Shown here one piece after another: positions 1 to 49,102 of a DNA stretch of 49,102 nucleotides; position 1 is the stretch's first letter; every line of letters begins with the position of its first letter. The position numbers and the translations under genes were made by a program. The stretch lies in NCBI GenBank assembly GCA_016235875.1, contig JACRII010000139.1, positions 1 through 49,102 of the forward strand, in the 5' to 3' direction. Under the pieces are notes generated by a model that ran no database searches, was not told the DNA's origin, and worked only from the letters and a program-made list of their open reading frames with translations. The stretch is from Planctomycetota bacterium (lineage in GTDB: Bacteria > Planctomycetota > Brocadiia > Brocadiales > Brocadiaceae).

Positions 1-214
1 CTAAATCAGACTGCCATCAGCGACTTCTTAGCCACAGAGGTCGCAGAGATTACAGAAAAAAGGGGAATATTCCTAGGCGTATAGGAATTTCAACGTTGTA
101 GGGGCAATTCATGAATTGCCCCTACCTGTAAACAAAAAAATCACCGAAGGCCTAACTTAAGCATCCTCTGTGAATCATTTTCATTCGTGCTTATTTGTGC
201 AAATTCGTGGCTTA
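1..214. other. Intergenic stretch with repeat remnants at the window edge
   Basis: I see no convincing gene here. GCCACAGAGG at 31-40 and CCTCTGTG near 165-172 are the arms of a dispersed repeat whose relatives recur at 11718-11765 and 48891-48980. A perfect palindrome lies at 98-125. A plus-strand frame is open from base 1 to a stop at 79-81, but it runs through the repeat, so I do not call it. Confidence 0.5.
98..125. repeat. Perfect 28-bp palindrome, GTAGGGGC...GCCCCTAC family
   Basis: The 28 bases equal their own reverse complement. The outer 8 bases, GTAGGGGC and GCCCCTAC, recur at 19312-19339 and 46827-46854, and a close variant is at 6886-6911. The inner bases differ between copies but stay self-complementary, which points to a maintained structure or a mobile palindrome. 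Confidence 0.9.
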
Positions 215-1735
215 TTATTTGGGGGCAGCACTTTCCAGGATGGCATCTACTAAGCCGGGAATGGTATATTCCTTGGCTTTAATATCGACACGGAGTCCCA
301 TTTCTTCGGCAGTTTGTGTGGTAATCGGGCCGATACTGGCAAACTGGACGTGGCCATTGAATGCCGAGGTGTTTTTCTCGCCAACGATTTGTAAAAAATT
401 TCTCACGGTAGATGAACTTGTGAATGTGACAATATGGATCTCACCATTCTTAATTTTATCAACAAGATTAATGTCTCTGGGTTGCGCCATGACAGTCTTG
501 TAAGCCACCAGATCGGTAACCTTTCCCCCCAATTTTTGAAGTTCTTCGGGGAGAAAACTTCTGGCAATATCAGCCCTTGGCAATAAGAATTTTTCACCCT
601 TTATGGCCGTTACCTTCTTTAGCTCTTCTACGACAGACTCTGCAACAAACTTGGGCGGCCTGCAATCAACCTTTATGTAATACTTTTTTATTCCTTCTTC
701 CGTTGCGGGTCCAATAGCGCATACCTTGATGCCTTTAAGTTCCCGGATATCTTTTCCCAACTCGAACAGCCGTTGGAAGAATGCGTCAACCCCGTTAATG
801 CTGGTAAAGACAAGCCAGTTAAAGGTTTGAATATTTTTTATGGCTTCATCCAGGGGCTGAATGGAATCTGGTTTTGCAATTTCAATAGTGGGGAATTCGA
901 TGACATGCGCTCCGTATTCATATAATTTATCGGCAAATTCACTGGCCTGCTCTCTCGAACGCGTCACGACGATCGTCTTCCCAAACAACGGTTTGGTCTC
1001 AAACCAGTTGAGTTGATCACGGAGTTTCACGACCTCACCGACTATGGTAATTGCCGGGGGTTTTATATCTTTGGCCTTTTGGACAATCGTACACAGCGTC
1101 CCCACCACGGTTTTCTGTTGAGAAGTGGTTCCCCAGCGGATTACGGCAACAGGGGTATCTTTGGAACGTCCGTGTTTCATGAGCTGTTCGGTAATATACG
1201 GAAGGTTTTTAATTCCCATATAAAAAGCAAGAGTTCCAATTCCGGTACTGATCTTTGACCAATCGATGGAGCTTTCGTCTTTCGTGGGGTCTTCATGTCC
1301 GGTAATCAGCCCAAAGGTGGAGGTGCAGTCACGATGGGTGACGGGAATGCCCGCATAGTTGGGAGTAGCAATAGCTGCGGTAATGCCGGGAACTACCTCA
1401 AACGGTATGCGGTTTTCACGGAGCACCAATGCCTCTTCTCCGCCGCGCCCGAAGACGTATGGATCGCCGCCCTTGAGTCGGGTTACTATTTTATCTTCCA
1501 ATGCCTTTTTTACAATGAGTTCATTAATCTCTTCCTGTTCAAGGGTGTGTGCGCCTCCCTGTTTACCCACATAGATAAATTCTACATCGGGTCTGGCATT
1601 TTTGAGGAGGTTGACATTTACCAGATAATCATAAATGATAATATCGGCCTTTTTAATGCATTCTAAGCCTTTTACGGTGATAAGGCCTGGGTCGCCCGGA
1701 CCTGCGCCTACAAGATATACCATACTTCGTTTCAT
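215..1735 (-). CDS. cobA-hemD: Uroporphyrinogen-III C-methyltransferase / uroporphyrinogen-III synthase fusion
   Basis: This 506-residue cytoplasmic protein should close hydroxymethylbilane to uroporphyrinogen III and then methylate it with SAM to precorrin-2, the branch point to siroheme, cobalamin and heme d1. The SUMT half, about residues 5-245, shows VGAGPGDPGLIT near residue 9, GGDPYVFGRGGEE at 89-101 and VPGITAA at 115. The HemD half, about 255-500, begins with a KTIVVTRSREQA stretch. Such fusions are common in Planctomycetes, Firmicutes and Desulfobacterota. The ATG at 1735 has AAAGG about 10 bases upstream. The next gene in this direction is separated by a repeat-filled gap, so the gene is probably transcribed alone. 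The product would supply corrinoid to the B12-dependent proteins elsewhere in the window. Confidence 0.93.
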   Translation of the reverse strand: MKRSMVYLVGAGPGDPGLITVKGLECIKKADIIIYDYLVNVNLLKNARPDVEFIYVGKQGGAHTLEQEEINELIVKKALEDKIVTRLKGGDPYVFGRGGEEALVLRENRIPFEVVPGITAAIATPNYAGIPVTHRDCTSTFGLITGHEDPTKDESSIDWSKISTGIGTLAFYMGIKNLPYITEQLMKHGRSKDTPVAVIRWGTTSQQKTVVGTLCTIVQKAKDIKPPAITIVGEVVKLRDQLNWFETKPLFGKTIVVTRSREQASEFADKLYEYGAHVIEFPTIEIAKPDSIQPLDEAIKNIQTFNWLVFTSINGVDAFFQRLFELGKDIRELKGIKVCAIGPATEEGIKKYYIKVDCRPPKFVAESVVEELKKVTAIKGEKFLLPRADIARSFLPEELQKLGGKVTDLVAYKTVMAQPRDINLVDKIKNGEIHIVTFTSSSTVRNFLQIVGEKNTSAFNGHVQFASIGPITTQTAEEMGLRVDIKAKEYTIPGLVDAILESAAPK

Positions 1736-1849
1736 TAAAATAGAACCTTTCGTCAGTATTTTTAATTTAAATTAAAATACTATAATATTGAAATTTTACC
1801 TATCAATCAACTATGTTTTATTACCTTGCAAAAATTTCTTTTCTCCATT

Positions 1850-1948
1850 CCCCGCTTTTGCGAGGACAAGTTTCATGAGGACAAGGTTTGGCAAGTTTCA
1901 TTATACCCCCCTGTGTCCCCCCTTGCGAAGGAGGGGAAGTGGGTGGTT
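1850..1948. repeat. REP-like palindromic repeat in the cobA-hemD/GDPD gap
   Basis: The sequence CCCCGCTTTTGCGAGGACAAG is followed by a C-rich/G-rich palindrome, CCCCCCTTGCG then AAGGAGGGG, and GTGGGTGG. The same pairing of a CCCCG-CGAGGACAAG block with a CCCCTC/GAGGGG palindrome occurs at 46920-46980. It belongs to the dispersed G/C-rich repeats of this genome. The rest of the 1736-1969 gap shows nothing. Confidence 0.7.
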
Positions 1949-1969
1949 ATTTTGGTTGCAGACGCTGCG

Positions 1970-3775
1970 CTATGGTTTTCGTACGGACTCTTTAAAGTAA
2001 GCCATTCGTTCTTTGTTTGCCAGGATTTTTTGACCAGCCTCAACCGCATTTTCCCTGATATCGATATTTTCATTATTCACCAGGGACTGAAGTTCAGACA
2101 GAGCCGCCGGACTGCCGATCCTGCCTAATGCCCATGCCGCAGCGCTTACGACAGAAGGTTCTTCATCCTTCAATGCCCAGAGTAATGAGTTAACAGCCCT
2201 TTCGTCTCCAATCCAACCAAGGGTCTGCGCCACACGTTCCCTCGTAAATTTATTAATTTCGCGCAGTGAACTTATTAACAACTTTACTGACGGGTTACCG
2301 ATTTTTATCAGCGCCCATCCCGCCCTGCGCCTCGTTGATTCTTCATTATCCCTTAAGGCATTTGTCAAAAGGGGAATGGATTTCTCGCCGATTGCGGCTA
2401 ACGCCCATGCAGCCTTTGTGCGCGCCCATGCAGCGTCTTCTCCTGCATCGGTAATCAGGATATTGAAAAGAATGCTCATGGCCTTATCGCTCCCGATACG
2501 CCCCAATGCCTCAATGCAGGCGCTTTTGACATACCAGTTTTTCTCTTTCATAAGCGCATTAATCAGCGCATAAACCGCACTCTGGTTTCCGGGCATTCCC
2601 AATGCCCTTGCAATATCATATTTAACCCCCTGATCTTTTTCGGTTCTTAATGTTTCAATCAGGATGGGAACTGATTGTGTTGCTCCCAGCCTTTTTAGAG
2701 CAAGCACTGTTTCCCTCCGTACCTCAACATTTTTATCATTCAGGAGTGAGTGTAGGTATGCCGCCGTGCTTTCATCGCCGCAAAATCCGAGCGTCCAGAC
2801 GGCATTTTGTTTTACCTGCGGATGCTTATTTTTAAGAAGTTTTAAGAGAGGTAACACGGTGTATCTCTGCGGCAGTACCATCATCGCCGAAGCGGCATTC
2901 CTTGCCTTATCGGAGTCATCGTCTGCCATTGTCTTCACTAAGGTTTTTACTTTTTCTTGAACAAAGGAATCATTGTCTGCTTCTAACTGTGGACGATTAA
3001 TCTCCCTGTTTTTGAATGGTTTTTTACCGCTCACTATTTGTCGGTGGATATTCAAGATGTCCATGGCGACGCATGGATAATCTACCAGGATGACATCCAC
3101 TCCCATCCTAACCCATTTTTTTAACGTCTTTCTGTCATCGTTATTGAGTAAGGACGTGAATACGTATTTCTTTTCCTCGTGGATTTGGTCAAACTTTTCT
3201 TCAGTAATCTCTTCCGGAGATACATAAACGAGTTCTTTTCCAAAGAGTTCGGCATCTTCAGGGTTGAAATTTCTCAGAGTTCCCCATAAATATACTTGTG
3301 GGGACATTTCGTTTGCCTTTACCAGGTCGAGCACCTGTTTTTCCAGGCAGGTCTGTTTGACATTCAAAATCAATTTGAGGTTATTCATTTTACAAAATTT
3401 CAGCACGTCAGAAAGGAGCGGTACCGGCTCGTTCTTAAACTCAGCGCCGCGCCATGAACCGGCATCGTATTGTTGTATCTCAGCATATAACAACCGGTCA
3501 ACACGTCCTTTCCCATCAGTTGTTCTATCGATCGTTTCATCGCACATCAATATGAGCTGATTATCCTTTGTTTGCCGAATGTCGATTTCAATTCCGTCGA
3601 CACCTAATTCAACGGCCCTCCTTAATGCGGCAAAGGTATTTTCAGGAACGTCCTCTAATACGCCATGGTGGGTAATGATTTCAGGCCGTTTTGTGTCTTC
3701 GGCAAAAACGGAGGTTATCGGAAAGAACATCAAAAATAAAATGGCGGAGAGAAAATATCGCATGTTTTTATTCAT
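1970..3775 (-). CDS. Secreted glycerophosphodiester phosphodiesterase-like domain fused to HEAT repeats
   Basis: This 601-residue protein starts with a signal peptide (hydrophobic residues 6-22, ending VFAE). A GDPD-type TIM barrel follows at about 33-245, with HHG at 36-38, PENT at 44-47 and EIDI near 63. The C-terminal half, about 270-590, is a chain of PBS-lyase/HEAT repeats with the recurrent A..LG..G....V..L pattern. Canonical GDPDs have HRG and a catalytic HD. Here these positions read HHG and LMCDE, so the second catalytic histidine is a cysteine (C78). Activity is therefore doubtful, and the protein may bind lipid heads or act as an envelope scaffold. Its ATG overlaps the stop of the upstream OstA-like gene as ATGA, so the two are translationally coupled. 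Confidence 0.82.
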   Translation of the reverse strand: MNKNMRYFLSAILFLMFFPITSVFAEDTKRPEIITHHGVLEDVPENTFAALRRAVELGVDGIEIDIRQTKDNQLILMCDETIDRTTDGKGRVDRLLYAEIQQYDAGSWRGAEFKNEPVPLLSDVLKFCKMNNLKLILNVKQTCLEKQVLDLVKANEMSPQVYLWGTLRNFNPEDAELFGKELVYVSPEEITEEKFDQIHEEKKYVFTSLLNNDDRKTLKKWVRMGVDVILVDYPCVAMDILNIHRQIVSGKKPFKNREINRPQLEADNDSFVQEKVKTLVKTMADDDSDKARNAASAMMVLPQRYTVLPLLKLLKNKHPQVKQNAVWTLGFCGDESTAAYLHSLLNDKNVEVRRETVLALKRLGATQSVPILIETLRTEKDQGVKYDIARALGMPGNQSAVYALINALMKEKNWYVKSACIEALGRIGSDKAMSILFNILITDAGEDAAWARTKAAWALAAIGEKSIPLLTNALRDNEESTRRRAGWALIKIGNPSVKLLISSLREINKFTRERVAQTLGWIGDERAVNSLLWALKDEEPSVVSAAAWALGRIGSPAALSELQSLVNNENIDIRENAVEAGQKILANKERMAYFKESVRKP

Positions 3776-5760
3776 TTATTTTTTTCTTGGTTGATGAGCT
3801 GCCAGTGTGGTCTGCCTTCCCAGCTGACCTTGTTTCCTGCTATATCGAAATAGACTTTTTCAGAAAAAGTCCTTGATCCTTCCTTGCGTAATTCTGCCTT
3901 TGGATTACCTGTTAGCAGGGCTACATTTTGAATCAAATCCCAGGTGAGGAGTGATCCTAATCCTTCACTGCCAGCCAAACCCTTACTATAAAAATAAACA
4001 TTGCCAGTGGAAATGATTTTATTTATTTTCTTGTCATTGTTCATGTAGGCATCAATCTGGTCACCATTCAACTTTTGTCCACCTCGCGTAGCCTGCGCCT
4101 CACCGTAAAAACTGGCTTTTTTCAGCGTATCATTATAGAGCATTTTCTTAGACCAATTGACCTTTATATCGGTTTCTTCACTACCTTCTTTGGAAAGGGT
4201 TTCATCGCCTTTTTCGTATAAACTCCCGTTGCCTTCACAGAGCACACTATTTCCGTCTTCATAAAACAACACACGCGGGGCGAGAATTTGCCTTTTATTT
4301 CCTTCTCTCAGTATGGCAAAAGGCTGCCCTCGCAGGACGGTAAGTTTATTTTTTGCATCCCAGGTAGCCTGGTCTCCCACGGCCTCGCTGAACAAGGTGT
4401 CTCTTTTATCTATGATGTGGATTTTTTCGGTGGCATTCAAAGTCTGCAGATTATAATCATGATCGTTAAATGTTACATTCAGATTATCGCAGAGCAGGGT
4501 GGAATCTTCCCTCTTGACCTCGATGCCCTTTTCAAAACTGGCTTCTCGCTTCTCGTCCTGGAAATTCATTTTTCCTTCCCATTTTACGCTGATATTGTTT
4601 TCGGCTTTTTCTTTAGCAGCCGAGGGCTTCTTTTTATCTGGTTTTTCTTTAATCTTTACGTTTAAGTTGCCGGAACTCGGAACGTCTATTTTGTTTGCAT
4701 CTTTATAGAATATCATTTTCAGGGCATCAATATTCAGGTCGTCTTTGACGAATTCCGCCTTATGAGTGTCTTCCAGGATGGCACTCTGAGTATTAACGTC
4801 CCAGGTGAGAAAACTCCCTTTGGCGATTTTTGTTCCTTGAGAGGCAAGCACATTTCCACTGGCAATGGCCTGCTTTGTTTGTTTCGTTTCCGGGTCGAGA
4901 TAAACGACCAGCTTGTCAGAAAAAACGGTCGAACTGCCCTTCTTGACCTCGACGTTGTCGTTAAAGGTCATGATATTTGTATCAGTATTCCTATCAAATA
5001 TAAGTTGACCGCTTGACCGGATGAAGGTCTTTTCGAGAGGTATTTCTGTCGTACCGGTTTCTCCAGAAAGTATTGTGTCTTCTGAAGAAGTTTGAGCATC
5101 GTTTTGTGAAGCACTGTCTTTGGACAGGAAAAAGAGGTCGTTTTTGATGCCGTCCATCTCCATCTCCGCATCTTTCTTAATCCACATCTTTTTATTGATA
5201 AGGTCAATCTCGCAGCCCTGTCCGACAATTTTTACGCCTTTGCCGTTGATGGTAACGGGATCGTCTGTATACACATACTTTTTTTCGGGTAAATACCTCA
5301 GATAGTCCGTATTGAGCTGGGTTTCAGGATCGAGATGAACAACCACATTATCCGAAAGATAACCTTCATTCGAGGTATTGTTCATCTCCCCGCTGTCGGA
5401 CGTGATCAACACTGACTGCGTGCCGGTTTCAGCATTTGCGGAATCCATGACCTCAATTTCCGGCTCGATGATTTTGTAACTATCATTACTCAGCAGGAAG
5501 GTGCTTTTGCCCCGCATCACCAATACCTCTTTTCCCTTTTCATCGTAACTGGGAACGGAGAGATTCTGGACTGTTTGGGTGATTGAATCTTTATTGCTTA
5601 TACCGTGCGCCTCCGCCGGTATTTGAGGACTTTCCTTTGCGGTGGGATTTCCCTTTTGATTTTTTGTGTACTTTCGCGGCTGGGATATTACCAGTGACAC
5701 AATGATGGCGAGTACGCATGCTGCCGGAATGCCGATAAGTATGTATCTTCGTTTGGTCAT
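3772..5760 (-). CDS. Large OstA/LptA-LptC-like periplasmic protein
   Basis: This 662-residue protein has one N-terminal membrane anchor at about residues 6-25. A long beta-rich region follows with repeated OstA-type units such as MTFNDNVEVKKG, FSDKLVVYLDPETKQ and ASGNVLASQG, recurring around residues 60-200, 245-370, 385-520 and 525-650. Single-domain LptA and LptC proteins are about 185-200 residues, so this looks like a multi-domain bridge for carrying lipopolysaccharide across the periplasm. It lies in a minus-strand run with kdsD and kdsC, which make Kdo, and that supports an LPS role. It ends in an ATGA overlap with the GDPD-HEAT gene. No clear ribosome site precedes the ATG. The function rests on repeat pattern and context. 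Confidence 0.75.
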   Translation of the reverse strand: MTKRRYILIGIPAACVLAIIVSLVISQPRKYTKNQKGNPTAKESPQIPAEAHGISNKDSITQTVQNLSVPSYDEKGKEVLVMRGKSTFLLSNDSYKIIEPEIEVMDSANAETGTQSVLITSDSGEMNNTSNEGYLSDNVVVHLDPETQLNTDYLRYLPEKKYVYTDDPVTINGKGVKIVGQGCEIDLINKKMWIKKDAEMEMDGIKNDLFFLSKDSASQNDAQTSSEDTILSGETGTTEIPLEKTFIRSSGQLIFDRNTDTNIMTFNDNVEVKKGSSTVFSDKLVVYLDPETKQTKQAIASGNVLASQGTKIAKGSFLTWDVNTQSAILEDTHKAEFVKDDLNIDALKMIFYKDANKIDVPSSGNLNVKIKEKPDKKKPSAAKEKAENNISVKWEGKMNFQDEKREASFEKGIEVKREDSTLLCDNLNVTFNDHDYNLQTLNATEKIHIIDKRDTLFSEAVGDQATWDAKNKLTVLRGQPFAILREGNKRQILAPRVLFYEDGNSVLCEGNGSLYEKGDETLSKEGSEETDIKVNWSKKMLYNDTLKKASFYGEAQATRGGQKLNGDQIDAYMNNDKKINKIISTGNVYFYSKGLAGSEGLGSLLTWDLIQNVALLTGNPKAELRKEGSRTFSEKVYFDIAGNKVSWEGRPHWQLINQEKNK

Positions 5761-5892
5761 ATTGTTATGAAAATAAAGATGTGTTTCTTTCCTAAAAATA
5801 ACATTCTTAAATATTGAAAATTTATAACATTTGTTTATGTACTGTAAAAATGAGGCTTTAATTGTTCTTCCGGGATGTAACGTGATGCCTGT

Positions 5893-6084
5893 CTAATTTA
5901 TTACATGTAGGGTGCCTAAATCCAATTCGTCATGGATTGGTACAGTTAACGTTTGTTTTGCTCCTGCAGCGCTAATGCGCCTGAGTTTTACATGTGAGCC
6001 TTTTTGTGAATGGAATATAAATCCAAATTTGTTTAAAATCGAAATAACATCCTTTCCCGATAGCCTTTTCAATTTAGGCGACAT
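5893..6084 (-). CDS. hicA: HicA-type mRNA interferase toxin
   Basis: This 63-residue small basic protein has the HicA dsRBD-like layout: an SGKDVISILNKFGF helix, then GSHVKLRR with the likely catalytic histidine at residue 31, then a VPIHDELDLGTLH tail. HicA toxins cleave mRNA and are neutralised by HicB. It starts 11 bases inside the end of hicB, so the antitoxin is made first and the two are coupled. Its length is at the short end for the family, whose members are usually 60-80 residues, but no motif is missing. The pair sits between kdsC and the OstA-like gene, apparently splitting an LPS gene run. Confidence 0.85.
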   Translation of the reverse strand: MSPKLKRLSGKDVISILNKFGFIFHSQKGSHVKLRRISAAGAKQTLTVPIHDELDLGTLHVIN

Positions 6085-6328
6085 TGGCTGTGGTTTCCAA
6101 TTCCATAGTTACCAGCAGAGTCGGATTCGGCGCCAAACCAAATTCAGACAAATCTTCGTTCTCTAAATGGAGCGCTACCGCTTCTTTGAGATTAGTAATT
6201 GTTTCATCAAGAGTTTTTCCCTGGGTAACAACGGCTATTTCCAGACACTCGGCCACATAATAATCTTCACCTTTTCTGACAAAAGCTTTAATGGTATGCT
6301 GAAAACTTTCTGGATTTCTATTACTCAT
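6074..6328 (-). CDS. hicB: HicB-type antitoxin
   Basis: This is an 84-residue protein of the HicB partial RNase H fold: FVRKGEDYYVAECLEIAVVTQG, then a helix that includes TLDETITNLKEAV, then ENEDLSEFG. I chose the ATG at 6328 because AAGGAG lies 8 bases upstream, while a longer in-frame reading would run back into kdsC. HicB binds and blocks HicA and usually represses its own operon. The family often carries a C-terminal DNA-binding domain. This one ends soon after the RNase H-like part, so any DNA binding is unclear. Confidence 0.85.
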   Translation of the reverse strand: MSNRNPESFQHTIKAFVRKGEDYYVAECLEIAVVTQGKTLDETITNLKEAVALHLENEDLSEFGLAPNPTLLVTMELETTANVA

Positions 6329-6345
6329 ATTTTTAACTCCTTTCC

Positions 6346-6858
6346 TTATTCTCTGCGCTCTTGATACCGTTCCATAATGAGATGCCACTTGTCCTGGTAT
6401 TTGAGTATTTTTTCTGCAACTTCTCGTACCGCCCCGCATCCCCCTCTTGCCTTTGTAACATAGGCTGAGTGCTGTTTAGCAAGAGGAGTGGCGTTGGCAA
6501 CTGCTACAGGAAACCCGACACGATACAGTATGGGCAGATCTATAAGGTCATCACCGATATAACATATTTCTTCATCCCGGAGCGCGTACTTCTTTAGTAT
6601 CTCTTTGTAAGCATCTAATTTGTTTTTAGCCCCCTGGTATACATCCTCAATACCCAGTTCGCTTGCCCGATGGATTACCGCCTTGCATGTCCTGCCGCTG
6701 ATAATGGCAGTCTTGATGCCAACACGATGGAGGTATGCGATGCCTGTGCCGTCCAATACATGAAATGCCTTTATTTCACGCCCCTCGGAACCAATATAAA
6801 TGGCGCCATCCGTTAAAACACCATCAACATCTATGATAACCAGTTTTATATTTTTCAT
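6346..6858 (-). CDS. kdsC: 3-deoxy-D-manno-octulosonate 8-phosphate phosphatase
   Basis: This 170-residue HAD-family phosphatase hydrolyses Kdo-8-phosphate to Kdo for lipid A core synthesis. Motif I is DVDGVLTDG, with the nucleophile and acid Asp10 and Asp12. Motif II is the SGR stretch at about residue 54, and motif III is GDDLIDLPIL with the metal-binding aspartates. The length fits the tetrameric cap-less KdsC family of about 170-190 residues. It lies just downstream of kdsD, which makes the precursor of the pathway, separated by a palindrome at 6886-6911. The stop is 18 bases before the hicB start. Confidence 0.93.
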   Translation of the reverse strand: MKNIKLVIIDVDGVLTDGAIYIGSEGREIKAFHVLDGTGIAYLHRVGIKTAIISGRTCKAVIHRASELGIEDVYQGAKNKLDAYKEILKKYALRDEEICYIGDDLIDLPILYRVGFPVAVANATPLAKQHSAYVTKARGGCGAVREVAEKILKYQDKWHLIMERYQERRE

Positions 6859-6885
6859 TAAGTCGGGAAGCAGATTTTCGTTGTC

Positions 6886-6911
6886 TAGGGGTTTAAAATT
6901 TTAAACCCCTA
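6886..6911. repeat. Perfect 26-bp palindrome between kdsD and kdsC
   Basis: TAGGGGTTTAAA is followed by its exact mirror complement, giving a 26-base perfect palindrome. It is a variant of the GTAGGGGC family at 98, 19312 and 46827. The bases just after it (6920-6957) read like a dispersed CCGTGTTTATCTGCGTTTATCAG-type element. Confidence 0.85.
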
Positions 6912-6964
6912 CATTTGAAAAAATCCGTGTTTATCTGCGTTTATCAGCGTCCAATAAGGAAAAT

Positions 6965-7954
6965 TTAGAATCCAACCTCCAGCAAATCCTGCACGTCTAT
7001 AATGCCAATGGGCGTATTGGAATCGTCAACCACGGGGATTTGATCGATTTTATGGTCTTTCAATATCTTGTAAGCCTCGGCTACCAGACAACGGGAGTTG
7101 ATGACCTTTGGTGACCGCGTCATGACCTCTTTCACGCTGCCGTGCAAAAATGATATGCCGTTTTCCAAATGCCTTCTCAGGTCGCCGTCAGTAAAAAATC
7201 CCACCAGTTTATTCTGTTTATCAACGATACTCACAGCACCGGGCTTGCCCGCTGTTTCCGTCATAATAGTTATAACGTCCAGCAAGGGTGTATCTTCGCT
7301 GGCCACGGGGTTTGCTTCATTCTTGCGCATGACCATTTCCACCGTGAGTAATTTCCTGCCAAGTTCTCCGCCCGGATGGTAGAACGCATAGTCCTCTTTA
7401 CTGAGATTCCGCTTTTTGAATATCGTAAGGGCTAAAGCGTCGCCCAGAGCGAGCATGGCCGTTGAACTTGCCGATGGGGCAAGACCTAACGGACACGGTT
7501 CTTCAATCTTTCCGATGTCAAGCACAACGTCACTGTGCTGCGCCAGAGAAGACTTACTATTTCCTGTAATCGCAATTACCTTTGCCCCCATCTGTTTTAC
7601 AAAAGGCAGGAGTGTAACAACCTCTGTTTCGCCGCTGTTGGAAAGCGCCAGGACGACGTCCTCCGCAACGACCCTTCCCAGGTCGCCGTGTCTTGCTTCC
7701 GATGAGTGAATCCAATAGGAAGGCGTCCCCGTGCTGGCCAGTGTTGCAGAAATTTTCTGGCCAATTATTCCCGCCTTTCCAATGCCCGTAACTACCACCC
7801 GGCCTTTACAGTTAAAGATTAAATCGATGGCCTTCTGAAAATTATGATCCAGACGGTCGATCAGATTTTTAATTGCCTCCGATTCGAGTAATAGTACGTC
7901 TTTTGCAAAGGCAATATCGGCCAAAAATTTTTCTTGTGTCGGTTTTTTTTGCAT
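6965..7954 (-). CDS. kdsD: D-arabinose 5-phosphate isomerase (SIS plus two CBS domains)
   Basis: This enzyme converts ribulose 5-phosphate to arabinose 5-phosphate, the first step to Kdo. The SIS domain at about residues 35-170 carries GRVVVTGIGKAG, HSSEARHGDLG and LALSNSGET. A pair of CBS domains fills the C-terminal third, with FTDGDLRR and DQIPVVDD. I prefer the ATG at 7954, which gives 329 residues, matching the E. coli enzyme of 328. The frame also stays open upstream to a TTG at 8041, but that extension has no family counterpart. No strong ribosome site is seen for either start. The gene diverges from the site-2 protease gene. Confidence 0.9.
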   Translation of the reverse strand: MQKKPTQEKFLADIAFAKDVLLLESEAIKNLIDRLDHNFQKAIDLIFNCKGRVVVTGIGKAGIIGQKISATLASTGTPSYWIHSSEARHGDLGRVVAEDVVLALSNSGETEVVTLLPFVKQMGAKVIAITGNSKSSLAQHSDVVLDIGKIEEPCPLGLAPSASSTAMLALGDALALTIFKKRNLSKEDYAFYHPGGELGRKLLTVEMVMRKNEANPVASEDTPLLDVITIMTETAGKPGAVSIVDKQNKLVGFFTDGDLRRHLENGISFLHGSVKEVMTRSPKVINSRCLVAEAYKILKDHKIDQIPVVDDSNTPIGIIDVQDLLEVGF

Positions 7955-8092
7955 GCAATAAATTACGTATCTTTGAAATGGAATTGTTAAATTTTCATGC
8001 GTTGTTTGATTGATTATAGTGGGCATCTCTTTTATATTCAAGAGAAAAGAAGGGTATCATCAGCGGTAAAGATTTAATTAAGTGTTCTGGAC

Positions 8093-8121
8093 TTGACAAC
8101 TTATTTCCGTTGTGTTAAGAT
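8093..8121 (+). promoter_or_regulatory. Sigma-70-type promoter for the site-2 protease operon
   Basis: TTGACA at 8093-8098 and TAAGAT at 8116-8121 are separated by exactly 17 bases. The start point would be near 8128, upstream of a GGGAG ribosome site around 8144 and the GTG at 8162. This argues against translation starting at the TTG that forms the -35 box. Confidence 0.6.
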
Positions 8122-8161
8122 GCCCGCAATTAAATATAGAAAGGGAGAACTTACGTATTTT

Positions 8162-8797
8162 GTGAACTTAAATAATCTGATCATCTCAATTCCCGCAATA
8201 CTCTATGCACTGACCATTCATGAATATTTCCATGGTTGGACGGCCAATAAATTTGGCGACCCCACTGCACGGCTGCAAGGCCGTTTGACGTTGAATCCTC
8301 TTGCCCATATTGACATTATTGGGGCATTATGTTTTGTCTTTGCTCATTTTGGATGGGGAAAACCTGTTCCGGTAAATCCTTATAATTTTAGAAATCCACG
8401 ACGGGATAACGTGATTGTATCTTTTGCCGGCCCTGCCTCAAACTTTGTTTCTGCATTTCTGTTCGGCGTACTCTTTCAGCTATTGAGGAATACATCGTTT
8501 ATCCCTGTAAACATATCTGCCTTTGTGTTTAATTTATTACTCACGGGGGTCATAATGAATCTATCGCTGGCATTTTTTAATATGATTCCTTTATTCCCTC
8601 TGGATGGCTCTCATATCCTGGAGGGATTGTTACCCTATCGGATGGCGGTGAAATATAAAGGAATCGAACGCTACAGTCCGTTTATTTTGCTGGGGCTGAT
8701 TATTCTGGGAAATTATGCGGGTATTTCGATTTTAAGCATAATACTCGGCCCACCCATTCATTACTTTCTCAAGTTATTTACGGGTTTGCGACTTTAA
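8162..8797 (+). CDS. Site-2 protease family (M50) membrane metalloprotease
   Basis: This 211-residue integral membrane protein carries the zinc motif HEYFH (H20, E21, H24 from the GTG) and the second motif NMIPLFPLDGSH near residue 160. Several hydrophobic helices surround these, and no PDZ domain is visible. That places it with the small M50B proteases rather than RseP. The GTG at 8162 gives the usual N terminus, a hydrophobic helix leading straight to HExxH. GGGAG lies about 14 bases upstream, which is rather far. An upstream ATG at 8120 overlaps the proposed -10 box. The substrate is unknown. It leads a plus-strand run with scpA and yidC. Confidence 0.87.
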   Translation: MNLNNLIISIPAILYALTIHEYFHGWTANKFGDPTARLQGRLTLNPLAHIDIIGALCFVFAHFGWGKPVPVNPYNFRNPRRDNVIVSFAGPASNFVSAFLFGVLFQLLRNTSFIPVNISAFVFNLLLTGVIMNLSLAFFNMIPLFPLDGSHILEGLLPYRMAVKYKGIERYSPFILLGLIILGNYAGISILSIILGPPIHYFLKLFTGLRL

Positions 8798-8914
8798 GCG
8801 AAGATAGATAATATTCCGTCTTGTAACGACCTTTGAGTCGATATATAGTACTATAGTTCTTCGGGGACTAAAAGTTCATACAGAATAAGAAAAATTTATT
8901 TTGGGGGAAAAGTA

Positions 8915-9664
8915 ATGACAGGCGAATATAAAGTAGACCTGGACATTTATAACGGACCCATTGACTTACTCCTTTATCTGATTCGAAAAGAAGAAGTAAA
9001 TATCTACGATATTCCTATTGCACGGATTACGGATCAATATTTACAGTATGTGGAGGCGCTGCAAACCCTGGATATGAATATTGTGGGGGATTTCCTGGTG
9101 ATGGCGGCTACGCTCATGTACATCAAATCGTATATGCTTCTTCCCCGCACAGAGGCGCAGGGTATTGAAGAAGAGGAGGGAGACCCGCGGTTGTCCCTGG
9201 TGAAACAATTGCTGGAATACAAGCGGTACAAGGAAAGCACCCTGGTCCTGGCTGTCAGGGCTGCCGAGTGGGAAAAAAGGTGTTTTCGCTTACACAAGGA
9301 AATTTCCCTTGAAACAGAAGATAAAGACCAGGAACTTCCCCTGGAAGGTGTGAATATATGGGACCTTTTACAGAGGTTTTCGCACCTCATGAAACAAACT
9401 CTGATGAGTGTGCCCACAAAAGTAACTTATGACGATACGCCCATACAGGAATACATGAACGGAGTTTTACAAAAGGTACATCTCCATACTTCAATATCCT
9501 TTACAGATCTTTTTATGGGAATATGCGAAAGGAATCGGATTATTGGATTCTTTTTAGCCTTGTTGGAACTGGTTCGTTTGAATAGGATAAAGATTGAGCA
9601 ACCTATTAACTACGCGGATATTCAGATATCACTCAATAATGTGGCATCGTTAGACAGGGTTTGA
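8915..9664 (+). CDS. scpA: Segregation and condensation protein A
   Basis: This 249-residue kleisin links the SMC heads in the bacterial condensin. The N terminus, DIYNGPIDLLLYLIRKEEVNI, is the ScpA signature and is followed by ARITDQYLQY and AATLMYIKSYMLLPR. The C-terminal winged-helix part, about 185-245, includes TSISFTDLFMG. A GGGGGAAAAG ribosome site precedes the ATG by a few bases. No scpB is adjacent, although scpA and scpB are often neighbours. The 165-base gap downstream shows nothing recognisable. Confidence 0.92.
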   Translation: MTGEYKVDLDIYNGPIDLLLYLIRKEEVNIYDIPIARITDQYLQYVEALQTLDMNIVGDFLVMAATLMYIKSYMLLPRTEAQGIEEEEGDPRLSLVKQLLEYKRYKESTLVLAVRAAEWEKRCFRLHKEISLETEDKDQELPLEGVNIWDLLQRFSHLMKQTLMSVPTKVTYDDTPIQEYMNGVLQKVHLHTSISFTDLFMGICERNRIIGFFLALLELVRLNRIKIEQPINYADIQISLNNVASLDRV

Positions 9665-9829
9665 AATTGTCGATGAAGTAATTTTGATTTGAAATTGTTG
9701 CGATAGTTTGTTAACATTTTTCACTTCTGGATTATTCTGTGGAGCGCTCAACCAGGGCACAGGAATTTCAGACTTGAGATTTGCGGCTTTCTGCATGATC
9801 GTATTGTCCTCTATCTGGAGGAAGTTGTT

Positions 9830-10009
9830 ATGATTTCTAAAGAATTGTTAGACATTCTTGCTTGCCCGCTCTGTAAGATGGATGTCAGGCTGGAAAATGA
9901 TCGGATTGTCTGTACACAATGTGGCCGAAGATATCCGATAAAAGATGAAATACCCGTTATGCTTATTGATGAGGCAGAATTACCCGTGGAACATAAAAAG
10001 GAAAATTAA
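9830..10009 (+). CDS. Trm112-like (YcaR/UPF0434) zinc-ribbon protein
   Basis: This 59-residue protein begins ISKELLDILACPLCK and carries CPLC and CTQC zinc knuckles, followed by GRRYPIKDEIPVML, the classic Trm112/YcaR pattern. Family members serve as small partners of methyltransferases or are found near LPS and membrane genes. TGGAGGAAG lies about 6 bases before the ATG at 9830. Its TAA shares one base with the yidC start (TAATG), so the two are co-translated. The role in this organism is unknown, but the family call is firm. Confidence 0.88.
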   Translation: MISKELLDILACPLCKMDVRLENDRIVCTQCGRRYPIKDEIPVMLIDEAELPVEHKKEN

Positions 10010-11706
10010 TGGATAGAAAAGCGCTTATAGCAATTATCATTTGCGGGGTAGTCATGTTATTGTATTACCCCTTTATATTACCAATGTTTTCTCCAAAAAA
10101 GACGAAACCCGCCGAAGAAATAAAAGAGGAGGTTGTTTCGGAGAAACATGCAGACATGAAGGCTGAAGCAGAACAACAGCCATTGTTAAAACCGTCAACT
10201 CAAACCATACCGCCTCAGATAGAGCTTCCAATACAGGAAGTCACTATCGAAAATGAACTCTTGAAAATGGTATGGTCGAATGAGGGTGCGGCGCTCAATT
10301 CCATTATACTCAAGCATTTTAAAGATGCGGAGGCAAAGGACATTCTGGAATTATTAAAGGATACTTATACGGAATATCATCCGCTCGCCATTGATACCTT
10401 TGCTCAAAAAACGAGCTTTCAGAGGCAGCGATATACTATTCTTGAACACAGCGCCAACAAGATTGTATTCACCACGAAATTAGAGGAGGGAATCAATATT
10501 ATCAAAACGGTCGATTTGCCTTCAGATAAATACAATATAGATATGGATATTGCCATAGAAAATACTACCGATACGGAGGTTTCACTTTCATATAACATCA
10601 TTGCATCTTCCCTGATTACTCACGAAGGTGTGCCTTCCACTGACATGGCAGCCGTAGCCGGTATAGATTTGGGAAACAAAAGGACTAAATTGGCGCTCAC
10701 TGCACCCAAAGCATTTCCTTTCAAGAATGAATCTGTCGGCATCGCTTGGGCCGGGTCAACGAACAAGTATTTCGCCACGATTTTAAAACCTGTATCGAGT
10801 GATTCGGTGGCATCCATGAATGCACAGGCATTTGATGCAATGGGGGCTCTCTCCAATGAAAAGGCAGATACGGGCGATTTTATGGTTTCTCTCCAAACAA
10901 ACAAGTTTCGGATTCCGCCGCATCAGTCTGTAAAACACAGTTATCTCTATTTTACGGGACCAAAAAAAGAGGAAGTTCTGGAACACTACGACACCTTAGA
11001 CGCCCTTCTCAGTTACGGCTGGCTTACCTCTATAAGCAAGGTGCTTCTGGCTTTTTTAAATGGCGTACACAAGGTGATTCCTAATTATGGTATCTCCATT
11101 ATTGTATTAACCATCATCATCAAGGCTATCCTATTCCCACTGACAAGGAAGAGTCAGGTCTCCATGTTCAGAATGCAGCAATTGCAGCCTATGATTAATC
11201 AACTCAAGGAAAAATATAAACACGACAAACAGAGGATGGGAAAAGAGCAGATGTTATTATTTAAGAAACACGGAGCTAATCCCATGAGCGGTTGTTTACC
11301 GATGTTGTTACAGCTTCCGGTATTTTTTGCGCTCTTCCGCACCTTACAGCTTTCCTTTGAAATGAGGCAGGCTCCTTTCATGTTCTGGATTAACGATCTT
11401 TCAAGGCCGGATACCTTATTGCTCCTTCCGTTCACCATTCCTTTCATCGGGAATGCCCTCAATATATTGCCTTTGATTATGACCGGGGCTTCTTTTGCGC
11501 AGATGAAGCTAACGCCCAAGGCTCCTGCAGCAGACCCACAGGCGCAGGCACAACAAAAGATGATGTCATTCATGCCCATTATGTTTGCCTTTATATTATA
11601 TCATATGCCTTCAGGACTCACCGTTTATTGGACTACGAGCACTATATTCAGCATTATAGAGGGTCTGGTGATTCGAAGATCCATAAAAAAGGTAAAAATC
11701 AAATAG
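10009..11706 (+). CDS. yidC: Membrane protein insertase YidC
   Basis: This 565-residue inner-membrane insertase assists Sec-dependent and Sec-independent insertion. There is an N-terminal membrane segment at residues 4-24 and a charged linker. A beta-rich periplasmic domain runs from about 60 to 340. The conserved five-helix core, about 350-560, contains PNYGISIIVLTIIIK, LFPLTRKSQVSM, GCLPMLLQLPVFFALF and a final helix before a basic tail. This is the long Gram-negative form, in keeping with an outer membrane. It overlaps the Trm112-like gene by one base. A nested hairpin follows at 11718. Confidence 0.96.
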   Translation: MDRKALIAIIICGVVMLLYYPFILPMFSPKKTKPAEEIKEEVVSEKHADMKAEAEQQPLLKPSTQTIPPQIELPIQEVTIENELLKMVWSNEGAALNSIILKHFKDAEAKDILELLKDTYTEYHPLAIDTFAQKTSFQRQRYTILEHSANKIVFTTKLEEGINIIKTVDLPSDKYNIDMDIAIENTTDTEVSLSYNIIASSLITHEGVPSTDMAAVAGIDLGNKRTKLALTAPKAFPFKNESVGIAWAGSTNKYFATILKPVSSDSVASMNAQAFDAMGALSNEKADTGDFMVSLQTNKFRIPPHQSVKHSYLYFTGPKKEEVLEHYDTLDALLSYGWLTSISKVLLAFLNGVHKVIPNYGISIIVLTIIIKAILFPLTRKSQVSMFRMQQLQPMINQLKEKYKHDKQRMGKEQMLLFKKHGANPMSGCLPMLLQLPVFFALFRTLQLSFEMRQAPFMFWINDLSRPDTLLLLPFTIPFIGNALNILPLIMTGASFAQMKLTPKAPAADPQAQAQQKMMSFMPIMFAFILYHMPSGLTVYWTTSTIFSIIEGLVIRRSIKKVKIK

Positions 11707-11717
11707 TCAGGTATTAC

Positions 11718-11765
11718 GCCACAGAGGAAATAGAAACGATTGGCGTTTCTTTATAACTCTGTGGC
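11718..11765 (+). repeat. Nested hairpin between yidC and mnmE
   Basis: An outer 9-bp stem (GCCACAGAG with CTCTGTGGC) encloses a 7-bp stem (AGAAACG with CGTTTCT) and a loop ATTGG. There is no T-tract, so it is not a classical terminator. The outer arm equals the repeat arm at 31-39, so this may be a minimal copy of that repeat and could attenuate or process the yidC-mnmE transcript. Confidence 0.75.
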
Positions 11766-11785
11766 AAATTATTTATTTTTCACTC

Positions 11786-13192
11786 ATGTCCCCCGAAATT
11801 CAGGACACAATTGTTGCAGTTTCCTCTCCGTCTGGCAGGTCGCTTCAATCTATCATTAAAATCAGCGGTCATGAAGCTATCCAGTGCATAAAAGATTTTT
11901 TTATACCCACCGCACATTTTGATTTAGGAGAAATCCCCACATATACATCCACTGCGGGGAATATTCACATCAAGGAAGAAGGGGTTAATATCCCTGCAGT
12001 TTTGTATATCATGAAACAACCGTATTCTTATACAAAAGAGGACGTGGTGGAAATCCATACCCTGGGCTCTCCGATAATCATGGAAATGCTCTTGTCTTCT
12101 ATTTTATCAAAAGGGATTCAGGTAAAGAGAAATATCCGGCTTTCACAACCCGGCGAATTTACAAAACGCGCCTTCCTGCATGGCCGGATAGACCTTACTC
12201 AGGCCGAAGCCGCCATGCGCATCATACGAGCACAAACAGATGCTGAACTGAAGGTTGCGGTTGCACAATTAACAGGAAGTGTTTCGCGGCAGATCAAGCG
12301 CATCCAGGACGATGCGGTCTCCCTTTGTTCATATATCGAAGCAGCGATTGATTTTTCTGATCAGGATATCGAGCTCATTTCCGCAAGAGAAATCATGGAT
12401 AAACTGGAGGTAATCAAAAATGGTATTTCTCAACTCCTGATTCAGCCGGAAACAGGCCATGTTTCTCAAGAAGGGATTGACACCGTTTTGTATGGTAAAC
12501 CCAATGTTGGAAAATCAAGTCTGATCAATGCCTTACTGGGGAAAAAGAGGACGCTTGTTAGCGAAATACCGGGAACGACACGTGATGTTGTTACAGACAT
12601 TTTAGAAATCAGGGGCATTCGTTTTAAACTGATGGATACTGCAGGAATGGATGATTCAGAAGAAGTCGTTTTATCCAGAGCGATGAAAAAGACGCTATCT
12701 ACCCTGAAAAAGTCCCAGGTAATATTACTTGTCTTTGATGGCAACTTTACTATAGACGAACAATTGAGGGCAATGAAACTGGATGATTTGACCGGCAATG
12801 CGATTATTGTAATCAACAAATGTGATTTGCTAAAAAGCAGTCCTTCCCCGGAATTACCAGCAGAGTTAAAGAAATATCCCTTGGTACATACGTCCGCCCT
12901 GACAGGTGAAGGTCTTGAAAGACTGAAGGAAACCTTGTTGGAAGGTGTCCTGGGGGGGCGGGTAAATCTTTCGGGCGGCGCTCCGATTTTTAATGTGCGT
13001 CAAAGAGAGGTACTACAGCGTTCACTTCAATCGATTCAACAAACTATAGAATCGGTAAATAACAATGAAAGCTATGAATTCATTGCATTAGACCTGCGTG
13101 CTGCAATAGACGCCCTCGGTGAAATTGTGGGAGAGGTTACCACAGAAGATATTTTATCTAAAATATTTTCAGAGTTTTGCATTGGAAAATAA
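11786..13192 (+). CDS. mnmE: tRNA uridine-5-carboxymethylaminomethyl modification GTPase
   Basis: This 468-residue GTPase works with MnmG to modify wobble uridine 34. The N-terminal tetrahydrofolate-binding domain is followed by a helical domain and a G domain with GKPNVGKS at 237-244, DTAG at 284-287 and NKCD at 344-347. The C terminus is CIGK, the invariant tail whose cysteine is needed for modification. The length is normal. No ribosome site is obvious before the ATG, and an earlier in-frame start is not visible. The yidC-mnmE order is widespread in bacteria. Confidence 0.96.
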   Translation: MSPEIQDTIVAVSSPSGRSLQSIIKISGHEAIQCIKDFFIPTAHFDLGEIPTYTSTAGNIHIKEEGVNIPAVLYIMKQPYSYTKEDVVEIHTLGSPIIMEMLLSSILSKGIQVKRNIRLSQPGEFTKRAFLHGRIDLTQAEAAMRIIRAQTDAELKVAVAQLTGSVSRQIKRIQDDAVSLCSYIEAAIDFSDQDIELISAREIMDKLEVIKNGISQLLIQPETGHVSQEGIDTVLYGKPNVGKSSLINALLGKKRTLVSEIPGTTRDVVTDILEIRGIRFKLMDTAGMDDSEEVVLSRAMKKTLSTLKKSQVILLVFDGNFTIDEQLRAMKLDDLTGNAIIVINKCDLLKSSPSPELPAELKKYPLVHTSALTGEGLERLKETLLEGVLGGRVNLSGGAPIFNVRQREVLQRSLQSIQQTIESVNNNESYEFIALDLRAAIDALGEIVGEVTTEDILSKIFSEFCIGK

Positions 13193-13220
13193 GATGTTGT
13201 TTCCTAAGGTTTGATTCCTT

Positions 13221-13739
13221 TCATACCACAGTCACGGAACTCGCCTGCGGTCCTTTTTCTCCCATTTCTTCAGCAAAGCGCACCTCTATTCCGATCTCCA
13301 ATTGTTTAAACTTACGGTTCAGTATGCTGTGCTCGTGGAAATATATCTCTCGTCCGTCCGGTGTGGTGAGGAAGCCGTAACCCTTATCCGGAAACAGTGC
13401 GCTTATACGCGCATGGGTTGGCGCCTCATGGTGTTTTACATCACCGCGCTGTCTCCTTGCGAAGTCTTCCAGCTTGCGGCGCGCATCATGAAAGGCGTCT
13501 CTTATTGACACATAGAGGTCTGTGTTCGGATCGAGTTTCACTACCAGTTCCGTACCAGGGACGGTTATATCGATATGCACGTTGTACAACGACCTTTTGG
13601 GAATGGCCTCTACTGTAACCCTGCAGCTCATAATCCTGTCGTAATATTTGTCTAACTTCTCAGCATGATCACGAATGTCCGCTCTAATCGCTTCGGTGAG
13701 TTCCAGATTGCGGGACGTAATTTGCAATGGCAGTATCAT
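13221..13739 (-). CDS. HPF/RaiA ribosome-associated domain fused to a cold-shock domain
   Basis: This 172-residue protein has an S30AE (HPF/RaiA) domain at about residues 1-100, starting LPLQITSRNLELTEAIRADI. A cold-shock fold follows at about 108-168 with GYGFLTTPDGREIYFHEHSI, which keeps the RNP1-like aromatic residues. The N-terminal part should bind the 30S decoding centre in stress or stationary phase, and the C-terminal part should bind RNA. This differs from long HPF, which has a dimerisation domain instead. GGAGG lies 8 bases before the ATG. The gene converges on mnmE, with only 28 bases between the stops and no strong terminator. Upstream lies an unusual leader at 13881-14056. Confidence 0.88.
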   Translation of the reverse strand: MILPLQITSRNLELTEAIRADIRDHAEKLDKYYDRIMSCRVTVEAIPKRSLYNVHIDITVPGTELVVKLDPNTDLYVSIRDAFHDARRKLEDFARRQRGDVKHHEAPTHARISALFPDKGYGFLTTPDGREIYFHEHSILNRKFKQLEIGIEVRFAEEMGEKGPQASSVTVV

Positions 13740-13880
13740 CGTATCTCCTCCATATAATCAGTTATCCTATCAATGAAATTTATTTAGGGCTATTGTAGCA
13801 ATGAATCGATGCCGTGTCAACGCAAAGGAAATTGAACCCCCGCAACAAATATAGGAAGGCGCCACACAACAGAGCGGTGA

Positions 13881-13901
13881 GTCACACCGTTGTCGTGTGA
13901 C
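13881..13901. repeat. 7-bp stem hairpin in the HPF leader
   Basis: GTCACAC, a 7-base loop, then GTGTGAC make a perfect stem. A weaker CCCT/AGGG hairpin follows at about 13901-13917. There is no T-tract on either strand. Confidence 0.6.
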
Positions 13902-13919
13902 CCTCTATAATATAGGGCC

Positions 13920-14019
13920 GTCTGTAAAATGGGTTACAAATTAACCAGTATTCAGTTTGAGATGACGGGTCTCAATTGTTGAATATTTGGCTAATTGTAT
14001 TGTCCATTTTACAAACGAA
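13920..14019. repeat. Long imperfect inverted repeat (about 100 bp)
   Basis: The outer arms are TCTGTAAAATGG and CCATTTTACAAA. Further matches inside (AATTAACC with GGCTAATT, ATTCA with TGAAT, TTGAGA with TCTCAA) let nearly the whole 100 bases fold back on itself. It resembles a MITE or a large regulatory hairpin. The stop codon of the micro-ORF lies inside one outer arm. Confidence 0.65.
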
Positions 14020-14056
14020 CGCCAACCTGTACTAACTGAGCGACAAATTCGCCCAT
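14009..14056 (-). CDS. Possible 15-residue micro-ORF
   Basis: The ATG at 14056 is preceded by GAAAGGAG with about 6 bases of spacing, as good as any site in the window. It reads MGEFVAQLVQVGVRL and then TAA. It may be a leader peptide for the HPF gene downstream, a tiny membrane-active peptide, or the front of a lost gene. I recognise no family. The evidence is only the ribosome site and its position. Confidence 0.3.
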   Translation of the reverse strand: MGEFVAQLVQVGVRL

Positions 14057-14179
14057 GATAAAACTCCTTTCTGCTAAATAAGCAAAAAAGGTTTTTAATA
14101 CAGGGAAGCGCACGCCTCCCATTTAAATATTTTTCTTTTGCTTGCACACTGCCCACTTAGACTCATAATTCGAAATAAA

Positions 14180-14449
14180 TTATAATAAAGCAACTTCGGG
14201 TTTAATAAGCCTTGATTTCGGCGGTTTTAAACCCTTTACTTTGACATACACAACTTTCTGTCCGGGTTCTCTCTGTTTATTTGCTAATTGTATACTCCAA
14301 CTGTTATACTCATCGTCACCATAAACTTGCAAAATAATTTGGGCATTCTTTGGAATTTTTTTCGAGAATTCAGGGTGCTCAACAATGTAGCGGTCAAACT
14401 CTGCAACCAATATAGCATGTTTTTTTTCTAAAATTTCCGTATTTAGCAT
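14180..14449 (-). CDS. DUF5647-like small protein
   Basis: This 89-residue protein has a helical N terminus (KKHAILVAEFDRYIVEHPEF), then IPKNAQIILQVYGDDEYNSW, then VVYVKVKGLKPPKSRLI. The pattern of K/R-N/H-..-EF-..-HPE-..-IP-.-A matches what I recall of DUF5647, a family of unknown function. Its ATG directly follows the stop of the 14450-14755 gene with no gap, so they are one operon and probably a two-component module such as a toxin-antitoxin pair. The 70-residue product at 38929 shares the EFxRY...PE...IP..A pattern. The function is unknown. Confidence 0.65.
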   Translation of the reverse strand: MLNTEILEKKHAILVAEFDRYIVEHPEFSKKIPKNAQIILQVYGDDEYNSWSIQLANKQREPGQKVVYVKVKGLKPPKSRLIKPEVALL

Positions 14450-14755
14450 CTATTTACCCTCCAAAAAACGCTTTTGGTAGACTTTCCAATTTTCTTTTAT
14501 GTCTTCATCTGCAAAAGTTAAGGATTCTGGGAGGCTTAAATGGAGTTCCTTTTTAATCTTTCTACTTTCGAGCTTGTATTGATCAATATGAGTAAAACCA
14601 TGAGATGAATCATAACGAATTACCACTTGCCACACATCATTAACAAAAACTTCCAACTGCACACTAAAGCTAATAATCTTTCCTTTATCAGCTTCGTGGT
14701 AATGCCTTTTACGAGCATTTTCACCTAAAGGGACAACATATTCGGTAACATTCAA
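14450..14755 (-). CDS. Conserved hypothetical protein, partner of the DUF5647-like gene
   Basis: This 101-residue soluble protein contains KRHYHEADKGKIISFSVQLE, VVIRYDSSHGFTHIDQY and a C-terminal TFADEDIKENWKVYQKRFLEG. It resembles small proteins annotated as DUF7718 or TumE-like, but I hold that from memory and weakly. It is the first gene of a tight two-gene operon on the minus strand. The composition is ordinary. A role in a toxin-antitoxin pair is inference from size and coupling. Confidence 0.55.
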   Translation of the reverse strand: MNVTEYVVPLGENARKRHYHEADKGKIISFSVQLEVFVNDVWQVVIRYDSSHGFTHIDQYKLESRKIKKELHLSLPESLTFADEDIKENWKVYQKRFLEGK

Positions 14756-14842
14756 TTATTGATCCCCTTTTATAAAAAATGCTTATTTTATATCTAGTTA
14801 ATTTTACTTCGTTTTTACCGGAGTCCCCTTGATTATATAGGT

Positions 14843-14916
14843 TGGAGCGGGCGAAGGGAATCGAACCCTCATACCCAGCTTGGGAAGCTGGTATTCTACC
14901 ACTGAATTACGCCCGC
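14843..14916 (-). tRNA. tRNA-Gly (anticodon CCC)
   Basis: The reverse complement folds as a full cloverleaf. The acceptor pairs GCGGGCG with CGCCCGC, the anticodon stem is CCAGC/GCTGG with loop TTCCCAA (anticodon CCC), the T arm is GGGTTCGATTCCC, and the 3' end is an encoded CCA after discriminator T. It reads GGG. It closely matches E. coli glyU as I recall it. The next gene upstream on the minus strand ends one base before it, so the two may be co-transcribed. Confidence 0.97.
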
Positions 14917-14917
14917 T

Positions 14918-15967
14918 TTATATTTCTACGGTATGCAATTTCGACTTTTCTGAGCCCTGTTCCTGTCTGTTTTGAACAGGAAAAAGAGTCGAATGGCTAT
15001 TAGTGATTTTTTTTGACTCGCTACAGAGCAAACCCTGATACGTGCCTCTTCGTTCCAATTCCTTTGTTATCCCCGCTGTAATTCCGGCCTTGCTGGCCTT
15101 CCATATCGGCGATATAAGGAAATTGCCATGCGTGTCGCCGACGAGTCTTTGTACCGTAATATTTGGCGGAATACGCTCTAAAAAATCAGCGGCAAGCCGG
15201 ATGTAGGCATTCATATCCATTGTCTGTACCCTGCCTTTAAAATACTCATCGGCCAGCGCCGTATTTTTCGCTACATACAAATGATGGAGTTTGATACCCT
15301 GTATCCCCAATCCTGCCACGGCCTCCGCCGTTTCCATTATATCCTCTCTCGTCTCGCCAGGCAGACCTAAGATAACATGAACACATATACGGATGCAAGT
15401 TTTTTTTGTGCGATTTATGGCATCCAAAAATATCTTGTAATCGTGCCCTCTATTGATGCGCTTAAGGGTTTCATCATGAATGGATTGTAGCCCATATTCG
15501 ATCCAGACATGACATTTTTTCGTATAGCTGTCGATAAGGCTTAAAATATCGTCCGTCACGCAATCAGGTCGCGTACCGATAGAGATGCCTACGACATCTT
15601 TATCCTCCAGTGCCTCTTCATAACACGCTCTTAGCGTTTCAGTATCTGCATACGTATTCGTAAAGGACTGGAAATATGCAATAAATTTTTCTGCGCCGCA
15701 TCTCTTTTTATGAAATGCCTTACCCTTCTCGATTTGTTCTTTTATGGTAATATGTGTTTCCTTAACATTCGGGCTAAAGCTTTCGTTGATACAATAAGTA
15801 CATCCGCCCACCCCGACACGCCCATCACGATTGGGACAGGTAAAACCAGCGTGAAGTGGGATTTTGTGCACTTTATAAGGGAATTGTTCTTTTAGATATT
15901 CACTAAAAGGGAAAAACCGGTACTTTACAAGATATGGCTTTTGTTGAAATGGCAATACACTCTTCAT
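14918..15967 (-). CDS. YhcC/TIGR01212-type radical SAM protein
   Basis: This 349-residue radical SAM enzyme has its cluster cysteines at C44, C56 and C59 (CPNRDG then GGCTYC), the spacing typical of the TIGR01212 family. Further landmarks are FQSFTNTYAD, SIGTRPDC, EYGLQS, HVILGLPGET and KLHHLYV. The family reaction is not established. The stop at 14918-14920 is next to the 5' end of tRNA-Gly. The ATG at 15967 fits family length. A short C-terminal tail after about residue 325 looks poorly conserved. Confidence 0.85.
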   Translation of the reverse strand: MKSVLPFQQKPYLVKYRFFPFSEYLKEQFPYKVHKIPLHAGFTCPNRDGRVGVGGCTYCINESFSPNVKETHITIKEQIEKGKAFHKKRCGAEKFIAYFQSFTNTYADTETLRACYEEALEDKDVVGISIGTRPDCVTDDILSLIDSYTKKCHVWIEYGLQSIHDETLKRINRGHDYKIFLDAINRTKKTCIRICVHVILGLPGETREDIMETAEAVAGLGIQGIKLHHLYVAKNTALADEYFKGRVQTMDMNAYIRLAADFLERIPPNITVQRLVGDTHGNFLISPIWKASKAGITAGITKELERRGTYQGLLCSESKKITNSHSTLFPVQNRQEQGSEKSKLHTVEI

Positions 15968-16088
15968 GAAATTAATTTAACACGAATAGAGAGATTTATC
16001 AAATACAAAACAAGTCAAAGGTTGAAATAGAGCGTATAGTTTTGATATTATGAAAACATTAATACCTATTTCTTCCCTTAATTTTTGC

Positions 16089-16164
16089 TAAAATTACGAT
16101 TTACGATTTGCGACTTACAATTTAAACCACAAATCCAAAATCGTAAATTGTAAATCAAAATTAC
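16089..16164. repeat. TTACGATTTACGATTT hairpin repeat, copy 1
   Basis: Short direct units of TTACGATT-type sequence are followed by their complements (AAATCGTAAATTG), making an AT-rich hairpin of about 75 bases. A close relative is at 30078-30152, with TTTGCTAAAA or TTTAGCAAAA in front in both. It sits between two unrelated genes. Confidence 0.8.
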
Positions 16165-16197
16165 CCTCGTTCTACTTGTCTATGTTGAGTTTAGCCT

Positions 16198-17094
16198 ATG
16201 CTTGATTATATCAATAAATATCTTTCGCATATCGAGCACGACAGAAATTTTTCTCAGCAGACTTTACGGGCTTATCGAAATGACTTACACCAATATCTTT
16301 CATTCCTGAATGCTGAGGGATGCAGTGGTTTTGGAGATGTCACCCGTTTATTATTGAGAAAATTTCTTGCCTTTCAAAAAAAACAGGCTTATTCTAAAAC
16401 CACAATTGCCAGAAAATTCGTATCGATCCGGTCCTTCTACAAATTTCTGTGTCGTGAGGGCGTTTTGGAATTCAATCCCGTAGAGAGTATTCGAACTCCT
16501 AAACTGAACAGAAATCTACCCGAATTTATGAGTATCAATGACACAGAAACATTATTAAATATACCTGATTTAAACACCTTGTTAGGCATCCGGGATAGCG
16601 CCATGATGGAAACCCTGTACAGTACGGGCATGCGGGTAAGTGAGTTGGCAGGGCTTGACTTCTCAGACGTTGATTTCTCCGGTGGTGTCGTGAAAGTAAA
16701 GGGAAAGGGTAAAAAGGAACGGTTGCTCCCTATCGGGAATCACGCATTAAATGCCATACACGCTTATATGGACAAAAGGAATTTGGACTCGTCCCTGCGC
16801 GTCATCGGCAGGAATAGTAAAGCCCTTTTTTTAAACAATCGCGGGGGGCGTCTTACCGAACGCAGTGTTGCAAGGATGCTGGAAAAGTACGTAAAAAAGG
16901 CTGGAATGAACACAAAAATTTCACCGCATACCTTCCGGCACAGCTTTGCAACGCACCTGTTAGACCGCGGCGCCGACCTGCGCTCCGTGCAGGAGCTTCT
17001 GGGTCATGCCAATCTTTCCACGACTCAAATCTATACCCATATAACTACGGAACGATTGAAAGAGGTTTACAACAAGGCGCATCCCAGGGCATGA
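16198..17094 (+). CDS. XerC/XerD-type tyrosine recombinase
   Basis: This 298-residue site-specific recombinase has an N-terminal SAM-like core-binding domain (about 1-90) and a C-terminal catalytic domain. R146 (TGMRVSEL), the basic KGKGKKER strand near 168-174, H244 and R247 (HTFRH), H270 (LLGH) and the nucleophile Y279 (IYTH) are all present. The length and a full active site fit a housekeeping Xer that resolves chromosome dimers, rather than a phage integrase. No neighbouring integrated element is visible, so I keep the housekeeping reading. No dif site was recognised. No clear ribosome site precedes the ATG. Confidence 0.9.
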   Translation: MLDYINKYLSHIEHDRNFSQQTLRAYRNDLHQYLSFLNAEGCSGFGDVTRLLLRKFLAFQKKQAYSKTTIARKFVSIRSFYKFLCREGVLEFNPVESIRTPKLNRNLPEFMSINDTETLLNIPDLNTLLGIRDSAMMETLYSTGMRVSELAGLDFSDVDFSGGVVKVKGKGKKERLLPIGNHALNAIHAYMDKRNLDSSLRVIGRNSKALFLNNRGGRLTERSVARMLEKYVKKAGMNTKISPHTFRHSFATHLLDRGADLRSVQELLGHANLSTTQIYTHITTERLKEVYNKAHPRA

Positions 17095-17336
17095 AATATA
17101 ATTTGGCATTCTTTTATATATTAAACTAGTTAAAAGATATAGGGGATCACCCTATAAAAATATTTAATTGACAATCGACTACAATTTGGTAAGTTTTAAT
17201 ATATAAAATTTTATTATTTTTTTTCTTGATATATACCTTTCTTTATGGTAAAGATTTTACGCAATATAAGAAGAAATCTCCATTGTATTGTTTGGGTAAG
17301 AAATACACCAAATTTTACTTGAGAAAGGAGGGGAGG

Positions 17337-17597
17337 GTGAGAGTGAGTTTAACACTATTTTTAAAAGAGAGAATAAAAGAACTTATTATAGAAAAATATT
17401 CTGTTCCAAAAGATAGTATTACAGACGATCTTTTAGAAGAAAAAATAGAGATGATTAAGAAAGAACACAATGCTTTAGGTTGGGATAAAACTAGCGAGTA
17501 TGGGGGATCGTTAGACGAATATCTTGAATATCCAACTGAAGATGAAATTGAGAAATTGAGAAGCACCGTCGATGGATTTTTGTCTAAATTTAAATAG
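17337..17597 (+). CDS. Hypothetical protein of unknown function (86 aa)
   Basis: I do not recognise this protein. It is small and charged, with KERIKELIIEKYSVPKD, a short acidic region and DEYLEYPTEDEIEKLR. I place the start at GTG 17337 because AGGAGG ends 5 bases upstream. A second GTG at 17343 would also be in range. The frame continues upstream to a TTG at 17226, but that part lacks a ribosome site. It is followed after three bases by a 228-residue gene, so the two look like an operon. The local DNA is more AT-rich than the flanking Xer gene. Confidence 0.6.
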   Translation: MRVSLTLFLKERIKELIIEKYSVPKDSITDDLLEEKIEMIKKEHNALGWDKTSEYGGSLDEYLEYPTEDEIEKLRSTVDGFLSKFK

Positions 17598-17600
17598 TGA

Positions 17601-18287
17601 ATGAACAATTTTGGCATTTTCGATAACCTCTCCACTGAAAATAAGGATATACTACAAAGAATATTTTATCTAATAAAGGATAAGTATCCAGATGTAGAAC
17701 GCGCAAATATTCTATGTGAGGAGAGGTCTGGTTCTAAGTCAGCACAAGCATTAAACAATATAAGAGATACCATTTCTCACCTTCGTACTGTGTTCGAGAA
17801 CTGGGATAAACCGCATGAATTTAAGGTAAAACAGTTAGCCACAATTGAAGAACATCTCAGAAGGGCAATAATAGAGCCTTATGAACTTGCTTCGAAAAAG
17901 GAAATAAAACTTCTCCAAGATAACTATACAAATTATCAGGATACTGTTCTTCCTATAATTTACAAATTAAATCCCCCTCCTTTAAGTGTAGATGATGTAG
18001 AACTTCGAATACAAACAATAAATACTTTAATGCAAGATGGTCGCAGGGCCAAATCCGCAAATGATTGGGTACCACAGTGGGAAGAGGGATGTAAGGCTTT
18101 TGATCGAGCTTATGAACAAGCAAAACAATTAAACCGTGAACTTAAAGAAGAAATTATTAGAGCAGATAAAATTGTCCAGGACAAATCCGCTTTTAGAAAA
18201 ACTATTTATTATACTTCTATTATTTCTATCGTAGTAGGAATAGGATTATTTTTCTTTGGGAAATATTGGGATAAAATGTTCAAATAG
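17601..18287 (+). CDS. Hypothetical tail-anchored protein (228 aa)
   Basis: Residues 1-200 are mostly helical and charged, with long heptad-like stretches (for example EQAKQLNRELKEEIIRADKI), suggesting a coiled coil. One hydrophobic segment near residues 204-222 (IISIVVGIGLFFFGKYW) ends the protein, as in tail-anchored membrane proteins. I recognise no domain. It starts three bases after the previous gene without its own ribosome site, so it is likely coupled to it. An accessory two-gene module is a guess from composition and placement. Confidence 0.6.
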   Translation: MNNFGIFDNLSTENKDILQRIFYLIKDKYPDVERANILCEERSGSKSAQALNNIRDTISHLRTVFENWDKPHEFKVKQLATIEEHLRRAIIEPYELASKKEIKLLQDNYTNYQDTVLPIIYKLNPPPLSVDDVELRIQTINTLMQDGRRAKSANDWVPQWEEGCKAFDRAYEQAKQLNRELKEEIIRADKIVQDKSAFRKTIYYTSIISIVVGIGLFFFGKYWDKMFK

Positions 18288-18540
18288 AACTTATGCTTCT
18301 TTTTAGACGTTATTTTTTTAATTCAATCTTTACTGACTTAGCTTTTAGTTAAAACATCTTACGTAGTCACCCAGTTATTACTATTATCTTCAATTTTGAT
18401 ATTTTATAGCACCTTTAAGACGTATTCTAAGACGCTGTGATTTAACTCCTTTTATGTATTGAAGATTTCTTCGTCAAATAAATATGAGTGTTCTTCTGGC
18501 TACTATGATTAAATCATTAGGCATGAAATTGTAAATAAAT

Positions 18541-20397
18541 GTGCCGAATAACTCACATCTTTTAATTAAAACACCCCGTATTTTCCTGCCTGTTCTGGTA
18601 TCCCTGATTTCATTTCTTGCGTACCTGAACACCCTTCACCATCAATTTGTGTTCGACGATTTCAGGGTCATTACAAACAACCCATACATAAAGGATTGGA
18701 AGCATTTTCCGGCACTTTTTAACTGCGATTATTTTGAAATTTCTGGGGAACTCAGTTACCGTCCGCTTGTCACTGCGTCATATTTCACGGATTACGCTCT
18801 ATGGGGTCTCAACTCATTTGGATTTCACCTGACTAATCTGATACTTCACACGCTCAATACCTTTATCGTGTACCTTTTACTATTTAAAATAACCAGGAGG
18901 TTTAATCTTACCGTAATATCATGTTTATTTTTCAGCACACATCCCATACTTACAGAGACCGTGAATTCCGTGGGTTTTCGGGAAGACCTGCTGTGCGCTA
19001 CTTTTTTTCTGCTCGCCTTATTCTTTTATGTAAAACTCTACACTTCAAAATATAAAAAAATCTGCTATATCATTTCGCTCCTTACCTATTTCCTGTCTCT
19101 GTTTTCAAAAGAAATGGCCATTTCACTGCCACTCATTATTTTTGTTTTAGACTGGTTTTTTCTGCAATCAAGGGTCAGAATATCTCACCCCCACCCTAAC
19201 CCTCCCCCATCAAGGGGGAGGAGGGAGCCAGGCAACTTGCCAATTCATGTTCATCAAGATGATGTGAAACATTTTTGGGGCGGTCAAAAAAGTCTTAAGA
19301 ACGTACCCTATGTAGGGGCTGAAAATCTTCAGCCCCTACCTGTGAAAACAAGAATTTTAAGGTATTATCCGGGGTTCATATTGATGAGTATCGGTTATAT
19401 GCTCCTCAGACTGGTATTCTTTAAGAGTACCATCGAACACGTTGCTTATCCGGGGAACAGTCTGGTAACTAATTTCCTTACCATGACAAAAGTCATTGCC
19501 TCGTATATAAAGCTCTGGTTCTTCCCGACCGTTCTCAATCCGGATTATCACGTTACTTTTGAAACCACACCCATCAACTCCCCTTTTCTCATATCCCTCG
19601 CACTGCTGGTATGTATCGCATTTCTTGTGGTAAGGCTTTATCGCAGGCAAAAGGAAATAACCTTTTCGATTCTCTGGATATTTATCACATTGATACCGGT
19701 TATGAATATTATCCCGATCGGCAATATCATGGCAGAAAGGTATCTGTATCTCCCTTCGTTCGGTTTTTGCCTGTTTGCGGGGATACTGATGCTTAAAATT
19801 CATGCACGTGTTCCAAAGGCATATCACCCTTTTGTGAATGGTTGTTTTGCCGCCATATTCATCCTCTCCCTTGCTCATACCATAAGGCACAACAGGATTT
19901 GGTTTGACCGAACAACCTTATGGTCTTATGCAGTGGGTAACACGTCATGCAGTTTTAATGCTCATAATAATCTGGGAAAGCAATATTTTCTGAATGGAAA
20001 GATTGATGAAGCAATGAGAGAGTACAATATTGCTCTATTAAAGGCATCCGAAATTCAGTATAAATATCCAATAACACATCACAATCTTGGTCTTGTTTAT
20101 GATACCAAAGGGATGTATGATGATGCAATGCGAGAATACCAGAATGCCTTACGTATTGATCCTAAATACAGTGAAAGTCATAATAATTTGGGAATTATAT
20201 TGTTTAAAAATAAGCAGGTTGACCTGGCCATTGAAGAATTTAACAAGGCAATTTCATTTGACCCAAATAACCCAATATATCACCAAAATCTGGCGAAGTT
20301 ATATTACGAAATCAATATGCCTGGCGAGGCAAAGATAGAACAAGAACTGGCAAATCGGTTAAGAGATAGTAGTTCAGCCACGAATTTAAACCAATAA
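18541..20397 (+). CDS. Polytopic membrane protein with C-terminal TPR repeats (TMTC/DUF1736-like)
   Basis: This 618-residue protein has about ten hydrophobic segments in residues 10-455 and three or more tetratricopeptide repeats at about 465-605 (AHNNLGKQYFLNGKIDEAM, HNLGLVYDTKGMYDDAM, SHNNLGIILFKNKQVDLAI). The DDFRVITNNPYI and AMAE/RYLYLPSFGF motifs recall TMTC-type O-mannosyltransferases and the ArnT/PMT GT-C fold, so glycosyl transfer to proteins or polysaccharide is plausible but unproven. Residues about 215-268 are foreign: they are encoded by a REP-like palindrome and a GTAGGGGC palindrome read in frame. The start is the GTG at 18541, with no clear ribosome site. Confidence 0.75.
   Translation: MPNNSHLLIKTPRIFLPVLVSLISFLAYLNTLHHQFVFDDFRVITNNPYIKDWKHFPALFNCDYFEISGELSYRPLVTASYFTDYALWGLNSFGFHLTNLILHTLNTFIVYLLLFKITRRFNLTVISCLFFSTHPILTETVNSVGFREDLLCATFFLLALFFYVKLYTSKYKKICYIISLLTYFLSLFSKEMAISLPLIIFVLDWFFLQSRVRISHPHPNPPPSRGRREPGNLPIHVHQDDVKHFWGGQKSLKNVPYVGAENLQPLPVKTRILRYYPGFILMSIGYMLLRLVFFKSTIEHVAYPGNSLVTNFLTMTKVIASYIKLWFFPTVLNPDYHVTFETTPINSPFLISLALLVCIAFLVVRLYRRQKEITFSILWIFITLIPVMNIIPIGNIMAERYLYLPSFGFCLFAGILMLKIHARVPKAYHPFVNGCFAAIFILSLAHTIRHNRIWFDRTTLWSYAVGNTSCSFNAHNNLGKQYFLNGKIDEAMREYNIALLKASEIQYKYPITHHNLGLVYDTKGMYDDAMREYQNALRIDPKYSESHNNLGIILFKNKQVDLAIEEFNKAISFDPNNPIYHQNLAKLYYEINMPGEAKIEQELANRLRDSSSATNLNQ
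19186..19230. repeat. REP-like palindrome inside a coding gene
   Basis: CCTCCCCC at 19201-19208 and GGGGGAGG at 19214-19221 form an 8-bp stem with loop ATCAA, preceded by CACCCCCACCCTAAC. In frame it encodes HPHPNPPPSRG, a peptide typical of such repeats when translated. The gene stays open through it. Confidence 0.85.
19312..19339. repeat. GTAGGGGC palindrome inside a coding gene
   Basis: GTAGGGGCTGAA, four central bases, then TTCAGCCCCTAC. It is the same family as 98-125 and 46827-46854, but here it is read as part of the TPR membrane protein. Confidence 0.88.
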
Positions 20398-20592
20398 ACA
20401 CAAATGATACGTATGAGTAGCTATTCTATTTGTTAATGATGCAGTAAAATTCAAGGATATTTATCCTGAAGTAAATCCTATTTCCTTCGAACAAATCGAA
20501 TAAAATGTTAACCAAAAAATCTCATTTTTCTATTTGATCTTTAGTCATCAGAAAGTGAAAATTGGAATAGATGAATTTTAAGGAGATAAACA

Positions 20593-20874
20593 ATGAAAGT
20601 TGTCAAACTAAACGAAGATTTATATAAAAAAGCTAAAAAAGTATCCAAGGCTCATGGGATGAAAGTTAATGATCTTATCATACAGGCGGTAAATCAAGGA
20701 CTTGATGTATTAAGTGAAAAAAATGTGCTCGAGCTTTACCGGGAACGCAAGATAACCCTTCAAAAGGCCGCAGAAAAGCTTTCTCTAGACATATGGGAGA
20801 TGATAGAGAAATTGAGAAAAGCAGATATACATATAGACTACTCAAGAGAGAACCTTGCAGAGGATTTGAAATAA
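20593..20874 (+). CDS. UPF0175-like antitoxin with RHH-type N terminus
   Basis: This 93-residue protein has an N-terminal ribbon-helix-helix-like region (VVKLNEDLYKKAKKVSKAHG) and a UPF0175-type helix region (ALQKAAEKLSLDIWEMIEKL-like, residues 54-73). AAGGAGATAAACA precedes the ATG, a good ribosome site. Its TAA is followed at once by the ATG of the DUF3368 gene, the usual layout of this antitoxin-toxin pair. The antitoxin should bind the nuclease and repress its own promoter. Confidence rests on the pair as much as on the sequence. Confidence 0.8.
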   Translation: MKVVKLNEDLYKKAKKVSKAHGMKVNDLIIQAVNQGLDVLSEKNVLELYRERKITLQKAAEKLSLDIWEMIEKLRKADIHIDYSRENLAEDLK

Positions 20875-21372
20875 ATGCAGGACGTTGTATGCAATGCATC
20901 ACCCTTAATATTCCTTGCCAAAATCAAACGACTCAATCTTCTCGATACGTGCGTCCTTCATATCCCAGCACAGGTAGAATCTGAAATCCGTAAAGGGTTT
21001 CAGAGAAAAAAAGAAGATGCAAAACTGATAATAAACTATCTGAAACAGCACGAATATATTTCTACCAAAGTTGCCCTTCTAAAAGATATGCCTGATTTTC
21101 TTGGCGACGGAGAAAAGGCGGTGATAAGTCTTGCGATTAGAGAGAAAATTGAAAAAGTTTTCATAGATGAAGCAAAGGCCAGAACTGTTGCTAAGCTTAA
21201 CGGGCTTTATCCAAAAGGCACACTTGGCATATTGTGGGATTCATATAAAATGGGTAATATTGATGGAACAACACTCGAAGCCTTATCATTTGAATTGCTC
21301 GAAAAAGGATACCGAATAAAAGAAGAAGTGTTTATTGAGTTTCTCAAAAAACTGAAAGGGGCTGATTCGTGA
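20875..21372 (+). CDS. DUF3368 (PIN-like) toxin
   Basis: This 165-residue PIN-fold protein starts VVCNASPLIFLAKIKRL and has GDGEKAVISLAI near the centre and VFIDEAKARTVAK. These place acidic residues where PIN nucleases bind metal. The C terminus has GTLGILWDSYKMG. In known pairs, DUF3368 proteins are the toxic partner of UPF0175. The start directly follows the antitoxin stop. No truncation is visible, so the pair is probably active. Confidence 0.82.
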   Translation: MQDVVCNASPLIFLAKIKRLNLLDTCVLHIPAQVESEIRKGFQRKKEDAKLIINYLKQHEYISTKVALLKDMPDFLGDGEKAVISLAIREKIEKVFIDEAKARTVAKLNGLYPKGTLGILWDSYKMGNIDGTTLEALSFELLEKGYRIKEEVFIEFLKKLKGADS

Positions 21373-21482
21373 GTAAGATTGGTTAATTAGTGACAAATCA
21401 ATCGCTGTTATTTTTCTTGAGCACAGTTCCGTAACTAAAAAAATCCCCGAAGAATGAAAACAAAAAAATAAGGTCCCGATAG

Positions 21483-22919
21483 ATGAAAACGCTCCTCATT
21501 AACCCACCCATGTATGACCAGCGCAAATACGGCAAGCCCTTCATATTGCCTTACGGTCCCCCACTGGGCATTGCCTATCTGGCCTCTACATTAGAGAAAC
21601 ATGGATTTGACGTGAAGGCAATCGACATGTTCGATTATTCCTGGGAAAAAGTAAGGCAGACACTGGAAAAAGAGCAGCCCAATGTTGTTGGCATTACCTG
21701 CCTGACAGAACAACGGGCAAGTCCGTTAGAGGTAGCAAAGCTTTCTAAAACAGTGAACAAAGATTGTACGGTAATTATGGGTGGAATCCATCCTACCATT
21801 ATGTATGAACAGGTACTCGAACACTGGCCGGTAGACATTATCGTCCTTGGCGAAGGCGAAGAGACAATAAAAGAACTGATGATATGCCTGGAGGGAAAAA
21901 GGGCTTGGGAAGATGTCCACGGAATAGCATATAAACATCAGGGCAAAACGATAAAAACACCGCCCAGACAACTGATTCATAACATGGATGATATACCGTT
22001 TCCTGCATATAAATATTTCGACTTTAACAGGTATACGGGGGGATATGAAATACTCAAAGGGACATGGAACGGCAAGCAGCTTGAAAACCTGAGATTTGTC
22101 CCGATTATTTCCACACGTGGATGTGTGGGGAGTTGCCAGTTTTGTTCAACACCATTTTTCTGGCAAAAATGGAGAACCAGAACTGCAAAAAACGTCGTAG
22201 ACGAGATGGAGTTCCTGACCAAAAATTTTGGATGTGGTTTCTTTAATTTTGCGGATGATATCTTTACCGTCAATAAGAACCGGGTTATTGAACTCTGCAA
22301 AGAAATCATAGATAGGAAATTGGATATCGTCTGGGACTGTGAAACTCGCGTGAATTTCATCTGGGAAGACATGCTTGAATGGATGATTAAGTCGGGGTGT
22401 TATTGCATCTCTTTTGGGGTAGAATCCGCCTCAGAAACGGTGCTCAAGGCCATCAAGAAAAAGACCACACCGGAACAAATTGAACACGCCATTAAACTCA
22501 CAAAGCAAATGGGCATGAAAACCAAGATGCTTCTGATGGTGGGCAATCCGGGCGAAGACGACCATACAGTACGTGATACGACAAGGATGATAGAAACGGT
22601 ACGTCCTGACTTTGTTTCGGTTTCAGAGGCTATGGTGTTTCCTGGTACGGAGCTTTACGAACTGGCAAAACAAAAGGGATTGGTAACTGACGATTTCTGG
22701 CTTACCGACAGACCGGCGCCATACTTCACGATTGAAAATAACCTTGAAAAACTCCTGGAATGGAGTAACATTATCATGTCTGCCAATGCAGGAATTATAG
22801 GGAAAACCCTGCGGAGGCTTCGAAATATACTGGAACGAAGCACGGGATTGCGGGTTACAGGCGAAGGTATCGAGTACAGGAAAAACGGATTGGTGAAAAG
22901 GCTGGTAACATGGACTTAA
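21483..22919 (+). CDS. B12-binding domain radical SAM protein
   Basis: This 478-residue protein has a cobalamin-binding N domain at about residues 1-145 (LLINPPM, PPLGIAYLASTLE, VVGIT, VIMGGIHPT, DIIVLGEGE). A radical SAM core follows with C214, C218 and C221 (TRGCVGSCQFCST). It belongs to the large family of class-B-like methyltransferases and related enzymes. The product cannot be told from sequence. It overlaps pabB by 10 bases, so it lies in the folate-branch operon. AAGG is 9 bases before the ATG. Confidence 0.88.
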   Translation: MKTLLINPPMYDQRKYGKPFILPYGPPLGIAYLASTLEKHGFDVKAIDMFDYSWEKVRQTLEKEQPNVVGITCLTEQRASPLEVAKLSKTVNKDCTVIMGGIHPTIMYEQVLEHWPVDIIVLGEGEETIKELMICLEGKRAWEDVHGIAYKHQGKTIKTPPRQLIHNMDDIPFPAYKYFDFNRYTGGYEILKGTWNGKQLENLRFVPIISTRGCVGSCQFCSTPFFWQKWRTRTAKNVVDEMEFLTKNFGCGFFNFADDIFTVNKNRVIELCKEIIDRKLDIVWDCETRVNFIWEDMLEWMIKSGCYCISFGVESASETVLKAIKKKTTPEQIEHAIKLTKQMGMKTKMLLMVGNPGEDDHTVRDTTRMIETVRPDFVSVSEAMVFPGTELYELAKQKGLVTDDFWLTDRPAPYFTIENNLEKLLEWSNIIMSANAGIIGKTLRRLRNILERSTGLRVTGEGIEYRKNGLVKRLVTWT

Positions 22920-24346
22920 ACAAGTGCATAGGAGGCGAAATTCTTATACGCGAAGTAAAGGACGTCTGTTCCCCCTTGGAAGCTTTTTGCCGTTTTATTC
23001 CTCAAAAAAATTTGTTTTTTCTCGACAGCGCCTTGCCCATAAGAGGGATTTCGAGATATTCTTTTCTGGGTTTTCAGCCCTTCTTAACAATGAAAACGAA
23101 ACACCGCAAAATCACCCTAACCGATAAAGATGGCGTCCTTGAAATCGAAGGGAATCCCTTTGAACATCTTCGGGAATTATTAAAGCAGTTTTCTTTAAAA
23201 AACACAAACGATTCAATTCCCTTTCAATGCGGTGTGGTAGGATATTTTGGTTATGATTTGTGCCATTTTATTGAAAGATTACCAAGCAATGCCATTGATG
23301 ATATTGGACTCCCGGATATGTATATGGGGTTTTATGACACCGTCATTTCTTACGATAATCTTCTGGAAAAGTGTCATGTAATCGGGGTAGATTTCGGTTT
23401 AGACAGCGCCCTGGAAGACAGGATGAAACAGGCAGTTGAGGTACTGTGCAGAAAATCCGATAGTGTATATGAAACGACGTATCATACGCCCAATCCGAAG
23501 ACAACTGAAACCACGCTGCGGTTTAATTTCACAAAAGAACACTATTTGAACGCAATCAGGCATATCAAGGACTATATCTCGGCAGGCGATGTATATCAGG
23601 TCAATCTTTCTCACCGAATGGAAACGCATCTTGATATACCTCCTTATGAACTCTATAGAATATTGCGTTCGGTAAATCCGGCGCCTTTTTCATGTTACTT
23701 GAACTTTGACGATGTTGCCATTATCAGTTCCTCACCGGAACGATTTCTCAATGTGCATGCAAAACATGTCCAGACTCGCCCAATCAAAGGTACGCGGCCG
23801 CGTGGCAAGGATGCGAAGACAGACGAGATTATGAAACAGGAATTGCTCTCCAGTCCAAAGGACGATGCAGAACTCACCATGATTATCGACCTGGAACGAA
23901 ATGATCTCGGACGTGTGTGCGATTATGGTTCCGTAAAGGTCACAGAAAGAAAGGTTTTAGAAACCTACCCAACCGTATATCACCTGGTTTCTACCATTGA
24001 AGGGGATATCCACGAACGGTATGATTTAATCGACTTACTCAAGGCCACATTCCCTGGCGGCTCAATTACGGGGGCGCCAAAGATTCGCGCCATGCAGATC
24101 ATCGATGAACTCGAACCCACCCAGAGAAGCGTTTATACGGGCGCTATAGGGTATATCGGATTTAATGGCGATGCAGACCTGAATATCGCTATACGCACCT
24201 TCATTACAAAGGATAAAACGGTATACTTCCAGGTTGGAAGCGGCATTGTGGCCGACTCCAATGAAGAAGATGAATACGAAGAGACGATGCACAAGGCCAA
24301 GGCCCTTATTGATTCACTAAAACCATGCCCAATCTCATCTTCTTAA
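22910..24346 (+). CDS. pabB: Aminodeoxychorismate synthase component I
   Basis: This 478-residue enzyme converts chorismate and ammonia to 4-amino-4-deoxychorismate for p-aminobenzoate and folate. PIKGTRPRG at 291-299, with Lys293, is diagnostic of PabB. TrpE has PIAGT instead. SSSPERFL, TMIDLERNDLGRV and FPGGSITGAPK complete the chorismate-binding domain. No glutamine amidotransferase (pabA) is adjacent. It overlaps the radical SAM gene by 10 bases and pabC by 22, so it belongs to one operon. Confidence 0.93.
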   Translation: MDLNKCIGGEILIREVKDVCSPLEAFCRFIPQKNLFFLDSALPIRGISRYSFLGFQPFLTMKTKHRKITLTDKDGVLEIEGNPFEHLRELLKQFSLKNTNDSIPFQCGVVGYFGYDLCHFIERLPSNAIDDIGLPDMYMGFYDTVISYDNLLEKCHVIGVDFGLDSALEDRMKQAVEVLCRKSDSVYETTYHTPNPKTTETTLRFNFTKEHYLNAIRHIKDYISAGDVYQVNLSHRMETHLDIPPYELYRILRSVNPAPFSCYLNFDDVAIISSSPERFLNVHAKHVQTRPIKGTRPRGKDAKTDEIMKQELLSSPKDDAELTMIIDLERNDLGRVCDYGSVKVTERKVLETYPTVYHLVSTIEGDIHERYDLIDLLKATFPGGSITGAPKIRAMQIIDELEPTQRSVYTGAIGYIGFNGDADLNIAIRTFITKDKTVYFQVGSGIVADSNEEDEYEETMHKAKALIDSLKPCPISSS

Positions 24347-25170
24347 ATCATAAAATCGTCAAAGATACGGAAGGGCTCTTAAGCACCCTGGATCGAGGCT
24401 TTCTGTATGGGGATGGATTATTTGAAACTCTGAGAACATACGGTAAAACCCCTTTCCGGCTTGAAGACCATGTTGCCCGTATCTCAAATTCCGCGCACTA
24501 TTTTGACATTCCTTTTCGTTATACATCTCAACAAATACGACAGATTATTGAACAACTCCTTGCCGCGAATAATTTACAAGATGCCTATATCCGTATGACA
24601 TTGTCTCGAGGACTTGGAGTTAATGGACTCATTTCAACGGGTACATGTATTCCCACCTTTGTTATCCATGCAAAACCGCTTGCCGCCTATCCAGCATCAC
24701 TGTATAAAACAGGTGTGTCGCTTATCACTTCTCATATTCGCAGGAGCACTACCTGTCCCATCTCATGTCACAAGACACTCAACTTTTTAACCAATTATCT
24801 TATTAAAAGAGAGGCGTCTGAAAAGGGCGCTCACGATGCACTCATTCTGAACACAGACAATTATATCGCCGAATGCGCCGTTAGTAATATTTTTGTTGTT
24901 GAGAAGAGCGCCGTTATTACCCCCTCTCTGAAGGCCAATGTACTACCGGGTATTACACGGAAGATTGTCCTGGAGTTGTGCAAGGAAAACGGTATTCATG
25001 CCTCTGAGGAGCTTTTCGGAGTGGAAAGGATCCTTGGGGCAAACGAAGTTTTCATTACCAACTCCCTTATGGAAATTATGCCCGTTTCAAAGATTGATGG
25101 ACATGCTGTGGGAGAGCTTATCCCGAACGCGATAACAAAACTTTTACATGATAAATACAAATCATTATAA
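24325..25170 (+). CDS. pabC: Aminodeoxychorismate lyase or class IV aminotransferase
   Basis: This 281-residue fold-type IV PLP enzyme has FLYGDGLFETLRTYG near residue 26, the PLP lysine K150 in SCHKTLNF, and ECAVSNIFVV near residue 194. It should split aminodeoxychorismate to p-aminobenzoate and pyruvate. Branched-chain or D-amino acid aminotransferases share the fold, but the overlap with pabB supports PabC. The start lies inside the pabB end without a separate strong ribosome site, so it is translationally coupled. Confidence 0.85.
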   Translation: MPNLIFLNHKIVKDTEGLLSTLDRGFLYGDGLFETLRTYGKTPFRLEDHVARISNSAHYFDIPFRYTSQQIRQIIEQLLAANNLQDAYIRMTLSRGLGVNGLISTGTCIPTFVIHAKPLAAYPASLYKTGVSLITSHIRRSTTCPISCHKTLNFLTNYLIKREASEKGAHDALILNTDNYIAECAVSNIFVVEKSAVITPSLKANVLPGITRKIVLELCKENGIHASEELFGVERILGANEVFITNSLMEIMPVSKIDGHAVGELIPNAITKLLHDKYKSL

Positions 25171-25450
25171 ATTTAAAAACACATTTGCACTATTGCACAA
25201 ATTTGTTCATAATTTGTTATTAGGTAATTTTGTTTATAGAACAATTTTTAGTTAAAATTACGAGTGTAAACAAGAGTAAGTTTATATGTAAAAGTAAGTT
25301 ATAAATGAAAATTTAAAATTGATTGCAGAAAAGGATAATTTGCCTAAATTTTCGGAAGGTTTTTTGCTTATCAAATTGAGTTTCACATAAATAGTGAAAA
25401 TACGGCAATACCTAATCGAGCACTTCCATTAACGTGAGGTGTCAAATACT
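25171..25450. other. AT-rich intergenic region before the NtrC-type gene
   Basis: About 280 bases without a gene. The only candidate signal is a sigma-54-like GG-N10-GC element at 25354-25367. Short AATTTGTT repeats near 25198-25222 show no clear arrangement. Confidence 0.5.
25354..25367 (+). promoter_or_regulatory. Candidate sigma-54 (-24/-12) promoter
   Basis: GG at 25354-25355 and GC at 25366-25367 are exactly 10 bases apart within CGGAAGGTTTTTTGCTT. The TTGC part is good and the -24 part is weak. It is about 84 bases upstream of the regulator start and could give self-control. Chance occurrence is possible in AT-rich DNA. Confidence 0.3.
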
Positions 25451-26827
25451 ATGAGAACTATCTTAGTAGTTGATGATGAGTTAAGTATTCTTGAATCGTT
25501 TAGAATGATATTAAAAGAAGACTACAGAGTCCTTACTGCTATTGACGGTTTAAAGGCATTAGAAATCCTTCGTAATGAATGTGTTAATCTGGTGATTCTC
25601 GATATTATGTTACCGGGAATGTCTGGACTGGAGGTTTTAAGTGAAATAAGAAAAATAAACAACGATGTTGAGGTCATAATGGTTACTGCCATAAAAGCAG
25701 TGAAAACAGCTATTGAAGCCATGAAATTAGGCGCCTCTGATTACATTATCAAACCATTTGATGTGGAGGAAATTAAACTTGTCATCGACAAAACCCTCCG
25801 CTCGGGAGAACTTGCGCATGAGGTGGCATATCTTCGATCAGAATTAAACAAAAATTTTGAATTCAACAACATTGTCGGACAAAGCCCTGCCATGAGACAG
25901 ATATTTGATACAATTATCAGAGTGGCGAAAGGAGATTCGCCTGTATTAATTACGGGTGAAAGCGGCACAGGAAAAGAACTTATTGCAAGGGCAATTCATT
26001 TACAGAGTCCAAGAAAGAATAAGCCTTTTGTTGCCGTGAGTTGTCCTAATCTTCCTGATAACTTGTTAGAAAGTGAATTATTCGGCCACGAAAAGGGGTC
26101 ATTTACAAATGCAACTGACAAAAAAATCGGACGTTTCGAACTGGCAAATGGTGGCACTGTATTTTTGGATGAAATCAGTGAAATGAGTTTGTCCAATCAA
26201 GCTAAACTTTTGCGGGTTTTGCAGGAATACGAGTTCGTCCGCGTAGGTGGAACTAAAACAATCAGTATTGATGTTCGGCTAATTGCGAGTACCAATATTA
26301 ACCTTAAAACCGCAATAACTAAAGGGACGTTCCGTGAAGATTTGTATTACAGGATAAATGTCGTTCCGTTAGACGTGCCTGCTCTAAGAAACAGGAGAGA
26401 AGATATTCCTTTCCTCGTAAAGCATTATTTTCAAAAGTATAAAGAAGAACTTTACTCTAAAACCAAAAAGATTCAGCCAACCGTAATGAAACTGTTTGAA
26501 AACTATTATTGGCCAGGAAATATTAGAGAACTTAAAAACGTACTCGAAAGGATACTTACCCTGTATGGAGATAGCGATACCATTCTCGAAGAACACCTTC
26601 CCGTGGAAATCAAAAGTGGGGATAATCATCATACCTCATACAATTCTAACGGCTTACTTGAATTATTGGATGCTGGATCACTTGACGAAATAGTCTCACG
26701 CACGGAAAGAGAAGTTATAGAAAAAGCCCTTCAAAAAGCAGATGGCATACAAACCAGAGCCGCGCAGATCCTGAAGACAACGAGACGAATATTAAGATAC
26801 AAGATGGATAAATTAGGATTGAGTTAA
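25451..26827 (+). CDS. NtrC-family response regulator (receiver, AAA+, Fis-type HTH)
   Basis: This 458-residue regulator has a receiver domain (phospho-Asp51 in VILDIMLPG, Lys101 in IIKPFD). Its AAA+ domain has Walker A GESGTGKE at 169-176, GGTVFLDEI and the arginine-finger region FREDLYYRINV. A C-terminal Fis-like helix-turn-helix reads TRAAQILKTTRRILRYKMDKL. The sigma-54 contact loop reads GSFTNA (216-221) instead of GAFTGA, so activation through sigma-54 may be weakened or altered. I chose the ATG at 25451 because GAGGTG lies 9 bases upstream. A GTG at 25439 is part of that site. No histidine kinase is adjacent. Confidence 0.92.
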   Translation: MRTILVVDDELSILESFRMILKEDYRVLTAIDGLKALEILRNECVNLVILDIMLPGMSGLEVLSEIRKINNDVEVIMVTAIKAVKTAIEAMKLGASDYIIKPFDVEEIKLVIDKTLRSGELAHEVAYLRSELNKNFEFNNIVGQSPAMRQIFDTIIRVAKGDSPVLITGESGTGKELIARAIHLQSPRKNKPFVAVSCPNLPDNLLESELFGHEKGSFTNATDKKIGRFELANGGTVFLDEISEMSLSNQAKLLRVLQEYEFVRVGGTKTISIDVRLIASTNINLKTAITKGTFREDLYYRINVVPLDVPALRNRREDIPFLVKHYFQKYKEELYSKTKKIQPTVMKLFENYYWPGNIRELKNVLERILTLYGDSDTILEEHLPVEIKSGDNHHTSYNSNGLLELLDAGSLDEIVSRTEREVIEKALQKADGIQTRAAQILKTTRRILRYKMDKLGLS

Positions 26828-26891
26828 ATACCAGTGATTAAATTTGCTTGTGCCTATAAATCATTCAAAATTGAAAGGCTCCACATTTTTA

Positions 26892-28016
26892 TTAGTCTTC
26901 TTTGTTGGTATAGATTCTTGGCACACGTTTACTTATATTACAAGTAACCTCATAAGGAATGGTGTTTAGCTGTTTGGCAATAGATTCTATCGGTATTGAC
27001 TCTTGTGCCTGCCTGCCATACAATACGACTTCATCTCCAACAGAAACATCTTTTATGTTGGTTACGTCTACAAAACATTGATCCATACAAACCCGCCCGA
27101 TAATAGATGCCTTCTTGCCTCTTATAAGGACTTCTCCTTGATTCGAAAGTAATCGATTATATCCATCATCGTATCCCAAAGGAAGGGTTGCGACACGGGT
27201 GGGTTTAGTAATCCTGTATGTCCTGCCGTAGCCTACAACATCTCCCGATTCCATATCTTTAATGTGAATAACCCTCGTCTTAAAGCTCATAACAGGTCTG
27301 ATGCCTATATCTCTTGAAACATCCTCTGAGGGATATAATCCATACAGCGACAGACCGGGTCTAACCATATTAAAATAAGCTTCAAGATAACCCAGAATTG
27401 CCCCGCTATTTGCCATGTGCCTTAATGAAATACACGCCTTTGACGCATCCAGAGCATCAAGTACGTCTCTAAATCTTTTTATCTGTAAATTTGTAAATGC
27501 TAAATCCTTCTCATCAGAAGATGAACAGTGTGTGTATATGCCATCAATGAGAAGGTTTTTCAGATTTTTTGCAAATTTTACAAACTCTACGGCCTTGTCA
27601 TGTTTTACACCAATACTACCCATGCCGGTGTCCACATACACATGAACTTTCATAATCGTATTAAAATAATATGCCCTTTTTGATAATACTTCAGCAAGCT
27701 TCAAATCATAAACCGTAGGTGTTAAGCCATATTGGATAACCGTATCAATTTGCTCTTCAAAGATGCCTCCGAGAAGCAATAATGGCGCTTTTATACCTTT
27801 ATCCCTTAATTGAATTCCTTCTTCAAGGATGGCGATACCGAGCATTTCAACACCATTGTTTAACAAAACCCTGCTAACCTCATAGTCTCCATGGCCATAG
27901 GCATCAGCCTTGACAATACCCAGAATTTTTATCTGTGGTCCAACCCATTTCCTTATTGCCAACAAATTATGCCGCAGGGCATTTAAGTCAATTTCAACCC
28001 ACGTCGGTCTGTGCAT
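26892..28016 (-). CDS. alr: Alanine racemase
   Basis: This 374-residue PLP enzyme interconverts L- and D-alanine for peptidoglycan. From the chosen start, WVEIDLNALRHNL is followed by the PLP lysine K36 in IVKADAYGHG, and VRPGLSLYGLYP and GRVCMDQCFVDVT appear later. The ATG at 28016 has AAGGAAGG just upstream and gives the normal N terminus. Earlier in-frame ATGs at 28046 and 28031 lie inside the bioF coding end. The gene overlaps bioF in any case. Anammox bacteria were long thought to lack peptidoglycan but were later shown to have it, which agrees with this gene. Confidence 0.92.
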   Translation of the reverse strand: MHRPTWVEIDLNALRHNLLAIRKWVGPQIKILGIVKADAYGHGDYEVSRVLLNNGVEMLGIAILEEGIQLRDKGIKAPLLLLGGIFEEQIDTVIQYGLTPTVYDLKLAEVLSKRAYYFNTIMKVHVYVDTGMGSIGVKHDKAVEFVKFAKNLKNLLIDGIYTHCSSSDEKDLAFTNLQIKRFRDVLDALDASKACISLRHMANSGAILGYLEAYFNMVRPGLSLYGLYPSEDVSRDIGIRPVMSFKTRVIHIKDMESGDVVGYGRTYRITKPTRVATLPLGYDDGYNRLLSNQGEVLIRGKKASIIGRVCMDQCFVDVTNIKDVSVGDEVVLYGRQAQESIPIESIAKQLNTIPYEVTCNISKRVPRIYTNKED

Positions 28017-29205
28017 AACCTTCCTTAACATGTTTTGCATTTCCATGAGTTAACACCCCAATGTTCTTCAATGTATCTATTAACCTGTTTATATCCTCTT
28101 TGCTATGGGTAGCCATTAATGAAATGCGTAATCGGCTTGTACCTAAAGGTACGGTAGGGGGGCGAATTGCAGGGATCAAGATACCATTTTCATAAAGTCG
28201 TGTGGATACATTAAGCGCATCTTCCGATGATCCAATAATAATGGGAATGATAGGACTTTCTCCAGAAATATTGCTTATAAATTTTGAAAGTTGAGACCTC
28301 AAATATCGTATATTGTCCCATAGCTTATCGATAAGGGTTGTATCTTCCTGGATAAGCGTCAGTCCCGCCAGAGATGCGGCACATGCCGCGGGCGGCAGCG
28401 CTGTTGTATAAATAAAAGATCGTGCCTTATTTTTAAAAAAATCTATGAGATCCTTATTCCCGGCAATAAACCCACCGATGCTTCCAATCGCCTTGCTCAA
28501 TGACCCCATGATAATATCAATCTTTCCTTCAAGTCCATAGTCTTCGATCATGCCTTTCCCATGTTGACCAAATACCCCCATGGCATGGGCATCGTCAACC
28601 ATGAGTATGGCATCATATTTTTGGGTAATTTCTACAATTTCTGGCAACGGAGCAGTATCACCGTCCATACTAAATACACTATCAGTAACCACCAACCTTC
28701 TCCGATGCTTTGAAGATCTCTGTAACAAAGATTCTAATTGACTTACATCATTGTGTGGATAAACACGGAATGTCGCACCTGATTGACGACAGCCATCGAT
28801 AATGCTTGCATGGTTCAATTTATCTCCAATGACTATGTCTTCCCTCCCGACAAGGGCACATATAGCGCCCACATTGGCCATATAACCAGTAGGAAACAGC
28901 AGTGCAGCCTCTGTGCCTTTGAACTCTGCAATCTTCTTTTCAAGTTCCTGGTGAAGTATCATATTCCCGGCAACCAATCGAGATGCGCCTGTGCCCCATC
29001 CGTATTGGTTAATGGCTGCAATGGCAGCTTGTTTTATCCTTGGGTGGTCGGCAAGTCCGAGGTAGTTGTTTGAACAGAACGAAAGATAGGATTTACCTTC
29101 TATTTGAATGTAGGAACCTTGGGCGCTTTCAATGGTTCTATATTCACGCATCAATGCCTGCTCTCTCAGTAACTTCAATTCGTCTAAAATAAAATCTAGC
29201 CCCAT
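27994..29205 (-). CDS. bioF: 8-amino-7-oxononanoate synthase (or 2-amino-3-ketobutyrate CoA ligase)
   Basis: This 403-residue fold-type I PLP enzyme of the alpha-oxoamine synthase family has CSNNYLGLADHP, GTGASRLVAGN, DDAHAMGVFG and the PLP lysine K238 in GSLSKAIG. BioF and KBL are very close. bioB 1 kb away favours the biotin role. It shares its 3' end with alr by overlap. Its promoter should lie in the 93-base gap shared with the divergent small membrane gene at 29299. Confidence 0.85.
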   Translation of the reverse strand: MGLDFILDELKLLREQALMREYRTIESAQGSYIQIEGKSYLSFCSNNYLGLADHPRIKQAAIAAINQYGWGTGASRLVAGNMILHQELEKKIAEFKGTEAALLFPTGYMANVGAICALVGREDIVIGDKLNHASIIDGCRQSGATFRVYPHNDVSQLESLLQRSSKHRRRLVVTDSVFSMDGDTAPLPEIVEITQKYDAILMVDDAHAMGVFGQHGKGMIEDYGLEGKIDIIMGSLSKAIGSIGGFIAGNKDLIDFFKNKARSFIYTTALPPAACAASLAGLTLIQEDTTLIDKLWDNIRYLRSQLSKFISNISGESPIIPIIIGSSEDALNVSTRLYENGILIPAIRPPTVPLGTSRLRISLMATHSKEDINRLIDTLKNIGVLTHGNAKHVKEGYAQTDVG

Positions 29206-29298
29206 CGAATAGACGTTTCCTTGATTTTATATTATATCGTTGTTTATAATGATTTTTTAAAACACATTTTATAAACTACAGCTTATAAAAACTGTTAT

Positions 29299-29574
29299 AT
29301 GGATACTATTCACAAAACCTCGAGAAGGCGTAAACACAGGAGGAAATTATTTACTGCCAGGAGCATATCAGCATTCACATTTCTTCTGGCGTTATCAGCT
29401 TTTACTGCGTTTATTATAAGCAATCCTCTTGCAAATTTTTATACAGCAACTTACACACTGCTGATATATCTTCTTACCATATGTGGATCCCTTTTAATTA
29501 TTTTCATCGTGTTCTTTGGGTTTATAGTTAAATCTATTCAGTTCATGAGAAAAACATTTCAAAAACGCAAATGA
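29299..29574 (+). CDS. Small two-helix membrane protein (unknown)
   Basis: This 91-residue protein has a strongly basic N terminus (KTSRRRKHRRK), two hydrophobic segments at about 24-42 and 51-75, and a basic tail. This is typical of a helical hairpin with both ends inside. I recognise no family. It is followed after 32 bases by another membrane protein gene on the same strand. There is no clear ribosome site before the ATG. Confidence 0.55.
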   Translation: MDTIHKTSRRRKHRRKLFTARSISAFTFLLALSAFTAFIISNPLANFYTATYTLLIYLLTICGSLLIIFIVFFGFIVKSIQFMRKTFQKRK

Positions 29575-29606
29575 TTATTTCTTTATTTCTTCTATAAGGA
29601 CATTGT

Positions 29607-30047
29607 ATGAAACCTATCTGTCATTTGGCCGCATCAATTATTACGGGTGCAACTGTATTTCTAACAACAAAAACAATTACCCCCAGTATTGCATGTTTCC
29701 TGGTTGGGTGGCTGGTGGACGTCGATCATATATGGGATTTTTATAAAAATGTTGGTAAAGGTTTTAACATTAAAAGATTTGTCAATGCATTCGATAATGG
29801 GGAAATAAAAAAGGCTTATTTATACCTCCACAGTTATGAGCTTTTATTTGGACTGATATTTTTATGTTTTCTTACACATTTTAATTACCTTTTAGCTTTT
29901 ACGACCTTGGGGTTTGCGATACATTTGGTTTTTGACCAGATATTTAATCCTGTAAAACCTCTTACCTACTTTATTACCTACAGAATATTAAATAGCTATA
30001 ATAAAGACATTATTTTCAAAATAAACCCTAAAAAACTATCCTCTTAG
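29607..30047 (+). CDS. Predicted membrane protein with DxDH motif
   Basis: This 146-residue protein has about four hydrophobic segments. The second contains LVGWLVDVDHIWDF, and an early histidine (ICHLAAS) precedes it. The H....DxDH arrangement recalls YdjM/DUF457-type membrane-bound putative hydrolases, but the protein is short and the match is tentative. AAGGA lies about 7 bases before the ATG. It lies between bioF and bioB on the opposite strand. Confidence 0.5.
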   Translation: MKPICHLAASIITGATVFLTTKTITPSIACFLVGWLVDVDHIWDFYKNVGKGFNIKRFVNAFDNGEIKKAYLYLHSYELLFGLIFLCFLTHFNYLLAFTTLGFAIHLVFDQIFNPVKPLTYFITYRILNSYNKDIIFKINPKKLSS

Positions 30048-30077
30048 GTGCTTACAAAAAATATTTTGACACTTTTA

Positions 30078-30152
30078 GCAAAAATTTACGATTTACGATT
30101 TACGATTTACAATTTTATTAAATCCCAAATCGTAAATCTAAAATCGTAAATT
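30078..30152. repeat. TTACGATTTACGATTT hairpin repeat, copy 2
   Basis: Three to four TTACGATT units run directly, followed by AAATCGTAAATCTAAAATCGTAAA, giving an AT-rich hairpin. It is the same family as 16089-16164. It is too short and too regular inside to be a CRISPR array. Confidence 0.82.
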
Positions 30153-30183
30153 CCCGTTCAAGGACTCTTCCGACTCGTTCGTG

Positions 30184-31161
30184 TTATGATGTTTGTAGTT
30201 CCAAATGGAGGTCCTTTATCATTTCCAAATCATCTTCAATCTTTCTTCCCGTTGTGGTCAGATAATTTCCAATCATCGTGCTATTGGCGCCCGCATAAAA
30301 CATCCATGATTGCAAATCCCGAAGATTTTTTTCCCGGCCGCCTGCAATCTTAATTTCTTTATCAGGCAAAATAAATCTGAATACAGAAATAATTTTTAAT
30401 GCTTCCATAGGCGGCAAGGGAATACTGCTTTCCAATGGTGTACCGGAAACAGGATGTAAGAAATTAAGAGGAACGACATCGACATCCAAATTTTTCAAGG
30501 TGAATGCAAGGTCAATACGGTCCTCTACCGCTTCCCCAATGCCAAAAATTGCGCCACTGCATATTTCCAATCCAACTTCTTTTGCGACACAAATGGTATT
30601 TACCCTATCACGAAACGTATGTGTTGAACAAATATTGGGGAAAAACCTTTCAGATGTTTCCAGGTTATGATTAAGTCTTTTTAGCCCGCATTTTACCAAA
30701 GACAAGGCCATTTCTTTTGTCAATATTCCGAACGAGCCGTGCGGATGGATACATGAGCCAGTAACTACTGCTTTTATTGCCCTGCAAATTTTATCGAGAT
30801 CGGCTGATTTACTTATACTATATCCACTGGTAACAATACCAATGGAATTGGCTCCCGTTTGTTCAGCACATTTAGCAATATCAAGTATCCTGTTTGTATC
30901 AATGAGTGGAAACTCCTCAATGCCGGTGTGGTAACGTGAGGATTGAGAACAAAAACTACAGTCTTCCGTGCATCGTCCCTGTTTTGCGCTAACAATGGAA
31001 CATGCCTTTACATGATGACCAAAATATTTTAAGCGTATTTGATTCGCCCAATAAAACAAATCATAAACTTCGTCTCCATTAATTCGCATAAGAAAGAGGG
31101 CATCATCACGGCTGATTGACTGGTTTTGCAAGGATTGGTCTGCAATATTTTTTATTTTCAT
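30184..31161 (-). CDS. bioB: Biotin synthase
   Basis: This 325-residue radical SAM enzyme inserts sulfur into dethiobiotin. The cluster motif is C64, C68 and C71 in GRCTEDCSFCSQ, with HNLETS, SGAIFGIGE and AGGREKNLRD further on, the last holding the arginine that binds the [2Fe-2S] cluster. The length is normal. The uncharacterised gene at 31174-32190 ends 12 bases before its start on the same strand, so the two may share a transcript. bioF is nearby, but bioA and bioD are not in the window. Confidence 0.95.
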   Translation of the reverse strand: MKIKNIADQSLQNQSISRDDALFLMRINGDEVYDLFYWANQIRLKYFGHHVKACSIVSAKQGRCTEDCSFCSQSSRYHTGIEEFPLIDTNRILDIAKCAEQTGANSIGIVTSGYSISKSADLDKICRAIKAVVTGSCIHPHGSFGILTKEMALSLVKCGLKRLNHNLETSERFFPNICSTHTFRDRVNTICVAKEVGLEICSGAIFGIGEAVEDRIDLAFTLKNLDVDVVPLNFLHPVSGTPLESSIPLPPMEALKIISVFRFILPDKEIKIAGGREKNLRDLQSWMFYAGANSTMIGNYLTTTGRKIEDDLEMIKDLHLELQTS

Positions 31162-31173
31162 TCGTGCCTAAAA

Positions 31174-32190
31174 TTATTTATTCTTATATTTCAAATAGAC
31201 ATTGCGAACATTCTGCCAAACAATCTCAGGACGTTCAGACCGGACATACGTCATACAATCTGTCCCTTCAAAGCTCCACGTGGCAATATTCCGAATCCCT
31301 GCGTCATAAGCCACATCCACAGCTGTAACAATTTCCGCTTCTCTATTTGCCGGGACCCTATAGCCCTGGATCCAGATTTGAGGTTCTTTATTATATTTTT
31401 TAGAAAGTGCAAGGACTTCGTTGGACACATTCCGGACGAATTCCGTCACGTCCTGTTTATAGGCATACCAATAAGGGTCGCTTCCAAAGACATCCATACT
31501 CTTAATCATAGCGACCTTTTCCCATTCATAGATACCGTATCTCGGATCGGTAGTTGGAAATAAACATACCGAATTCTTCAGTCCCTTCTTTGTTGCCTCA
31601 TTTGCAAGGTACTCGAGGAAGTTAACAATCGTCATCTGACGAAATGCCTTCACGTCATCCGTAAAATCAGGAGGCATCTCATAGCCGTATCCCGCTTTGA
31701 AAATATCCTTACACACTTCGCAGGTGCATCCCCAGATATCCCTCTTTTTACCTCCAAACAGGGGAGTAAACTCGCCAAAAAACAGATGCGGTTCATCCCA
31801 AAAAACACCTTCCGCGCCTGTTTCTGCTGCGAGTTCAATCCATGAGGTCATTTTATCCCGGAAAGTTTTCGAATTCAAACATGCCTTATATACTTTCATC
31901 TCACCCTCAGTAAAATTTAATCGCTGTCTGCAATTGGGATACGTCTTTACAAAGGTTGAAAATGATTCCCCGCCAAATACACGCCCCACACCCCACGGAT
32001 CAAGGAAGACCTCCAGGCCAACATCGCGACTCGCCTTCACAATATCGACCATCGTCCCGGAATGGTATGTAATATCATGTTCACTCATGGTGTGAACGAC
32101 GAAATTACATCCATCGTCAATCATCTTTTTCATGTCTTCTCGAACATGGCGTAATATTCGATTTGCAAAATAACTTGCTCCGAGTTTCAT
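31174..32190 (-). CDS. Uncharacterised TIM-barrel-like protein
   Basis: This 338-residue cytoplasmic protein begins MKLGASYFANRILRHV and has barrel-type strands such as NFVVHTMSEHD, GLEVFLDPWGVG, GAEGVFWDEPHLFFG and IATWSF. The acidic WDEPH and the DPWG segments look like an active site of a glycoside-hydrolase-like fold. A CTCEVCKDIF cysteine group may bind metal. I recognise no named family. The start at 32190 is the first ATG consistent with this fold, and no ribosome site is clear. It lies directly before bioB. A link to carbohydrate or cofactor chemistry is a guess. Confidence 0.6.
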   Translation of the reverse strand: MKLGASYFANRILRHVREDMKKMIDDGCNFVVHTMSEHDITYHSGTMVDIVKASRDVGLEVFLDPWGVGRVFGGESFSTFVKTYPNCRQRLNFTEGEMKVYKACLNSKTFRDKMTSWIELAAETGAEGVFWDEPHLFFGEFTPLFGGKKRDIWGCTCEVCKDIFKAGYGYEMPPDFTDDVKAFRQMTIVNFLEYLANEATKKGLKNSVCLFPTTDPRYGIYEWEKVAMIKSMDVFGSDPYWYAYKQDVTEFVRNVSNEVLALSKKYNKEPQIWIQGYRVPANREAEIVTAVDVAYDAGIRNIATWSFEGTDCMTYVRSERPEIVWQNVRNVYLKYKNK

Positions 32191-32670
32191 GTTGGCTATG
32201 TTAACCTTATCAATATAGTATGTCAAGAAAATCCATTTCAATACCGTTTTTTTGCTTGCGTAGGAACAAAGAAATTGCTATTATACCCCCACTCTTAATT
32301 TAGGCTCTGCCATGCGCGTGTTTCGAGGCATTATTTTTAAGGACCTATAACAACATTTTGGGAACCCGTCTTTGCTAGTAGGCGTACAATTCTCAATGAA
32401 GAAAGGTACAAGGCTATCATGGGGTAGACCACCGTGAAATACGGGTCCAAAAGATAGTCTCCCACGGCATTGCGGTGGAGCCTTAATTCTTATCTTTACA
32501 AGCACTTCCGTTACTCGCTTATCTATCAGATTTACACAATCAAAAGTTTTCCTCCTTTCATAAACGCTATATTTTGTTGAATTAACATATTCAAATTTAT
32601 ATAATATTTTTAAATAATCAGGAACCTTATTCTCTATTTTATTGTTTCATAAACCAGGAAATTGCTAACG
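32191..32670. other. 480-bp region with no supported gene
   Basis: A 74-codon minus-strand frame (32505-32281) lies here, but it has no ribosome site and no helix pattern I trust. The segment 32440-32485 can form weak stems (CTCCCACGG with CGGTGGAG). The last 100 bases before the sigma factor are very AT-rich, as expected for its promoter. Confidence 0.4.
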
Positions 32671-33261
32671 ATGAGGGAAGAAAACAACAGAAGGAAAGAA
32701 TTTGAAGATATTGCTATGGAACATATCAATTCCCTCTATAGCATGGCAATACGACTGGTATTCAATAAGGAAGAGGCTGAAGACCTGGTCCAGGAAACTT
32801 ACTTAAAGGCATACCGATTTTTTGATACTTTCCAAAAAGGGACAAACATTAAGGCATGGCTCTTTAAAATCCTTCGGAATACCTTTATAAATAAGTATAG
32901 GAAAGCGGTTAATTTACCGGGTGAAGTTTTTTACGAAGATGTCGAATCGGTTAATTCAAATTTATCTTATAAACAGGAAAGCGATTCCGGGGAATTAACA
33001 GACACTTTAGAAAGTAAATATAACGAACTTGGCAACTTAATGGAAGACGATGTTAAACGCGCAATAGATAGCTTGCCGATTGAATACAAAGAAGCTATCT
33101 TGCTATCAGATGTGGAAGAATTATCCTATAGTGATATTGCAGAAATTACAAACGTGCCGATTGGAACAGTAAAATCAAGACTGAACAGGGGCAGAAAGTT
33201 GCTCCAAAAAAGTCTATGGGAATATGCAAAAGACAGGGGTTTTATTAAGAGGGGGAAATGA
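32671..33261 (+). CDS. ECF-type RNA polymerase sigma factor
   Basis: This 196-residue sigma factor has region 2 (SLYSMAIRLVFNKEEAEDLVQETYLKAYRFFDTF...IKAWLFKILRNTFI in part) and region 4 (LPIEYKEAILLSDVEELSYSDIAEI...PIGTVKSRLNRGRKLL). I start at ATG 32671. AGGAA is about 11 bases upstream, and a TTG at 32662 is less likely. The next gene is a zinc-finger anti-sigma in ATGA overlap, the standard ECF arrangement, so activity is likely held off at the membrane until a signal arrives. Confidence 0.93.
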   Translation: MREENNRRKEFEDIAMEHINSLYSMAIRLVFNKEEAEDLVQETYLKAYRFFDTFQKGTNIKAWLFKILRNTFINKYRKAVNLPGEVFYEDVESVNSNLSYKQESDSGELTDTLESKYNELGNLMEDDVKRAIDSLPIEYKEAILLSDVEELSYSDIAEITNVPIGTVKSRLNRGRKLLQKSLWEYAKDRGFIKRGK

Positions 33262-34094
33262 TGGTTTGCGTTGAAGCAATTAAACACCTTTACGAGTTCA
33301 TGGATAAGGAAATTGATAAATCTCAATATCCGATCATCAAAGAGCACCTTGACAACTGTTTTGAATGCCGTCAAAGATACGAATTCGAAAAGGGCGTTCG
33401 ATCATTAGTAAAGGCATATTGTATTAATACCACAGCTCCTGCATACCTCCATAGTAAGATAGTAGAAAGTCTCCATTCCGTTGATACAGAAATACCGGGA
33501 AATAAAGATATTCAAGCCATTTCTGAACAAAAAGTAACACAAACACTATTTTCACCTCGTTTCTATGCAATAGCAGCTTCCCTTCTCCTTTTGATAGCAG
33601 GCGGCGTTTTTTATTACGCCAATTATTATAATTATAATAACGATTCCACCTCTATTGTCGATAATGCCGTCAAAAATCACGTTGTAGCAGTAAATGATAA
33701 TCTGGTATTTAATGAAAAAACCTCGGTTGTGGGCAATATTAATAAATATCTCGGAAATACGATAAATACCAATCTAAGCAATTCATCTCCTGTGCTCAAC
33801 GCAGAACGAGTCAGTATCGTAGGCGGTATACCGGTAAAATTCTGTGGAACAAGTAGTCCCTGTGTAATTTTCGACAAGGGAGGCAATAAGCTTTCCCTCC
33901 AAATTATACGCAATAACAATTTACCCATCAGAAACCTTGAAAGAACGCAATTGGGTCCCAAAGAATTTTACCTGGGAAATTGCCGTGGATTTAATGCCGT
34001 AATATGGGAAGAAGACGGTTCAACCTATTGCCTTACCTCAGATATCAGTAAAAACGAAATGCTGCGATTTGCCGCTACACTCACCTCCCGATGA
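33258..34094 (+). CDS. Zinc-finger anti-sigma factor with transmembrane segment
   Basis: This 278-residue protein has an N-terminal zf-HC2/ZAS domain with H30-xxx-C34-xx-C37 (EHLDNCFECR). One membrane helix lies at about 102-122, and an exported C-terminal domain contains RVSIVGGIPVKFCGTSSPC and SSTYCLTS-like stretches. It should sequester the sigma factor encoded just upstream (ATGA overlap) and sense an envelope or redox signal through its outer part, which has several cysteines. An ATG three bases downstream is also possible. The cysteine-rich outer domain suggests thiol or metal sensing, as inference. Confidence 0.85.
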   Translation: MMVCVEAIKHLYEFMDKEIDKSQYPIIKEHLDNCFECRQRYEFEKGVRSLVKAYCINTTAPAYLHSKIVESLHSVDTEIPGNKDIQAISEQKVTQTLFSPRFYAIAASLLLLIAGGVFYYANYYNYNNDSTSIVDNAVKNHVVAVNDNLVFNEKTSVVGNINKYLGNTINTNLSNSSPVLNAERVSIVGGIPVKFCGTSSPCVIFDKGGNKLSLQIIRNNNLPIRNLERTQLGPKEFYLGNCRGFNAVIWEEDGSTYCLTSDISKNEMLRFAATLTSR

Positions 34095-34195
34095 CTTCCA
34101 GTTTATGCGCTAAAAATGATAACTCTATGTTTATGTAACGCCTGTCAGTTATACGATTCATCCCTTCCGACCATTTGCGAAGTTGTTTCTGAGAA

Positions 34196-34825
34196 ATGAA
34201 CGTCTACGATGTTACTCTTACCATATCAGATAAACTCATCACATGGCCTTCCGATCCGACGGTATCCATTCGAAAATCACGCTTGATTTCTCAAGGCAAT
34301 TCCTGTAATGTATCCGAATTAAAATTCGGCTCGCATTGCGGAACTCATATTGATGCTCCCTATCATTTTGAGGAAAACGGTATCAAAATCGATCAAATCC
34401 CTTTAGATTGTCTCGTAGGAAGTGCAACGGTATTTGATGTAAAAAACAAAGAAAAGATTGATTTAGAGGATATAAAACCATTAAAATTAAAAAACAGGGA
34501 AAGGGTTATTTTTAAGACCATTAACTCTACCTTTTGGAAACTTCCGGAATTTAAAAAAGACTTTGTTTATATTACAAAAGAGGCTGCCCGGCATTTGGTA
34601 GACAGCGGTGTAAAGGTTGTAGGAATAGATTATCTTTCCGTTGAAAAATTTGGAAATAAACCTGCCGACACCCATCACATATTTTTGAGAAATGGCGTCG
34701 TCCTTATCGAAGGACTCGATTTGAGCAATGTAGAAGCAGGAGACTACGAGCTAGTTGCATTGCCGCTAAAAATAAAGGATTGTGACGGAAGTCCGGCGCG
34801 GGTAATTTTGAGAAGTATACCATAA
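34196..34825 (+). CDS. Cyclase-family (KynB-like) metal-dependent hydrolase
   Basis: This 209-residue protein carries HCGTHIDAPYHF at residues 47-58, the metal-binding signature of the cyclase/kynurenine formamidase family. DVTLTISDKLITWPSDP is at the N terminus, and VVGIDYLSVEKFG and ALPLKIKDCDGSPARVIL are later. Family members hydrolyse amides or lactones. The substrate here is unknown, and no tryptophan-degradation gene is nearby. It lies between the sigma pair and the por operon. No strong ribosome site precedes the ATG. Confidence 0.85.
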   Translation: MNVYDVTLTISDKLITWPSDPTVSIRKSRLISQGNSCNVSELKFGSHCGTHIDAPYHFEENGIKIDQIPLDCLVGSATVFDVKNKEKIDLEDIKPLKLKNRERVIFKTINSTFWKLPEFKKDFVYITKEAARHLVDSGVKVVGIDYLSVEKFGNKPADTHHIFLRNGVVLIEGLDLSNVEAGDYELVALPLKIKDCDGSPARVILRSIP

Positions 34826-34899
34826 CGTATCAGGTTGTAACTAAAAATAAGACAAAATAATAAGTTAAAAATAATTACGCAGATAGGAGGTATGTATCA

Positions 34900-35448
34900 T
34901 TGATTGAAATAAGAGTTCATGGACGCGGGGGGCAGGGCTCTGTAACAGCGGCAGAGTTATTGGGATTTGCAGCCCACAGCGACGGGAAATATGCCCAGGC
35001 ATTTCCATCGTTTGGATCAGAAAGAATGGGCGCGCCTGTTCAGGCATTTGTAAGGATCAGTGATAAACCTATCCGTATACGAAGCCAGGTGTACAAACCT
35101 AATTACGTTATTGTACAAGACCCTACTTTATTGGAAGTCATTAATGTATTGGACGGGTTACATGAGGAGGGGTTATTGCTGATTAACTCCAAGAAAAAAG
35201 CTGCAGAGCTGGGTATAAATACGAAGATTAGAGTAAAAACTATCCCTGCTATGGAAATCGCCATGGAAGTGATTGGACGACCCATTATGAACACCACCCT
35301 GCTCGGTGCGTTTGCTGCAGCCACAGGGGAAATCAGCTTAGATGGTATTAGGAAGGCAATTCAGCATAAGTTTCCGGGTTCGGTCGGAGAAAAAAATATC
35401 GCCGCCGTACTAAAGGCGTTTGATTTTATCAAAAAGGAGTCATTATGA
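34900..35448 (+). CDS. porC: Pyruvate:ferredoxin oxidoreductase gamma subunit
   Basis: This 182-residue subunit begins IEIRVHGRGGQGSVTAAELLG and contains AQAFPSFGSERMGAPVQAF and NTTLLGAFAA, the 2-oxoacid:acceptor gamma-subunit pattern. The start is a TTG at 34900 with TAGGAGG 9 bases upstream. No ATG fits as well. It leads porD (ATGA overlap), porA and porB in a tight four-gene operon. In an autotroph with the Wood-Ljungdahl pathway the enzyme would reduce and carboxylate acetyl-CoA to pyruvate. 2-Oxoglutarate or another 2-oxoacid cannot be ruled out from sequence alone. Confidence 0.9.
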   Translation: MIEIRVHGRGGQGSVTAAELLGFAAHSDGKYAQAFPSFGSERMGAPVQAFVRISDKPIRIRSQVYKPNYVIVQDPTLLEVINVLDGLHEEGLLLINSKKKAAELGINTKIRVKTIPAMEIAMEVIGRPIMNTTLLGAFAAATGEISLDGIRKAIQHKFPGSVGEKNIAAVLKAFDFIKKESL

Positions 35449-35705
35449 GATTAGATTTAGGCGCTATTGCGAAGGCCGGTTCTAGCAAGGCAAATCAAAC
35501 AGGGAGCTGGAGGAATTATAAACCAATATTTCATCAGGTAAAATGTATTGGCTGTGGCCTTTGTAAAATCTATTGTCCCGAAGGTTGTGTTACCATGATA
35601 GAAAAAAAGAAATACACGGTTGATTATACGTACTGTAAAGGTTGCGGGATTTGTGCCGAAGAGTGCTCTTCAAGTGACATCGAAATGATAGTGGAGGAGA
35701 AGTAA
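35445..35705 (+). CDS. porD: Pyruvate:ferredoxin oxidoreductase delta subunit (2x[4Fe-4S] ferredoxin)
   Basis: This 86-residue ferredoxin has two CxxCxxCxxxC clusters, at C34/C37/C40/C44 and C64/C67/C70/C74. They carry electrons between the catalytic subunits and ferredoxin. The first motif is followed by proline, as usual. The second is followed by serine. It overlaps porC by 4 bases and porA by 1 base, so the order gamma-delta-alpha-beta is kept as in many archaeal and bacterial enzymes. Confidence 0.92.
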   Translation: MRLDLGAIAKAGSSKANQTGSWRNYKPIFHQVKCIGCGLCKIYCPEGCVTMIEKKKYTVDYTYCKGCGICAEECSSSDIEMIVEEK

Positions 35706-36880
35706 TGAGTACGACATTTATCGAGGGCTCAATCGCAGTAGCCAAAACCGTGGGTGTCTGCAGGCCACACGTGATTTCAGCTTACCCCATCACACCACAG
35801 ACTCATATCGTAGAACATCTTTCAGAGTTAGTGGCTGATGGAGAAGTCAAAGCAGAATATGTCAATGTAGAAAGCGAACACTCCGCAGCATCCGTAGTTC
35901 TCGGATCGAGTGCTACAGGGGCAAGGACATATACGGCCACTACCTCTCAGGGATTTTTGCTCATGATCGAGGTGCTTTTCAATATCGCAGGGATGCGACT
36001 TCCCGTGGTCATGACCTGTGTCAACCGCGCCGTATCAGCCCCGATCAATATCTGGAATGACCAGCAGGATTCTATGACAGCACGTGACAGCGGCTGGATT
36101 CAACTCTATGCCGAGGATAACCAGGAAGCAAGCGATATGCACTTGCAGGCATTCAAGATTGCTGAAAACAAAGACATCATGCTCCCTGTCATGATATGTA
36201 TGGATGGATTTGTTCTCACCCATTCATTTGACCCGGTAGAGCTTATTTCCCAGGAACAGGCAGACAAATTTTTGCCGCCGTTTAAGCCAGAATATTACCT
36301 AACACCAAAAAATCCACTCACCTTCGGCGCTATGGTAGGCCCAGATGGGTACATGGAAACACGCTATTTTATTGAGAAAACAATGCATGCTTCGTTACAG
36401 GTTATTAGCAACGTAGCAACAGATTTCCATAATCAATTCGGCAGATTTCAGGGTGGCCTTATTGACACCTATAAAGTGGAAGATGCCTCACTCGTACTGG
36501 TAGCAATGGGTTCGATTATCGGCACAATAAAAGATATTGTGGATGAACTCAGGGCAAAGGGACAAAAAGTCGGCGTCCTCAAGGTCCGTTCATACCGGCC
36601 TTTCCCAAAAGATGAAATCTACAAGGCCTTAAGTCATGTGAAAGAGATTGCTGTAGTGGAAAAGGCCGTTTCTCTTGGCTATGGCGGTATTTTAGTAAAT
36701 GAAATAAAGAGCGTATTCTACGGCAAACCCAAAACCCCAAAGATTAATGGATTCATTCTGGGGCTGGGCGGCCGGGACATCACCGCAGATACAATACATC
36801 AGGTCATTAAAGAAACAGCAAAGGCTGCATCTGAAGAAAAATTTGTTGGACTCAACGAAGCATTAATTGGAGGTAAGTAA
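35705..36880 (+). CDS. porA: Pyruvate:ferredoxin oxidoreductase alpha subunit
   Basis: This 391-residue subunit has [14 protein letters not shown] and [29 protein letters not shown] in its pyrimidine-binding domain. [27 protein letters not shown] and a C-terminal [13 protein letters not shown] domain follow. It starts with ATG sharing a base with the porD stop. The short gap to porB contains its ribosome site. The combination with porB, which carries the TPP motif, gives a full PFOR. Confidence 0.93.
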
Positions 36881-36884
36881 ATTC

Positions 36885-37799
36885 ATGTCTACTACAACAC
36901 TGACTGCCCCGAAGGAACAATCATGTACACTTTTAGCACCAGGGCACACTGCCTGCACCGGATGCGGTGAGGCGCTTGCCGCAAAACTCGTGCTGGGGGC
37001 AGCAGGCACCAATATAATCGTAACTGACGCCACGGGATGTCTGGAAGTATTTACTACAAAATTTCCGCAATCCTCATGGGAAGTTCCCTTCATCCACTCT
37101 TTGTTTGAGAATTCAGCTGCCGTGGCCGCAGGTGTAGAAGTAGCCTTAAAGGCGCTGGGCAGACAAAACGAGGCAAAGGTTATTGCACAGGGCGGTGATG
37201 GCGGAACGGCAGATATCGGTTTACAGGCGCTGAGTGGTATGTTAGAAAGAGGACATGATATCCTTTATGTTTGTTATGACAACGAGGCATACATGAATAC
37301 CGGCGTTCAGCGCAGCGGCTTGACGCCCTTTGATTGCATGACTACCACCAGCCCTTGCGGTGAACTTTCATGGGGGAATAAGCACAACAAAAAAGACATG
37401 CCCTCCATTGCCGCCGCTCACGGTATTCCTTATGTTGCAACGGCCTCCGTAGCGTTCCCAAAAGATATCGAGAATAAAGTAAAGAAGGCGCTGTCAATAA
37501 CAGGTCCAAAATACATGCAAATCCACTCCCCATGCCCGCTTGGGTGGAGATCAAAGCCACAGCTTACCATTCAAGTCGCTAAATTAGCGGTACAGACAGG
37601 ACTCTATCCCATTTTCGAAATAGAGAACGGCAAGGTCACGAAAGTGAGAAAAGTAACCACACCTAAAACACCCGTGGAAGAATACCTCAAGATTCAGGGA
37701 CGTTTCGCCCATCTCTTCAAGTCACCAAAAGGAAAGGAAGAGATACAAAAGATACAGGAGATAGCAGACAGGAATATTGAGAAATACGGGCTGGCATAG
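36885..37799 (+). CDS. porB: Pyruvate:ferredoxin oxidoreductase beta subunit
   Basis: This 304-residue TPP-binding subunit has the TPP/Mg motif [15 protein letters not shown] ending with N in DNEAYMNTG, and a CxxC pair ([14 protein letters not shown]) that binds one [4Fe-4S] cluster. I start at ATG 36885, where GGAGG lies 11 bases upstream, rather than at the TTG at 36867, which would place the ribosome site inside the gene. It ends the por operon. The repeat block that begins at 37813 follows directly. Confidence 0.93.
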
Positions 37800-37812
37800 G
37801 AACTGATATTTT

Positions 37813-37854
37813 TAGCTCACCGCAAATGCCTGCCCTCATGGAAATGGGGGACGC
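37813..37854. repeat. Left arm of a 38-bp exact inverted repeat
   Basis: Positions 37817-37854 are the exact reverse complement of 39393-39430. The match extends by a few more bases (TAGNTCACC). Next to it the sequence continues AAAACTAATGCCTGTT, as in the left ends of the copies at 38667 and 39230, so this is a truncated member of the same element. It flanks the broken DUF433/DUF5615 module. Confidence 0.88.
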
Positions 37855-38055
37855 AAATATATAAAAAACTAATGCCTGTTCTCAGCTTGGCAGGGAAAGC
37901 GACAATGGCTGTCTGAGCCATATTTTTATTAATAATTCCCTTTAAATCTTTCTTTGCCTTTTTTATGTCGTTATGGTAAAGTATTTATCCAAACGTGGCA
38001 AGTCACTGATTCAACAAGAATTCTCTACACACCAATAAACAGGATAGAGCAAACC

Positions 38056-38286
38056 ATGAAACAATTAACCCGCATTACCCTCGATCCAGAAGTCATGGGT
38101 GGAAAACCATGTATTCGCGGTTTACGAGTCACGGTGGGGACTGTTGTAGGGCTATTAGCATCTGGTCATTCCATAACAGACATCCTGAATGCATATCCAT
38201 ATTTAGAAGAAGAAGACATACACCAGGCGCTGGCTTATGCGGCATGGCGAGTTGAAGAACTAGAACTACCATTAAACAGATCATGA
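38056..38286 (+). CDS. DUF433 antitoxin
   Basis: This 76-residue protein has TRITLDPEVMGGKPCIRGLRVTVGTVVGLLASG and ILNAYPYLEEEDIHQALAYAA, the DUF433/VapB-like helix-turn-helix pattern. I start at ATG 38056. The frame also runs back to about 37954 without family resemblance. The stop overlaps the DUF5615 toxin start as ATGA. The toxin reading frame is broken, so this antitoxin may now stand alone and serve only as a repressor or immunity remnant. Confidence 0.85.
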   Translation: MKQLTRITLDPEVMGGKPCIRGLRVTVGTVVGLLASGHSITDILNAYPYLEEEDIHQALAYAAWRVEELELPLNRS

Positions 38287-38657
38287 GCCTAAAGTTACTC
38301 ATTGATATGAATTTATCGCCTCAATGGGTATCAGTATTTGAACGTAGTGGATGGGAAGCCAAACATTGGTCAAAAGTTGGCGATCCGCATACAACAGACA
38401 GAGCTATTATGGATTAGGCAAAGAAAAATCACTATGTTGTATTCACTCATGACCTGGATTTTGGAACAATATTGGCCGTCACTCATGCCGGAGGACCGAG
38501 TGTTATCCAGATTCGCACTCAGGACGTATTGCCCAAACACTTAGAAAGTTTAGTCATTGCGGCATTGCAACAATACGAGACTATGCTTGAGGCAGGCGCG
38601 TTGATAGTTATAGATGAGAGTATATCTAGAGCGCGTATTTTACCCCTGAACCGCTAA
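38283..38657 (+). pseudogene. DUF5615 PIN-like toxin with an in-frame stop
   Basis: The gene begins SLKLLIDMNLSPQWVSVFE and, after an in-frame TAG at 38415-38417, continues in the same frame with AKKNHYVVFTHDLDFGTILA and HLESLVIAAL to a stop at 38655-38657. The fused parts give the complete DUF5615 fold with its acidic motif. The position of the stop fits a tryptophan codon changed to TAG, or a family position that is often Y/W. One base change explains the break. The toxin is probably dead unless read through. Confidence 0.8.
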
Positions 38658-38666
38658 CACTTCTTT

Positions 38667-38915
38667 CGTTGCAAAGACGCAAAGAACGCAAAGTTTTTAA
38701 AAATCAAAGCCTGTTATTAAATTAATCCCCCTTAGAAAAGGGGGTGTTGAGGGGGTTGTCTGCATTACCCTTCATTTTAAAGTCCTTGAGTTGTTAGGAA
38801 AGGATAAGAAATACTGGCTATCAATCCTCGTCCCCTTGTCTTTGTTTTTTTTCATTCCATGTTTTATTGCTTTAGGTCTTTCTCCGCGCCCTTTGCGTCT
38901 TTGCGGTGAACTATT
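38667..38915. repeat. MITE-like element, copy A (about 250 bp)
   Basis: The ends are GCAAAGACGCAAAG and CTTTGCGTCTTTGC, which are inverted. Inside, AGGATAAGAAATACTGG, CCTTGTCTTTGTTTTTTT and TTTTATTGCTTTAGGTCTTT match copy B at 39230-39436. Copy A also holds an extra block of about 65 bases with a CCCCCTTAG/AAGGGGG palindrome, as though a second repeat had inserted in it. It follows the broken toxin. Confidence 0.8.
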
Positions 38916-38928
38916 TTTATACTAAACC

Positions 38929-39141
38929 ATGACAAAGAAAGAGTTTGCTGAAAGAAATATCGGTATGACATTTGATTTTATACGACAAATACTCGAAAAT
39001 CCCGATATTTTAGAGACAATACCAGAGGGCGCTGAACTCGATTTCATTGATAAAGACATGCCCTTTAAACCTAATGAAATACTCAAAAAGAAAAAGGTTG
39101 CGAGATATAAAGTGGCACATATATTTGTACCTATTAAATGA
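38929..39141 (+). CDS. Small protein of the DUF5647-like type (70 aa)
   Basis: This 70-residue protein reads ERNIGMTFDFIRQILENPDI, then IPEGAELDFIDKDMPF, then VARYKVAHIFVPI. The pattern of helix, NPD/HPE, IP and A recurs in the product at 14180, so both may belong to one family. It starts a few bases after copy A of the repeat. There is no clear ribosome site. No partner gene is directly beside it. An accessory antitoxin or toxin is possible but unproven. Confidence 0.5.
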   Translation: MTKKEFAERNIGMTFDFIRQILENPDILETIPEGAELDFIDKDMPFKPNEILKKKKVARYKVAHIFVPIK

Positions 39142-39229
39142 TGATATCTATGAATGCCAGGTTTGTAATGGGTTTCGCTCTTGTTCTATCCAACCTCTAC
39201 CGCTAAATTAGCCGCACAAACAGGGTTTT

Positions 39230-39436
39230 AACTCACCGCAAAGACGCAAAGAACGCAGAGTTTTAAAAACCAATGCCTGTTATCAAGATAATTAGGCAAG
39301 GATGAGAAATACTGGTTATCGATCCTTGTCTCCTTGTCTTTGTTTTTTTCCATTCCATCTTTTATTGCTTTAAGTCTTTGTCTACGCCCTCTGCGTCCCC
39401 CATTTCCATGAGGGCAGGCATTTGCGGTGAACTATT
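39230..39436. repeat. MITE-like element, copy B (about 205 bp)
   Basis: It begins ACTCACCGCAAAGACGCAAAG and ends TTTGCGGTGAACTATT. It matches copy A internally. Its right arm is split by about 23 bases (the CCATTTCCATGAGGGCAGG block). The same block splits the left arm at 37817, which makes the exact 38-bp inverted pair. Confidence 0.82.
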
Positions 39437-39471
39437 CCTTTTATCCCCCATCTTTGCCGAAAAGAAAATCC

Positions 39472-39499
39472 TTGACAACAAAAATAATATTAGTTACAA
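39472..39499 (+). promoter_or_regulatory. Possible sigma-70 promoter upstream of hicB
   Basis: TTGACA at 39472-39477 and TACAAG at 39494-39499 are 16 bases apart. It is about 170 bases before hicB, so a long leader would be needed. Confidence 0.25.
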
Positions 39500-39667
39500 G
39501 GTAATCAACTTTAGCCCACCATTCTTTAAAAGCGGAATTAGACGAATATGCGCGTCTATCCCGCCAATTTTGGTATAAAAAGCGAACCGATTTTGCTTAG
39601 TAATGTGTTATCCGAAAGCCGCCCTCAATGAGAAATATGATGTTATTAGGAAAAGTAGGACGATTCT

Positions 39668-39886
39668 ATGAGACAATACAAAATTATCGTTGAGAAACAT
39701 TCGGATGGTTATGTTGCTTATCCTTTAGGTTTAAAGGGCGTTGTAGTTGGTCAAGGCGACACATACGAAGAAGCCCTTTCAGATGTAAAATCTGCAATTC
39801 GTTTTCATATTGAATCTTTCGGAGAAGATGTTTTTGAAATTGATCCACCAATTCTTGAAGCTTTTGTTGCAGAGGCAGGGGTGTAA
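39668..39886 (+). CDS. hicB: HicB-family antitoxin
   Basis: This 72-residue protein reads MRQYKIIVEKHSDGYVAYPL, then GVVVGQGDTYEEALSDVKSA and ILEAFVAEAGV, the single-domain HicB type. AGGA lies 8-9 bases before the ATG. It is followed after 5 bases by the front of hicA. The partner toxin is truncated, so this copy is probably an orphan antitoxin. The different HicB at 6074 shows that the two modules are not recent duplicates. Confidence 0.85.
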   Translation: MRQYKIIVEKHSDGYVAYPLGLKGVVVGQGDTYEEALSDVKSAIRFHIESFGEDVFEIDPPILEAFVAEAGV

Positions 39887-39891
39887 GAGGA

Positions 39892-40044
39892 ATGCCAAAA
39901 TTCCCGGTTGATGCATCAAAACAGAGGGCAGTTAAATCGCTGGAGATTTTAGGATTCAAAATGATTCGTGAAAGAGAGCATATTTCTATGGAACGGATAA
40001 ACACAGACGGAACTCGGGATTGTCAAGACCATGACACAAACTGA
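39892..40044 (+). pseudogene. hicA: Truncated hicA (3' part missing)
   Basis: The frame starts MPKFPVDASKQRAVKSLEI and keeps the usual pattern through REREHISMERINTDGT (to about 40014), then changes to RDCQDHDTN and stops at 40042-40044. The normal continuation (a TPLTxPNH-like strand and a C-terminal helix) is missing. The retron effector ATG is at 40031, so the retron joins hicA at about 40015. The toxin is unlikely to fold. Half of the RNA-binding fold, including the GNHxxM-like histidine region, survives. Confidence 0.82.
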
Positions 40045-40933
40045 CGACATATCAAAAGCTGAATGTAAAAAATTGTCAATTAAAATTCGTGATGACATTT
40101 TTAAACCTGTTAACACTTACAAAACGACAATATTTTTGTGCGGTGCTGACCTAACGCAAAAGGACAAAATACGTTACAAAATTGATAAAGTACTAAGAAA
40201 CTGGTGGTATTCAATTCAATATGACATAATTTATCCAGAAGACATTTTTGAAGAATTGCTGTATAGTTCTCAAACCAAAGATTTGCTTTCACTTGAAAAT
40301 CTCTTAGCTGAAAGTACTGATGCAGTTGTATTAATTCCCGAAAGCCCAGGTTCATTTACTGAGTTAGGGGCATTTGCAAACGATGAGAAAGTTAGGAATA
40401 AGCTCATTTGTATTATTGACGAGAAGTATAAGAAAAACAAAAGTTTTATAAATCAGGGACCCCTTAAATTGGTTAAGAAAGCGAACAAGCATGCTTTGAT
40501 ATTTATTAACCCAAACGAAATTGACAAAGAAGTTGATAAACTAAACACATCTCTCAAAAAGATGAAAAAAAGCAGCAGTAAACGAAAAGATAAAATTACT
40601 CTGTTACAGATTCACAATTTTTTATTGCCTAGCATATTTTTATTAGAACCAGTATCCAAAAGGACTTTAATAAATCTTGTGGGAAATGCAACAGAGGAGG
40701 ATGAAGTAAACTCATTTCAAACAACAACAGCTGCATTGACAATTTTAACCAATAAACGACAAGTTGAATTAACTCCTAATGGATACAAATTAACTCAATT
40801 AGGTGTTAAAGACTTTTTGAGTTTTCGTAAGACCAGCAGCCGAATGAAAACTCAAAGAGAAACAGTTGCTATTGACGAATTAAGATTAGAAATATTAAAT
40901 TTGAAAAACAGGAAAAAGAAATTGAAGGTTTAG
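40031..40933 (+). CDS. Retron effector: nucleoside 2-deoxyribosyltransferase-like with C-terminal DNA-binding-like domain
   Basis: This 300-residue protein has an NDT-like Rossmann domain at about residues 30-175 (TTIFLCGADL, YDIIYPEDIFEELL, DAVVLIPESPGSFTELGAFAND with the likely catalytic Glu111, and LICIIDEKYKK). The C-terminal part, about 200-300, is winged-helix-like (KRTLINLVGNATEED, QVELTPNGYKLTQLG). This is the effector type of type II-A retrons (Eco1/Ec86, Sen2/St85), an N-glycosidase or NAD-cleaving enzyme held inactive by the RT-msDNA complex. It lies just before the msr-msd RNA and the RT gene. The ATG lies inside the tail of the broken hicA. Confidence 0.85.
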   Translation: MTQTDDISKAECKKLSIKIRDDIFKPVNTYKTTIFLCGADLTQKDKIRYKIDKVLRNWWYSIQYDIIYPEDIFEELLYSSQTKDLLSLENLLAESTDAVVLIPESPGSFTELGAFANDEKVRNKLICIIDEKYKKNKSFINQGPLKLVKKANKHALIFINPNEIDKEVDKLNTSLKKMKKSSSKRKDKITLLQIHNFLLPSIFLLEPVSKRTLINLVGNATEEDEVNSFQTTTAALTILTNKRQVELTPNGYKLTQLGVKDFLSFRKTSSRMKTQRETVAIDELRLEILNLKNRKKKLKV

Positions 40934-41081
40934 GGTAAGTTCTTTTTAGACACTTCGGTAGTGGATGTTGTTTCGGCATCCGAGTTTTAAACAAAACTTT
41001 ATCATCGCAAATTTATATGTTTCTTTGTTTCCTCAGAAACATATAAATTCACTCAAATGTTTTGAAGTAAAAAGAACTACC
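40934..41081 (+). ncRNA. Retron msr-msd RNA (Eco1-like)
   Basis: The outer a1 arm at 40934-40948 (GGTAAGTTCTTTTTA) pairs with the a2 arm at 41068-41081 (TAAAAAGAACTACC): 11 bp, one bulged A, then 3 bp. After a1 come a small hairpin (CACT/AGTG), then GGATGTTGTTTCGGCATCC at 40963-40981, which equals the Eco1 msr hairpin as I recall it, and an AGTTTT/AAAACT hairpin at 40983-40998. The msd part has a perfect 15-bp stem, 41010-41024 with 41035-41049, and a 10-base loop. The priming G is probably G40949, in the TTAGAC after a1. It lies between effector and RT, as expected. Confidence 0.9.
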
Positions 41082-41100
41082 CAACCTTCTCTAATAATTT

Positions 41101-42060
41101 ATGAGCAAGACAGATAACATAAAACTGCATATGCTTGGATTACCAGTAATCCAAATGGTTGACAATTTTTCTCAAGTCACACACATTTCAAAATATACAA
41201 TCTATCAGCTATCTAAACACTCTGACAAATACTATAAGACTTATACAATACCTAAAAAATCTGGTAAACTCAGGGAAATTAGCCAACCGAGTAAAAAATT
41301 GAAAGGACTTCAATCTTGGATACTTGCAAATATTTTAAACAAGTTAAAAGTGTCAAATTCTTGTAAAGGTTTTGAAAAGGGAAGTTCAATTGCTGACAAT
41401 GCTGAACCCCATAAAGATGCAAATACTATTTTGACGCTTGACCTAGAAGATTTTTTCCCAACAGTAAAACGTAATCAAGTTTATAGCATTTTTAAGACTA
41501 TTGGCTATAATAAAGCAATCTCAACCATACTAACAAACATTTGCACATTTCAAGGAATTTTGCCACAAGGCAGTCCCTGTTCTCCGAAACTTGCAAATCT
41601 ATCAGCTTCAAAACTCGATGCCCGTATTCAAGGCTACGTTGGCAAAAGAGGAATTAATTACACACGATATGCCGATGACTTATCATTTTCAGGACTTAGT
41701 CCAGCAAAAGTTGTGAAGATTATTCCAATGATAAAATCAATTATAGAAAATGAAAACTTTGTCGTTAATCCAGAAAAGACAAGAATTGCAGGTGCAGCAA
41801 GAGCAAAAAAAGTTACGGGACTTATTATTTCTAATAACACTTTCGGAATTGGGAAACAGAAATACAAAGATTTGAGAGCCAAAATTCATCATTTAACTTT
41901 ACCAAGCGAACAGACTAACACAAAACTTTTAAATGAAGTCATCGGTTGGCTTTCGTATTTAAATAGCGTTGACAAGAAAAGACTAAGCAAGGCAAACAAA
42001 TACATTACTAAACTAACAGACAAACATCCAACGACATTAGTAGCCAAACTGAAACGATGA
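41101..42060 (+). CDS. Retron reverse transcriptase (Eco1/Ec86 type)
   Basis: This 319-residue RT shows the motifs NAEPH at 100-104 (retron NAxxH), DLEDFFP at 114-120, PQGSPCSPKLANL at 155-167, YADD at 190-193 and VTG at 238-240. The last is the region-Y motif that binds the msr. Further stretches such as GLPVIQM, QPSKKLKGLQSW, GIGKQKYKDLRAKIHH and the overall length are strikingly like the Eco1 RT (320 residues as I recall). It should prime on the msr G and copy the msd to msDNA. There is no fused domain. The ATG follows the RNA by about 20 bases. Confidence 0.95.
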   Translation: MSKTDNIKLHMLGLPVIQMVDNFSQVTHISKYTIYQLSKHSDKYYKTYTIPKKSGKLREISQPSKKLKGLQSWILANILNKLKVSNSCKGFEKGSSIADNAEPHKDANTILTLDLEDFFPTVKRNQVYSIFKTIGYNKAISTILTNICTFQGILPQGSPCSPKLANLSASKLDARIQGYVGKRGINYTRYADDLSFSGLSPAKVVKIIPMIKSIIENENFVVNPEKTRIAGAARAKKVTGLIISNNTFGIGKQKYKDLRAKIHHLTLPSEQTNTKLLNEVIGWLSYLNSVDKKRLSKANKYITKLTDKHPTTLVAKLKR

Positions 42061-42180
42061 AAATAGAACTACAGCCCTGACTGTTACCTGCAACCCTAGA
42101 AAGAAGAAATGACGGATCTGGCCCTTGTTTTGTTGAGTGTGCTACGCACCATACAACCTGCACTGTGCTATCCCCAAATT

Positions 42181-42714
42181 TTACTTTTGCCTACTGGATA
42201 ATTCATCAAGCAACGGTTTTATTTCACTATCAATTCCTGCCTTTTTATATTCCTGCTTGTAAACTATATTCAACATAGGGTCGACAACCAATACCTTACA
42301 TTTGTTGTCCTCACCCCCGAGTGCCTGTGTTACAGCGCCATCCCAGTCTAAGAGGAAAGGGATTTCTTTTGAGGTTGGGTCCTGTCCTGAAATCTTCCCC
42401 TTCAGCACAGATTTTGGAACGAGCGGAGGCCGCTTCCTCAAATCCATGATTGCAATCATCTGCACCTTCTGATTCTCCTGGGCCAAAGATTTTAATTCTG
42501 TCTTGCAATCAACCGCAGTCTGAAGGGTAGTCCGGCTTTGTAACACCACAAGGGTTATTTTACCTTCCATATCCAATTGAGAATACTTTTTCTCGTGCGG
42601 GTCTTCTAAACTAAAATCTACAAACCTATTAACAACCTCCGATCCAGATACAATAAAAGGAACTAAATATACCACTGTTGCTATCATTAAAAACCATTGT
42701 ATCTTATTTTTCAT
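42181..42714 (-). CDS. Exported thioredoxin-fold-like protein without CxxC
   Basis: This 177-residue protein starts with a hydrophobic segment at about residues 6-24 (signal or anchor). The rest is like a redoxin (FVDFSLEDPHEKKYSQLDMEGKITLVVLQ, IPFLLDWDGAVTQALG and VVDPMLNIVYKQEY, in pieces). A CxxC or peroxidatic cysteine at the usual place is lacking, although C75 and C139 exist. AGGAAC lies just before the ATG. It converges on the retron RT gene. A periplasmic partner or a YtfJ-like role is possible, but the family is uncertain. Confidence 0.6.
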   Translation of the reverse strand: MKNKIQWFLMIATVVYLVPFIVSGSEVVNRFVDFSLEDPHEKKYSQLDMEGKITLVVLQSRTTLQTAVDCKTELKSLAQENQKVQMIAIMDLRKRPPLVPKSVLKGKISGQDPTSKEIPFLLDWDGAVTQALGGEDNKCKVLVVDPMLNIVYKQEYKKAGIDSEIKPLLDELSSRQK

Positions 42715-42801
42715 GTTCCTAACCTTTCAAAACGGATTGAGGTTTTATTTTTTCCCCAATCCCCTTTCTCTCCATTTCTCCTTATTTACACGTTTCCAAC
42801 T

Positions 42802-43872
42802 TTAATGCACGAGATAATTCAATCGCTTAATAGCATCCATCTTTTCACTGTTTCCAACCTTTGCCTGTTTTAATGCCTTTCGTATTATTTCGATGGAACG
42901 GTCGTAGGTCTCTTTATCCACGGGATACGGATGGCCATCCTTGCCTCCGTGGGCAAAGCTGTACCTCACGGGATCGTTAAAACTTGGACTCTTACCGTAC
43001 ACAAGCTCCGAAATCAGGGCGAGCGCCCGAATGGTCTTTGGGCCAACTCCTTCAATGCCAAGCAAGGTCTCAAAATCCTTAGGCACGCTCTCGTAGGTTT
43101 TTGTGAATATTTTATAAAGCCTATCAGGATGAATGTCATGGACGTCGACGTGGTGATGGGATGGTAGATGCAAGGTCTGCATCTTTTTGATTTCACCCAC
43201 TAATGTATCAGGTTTAACCTGTGACAGCATGACGGTCGTCTGCCTTGCCTCTTCGCTCTCCACAGCCACCATATTTAAGGTATTTCCCTTAGAATCGCAG
43301 CAAATAGCCTGATGCGGCTCTACCACAAAATTTGTAACCTTACTACCCAGCCAGTGGTATCGGCGGGCATATTTATTCGCATCATTCATCCCCTGCTGGA
43401 CAACCGCCCAGTCCCCGGTCTTCGTGAAGATAAACGAATGGTGGTAGAGTTGATATCCATCCTGGACGGCGCTACTGTCCACTTTAGCGCTCATTCTGCT
43501 GGCATAGACAAGTTTTTCGGGATCACACGACAATTGGGCGCCTGCACTTATAATCTCTGAGGGCGTCTTTCGGGAAGTTCCACCCTTTCCTCCTGCAATG
43601 AATAGCCCCAGTTCCTTTTCAAGCCCCTTGATGCCTTCCTTCAACGCCCCGCAGGTGGTTGTGGTAACGCCGCTTGAATGCCAGTCAAATCCCAGTACAC
43701 AGCCCAATGCCTGAAACCAGAATGGATCCGAAAGTTTTCTGGGTATTTCCTGCGGACCGTATTCACTGACAATGGCGATAATAATCTCCCGCGCCAGTCG
43801 TTTCATCCTTTGGAAAAGCCATGCTGGCGCTTTGCCGCCGTGAAGAGGAAGATATGTAATGCCCGTTCTCAT
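42802..43872 (-). CDS. DUF763 protein
   Basis: This 356-residue protein begins MRTGITYLPLHGGKAPAWLF and contains GCVLGFDWHSSGVTTT, SRMSAKVDSSAVQDGYQLYHH, GMNDANKYARRYHWL and a HhH-like LLGIEGVGPKTIRALALI stretch near residue 265. This is the DUF763 pattern, known in archaea and some bacteria. The helix-hairpin-helix suggests DNA binding, but the activity is unknown. It stands alone on the minus strand between short gaps. The length is near normal for the family. Confidence 0.85.
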   Translation of the reverse strand: MRTGITYLPLHGGKAPAWLFQRMKRLAREIIIAIVSEYGPQEIPRKLSDPFWFQALGCVLGFDWHSSGVTTTTCGALKEGIKGLEKELGLFIAGGKGGTSRKTPSEIISAGAQLSCDPEKLVYASRMSAKVDSSAVQDGYQLYHHSFIFTKTGDWAVVQQGMNDANKYARRYHWLGSKVTNFVVEPHQAICCDSKGNTLNMVAVESEEARQTTVMLSQVKPDTLVGEIKKMQTLHLPSHHHVDVHDIHPDRLYKIFTKTYESVPKDFETLLGIEGVGPKTIRALALISELVYGKSPSFNDPVRYSFAHGGKDGHPYPVDKETYDRSIEIIRKALKQAKVGNSEKMDAIKRLNYLVH

Positions 43873-44007
43873 AGGATATTTTGAAAGTGAAAATTACGAA
43901 AAATGTTTGGAACATGCTTTAATATACGGCTGGATTATTTTAGCATACACAGATAAGTTTGTCTACTCCATCCTGAGTGTTACACTTCATTATTGAACTG
44001 GCGAAAA

Positions 44008-45798
44008 TTAAAAATGCATTTCTCTGACGAAAATATTCTCAAAAGCTGGGAACTGAGAAAGTTCCGTGACCTGAACAGTGCGGGCAATCCGAGAAGCATC
44101 ATGTAGCAATTTCTTGTTTAACAACGCTTGCACGGCGCCATCCAAACTTGAATTGCCGACAAAAGAAAACTTTACTTGTGTCAAAGCGGGGAGAATGCCA
44201 ATACCAAAGAGGCTTTCCTTGCTCAGATGGTATCCAAATGCACCTGCGATAATGACGGTTTTAAGATCATCTGGTTTAAGATTATGTGATGTAAGTAAGA
44301 TTTCAATGCCTGCCCTGATGGCTGCCTTTGCCAGTTGCACCTGTCTGATATCTTCCTGTGAAATCGAGACGTTTTCGGCTAAGCGAAAGTAACGTCTCCC
44401 ATCTTTCTCGAAGAGGTATGTCCCGTATTTTCCAGCAATATCACTCCCGATACTCTGTAAACGTCCCCTGGAATTGACAAGCCCAACCCGCACAAGTTCT
44501 GAAACAGCCTCCACAAGCCCGCTTCCACAGATACCGCGCGGTTTACCACCGCCGATAACATCAATGAATAATGGTAACCGTTCACCCCCACCCCTAACCC
44601 CTCCCACCAGGGGCGGGGAAGATTCATTGTTCCCTTGTATTCCTTCCCATGTCCCCCTCAGTGAGGGGGAGAAAGGGGGAGTGGTGAGGTTTAAGTGGGG
44701 GTGAACTGTTGCGAATAATTCTTCTTCAAGCCTTACGTGTTCAATCGCCCCCACACTTGCCCTCATGCCTGAACTTATCGTTACTCCCTCGAAACACGGG
44801 CCTGCTGCGGTAGAGGTTGCCACTATCTGATTGTCAAGAAAAAGAACCATTTCACCATTCGTGCCAATATCCAAAAAAAGGGCTGGCAATTCCAACGTCT
44901 CATAATGGATGGCAAGAAGCCCGGAAACGATATCTCCGCCCACATACGCAGAAAAACAGGGGAATGTTGTTACTGGCGCATATTCAGCAATTGCAATAGC
45001 AAGTTCCTTCGCTGTTGTCGTGAAGGTATCAAGGATTTCGGCTGTATAGGGATACTCGCCTATCCCCCTGATTTCCTTGTTTAAAAATATATGCTGCATG
45101 GTGGTATTACCAGCGGCCATAACCTGGTAAATATTTTCAGGTTTTATACCTCTCTCAGACGATAAAAAAGTAATTAAAAAATTAATGGCAGATATAAGCT
45201 CCCGGTGCATTCTGAAGAGACCGTCCTTATGGGAAATGGAGTACTTTATCCGCGACATAACATCATGACCATAATACACGAGCGGATTCAGCACGGAAGA
45301 ATTTTCGAGTATATTGCCATGTTGAAGATCAACCAGTGATGCTACCAGCGTTGTAGTCCCAATATCCAGGGCAATTCCGTACATGCAAGATTGTGTATCA
45401 CCCTCTTCAGTTGCAATGAGTTTATCATTTGCATATACCCGCGTGGAATAAAGGTCGTTGCCATAATGCACCAGCTCCTTTTTTACCGATGGATTCATGT
45501 TGTATTGTTGACTATCTTTTGTGAAGAAGCCGTCGATAATCTTCATGTCATCCTTCCTTTCCTGGGAAGGAAGGGTAACCTCCATATCATTTTCAACAAC
45601 AGTTTTACAGGCAAGTACCGTATCGAGGGTTTTATTGATCCGTACCTGCACGATATCCTTTCCGCATTTACCCGTACCACCGCATGGACTTTCCACAGAA
45701 ACACCAAGCTTCCTTGCCGCTTCAAGGATGGTAATCCCTTTTGGCACCTCACCTTCAATTCTTAATGGATAAAAAGTTATCTTTGCGCTCTCTGTCAT
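44008..45798 (-). CDS. RACo-like corrinoid protein activator (2Fe-2S plus ASKHA/DUF4445)
   Basis: This 596-residue protein has an N-terminal ferredoxin-like domain with C39, C45 and C64 and an ASKHA ATPase domain (ALDIGTTTLVASLVDL, AAGNTTMQHIF, FLDIGTNGEMVLF, GAFGYHLS). Such proteins reductively reactivate the Co(II) form of corrinoid proteins with ATP. At the usual fourth-ligand position the sequence is CGKD rather than CGKC, so D48 replaces a cysteine. About 45 residues around HPHLNLTTPPFSPSLRG are encoded by a palindromic repeat (44576-44710). I start at ATG 45798, where AAGGGA precedes and ATGA overlaps the upstream methyltransferase. Confidence 0.88.
   Translation of the reverse strand: MTESAKITFYPLRIEGEVPKGITILEAARKLGVSVESPCGGTGKCGKDIVQVRINKTLDTVLACKTVVENDMEVTLPSQERKDDMKIIDGFFTKDSQQYNMNPSVKKELVHYGNDLYSTRVYANDKLIATEEGDTQSCMYGIALDIGTTTLVASLVDLQHGNILENSSVLNPLVYYGHDVMSRIKYSISHKDGLFRMHRELISAINFLITFLSSERGIKPENIYQVMAAGNTTMQHIFLNKEIRGIGEYPYTAEILDTFTTTAKELAIAIAEYAPVTTFPCFSAYVGGDIVSGLLAIHYETLELPALFLDIGTNGEMVLFLDNQIVATSTAAGPCFEGVTISSGMRASVGAIEHVRLEEELFATVHPHLNLTTPPFSPSLRGTWEGIQGNNESSPPLVGGVRGGGERLPLFIDVIGGGKPRGICGSGLVEAVSELVRVGLVNSRGRLQSIGSDIAGKYGTYLFEKDGRRYFRLAENVSISQEDIRQVQLAKAAIRAGIEILLTSHNLKPDDLKTVIIAGAFGYHLSKESLFGIGILPALTQVKFSFVGNSSLDGAVQALLNKKLLHDASRIARTVQVTELSQFPAFENIFVREMHF
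44576..44710. repeat. 135-bp in-frame palindromic insertion in the RACo-like gene
   Basis: The ends form an inverted repeat of 16 bases with one mismatch: AACNGTTCACCCCCAC at 44576-44591 and the complement at 44695-44710. Inside are CCCTCCCACCAGGGGCGGGG and CCCCCTCAGTGAGGGGG palindromes. The length is exactly 45 codons and the frame stays open, so the gene gains about 45 residues. Confidence 0.85.
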
Positions 45799-46811
45799 GT
45801 ATTTCCCTTCACGACTGCTGTCATGGCCTTTATATGCCCGACGGGTGTTTTTGCGCTCAGGCCGCATGCAGGGGCAAGGATGTCTATACCGCAATTCAAC
45901 AGGTTTCTTGAGGCATTTTGTATCCTGTCAATTGGACCGTTTTGTAAAAGAATCGTACTTACGTTGCCCATGAGCTTTTTCCCAGAAATGACATTTTTTG
46001 CTTCTCGTATATTTACCATAGAATCCACACTTACACATTCAGACACGAGTTCCTTAAGTAGTTCATAGACAGGGCTCACACTGCCGCAGATATGGACTAT
46101 GACCGGTTTTCCAAGTTCATGCATCCTATTTGCAATCCTGTTCAAATAGGGAAGTACGAATTCTTTGAACAGGCCGGGTCCAAGAATCTCCCCGGTTGCG
46201 GAAGGGTCGGATATTACCATAACATCCACGCCATGCCCAATAAGTGCCTCACCGTACCTGATACTATTGTCAGTTAAAAATCTGAGCAAACCATGGACAT
46301 CTTCAGGCTCTTGTTTGAGCGCTTTAAAAAGCACCGTTGCTTCTACCAGTGAGGTAGCAAGGCTCAACGGACCGACCAGATTCCCTATTATAGGTGTATC
46401 GGAGAAGAGACGGCTTAATATCGCAGTACATTCAAGGATTGTGGGAAGACGGCCGTCTTTATGAGGGTTGAGTTCTTTTAAATCCTTCCACTGTTTCACG
46501 GATTTTAGCGGATACTGTACCATGTGAGGGCTCGTAATCTCATCACCATCTTCTACTTCCCCTCCAAAAGCCTCAGCTTCTGCCGTCATGCAGAAAGGGA
46601 TACCGAGATTTTCAAGTCCTGTTTCTATTCGCATAGCAATTGAAAGCTCTGCCATTTTTTGCGCATCACGGTGCACTGCCGGCCATCGGCATCCTGTTTG
46701 TATCATGACCTCTCTGCAAGCCATAGTCATCATGCCGCCCGGACAGATAACAGGAGCCCTGTCTACACTTTCACCACGAAGTACTTTAAGGAGTCGCTCT
46801 TTTTCTGTCAT
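45795..46811 (-). CDS. UroD-family (MtaA/CmuA-type) corrinoid methyltransferase, second copy
   Basis: This 338-residue protein reads TEKERLLKVLRGESVDRAPVI, GGMMTMACREVM, IIGNLVGPLSLAT and VIVHICGSVSPVYELL. These match methylcobamide:CoM-type methyltransferases of the uroporphyrinogen decarboxylase fold. The HICGS stretch and a later C residue supply the zinc-binding His-x-Cys. It lies between a similar gene upstream and the activator gene downstream (ATGA overlap), so it is part of one operon. The substrate cannot be read from sequence. No ribosome site precedes the ATG, and the upstream gap holds repeats. Confidence 0.85.
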   Translation of the reverse strand: MTEKERLLKVLRGESVDRAPVICPGGMMTMACREVMIQTGCRWPAVHRDAQKMAELSIAMRIETGLENLGIPFCMTAEAEAFGGEVEDGDEITSPHMVQYPLKSVKQWKDLKELNPHKDGRLPTILECTAILSRLFSDTPIIGNLVGPLSLATSLVEATVLFKALKQEPEDVHGLLRFLTDNSIRYGEALIGHGVDVMVISDPSATGEILGPGLFKEFVLPYLNRIANRMHELGKPVIVHICGSVSPVYELLKELVSECVSVDSMVNIREAKNVISGKKLMGNVSTILLQNGPIDRIQNASRNLLNCGIDILAPACGLSAKTPVGHIKAMTAVVKGNT

Positions 46812-46826
46812 AATAATTAGAATGAA

Positions 46827-46854
46827 GTAGGGGCACGGTGCACCGTGCCCCTAC
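46827..46854. repeat. Perfect 28-bp GTAGGGGC palindrome
   Basis: GTAGGGGCACGGTG is followed by its mirror complement CACCGTGCCCCTAC. It lies 15 bases before the start of the methyltransferase gene on the minus strand. It is of the same family as 98-125 and 19312-19339. Confidence 0.92.
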
Positions 46855-46880
46855 AGATTGGTATTTTTCGTAACAAATTG

Positions 46881-47076
46881 GTGGATTCGCTGCGCTTAAT
46901 CCACCCTTACTATCTGATTATTCCCCTCTTGGGAGGGGTTGGGGGTGGGTCCCTTTCCCCGTTTTCACGAGGACAAGGGTCGTGAAATTTCAGTGAATAT
47001 TTCGCGAATTACCGGCTTACCCACCCCTAAATCGTTCGACTGAGCTCACGACGAAGTCCCCTCCCAAGAGGGGACT
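46881..47076. repeat. Cluster of palindromic repeats between the two methyltransferases
   Basis: GGTGGATT pairs with AATCCACC (46881-46905). CCCCTCTTGGGAGGGG with GGGGGTGGGT follows at 46922-46950. At 47020-47076 come ACCCACCCC and then AGTCCCCTC/GAGGGGACT with loop CCAA, which mirrors the former block. The two blocks form a larger inverted pair. No T-tract marks a terminator, so the operon may continue across. Confidence 0.8.
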
Positions 47077-47078
47077 TT

Positions 47079-48131
47079 CTAATTTAAATTAATTGGAAGT
47101 CGTGCGTATCTCCTCCCTGCTTCAAGAAAGGCAACCATATTTTCATGCGGCGTATGAATGGGTACCTCGCACCCCGTGGCAACGATAAACCCTTTCGGAT
47201 TGTCAGATGCCTTTGCCACACACTCCTTCACCATATCGTTGATAATTTCCGGGTTCCCCTTGAGCATCCCATCTGCCGGGCTTACATTCCCCATTAAACA
47301 GACTTTCACTCCTACCAATTCTTTTGCCTCAAGGAGGTCGATATTGTCAATGCTCAGGATATCCGCACCACTCTCAGCCATGCATTGTATTACCCTTCTC
47401 GTTTTTCCGCAGATATGGAGTACGCCAGGGAGATTATACGAATGGATATGCGCATACACTTCCTTGAGATATGGCAAGACGAATTCCCTGAAATGTCTCT
47501 CGCTTATCATAGAACCCGTAGCCACAGGCTCAACGGTAACCGGAACACCCCCGGCTTTTACATAGGCGTCGATCAGGTTTTTCACCGATTGGGTAGCAAC
47601 CTTCATCAGGGTATGGACCAGTTCCGTGTCTGTATAGAGTTCTTTGATAAATATCTCCGTCCCTCTTAAAGCCGCAGATGTGGTAAATGGCGCACCAATG
47701 ACGGGTACTATAAAGACTTCATTGCCAATTGCATCTACGCAGCGCCTTACTGCCTCAAGGTACACGGGGAGTCTCCCGTCTTTTTCAGGGTTTACGGGTT
47801 TAAGCTTTTTGAGGTCTTCACGTGTTCGTATAAATGGAGTTTCTACCTGCGGCGCATCATCTTCGGGAAAGTACATCTTTGTGCCCATTGCCTCCGCAAG
47901 GGTCGAGGTGGTAGAGAAGAGGTAAACAATATCATGCCGATATTTTTTAAAACAGGCAATATTGGCATTTCCCATATTCTCACCGTTTGTGCAGAAATCC
48001 CTGACAGAGAAATTTAAACTCCGGGATGCAAAATTAAGGATTAACGGGCTCACCAGGAGCCGATCAACCTCTTTTCCTTGCAGGATTGCAAGCATTCGCT
48101 CTTTGGGTGTTATTTCATCTTTGGATTTCAC
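47079..48131 (-). CDS. UroD-family (MtaA/CmuA-type) corrinoid methyltransferase, first copy
   Basis: This 350-residue protein begins KSKDEITPKERMLAILQGKEVDR. It has VPVIGAPFTTSAALRG, VTVEPVATGSMI, VLHICGKTRRVIQ with the likely zinc ligands, and GNVSPADGML. The start is the GTG at 48131, overlapping the corrinoid gene stop as GTGA, with GGAGG about 7 bases upstream. The frame runs further upstream, but that part lies inside the corrinoid gene in another frame. Together with the corrinoid protein it should move a methyl group from an unknown substrate to, or from, the cobalt. Confidence 0.87.
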   Translation of the reverse strand: MKSKDEITPKERMLAILQGKEVDRLLVSPLILNFASRSLNFSVRDFCTNGENMGNANIACFKKYRHDIVYLFSTTSTLAEAMGTKMYFPEDDAPQVETPFIRTREDLKKLKPVNPEKDGRLPVYLEAVRRCVDAIGNEVFIVPVIGAPFTTSAALRGTEIFIKELYTDTELVHTLMKVATQSVKNLIDAYVKAGGVPVTVEPVATGSMISERHFREFVLPYLKEVYAHIHSYNLPGVLHICGKTRRVIQCMAESGADILSIDNIDLLEAKELVGVKVCLMGNVSPADGMLKGNPEIINDMVKECVAKASDNPKGFIVATGCEVPIHTPHENMVAFLEAGRRYARLPINLN

Positions 48132-48835
48132 CGCACGCCCTCCTGCCCTCTTCTCACGCTTACCAGTTCCGGGGTTTTCAATATCAGCGGGACGTGAATT
48201 TCCTGAAACAAACCCTTTGCAACCTTGACCGCCTCGGTGGCATTTTTGGCATATCCATCTGCACCGATATTTTTTGCAAATCCCGGCGATATCGGCCCAC
48301 CACCAACCATAACCCTGGAAGCGATACCGGCCTTCTTTAAATCTTCGATAATTACCTGCATGCCATCCATGGTTGTGGTCATGAGGGTAGAAAGGCAAAC
48401 GAGATCGGCTTTCAACTCTCCGGCGATATCAACGAACTTTGCATACGGTACGTTCCTTCCCAAGTCATGCATTTCGAAACCAGCGTTATCCAGCATTATT
48501 TTTACCAGATTTTTCCCAATATCATGGGTATCACCTTTCACAACTCCAATGACTACCTTTTTTTTGTTCCATGTCGTTTCCTTTGGCAGGTAAGGCCTAA
48601 GCACGTCAATTCCTGCATTCATCGCATCTGCGCAAAGGAGTATTTCCGGCACAAAATATTCTTCGTTTTCAAAAAGTTCATTTACCTTATCCATCCCCTT
48701 TGCGAGACCTTCAATAATTGCCTCATAGGGGTCGACATTGTGCTGAATTACTGCAGCCGCTGCTTCGGCAGCACGCGTGGCATCCATATCAATAACAGCC
48801 TGAGTTAAACGACAAAAAATATCTGACTTTTCCAT
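48128..48835 (-). CDS. Methyltransferase cognate corrinoid protein
   Basis: This 235-residue cobalamin-binding protein has a helical cap (about 1-85) and a Rossmann B12 domain with GDTHDIGKNLV (D102-x-H104-x-x-G107), the base-off/His-on signature. LSTLMTTTMDGM and MVGGGPIS follow. AGGAGGTG lies 8 bases before the ATG at 48835. It leads the operon with two UroD-fold methyltransferases and the RACo-like activator. The family is MtaC/MtbC/MttC-like, and the methyl donor (methanol, methylamine or methoxy) is unknown. Confidence 0.92.
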   Translation of the reverse strand: MEKSDIFCRLTQAVIDMDATRAAEAAAAVIQHNVDPYEAIIEGLAKGMDKVNELFENEEYFVPEILLCADAMNAGIDVLRPYLPKETTWNKKKVVIGVVKGDTHDIGKNLVKIMLDNAGFEMHDLGRNVPYAKFVDIAGELKADLVCLSTLMTTTMDGMQVIIEDLKKAGIASRVMVGGGPISPGFAKNIGADGYAKNATEAVKVAKGLFQEIHVPLILKTPELVSVRRGQEGVR

Positions 48836-48890
48836 GTAAAAGACACCTCCTGACCATTGTTGCATTGAGAAATAGTAACAGTTCAGCTCG

Positions 48891-48980
48891 CCGCAAAGTT
48901 CGCATAACAACCCCTTTTGGTCACCCTTAACAAAGGGGAATTTAGGGGGTTGTCGCTCCGTGTTCTCTGTGGTGAACTAT
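48891..48980. repeat. Dispersed repeat with nested palindrome before the corrinoid operon
   Basis: GCTCGCCGCAAAG at the left and CTCTGTGGTGAACTATT at the right are arms of the GCAAAGACGCAAAG/GGTGAACTATT family. The interior holds an AACAACCCC...GGGGGTTGT palindrome. It lies between the divergent operons. Confidence 0.7.
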
Positions 48981-49023
48981 TACGAGAAATAAAATTATCC
49001 AATAAACTATTGGAGGGATGACG

Positions 49024-49102
49024 GTGTCTTTTTCGGATGAGAGAAAAACAGGTATGGATAAAGGTTTGGTTTCAGGTAAACAAGCGGATGAACTGCGTAA
49101 TA
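49024..49102 (+). CDS. Start of a gene cut by the window end
   Basis: The frame is open from GTG 49024, or ATG 49018, to the last base. GGAGG at 49012-49016 is 7 bases before the GTG, so the GTG fits better than the ATG. The first residues read VSFSDERKTGMDKGLVSGKQ. The product cannot be identified from 26 residues. Confidence 0.45.
   Translation, partial: MSFSDERKTGMDKGLVSGKQADELRN

What the first reader, a model, noticed from the sequence alone, without database searches (positions are those of the whole stretch)
98..125. Family of GTAGGGGC palindromes with variable centres
Copies at 98-125, 6886-6911 (variant), 19312-19339 and 46827-46854 share the outer bases, while each centre is different and yet self-complementary. 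Selection on the fold or copying as a hairpin must keep the pairing. Similar palindromes occur in other bacteria, but I cannot say how this family spreads.
Basis: partly seen in the sequence, partly recalled or inferred. Interest (0 to 1): 0.5.

Follow-up and report, generated by a model that had tools for sequence, protein, structure and literature searches.

The report
Transposase-linked "double-foot" REP palindromes
These short DNA palindromes are mobile repeats tied to single-strand transposase genes that carry a matching palindrome inside their own coding sequence, which links each different palindrome centre to a different transposase lineage.

Summary
The palindromes are real and far above chance: 3 exact copies in the window (0 in 100 shuffles), 21 exact and 41 relaxed copies in the 2.67-Mb genome, of the family of Ca. 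Brocadiaceae. They fit a published kind: "double-foot" REPs (GTAG at one end, CTAC at the other) of REP-associated tyrosine transposases (RAYT/TnpAREP subclass 2.4; Quentin 2018). The variable centres are mostly RAYT-lineage tags. RAYT genes in the order carry an in-frame palindrome in the loop after the HUH strand (arms >=9 bp in 53 of 72; 0.8 expected under synonymous recoding). The centre of copy 98 lies inside RAYT genes of same-genus relatives, that of 19312 inside one such gene, that of 46827 inside a RAYT fragment of this genome; no match was found for 6886. On a loop-excised RAYT tree the types cluster (17 changes; 37.7 shuffled). One 28-mer occurs unchanged in 18 named phyla. At one orthologous intergenic site an entirely different palindrome sits exactly between GTAG and CTAC with the same flanks in a sister genome: in-situ replacement. 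RAYT activity on these repeats is inferred, not shown. Kind known; the measured lineage linkage and the swap are the additions.

The parts
98..125 (.). Double-foot REP, type A: GTAGGGGC-AATTCATGAATT-GCCCCTAC; intergenic, downstream of the minus-strand HemD/tetrapyrrole methylase ORF 215-1735
   Evidence: same palindrome in frame inside RAYT genes L220 (G001) and L278 (G005), same genus
6886..6911 (.). REP variant, T-type arms and AT-rich centre; GTAG foot on the minus strand only; between minus-strand ORFs 6346-6858 (HAD) and 6965-8041 (SIS/CBS)
   Evidence: no RAYT with this centre found
19312..19339 (+). Double-foot REP, type C: GTAGGGGC-TGAAAATCTTCA-GCCCCTAC, read in frame (VGAENLQPLP) inside ORF 18541-20397
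   Evidence: RAYT L268 (G001) has type C palindrome sequence in frame in its loop and again at its C-terminal end; shared with G002, absent in G003 and G004
19277..19343 (+). Left half of a ~105-bp MITE (GGGGCTGTCCAAAAAGT-type terminal repeat) with the type C REP; full copies in relatives have the REP at the centre
18541..20397 (+). 618-aa TPR membrane-type protein ORF that holds the REP/MITE insert in a linker
   Evidence: insert absent from the G003 orthologue
46827..46854 (.). Double-foot REP, type D: GTAGGGGC-ACGGTGCACCGT-GCCCCTAC; 16 bp upstream of the start of the minus-strand URO-D ORF 45795-46811
   Evidence: same centre with GTAGGGAC arms inside the own-genome RAYT fragment C154 (L293); copy absent in G001, G003, G004

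Best explanation
The palindromes are double-foot REPs: short non-autonomous elements of several lineages of REP-associated tyrosine transposases (RAYT/TnpAREP subclass 2.4, HUH single-strand nucleases). Each RAYT lineage has its own palindrome, a GTAG foot plus a stem whose centre is lineage-specific, and carries a copy in frame inside its own gene, in the flexible loop after the HUH strand (shown). The RAYT would bind the folded single strand, cut by the GTAG foot and paste the hairpin elsewhere (inferred from published RAYT biochemistry). A genome visited by several RAYT lineages then holds several families that share GTAGGGGC and differ at the centre. Pairing is kept because only folded strands are substrates and because whole hairpins can be exchanged at a site (one clear case shown; agent inferred).
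For: RAYT genes with in-frame palindromes: 53 of 72 loops have arms >=9 bp; synonymous recoding of the same peptides gives a mean of 0.76 of 72 (maximum 5) and equal-length segments upstream of the HUH motif 0 of 72. Best family is NF047646 REP-associated tyrosine transposase (scores 57-74 bits, under its 80-bit cut-off); best fold 4er8, RAYT bound to a REP hairpin. Type A RAYTs are on average 62% identical outside the loop and share 55% of codons at conserved residues, yet all 15 pairs have identical palindrome cores. Types cluster on a loop-excised RAYT tree: 17 changes against 37.7 shuffled, 0 of 200 as low. Genomes with a type A, E or D' RAYT have more dispersed copies of that type. 18 of 61 palindrome-bearing RAYT genes have a further same-centre copy in the fetched flanks. 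Dispersed copies avoid genes: 3 of 41 inside ORFs >=120 aa, random positions 71%. In-situ swap at C190:32467. Exact 28-mer in 18 named phyla.
Against: No activity of these RAYTs has been measured. The window holds no RAYT, and its genome shows only a few, some broken or cut by contig ends. G037 has 18 type A and 9 type E copies and G024 3 D' copies with no matching RAYT detected; G006 has a type E-like RAYT and no exact E copy. No RAYT was found for the 6886 centre. The association tests are not corrected for kinship. RAYTs were gathered with a query that itself bears a palindrome. 11 of 72 loops have arms under 8 bp. Some copies travel inside MITEs with other ends, which other transposases could move.
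Confidence: 0.85

Rival explanations
1. The palindromes are spread mainly as passengers of MITEs moved by DDE transposases; the RAYT link is secondary.
For: Type C copies lie at the centre of ~105-bp elements with GGGGCTGTCCAAAAAGT ends, multi-copy in the genus; the 19312 copy is half of one.
Against: Only 1 of 40 own copies with full flanks exceeds 99%, and 4 of 40 exceed 95%, of mismatched pairs in flank self-complementarity; the same palindromes occur with several unrelated flanks and in RAYT genes.
Confidence: 0.15
2. In-gene palindromes are neutral insertions of REPs into a tolerant surface loop, with no role (the published reading).
For: Quentin 2018 (section read) models the region as peripheral; in the model of L095 the segment is a low-confidence coil between the HUH strand and the next helix.
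Against: The palindrome stays letter-perfect where codons around it drift and follows the RAYT tree. Repeated re-insertion or conversion could also give this.
Confidence: 0.3
3. The repeats are kept as RNA hairpins (terminators or mRNA stabilisers) and spread is incidental.
For: Intergenic bias; three of the four window copies lie beside gene ends or starts.
Against: Does not explain GTAG/CTAC feet, RAYT linkage, in-gene copies or unchanged 28-mers in many phyla.
Confidence: 0.1

Closest known systems
Double-foot REPs of TnpAREP/RAYT subclass 2.4 (Quentin et al. 2018, PMC6006769; Bertels RAYT group 4, as stated there)
   Same: GTAG 5' and CTAC 3'; RAYT with NHxH, WQ, HuH-Y distance about 88-89; variable loop between HuH and Y with in-frame REPs; REPs beside the gene
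   Different: Here: centres tied to RAYT clades, DNA-level constancy measured, in-situ swap, one exact 28-mer in 18 named phyla. The paper treats the insertions as probably of little effect.
GTAG-tagged REPs (Di Nocera et al. 2013, PMC3733652)
   Same: Short palindromic dispersed repeats with GTAG, several families per genome, RAYT-linked, some within ORFs
   Different: Defined by an unpaired GTAG at one end; here GTAG pairs with CTAC
E. coli / S. maltophilia / Marinomonas REPtrons (Corneloup et al. 2021, PMC8266576)
   Same: HUH enzyme acting on folded single-strand REP; GTAG and loop bases matter
   Different: Those REPs are read on one strand; a double-foot palindrome presents GTAG on both strands
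Rickettsia palindromic elements (cited in PMC3733652)
   Same: Palindromes in frame inside ORFs
   Different: CGTC-tagged and, per that paper, without a dedicated transposase

Membership tests
TnpAREP subclass 2.4 double-foot REP system | REP with 5' GT[AG]G and 3' C[TC]AC | tested here: met
   30 of 32 own 28-nt copies have both feet; 41 of 61 in-gene hairpins double foot, 20 one foot
TnpAREP subclass 2.4 double-foot REP system | REPs inserted in frame in the tnpAREP gene between HuH and Y | tested here: met
   53 of 72 genes with arms >=9 bp in that loop
TnpAREP subclass 2.4 double-foot REP system | Motifs NH[IFV]H, WQ, YIxNNP; HuH-Y distance median 88 | tested here: inconclusive
   NH[IFV]H 49 of 72 (rest NHLH, NHMH, NHAH), YIxNNP 29 of 72 (Y[IV]xxNP 64 of 72), distance median 89. 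WQ 72 of 72 is partly built in: the extraction required W followed by Q, L or R
TnpAREP subclass 2.4 double-foot REP system | REPs flank the gene (within 1 kb) | tested here: inconclusive
   18 of 61 genes have a further exact 18-nt centre match in the fetched flanks (two of these lie just beyond 1 kb); the paper reports REPs near the large majority, but this count is stricter
TnpAREP subclass 2.4 double-foot REP system | Enzyme cuts its cognate single-strand REP | not testable with these tools
   Needs protein and oligonucleotides
GTAG REP super-family sensu Di Nocera | Unpaired GTAG at one end | tested here: not met
   GTAG pairs with CTAC in the window's exact copies
REPIN (REP doublets) | Two inverted REPs close together | tested here: not met
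   11 spacings between own copies sharing a contig: 251 bp to 27.5 kb
MITE | Longer terminal inverted repeats around the element | tested here: not met
   1 of 40 own copies above 99% and 4 of 40 above 95% of mismatched flank pairs; true of the ~105-bp type C carriers only

The most novel reading that the evidence does not exclude
The palindrome inside the RAYT gene is the master copy: the gene carries its own substrate as a coding loop, so enzyme and substrate are inherited together, and hairpins elsewhere are exchanged as cassettes between GTAG and CTAC feet, so repeats at fixed sites change identity without moving.
Probability: 0.3. Interest if true: 0.75.

Novelty: new member of a known kind. 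Interest (0 to 1): 0.47.

Why it matters
It ties a very widespread palindrome (one exact 28-mer seen in 18 named phyla) to specific transposase lineages and offers natural pairs (same site, different hairpin; same enzyme clade, different hairpin) with which REP recognition and spread, an open question, can be tested.

Tried and rejected
One drifting family: rejected, the centres form discrete types tied to RAYT clades. MITE-centre rule for all copies: rejected (1 of 40 above 99%, 4 of 40 above 95% of mismatched flank pairs). Chimeric junction at the palindromes of L019/L021/L023: explained by repeats of about 60 bp and more, not followed. A plasmid search with a RAYT found 7 records, all under 60% identity, not followed. 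phmmer against solved structures found nothing; the fold search did. Paper searches. None of the listings showed a description of in-situ REP replacement or of RAYT-clade-specific in-gene REPs beyond PMC6006769; only open papers are held, and Elhai 2008 (cyanobacterial small repeats) is not held. Bertels 2017 was not read.

Papers: PMC6006769 outline, passages and section 12; PMC3733652 abstract, sections 5 and 16 and passages; PMC8266576 outline, sections 17 and 29 and part 1 of section 23; PMC2817692 passages; PMC5447742 outline only (not relevant). Others: search listing only.

Rows dropped: of loci L210-L299 (90), 7 showed no HUH motif by the pattern; 75 genes were extracted by a motif filter from loci L210-L299, L005-L015, L162-L191 and L047-L161, identical ones counted once; 2 were skipped and 1 merged, leaving 72. 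The filter also left out L268, L293, L259 and L129, named here. The tree used 60 of the 61 genes with arms >=8 bp; its groups were made by a crude centre clustering that lumps GTAGGGG and GTAGAGAC forms. In the cognate counts G043 and G060 were counted as without a type A RAYT, although with (a RAYT piece at G043:C117:61-261 beside an A copy; L221, G060, three A copies) suggest one.

Full report
Observation. Shuffles of the window give none. The own genome has 21 exact copies with no match to the reversed pattern, and 41 with a relaxed pattern. Among the 32 28-nt copies, pairing holds in 422 of 448 cells, with several compensated pair types at inner positions. The relaxed pattern's reversed control gave 20 matches, so it was used only to collect sequences, which were then read one by one.

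Distribution. 51 of 59 relatives have the exact pattern, up to 200 copies in a 2.0-Mb genome. By record taxonomy these fall in 18 named phyla plus unassigned records, Cyanobacteriota most often (49 of 115). Many are metagenome bins, so single phyla could be mis-binned. G030, of the window's family, matches Ca. Brocadia sp. WS118 at 100% over 3528 bases, which places the window in Ca. Brocadiaceae by inference.

Transposases. Y1-type HUH transposase genes occur in the genome. Several of them, and many in the order, hold the palindrome inside the reading frame, right after the HUH strand MPNHxHGI. A search with one such protein hit 46 of 62 genomes of the order; neighbourhoods were fetched for 90 places. 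Of 72 genes that passed the motif filter, 53 have a loop hairpin with arms of 9 bp or more. Random synonymous recoding of the same loops gives 0.76 of 72 on average, and same-sized segments upstream of the motif 0 of 72. The peptide therefore does not force the palindrome. Other Y1 transposases with a HUH motif examined mostly have hairpins of only 4-6 bp after the motif (L179 has 8).

Centres as lineage tags. Type A (copy 98) is in RAYT genes of same-genus G001 and G005, of Brocadia, and of members of Balneolota, Chloroflexota and Pseudomonadota. Type C (copy 19312) is in frame in the loop of a RAYT gene of G001, whose C-terminal end reads VGAENLQPL again. Type D (copy 46827) has the centre of a RAYT fragment of the own genome, with GGGAC in place of GGGGC and the partner changed to match. 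Type B lies in an own-genome RAYT fragment, which is itself one of the dispersed copies (C37). No RAYT was found for the 6886 centre. With the loop cut out, the RAYT tree needs 17 changes of type against 37.7 for shuffled labels. Exceptions are informative: GAATAATTATTC and TTCAAAATCTTGAA types alternate among close relatives; there the rest of the loop changes too, so recombination between RAYT alleles is possible.

Constancy. Six type A RAYTs, on average 62% identical outside the loop (minimum 48%), use the same codon at 55% of shared residues but have identical palindrome cores in all 15 pairs. Either selection acts on the DNA fold, or the slot is refilled or converted from other copies; these data cannot separate the two.

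Genome association. Exact copies outside the RAYT gene: type A 2, 20, 2, 2, 2 in five genomes with that RAYT, against 18 of 57 others with any; type E 6, 16, 4 in three, against 13 of 59; D' 1, 1, 1, 1 in four, against 1 of 58 (counted; rank tests 6e-4, 1e-4, 6e-12, without correction for kinship). Against: G037 and G024 have copies without a detected matching RAYT, and G006 the reverse.

Movement. Copy 19312 is shared with G002 and absent from G003 and G004. It lies in frame in a 618-aa TPR membrane-type ORF and encodes VGAENLQPLP, the peptide also seen at the end of the type C RAYT. The block with copy 46827 is absent from G001, and the palindrome from G003 and G004. At C190:32467 the own genome and G005 have a type A palindrome, while G002 has GTAGAGACAGGTTTTAAACCTGTCTCTAC at the same position, left flank 20 of 20 and right flank 17 of 20 identical; four other relatives lack the element. 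This is best read as replacement of a whole hairpin in place. It is one site; of 40 flank-matched pairs, 6 differ beyond the cut-off, 2 of them from this site and 4 between RAYT-gene palindromes whose differences are largely compensated.

Mechanism. Shown: palindrome families, their RAYT linkage, in-frame copies, one swap, one gene insertion. Inferred: that the RAYT cuts and pastes the hairpin. Published RAYTs cut single-strand REPs using the GTAG foot and the stem-loop, and the studied REPs are active on one strand only (PMC8266576). A double-foot palindrome offers GTAG on both strands. The modelled type A RAYT resembles 4er8, a RAYT bound to a REP hairpin; its palindrome-coded segment is a low-confidence coil between the HUH strand and the next helix.

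Known or new. Quentin 2018 describes subclass 2.4 with double-foot REPs inserted in frame in the gene, so the kind is known. Added here: lineage-specific centres, measured constancy, the in-place swap, the breadth of one palindrome, and the assignment of the window's copies.

Noticed in passing
window 30045-30195: Another inverted-repeat element (ATTTACGATTTACG type) that is highly repeated in all six same-genus genomes.
   Followed up: no
window 46917-47092: A ~175-bp multi-copy element next to the 46827 palindrome, repeated in the genus.
   Followed up: no
L014 1237-1262 and 1849-1894: Another Y1 transposase gene flanked by TTCCCAAGCTCCTGCTTGGGAA palindromes: a second palindrome-transposase pair in the genome.
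   Followed up: no
L173 1180-2179: A RAYT gene surrounded by, and containing, single-foot repeats GTAGGGGCGGACCTATGTGTCCGCCC.
   Followed up: partly
L102 7478-7505: Type A palindrome in a Gracilimonas RAYT extends to 25-bp arms.
   Followed up: no
window 18541-20397: The linker of the TPR protein looks made largely of repeat-derived sequence, including a SHPHPNPPPSRGR stretch that may come from another repeat.
   Followed up: partly

Follow-up and report, generated by a model that had tools for sequence, protein, structure and literature searches.

A translated stretch of a membrane protein gene in the window, which is the whole 49,102-nt piece of DNA analysed here, is most probably, judging from comparison with its relatives, a non-autonomous mobile element in a decayed and composite form, translated along with its host protein. 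Two repeat families contribute to it, here called element 1, a miniature element with two hairpins, and element 2, a shorter unit containing a palindrome tagged with GTAG. Genomes are designated G000 (that of the window), G001 and so on.

Host Gene and Inserted Stretch

18541..20397, + strand: host gene, encoding a 618-aa polytopic membrane protein with C-terminal TPRs (ORF, Pfam TPR, orthologues in relatives)
19177..19338, + strand: inserted stretch, net 162 nt or 54 codons compared with empty orthologues, its right edge located to within about 6 nt and its left edge falling at loop offset 72 of four of four filled genes (nine-orthologue DNA alignment)
19185..19222, + strand: palindrome 1, left hairpin of the putative IS66-type miniature element, translated SHPHPNPPPSRGR (local alignment with the consensus)
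19223..19274, + strand: spacer, non-repeated in the genome, with homologues only in G002 and G004
19275..19341, + strand: element 2, about 66 nt, replacing the right half of element 1 (BLAST, alignment, comparison with G004)
19312..19339, + strand: palindrome 2, GTAGGGGC...GCCCCTAC, part of element 2, translated VGAENLQPLP

Both palindromes are in frame within the ORF 18541-20397, as the preliminary description had stated for this TPR membrane protein gene, and both belong to dispersed repeat families. Palindrome 1 is a hairpin-forming repeat (19185-19222, translation SHPHPNPPPSRG) with a folding z-score of -2.5 against shuffles, and palindrome 2 is a perfect 12-bp stem with a z-score of -7.4. 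The copy counts for the window's genome, which come from searches and sampled loci, are more than 20 BLAST copies for the family of palindrome 1 and 21 copies for the GTAGGGGC...GCCCCTAC palindromes, with 0 for the reversed pattern. The same description had given a stretch of about 53 residues between membrane segments at 19186-19339; the insert and the palindromes are found there, but the size is 54 residues (162 nt) when measured against empty orthologues, the inserted DNA begins at about 19177 and element 2 is longer (about 19275-19341). The AlphaFold model of the membrane protein, made with four sequences, has a mean pLDDT of 52 with the minimum, 28-36, in the insert, and is too weak to say more than that the insert is predicted as a coil between two helices. 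A scan of the genome contigs for this membrane protein gave three loci.

Empty and Filled Orthologous Sites

The nine-orthologue DNA alignment showed that the insertion is clean and falls at a single codon boundary, with five empty and four filled genes. In each of the empty orthologues (G003, G013, G023, G027 and G028), the conserved flanks are separated by exactly 111 nt, which is an unbroken loop of 37 residues, while the filled loops have 273 nt in the window, 270 in G002, 267 in G004 and 237 in G017. The net gains are thus +162, +159, +156 and +126 nt, respectively, each divisible by three. In all four filled genes the insert starts at the identical codon boundary. This comparison had been proposed in the preliminary description, which named orthologues with the same loop made of unrelated DNA as the refuting result; none of that kind was found, the orthologues having either no such loop or one with related repeat DNA.

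These data also bear on the notion of an old and variable native linker, GC-rich and palindromic by chance. Several paralogues of the membrane protein family do have long variable loops at the same place; nevertheless, the empty orthologues share identical short loops, the stems are far stronger than those of shuffles, and the DNA of the insert matches dispersed repeats at 90% or more, which refutes this notion and leaves it a negligible probability. The loop is better regarded as a permissive site or hotspot, since long repeat-derived inserts recur there in several paralogues. Other repeat-like inserts in the same inter-membrane loop were found in the paralogues L090, L096, L086, L011, L012, L014, L084 and L085 of this large TPR family, examples being IPSFARGDTGG, SLIPPLARGETG and PSPLVGEGMGEG. 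Also, the protein of the G004 orthologue (L005) has, further downstream, a second repeat-derived in-frame insert (TTPLSPPLQGGDEGE), and the orthologue L081 (G025:C4) is split into three overlapping frames and is likely a pseudogene.

In the inserts of G004 and G017, a spacer is enclosed by a repeat and an inverted repeat. The window and G002 have the left repeat and the spacer as in G004, whereas their right half differs. The spacer is homologous among the window, G002 and G004 and has no repeats elsewhere in the genomes searched, so these three inserts derive from one event; short shared blocks and the same edge suggest that the G017 insert goes back to that event as well. A single simple clade of the filled genes (G000+G002+G004+G017) was rejected (AU test, p 0.00027), and the clade G000+G002+G004 was not (p 0.079). 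Between the window (19186-19800) and G002 (L003), about 600 nt have 90-99% identity while the remaining gene has 60-80%, which indicates that exchange between relatives (sister lineages) moved the insert, and recombination of this kind makes a clean date impossible. The expectation that the absence of the stretch would date the insertions was borne out in part: empty orthologues do exist, but the filled genes form no clade. The right half of the window type dates back at least to the last exchange with G002.

Structure and Ends of Element 1

The complete unit of element 1 was found by searching with the insert of a gene for diaminopimelate epimerase, DapF (L060). Its consensus, GTAACAGTTCACCCCCACCTAAACCTCCCCCATCAAGGGGGAGGAATACAAGGGGACAATGAGTATTCCCCGCCCCTGGTGGGAGGGGTTAGGGGAGGGGGTGAACTGTTAC, has 112 nt and two hairpins (fold z = -6.9 against shuffles), and complete copies carry at both ends perfect 16-bp inverted repeats, GTAACAGTTCACCCCC, starting with GTAA; the element is GTAACAGTTCACC-ended. 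Size variants of 136, 139 and 163 nt correspond to additions of 24 nt, 27 nt and both. An 8-bp target duplication matches at 7 or 8 of 8 positions in 19 of the 31 listed copies, one row of the list being a duplicate reading. Direct repeats of this kind include CAAAAAAG in the AddB copy and GAAAAGGC in the TPR-protein copy of G006, CTATTAGC in the DapF copies of G013 and G002, AAAAGGGG in the U32 peptidase copy of the window's genome and CAGATAAG in a copy of G028.

The window itself contains a complete copy, in the gene of a RACo-like protein:

44008..45894, - strand: RACo-like corrinoid-activating (ASKHA) protein, carrying the complete element 1 (ORF, Pfam, PDB 3zyy)
44574..44712, - strand: complete element 1, 139 nt (112 + 27, hairpin variant), translated ATVHPHLNLTTPPFSPSLRGTWEGIQGNNESSPPLVGGVRGGGERL
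44566..44573, strand not assigned: target duplication, left copy GAATAATG, match at 7 of 8 positions
44713..44720, strand not assigned: target duplication, right copy GAATAATT, match at 7 of 8 positions

Both terminal repeats are present in this copy with one mismatch each, its fold was computed, and the match of the RACo-like protein to PDB 3zyy is interrupted by the insert (query 391 to 444). The preliminary description had proposed that two repeat families entered coding genes in frame in this region, and both families were indeed found in frame in other genes too; however, palindrome 1 and the element at 44576-44710 are assigned to one family of IS66-type miniature transposons, not two, and the second family is consequently only the GTAG palindrome.

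In the membrane protein, the 38 nt of palindrome 1 align with the left hairpin of the consensus, the differences being one substitution and one inserted base. The left terminal repeat of this copy (at 19177) is eroded, with mismatches at 5 of 13 positions, and the right one is gone; for this reason it is assigned to the family by its hairpin, by the shared site and by the G017 insert. The latter aligns with the consensus end to end, from AACAGTT to TGAACTGTTAC, over 118 nt, its net gain of 126 nt equals 118 + 8, and both ends were this good in 1 of 20,000 shuffles. No 8-bp duplication is readable at the membrane protein site in any genome.

Other repeats occur in the window. A different miniature element of 109 nt (48875-48983) is bounded by GTAACAGTTCAGC... 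ends, with the exact 8-bp duplication GAGAAATA, and resembles the IS66 end GTAACTATTCAGC of G014 in its first 13 bases. A 106-nt direct repeat (38794-38899 and 39292-39397) has 88% identity.

Element 1 Translated Inside Other Genes

Only one of the six frames of element 1, +0, is stop-free, and it encodes VTVHPHLNLPHQGGGIQGDNEYSPPLVGGVRGGGELL. The element and its duplication together have 112 + 8 = 120 nt, a multiple of three; with this length and one open frame, insertion the right way round at a codon boundary adds exactly 40 residues. The peptide was found in DapF, a tandem ArsA ATPase (in the linker), the RACo-like protein, Mfd, AddB, a U32 peptidase, two GvpL/F proteins, a sigma-54 activator, a TPR protein, AnmK, a calcineurin-like phosphoesterase, a shikimate dehydrogenase (at the start of a contig-edge frame) and an amidohydrolase of G044, which belongs to another family. 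Relatives of element 1 are inserted in at least a dozen unrelated genes of these anammox-group bacteria. The DapF insert lies between the two homologous domains and is present in G000, G001, G002 and G013 and absent from the same place in 14 other genomes. A six-frame search of 98 genomes with the peptide gave matches in 12, all Brocadiales, and the end sequence of element 1 was found in 7 of 392 genomes of the phylum, nearly all in Brocadiaceae. Frames of at least 200 residues hold 38 of the 64 copies listed in the peptide search, by the analyst's count.

The two neighbouring gas-vesicle GvpL/F genes (L113, L119; G000:C52) have one in-frame copy each, and a Y1 transposase gene (IS200-type, 154 aa) is located between the two GvpL/F copies (L070, L119; G000:C52). 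Hosts with functions in DNA repair are Mfd, AddB and a UvrD-type helicase (L114, L116, L170, L173, L185), comparable to REPs (PMC3733652).

Among the bounded copies of the window's genome, six of the seven of the 112-core class were in genes compared with none of the ten of other sizes (Fisher p 0.0006), in a small sample with size classes sorted by the analyst. This distribution, together with hairpin variants that differ by 24 or 27 nt and keep the frame, would suit an adaptive role, in which the peptide is a useful flexible linker kept by selection. The differences among coding copies, on the other hand, are spread over the codon positions (11, 16 and 15), with 15 of 42 synonymous against 27% expected, which gives no clear purifying selection on the peptide, and the size variants are explained by frame-keeping alone; an adaptive role is accordingly improbable. 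No excess at third positions was seen among these differences, so the peptide seems to be tolerated, not selected. It is conceivable, though somewhat doubtful, that this lineage of element 1 became adapted to genes, the 120-nt length, the open frame and the 24/27-nt variants having been selected while sister sizes (102 and others) stayed intergenic.

Candidate Mobilisers

GTAA ends with 8-bp duplications are a hallmark of IS66 elements. The IS66 elements of the relatives carry GTAA termini and are flanked by exact 8-bp duplications; the ends of one in G015, GTAACCGTTCAC, agree with element 1 at 11 of 12 positions and those in G014, GTAACTATTCAGC, at about 10-11 of 13. The 8-bp repeats of IS66 members have been tabulated (PMC3281130). 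The GTAA ends and 8-bp duplications of element 1 fit mobilisation of the IS66 type. A search of the window's own assembly, which is 84% complete, found no IS66 transposase, and for this reason movement in trans, or by an element since lost, is proposed.

Element 2, with a unit of about 66 nt, was also found on the contigs C198, C117, C190 and C44 and where a TPP-enzyme frame ends (L038), and a type IIG restriction enzyme (L065) contains the palindrome 2 type alone, in frame. That restriction-modification protein (G000:C115) has a second repeat-like in-frame stretch, NTPLTPLFRGEKMDSPLARGAGG, besides the GTAG palindrome, and two further GTAGGGGC palindromes with different arms are found in the window (98-125 and 46827-46854). 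As in GTAG-tagged REPs, GTAG is at one palindrome end of element 2, which is dispersed in many copies. The whole stretch could then be an ordinary GTAG-type REP pair, spread by REP-associated tyrosine transposases (RAYT) of the cell: genes for a true RAYT (NF047646; C101) and for other Y1 transposases are present in the genome, and palindrome 2 starts with GTAG, the tag of a REP superfamily (PMC3733652). Yet the RAYT genes have neither repeat family on their flanks and no surrounding hairpins, and the element of palindrome 1 has 16-bp terminal repeats and 8-bp duplications, which are transposon-type and not RAYT features. RAYT was rejected on these grounds as the mobiliser of element 1, and this origin is unlikely for the stretch as a whole. 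For element 2 alone the RAYT/REP reading may hold; no copies of element 2 were found near the Y1-transposase loci scanned.

Proposed History of the Insert

Under the preferred reading, that of a decayed composite mobile element, a two-hairpin miniature element with GTAAC... ends, of the kind moved by IS66 transposases, would first have been inserted between codons in the loop between two membrane segments, with duplication of 8 bp, a step seen in the family and supposed for this copy. Since the element and its duplication are a multiple of three with one stop-free frame, the host protein would have gained only a loop. Later, as comparison of the inserts shows, a GTAG-type palindromic element replaced the right half, again in frame, either in the ancestor of the window's genome and G002 or through exchange between both. 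Finally, selection would remove copies in the wrong frame or orientation from needed genes, so that the remaining copies are open.

Comparison with Known Systems

Rickettsia provides the best-known examples of translated palindromes, and it is unclear how these arose and what mobilises them. The Rickettsia palindromic elements (RPE) were reportedly described by Ogata and colleagues in 2000. In element 1, the boundaries, the target duplication, the empty sites and the likely transposase family are all readable, and this in free-living bacteria, with DapF, Mfd and AddB among the conserved host proteins; how a mobile element turns neutral inside genes is therefore directly testable. The hosts also offer protein engineers natural sites at which loops are tolerated. 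A literature search found no in-frame palindromic element for anammox bacteria and no translated element of the IS66 type, although such a search is weak evidence.

RPE are in-frame palindromic elements of Rickettsia (PMC10969869), and element 1 resembles them in its length of about 100-150 bp, its palindromic structure, its position in frame within many unrelated genes and its stereotyped peptide. It differs in phylum and host genes and, unlike RPE, has readable terminal repeats, an 8-bp duplication, a likely IS66 mobiliser and 120 nt with the duplication; the likeness is one of way of working, and no membership of the RPE family is claimed. With IS66-family insertion sequences and the miniature elements derived from them it shares the GTAA ends, the 8-bp target duplication and, with the short forms, the lack of a transposase gene, but it has only 112-163 bp and two hairpins, is frame-neutral and translated, and the search of the window's assembly did not find the transposase. 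The miniature elements QMITE1 and QMITE2 of Coxiella (PMC5896051) similarly have direct repeats and overlap ORFs, some in frame, although their sequence is unrelated and they are mostly intergenic or at gene ends. GTAG/CGTC-tagged REPs have been found inside genes in several bacteria (PMC3733652), where small palindromes or dimers are translated in proteins, many of them of DNA-repair genes; compared with these, element 1 has no tag and has transposon-type ends, whereas element 2 carries the GTAG tag.
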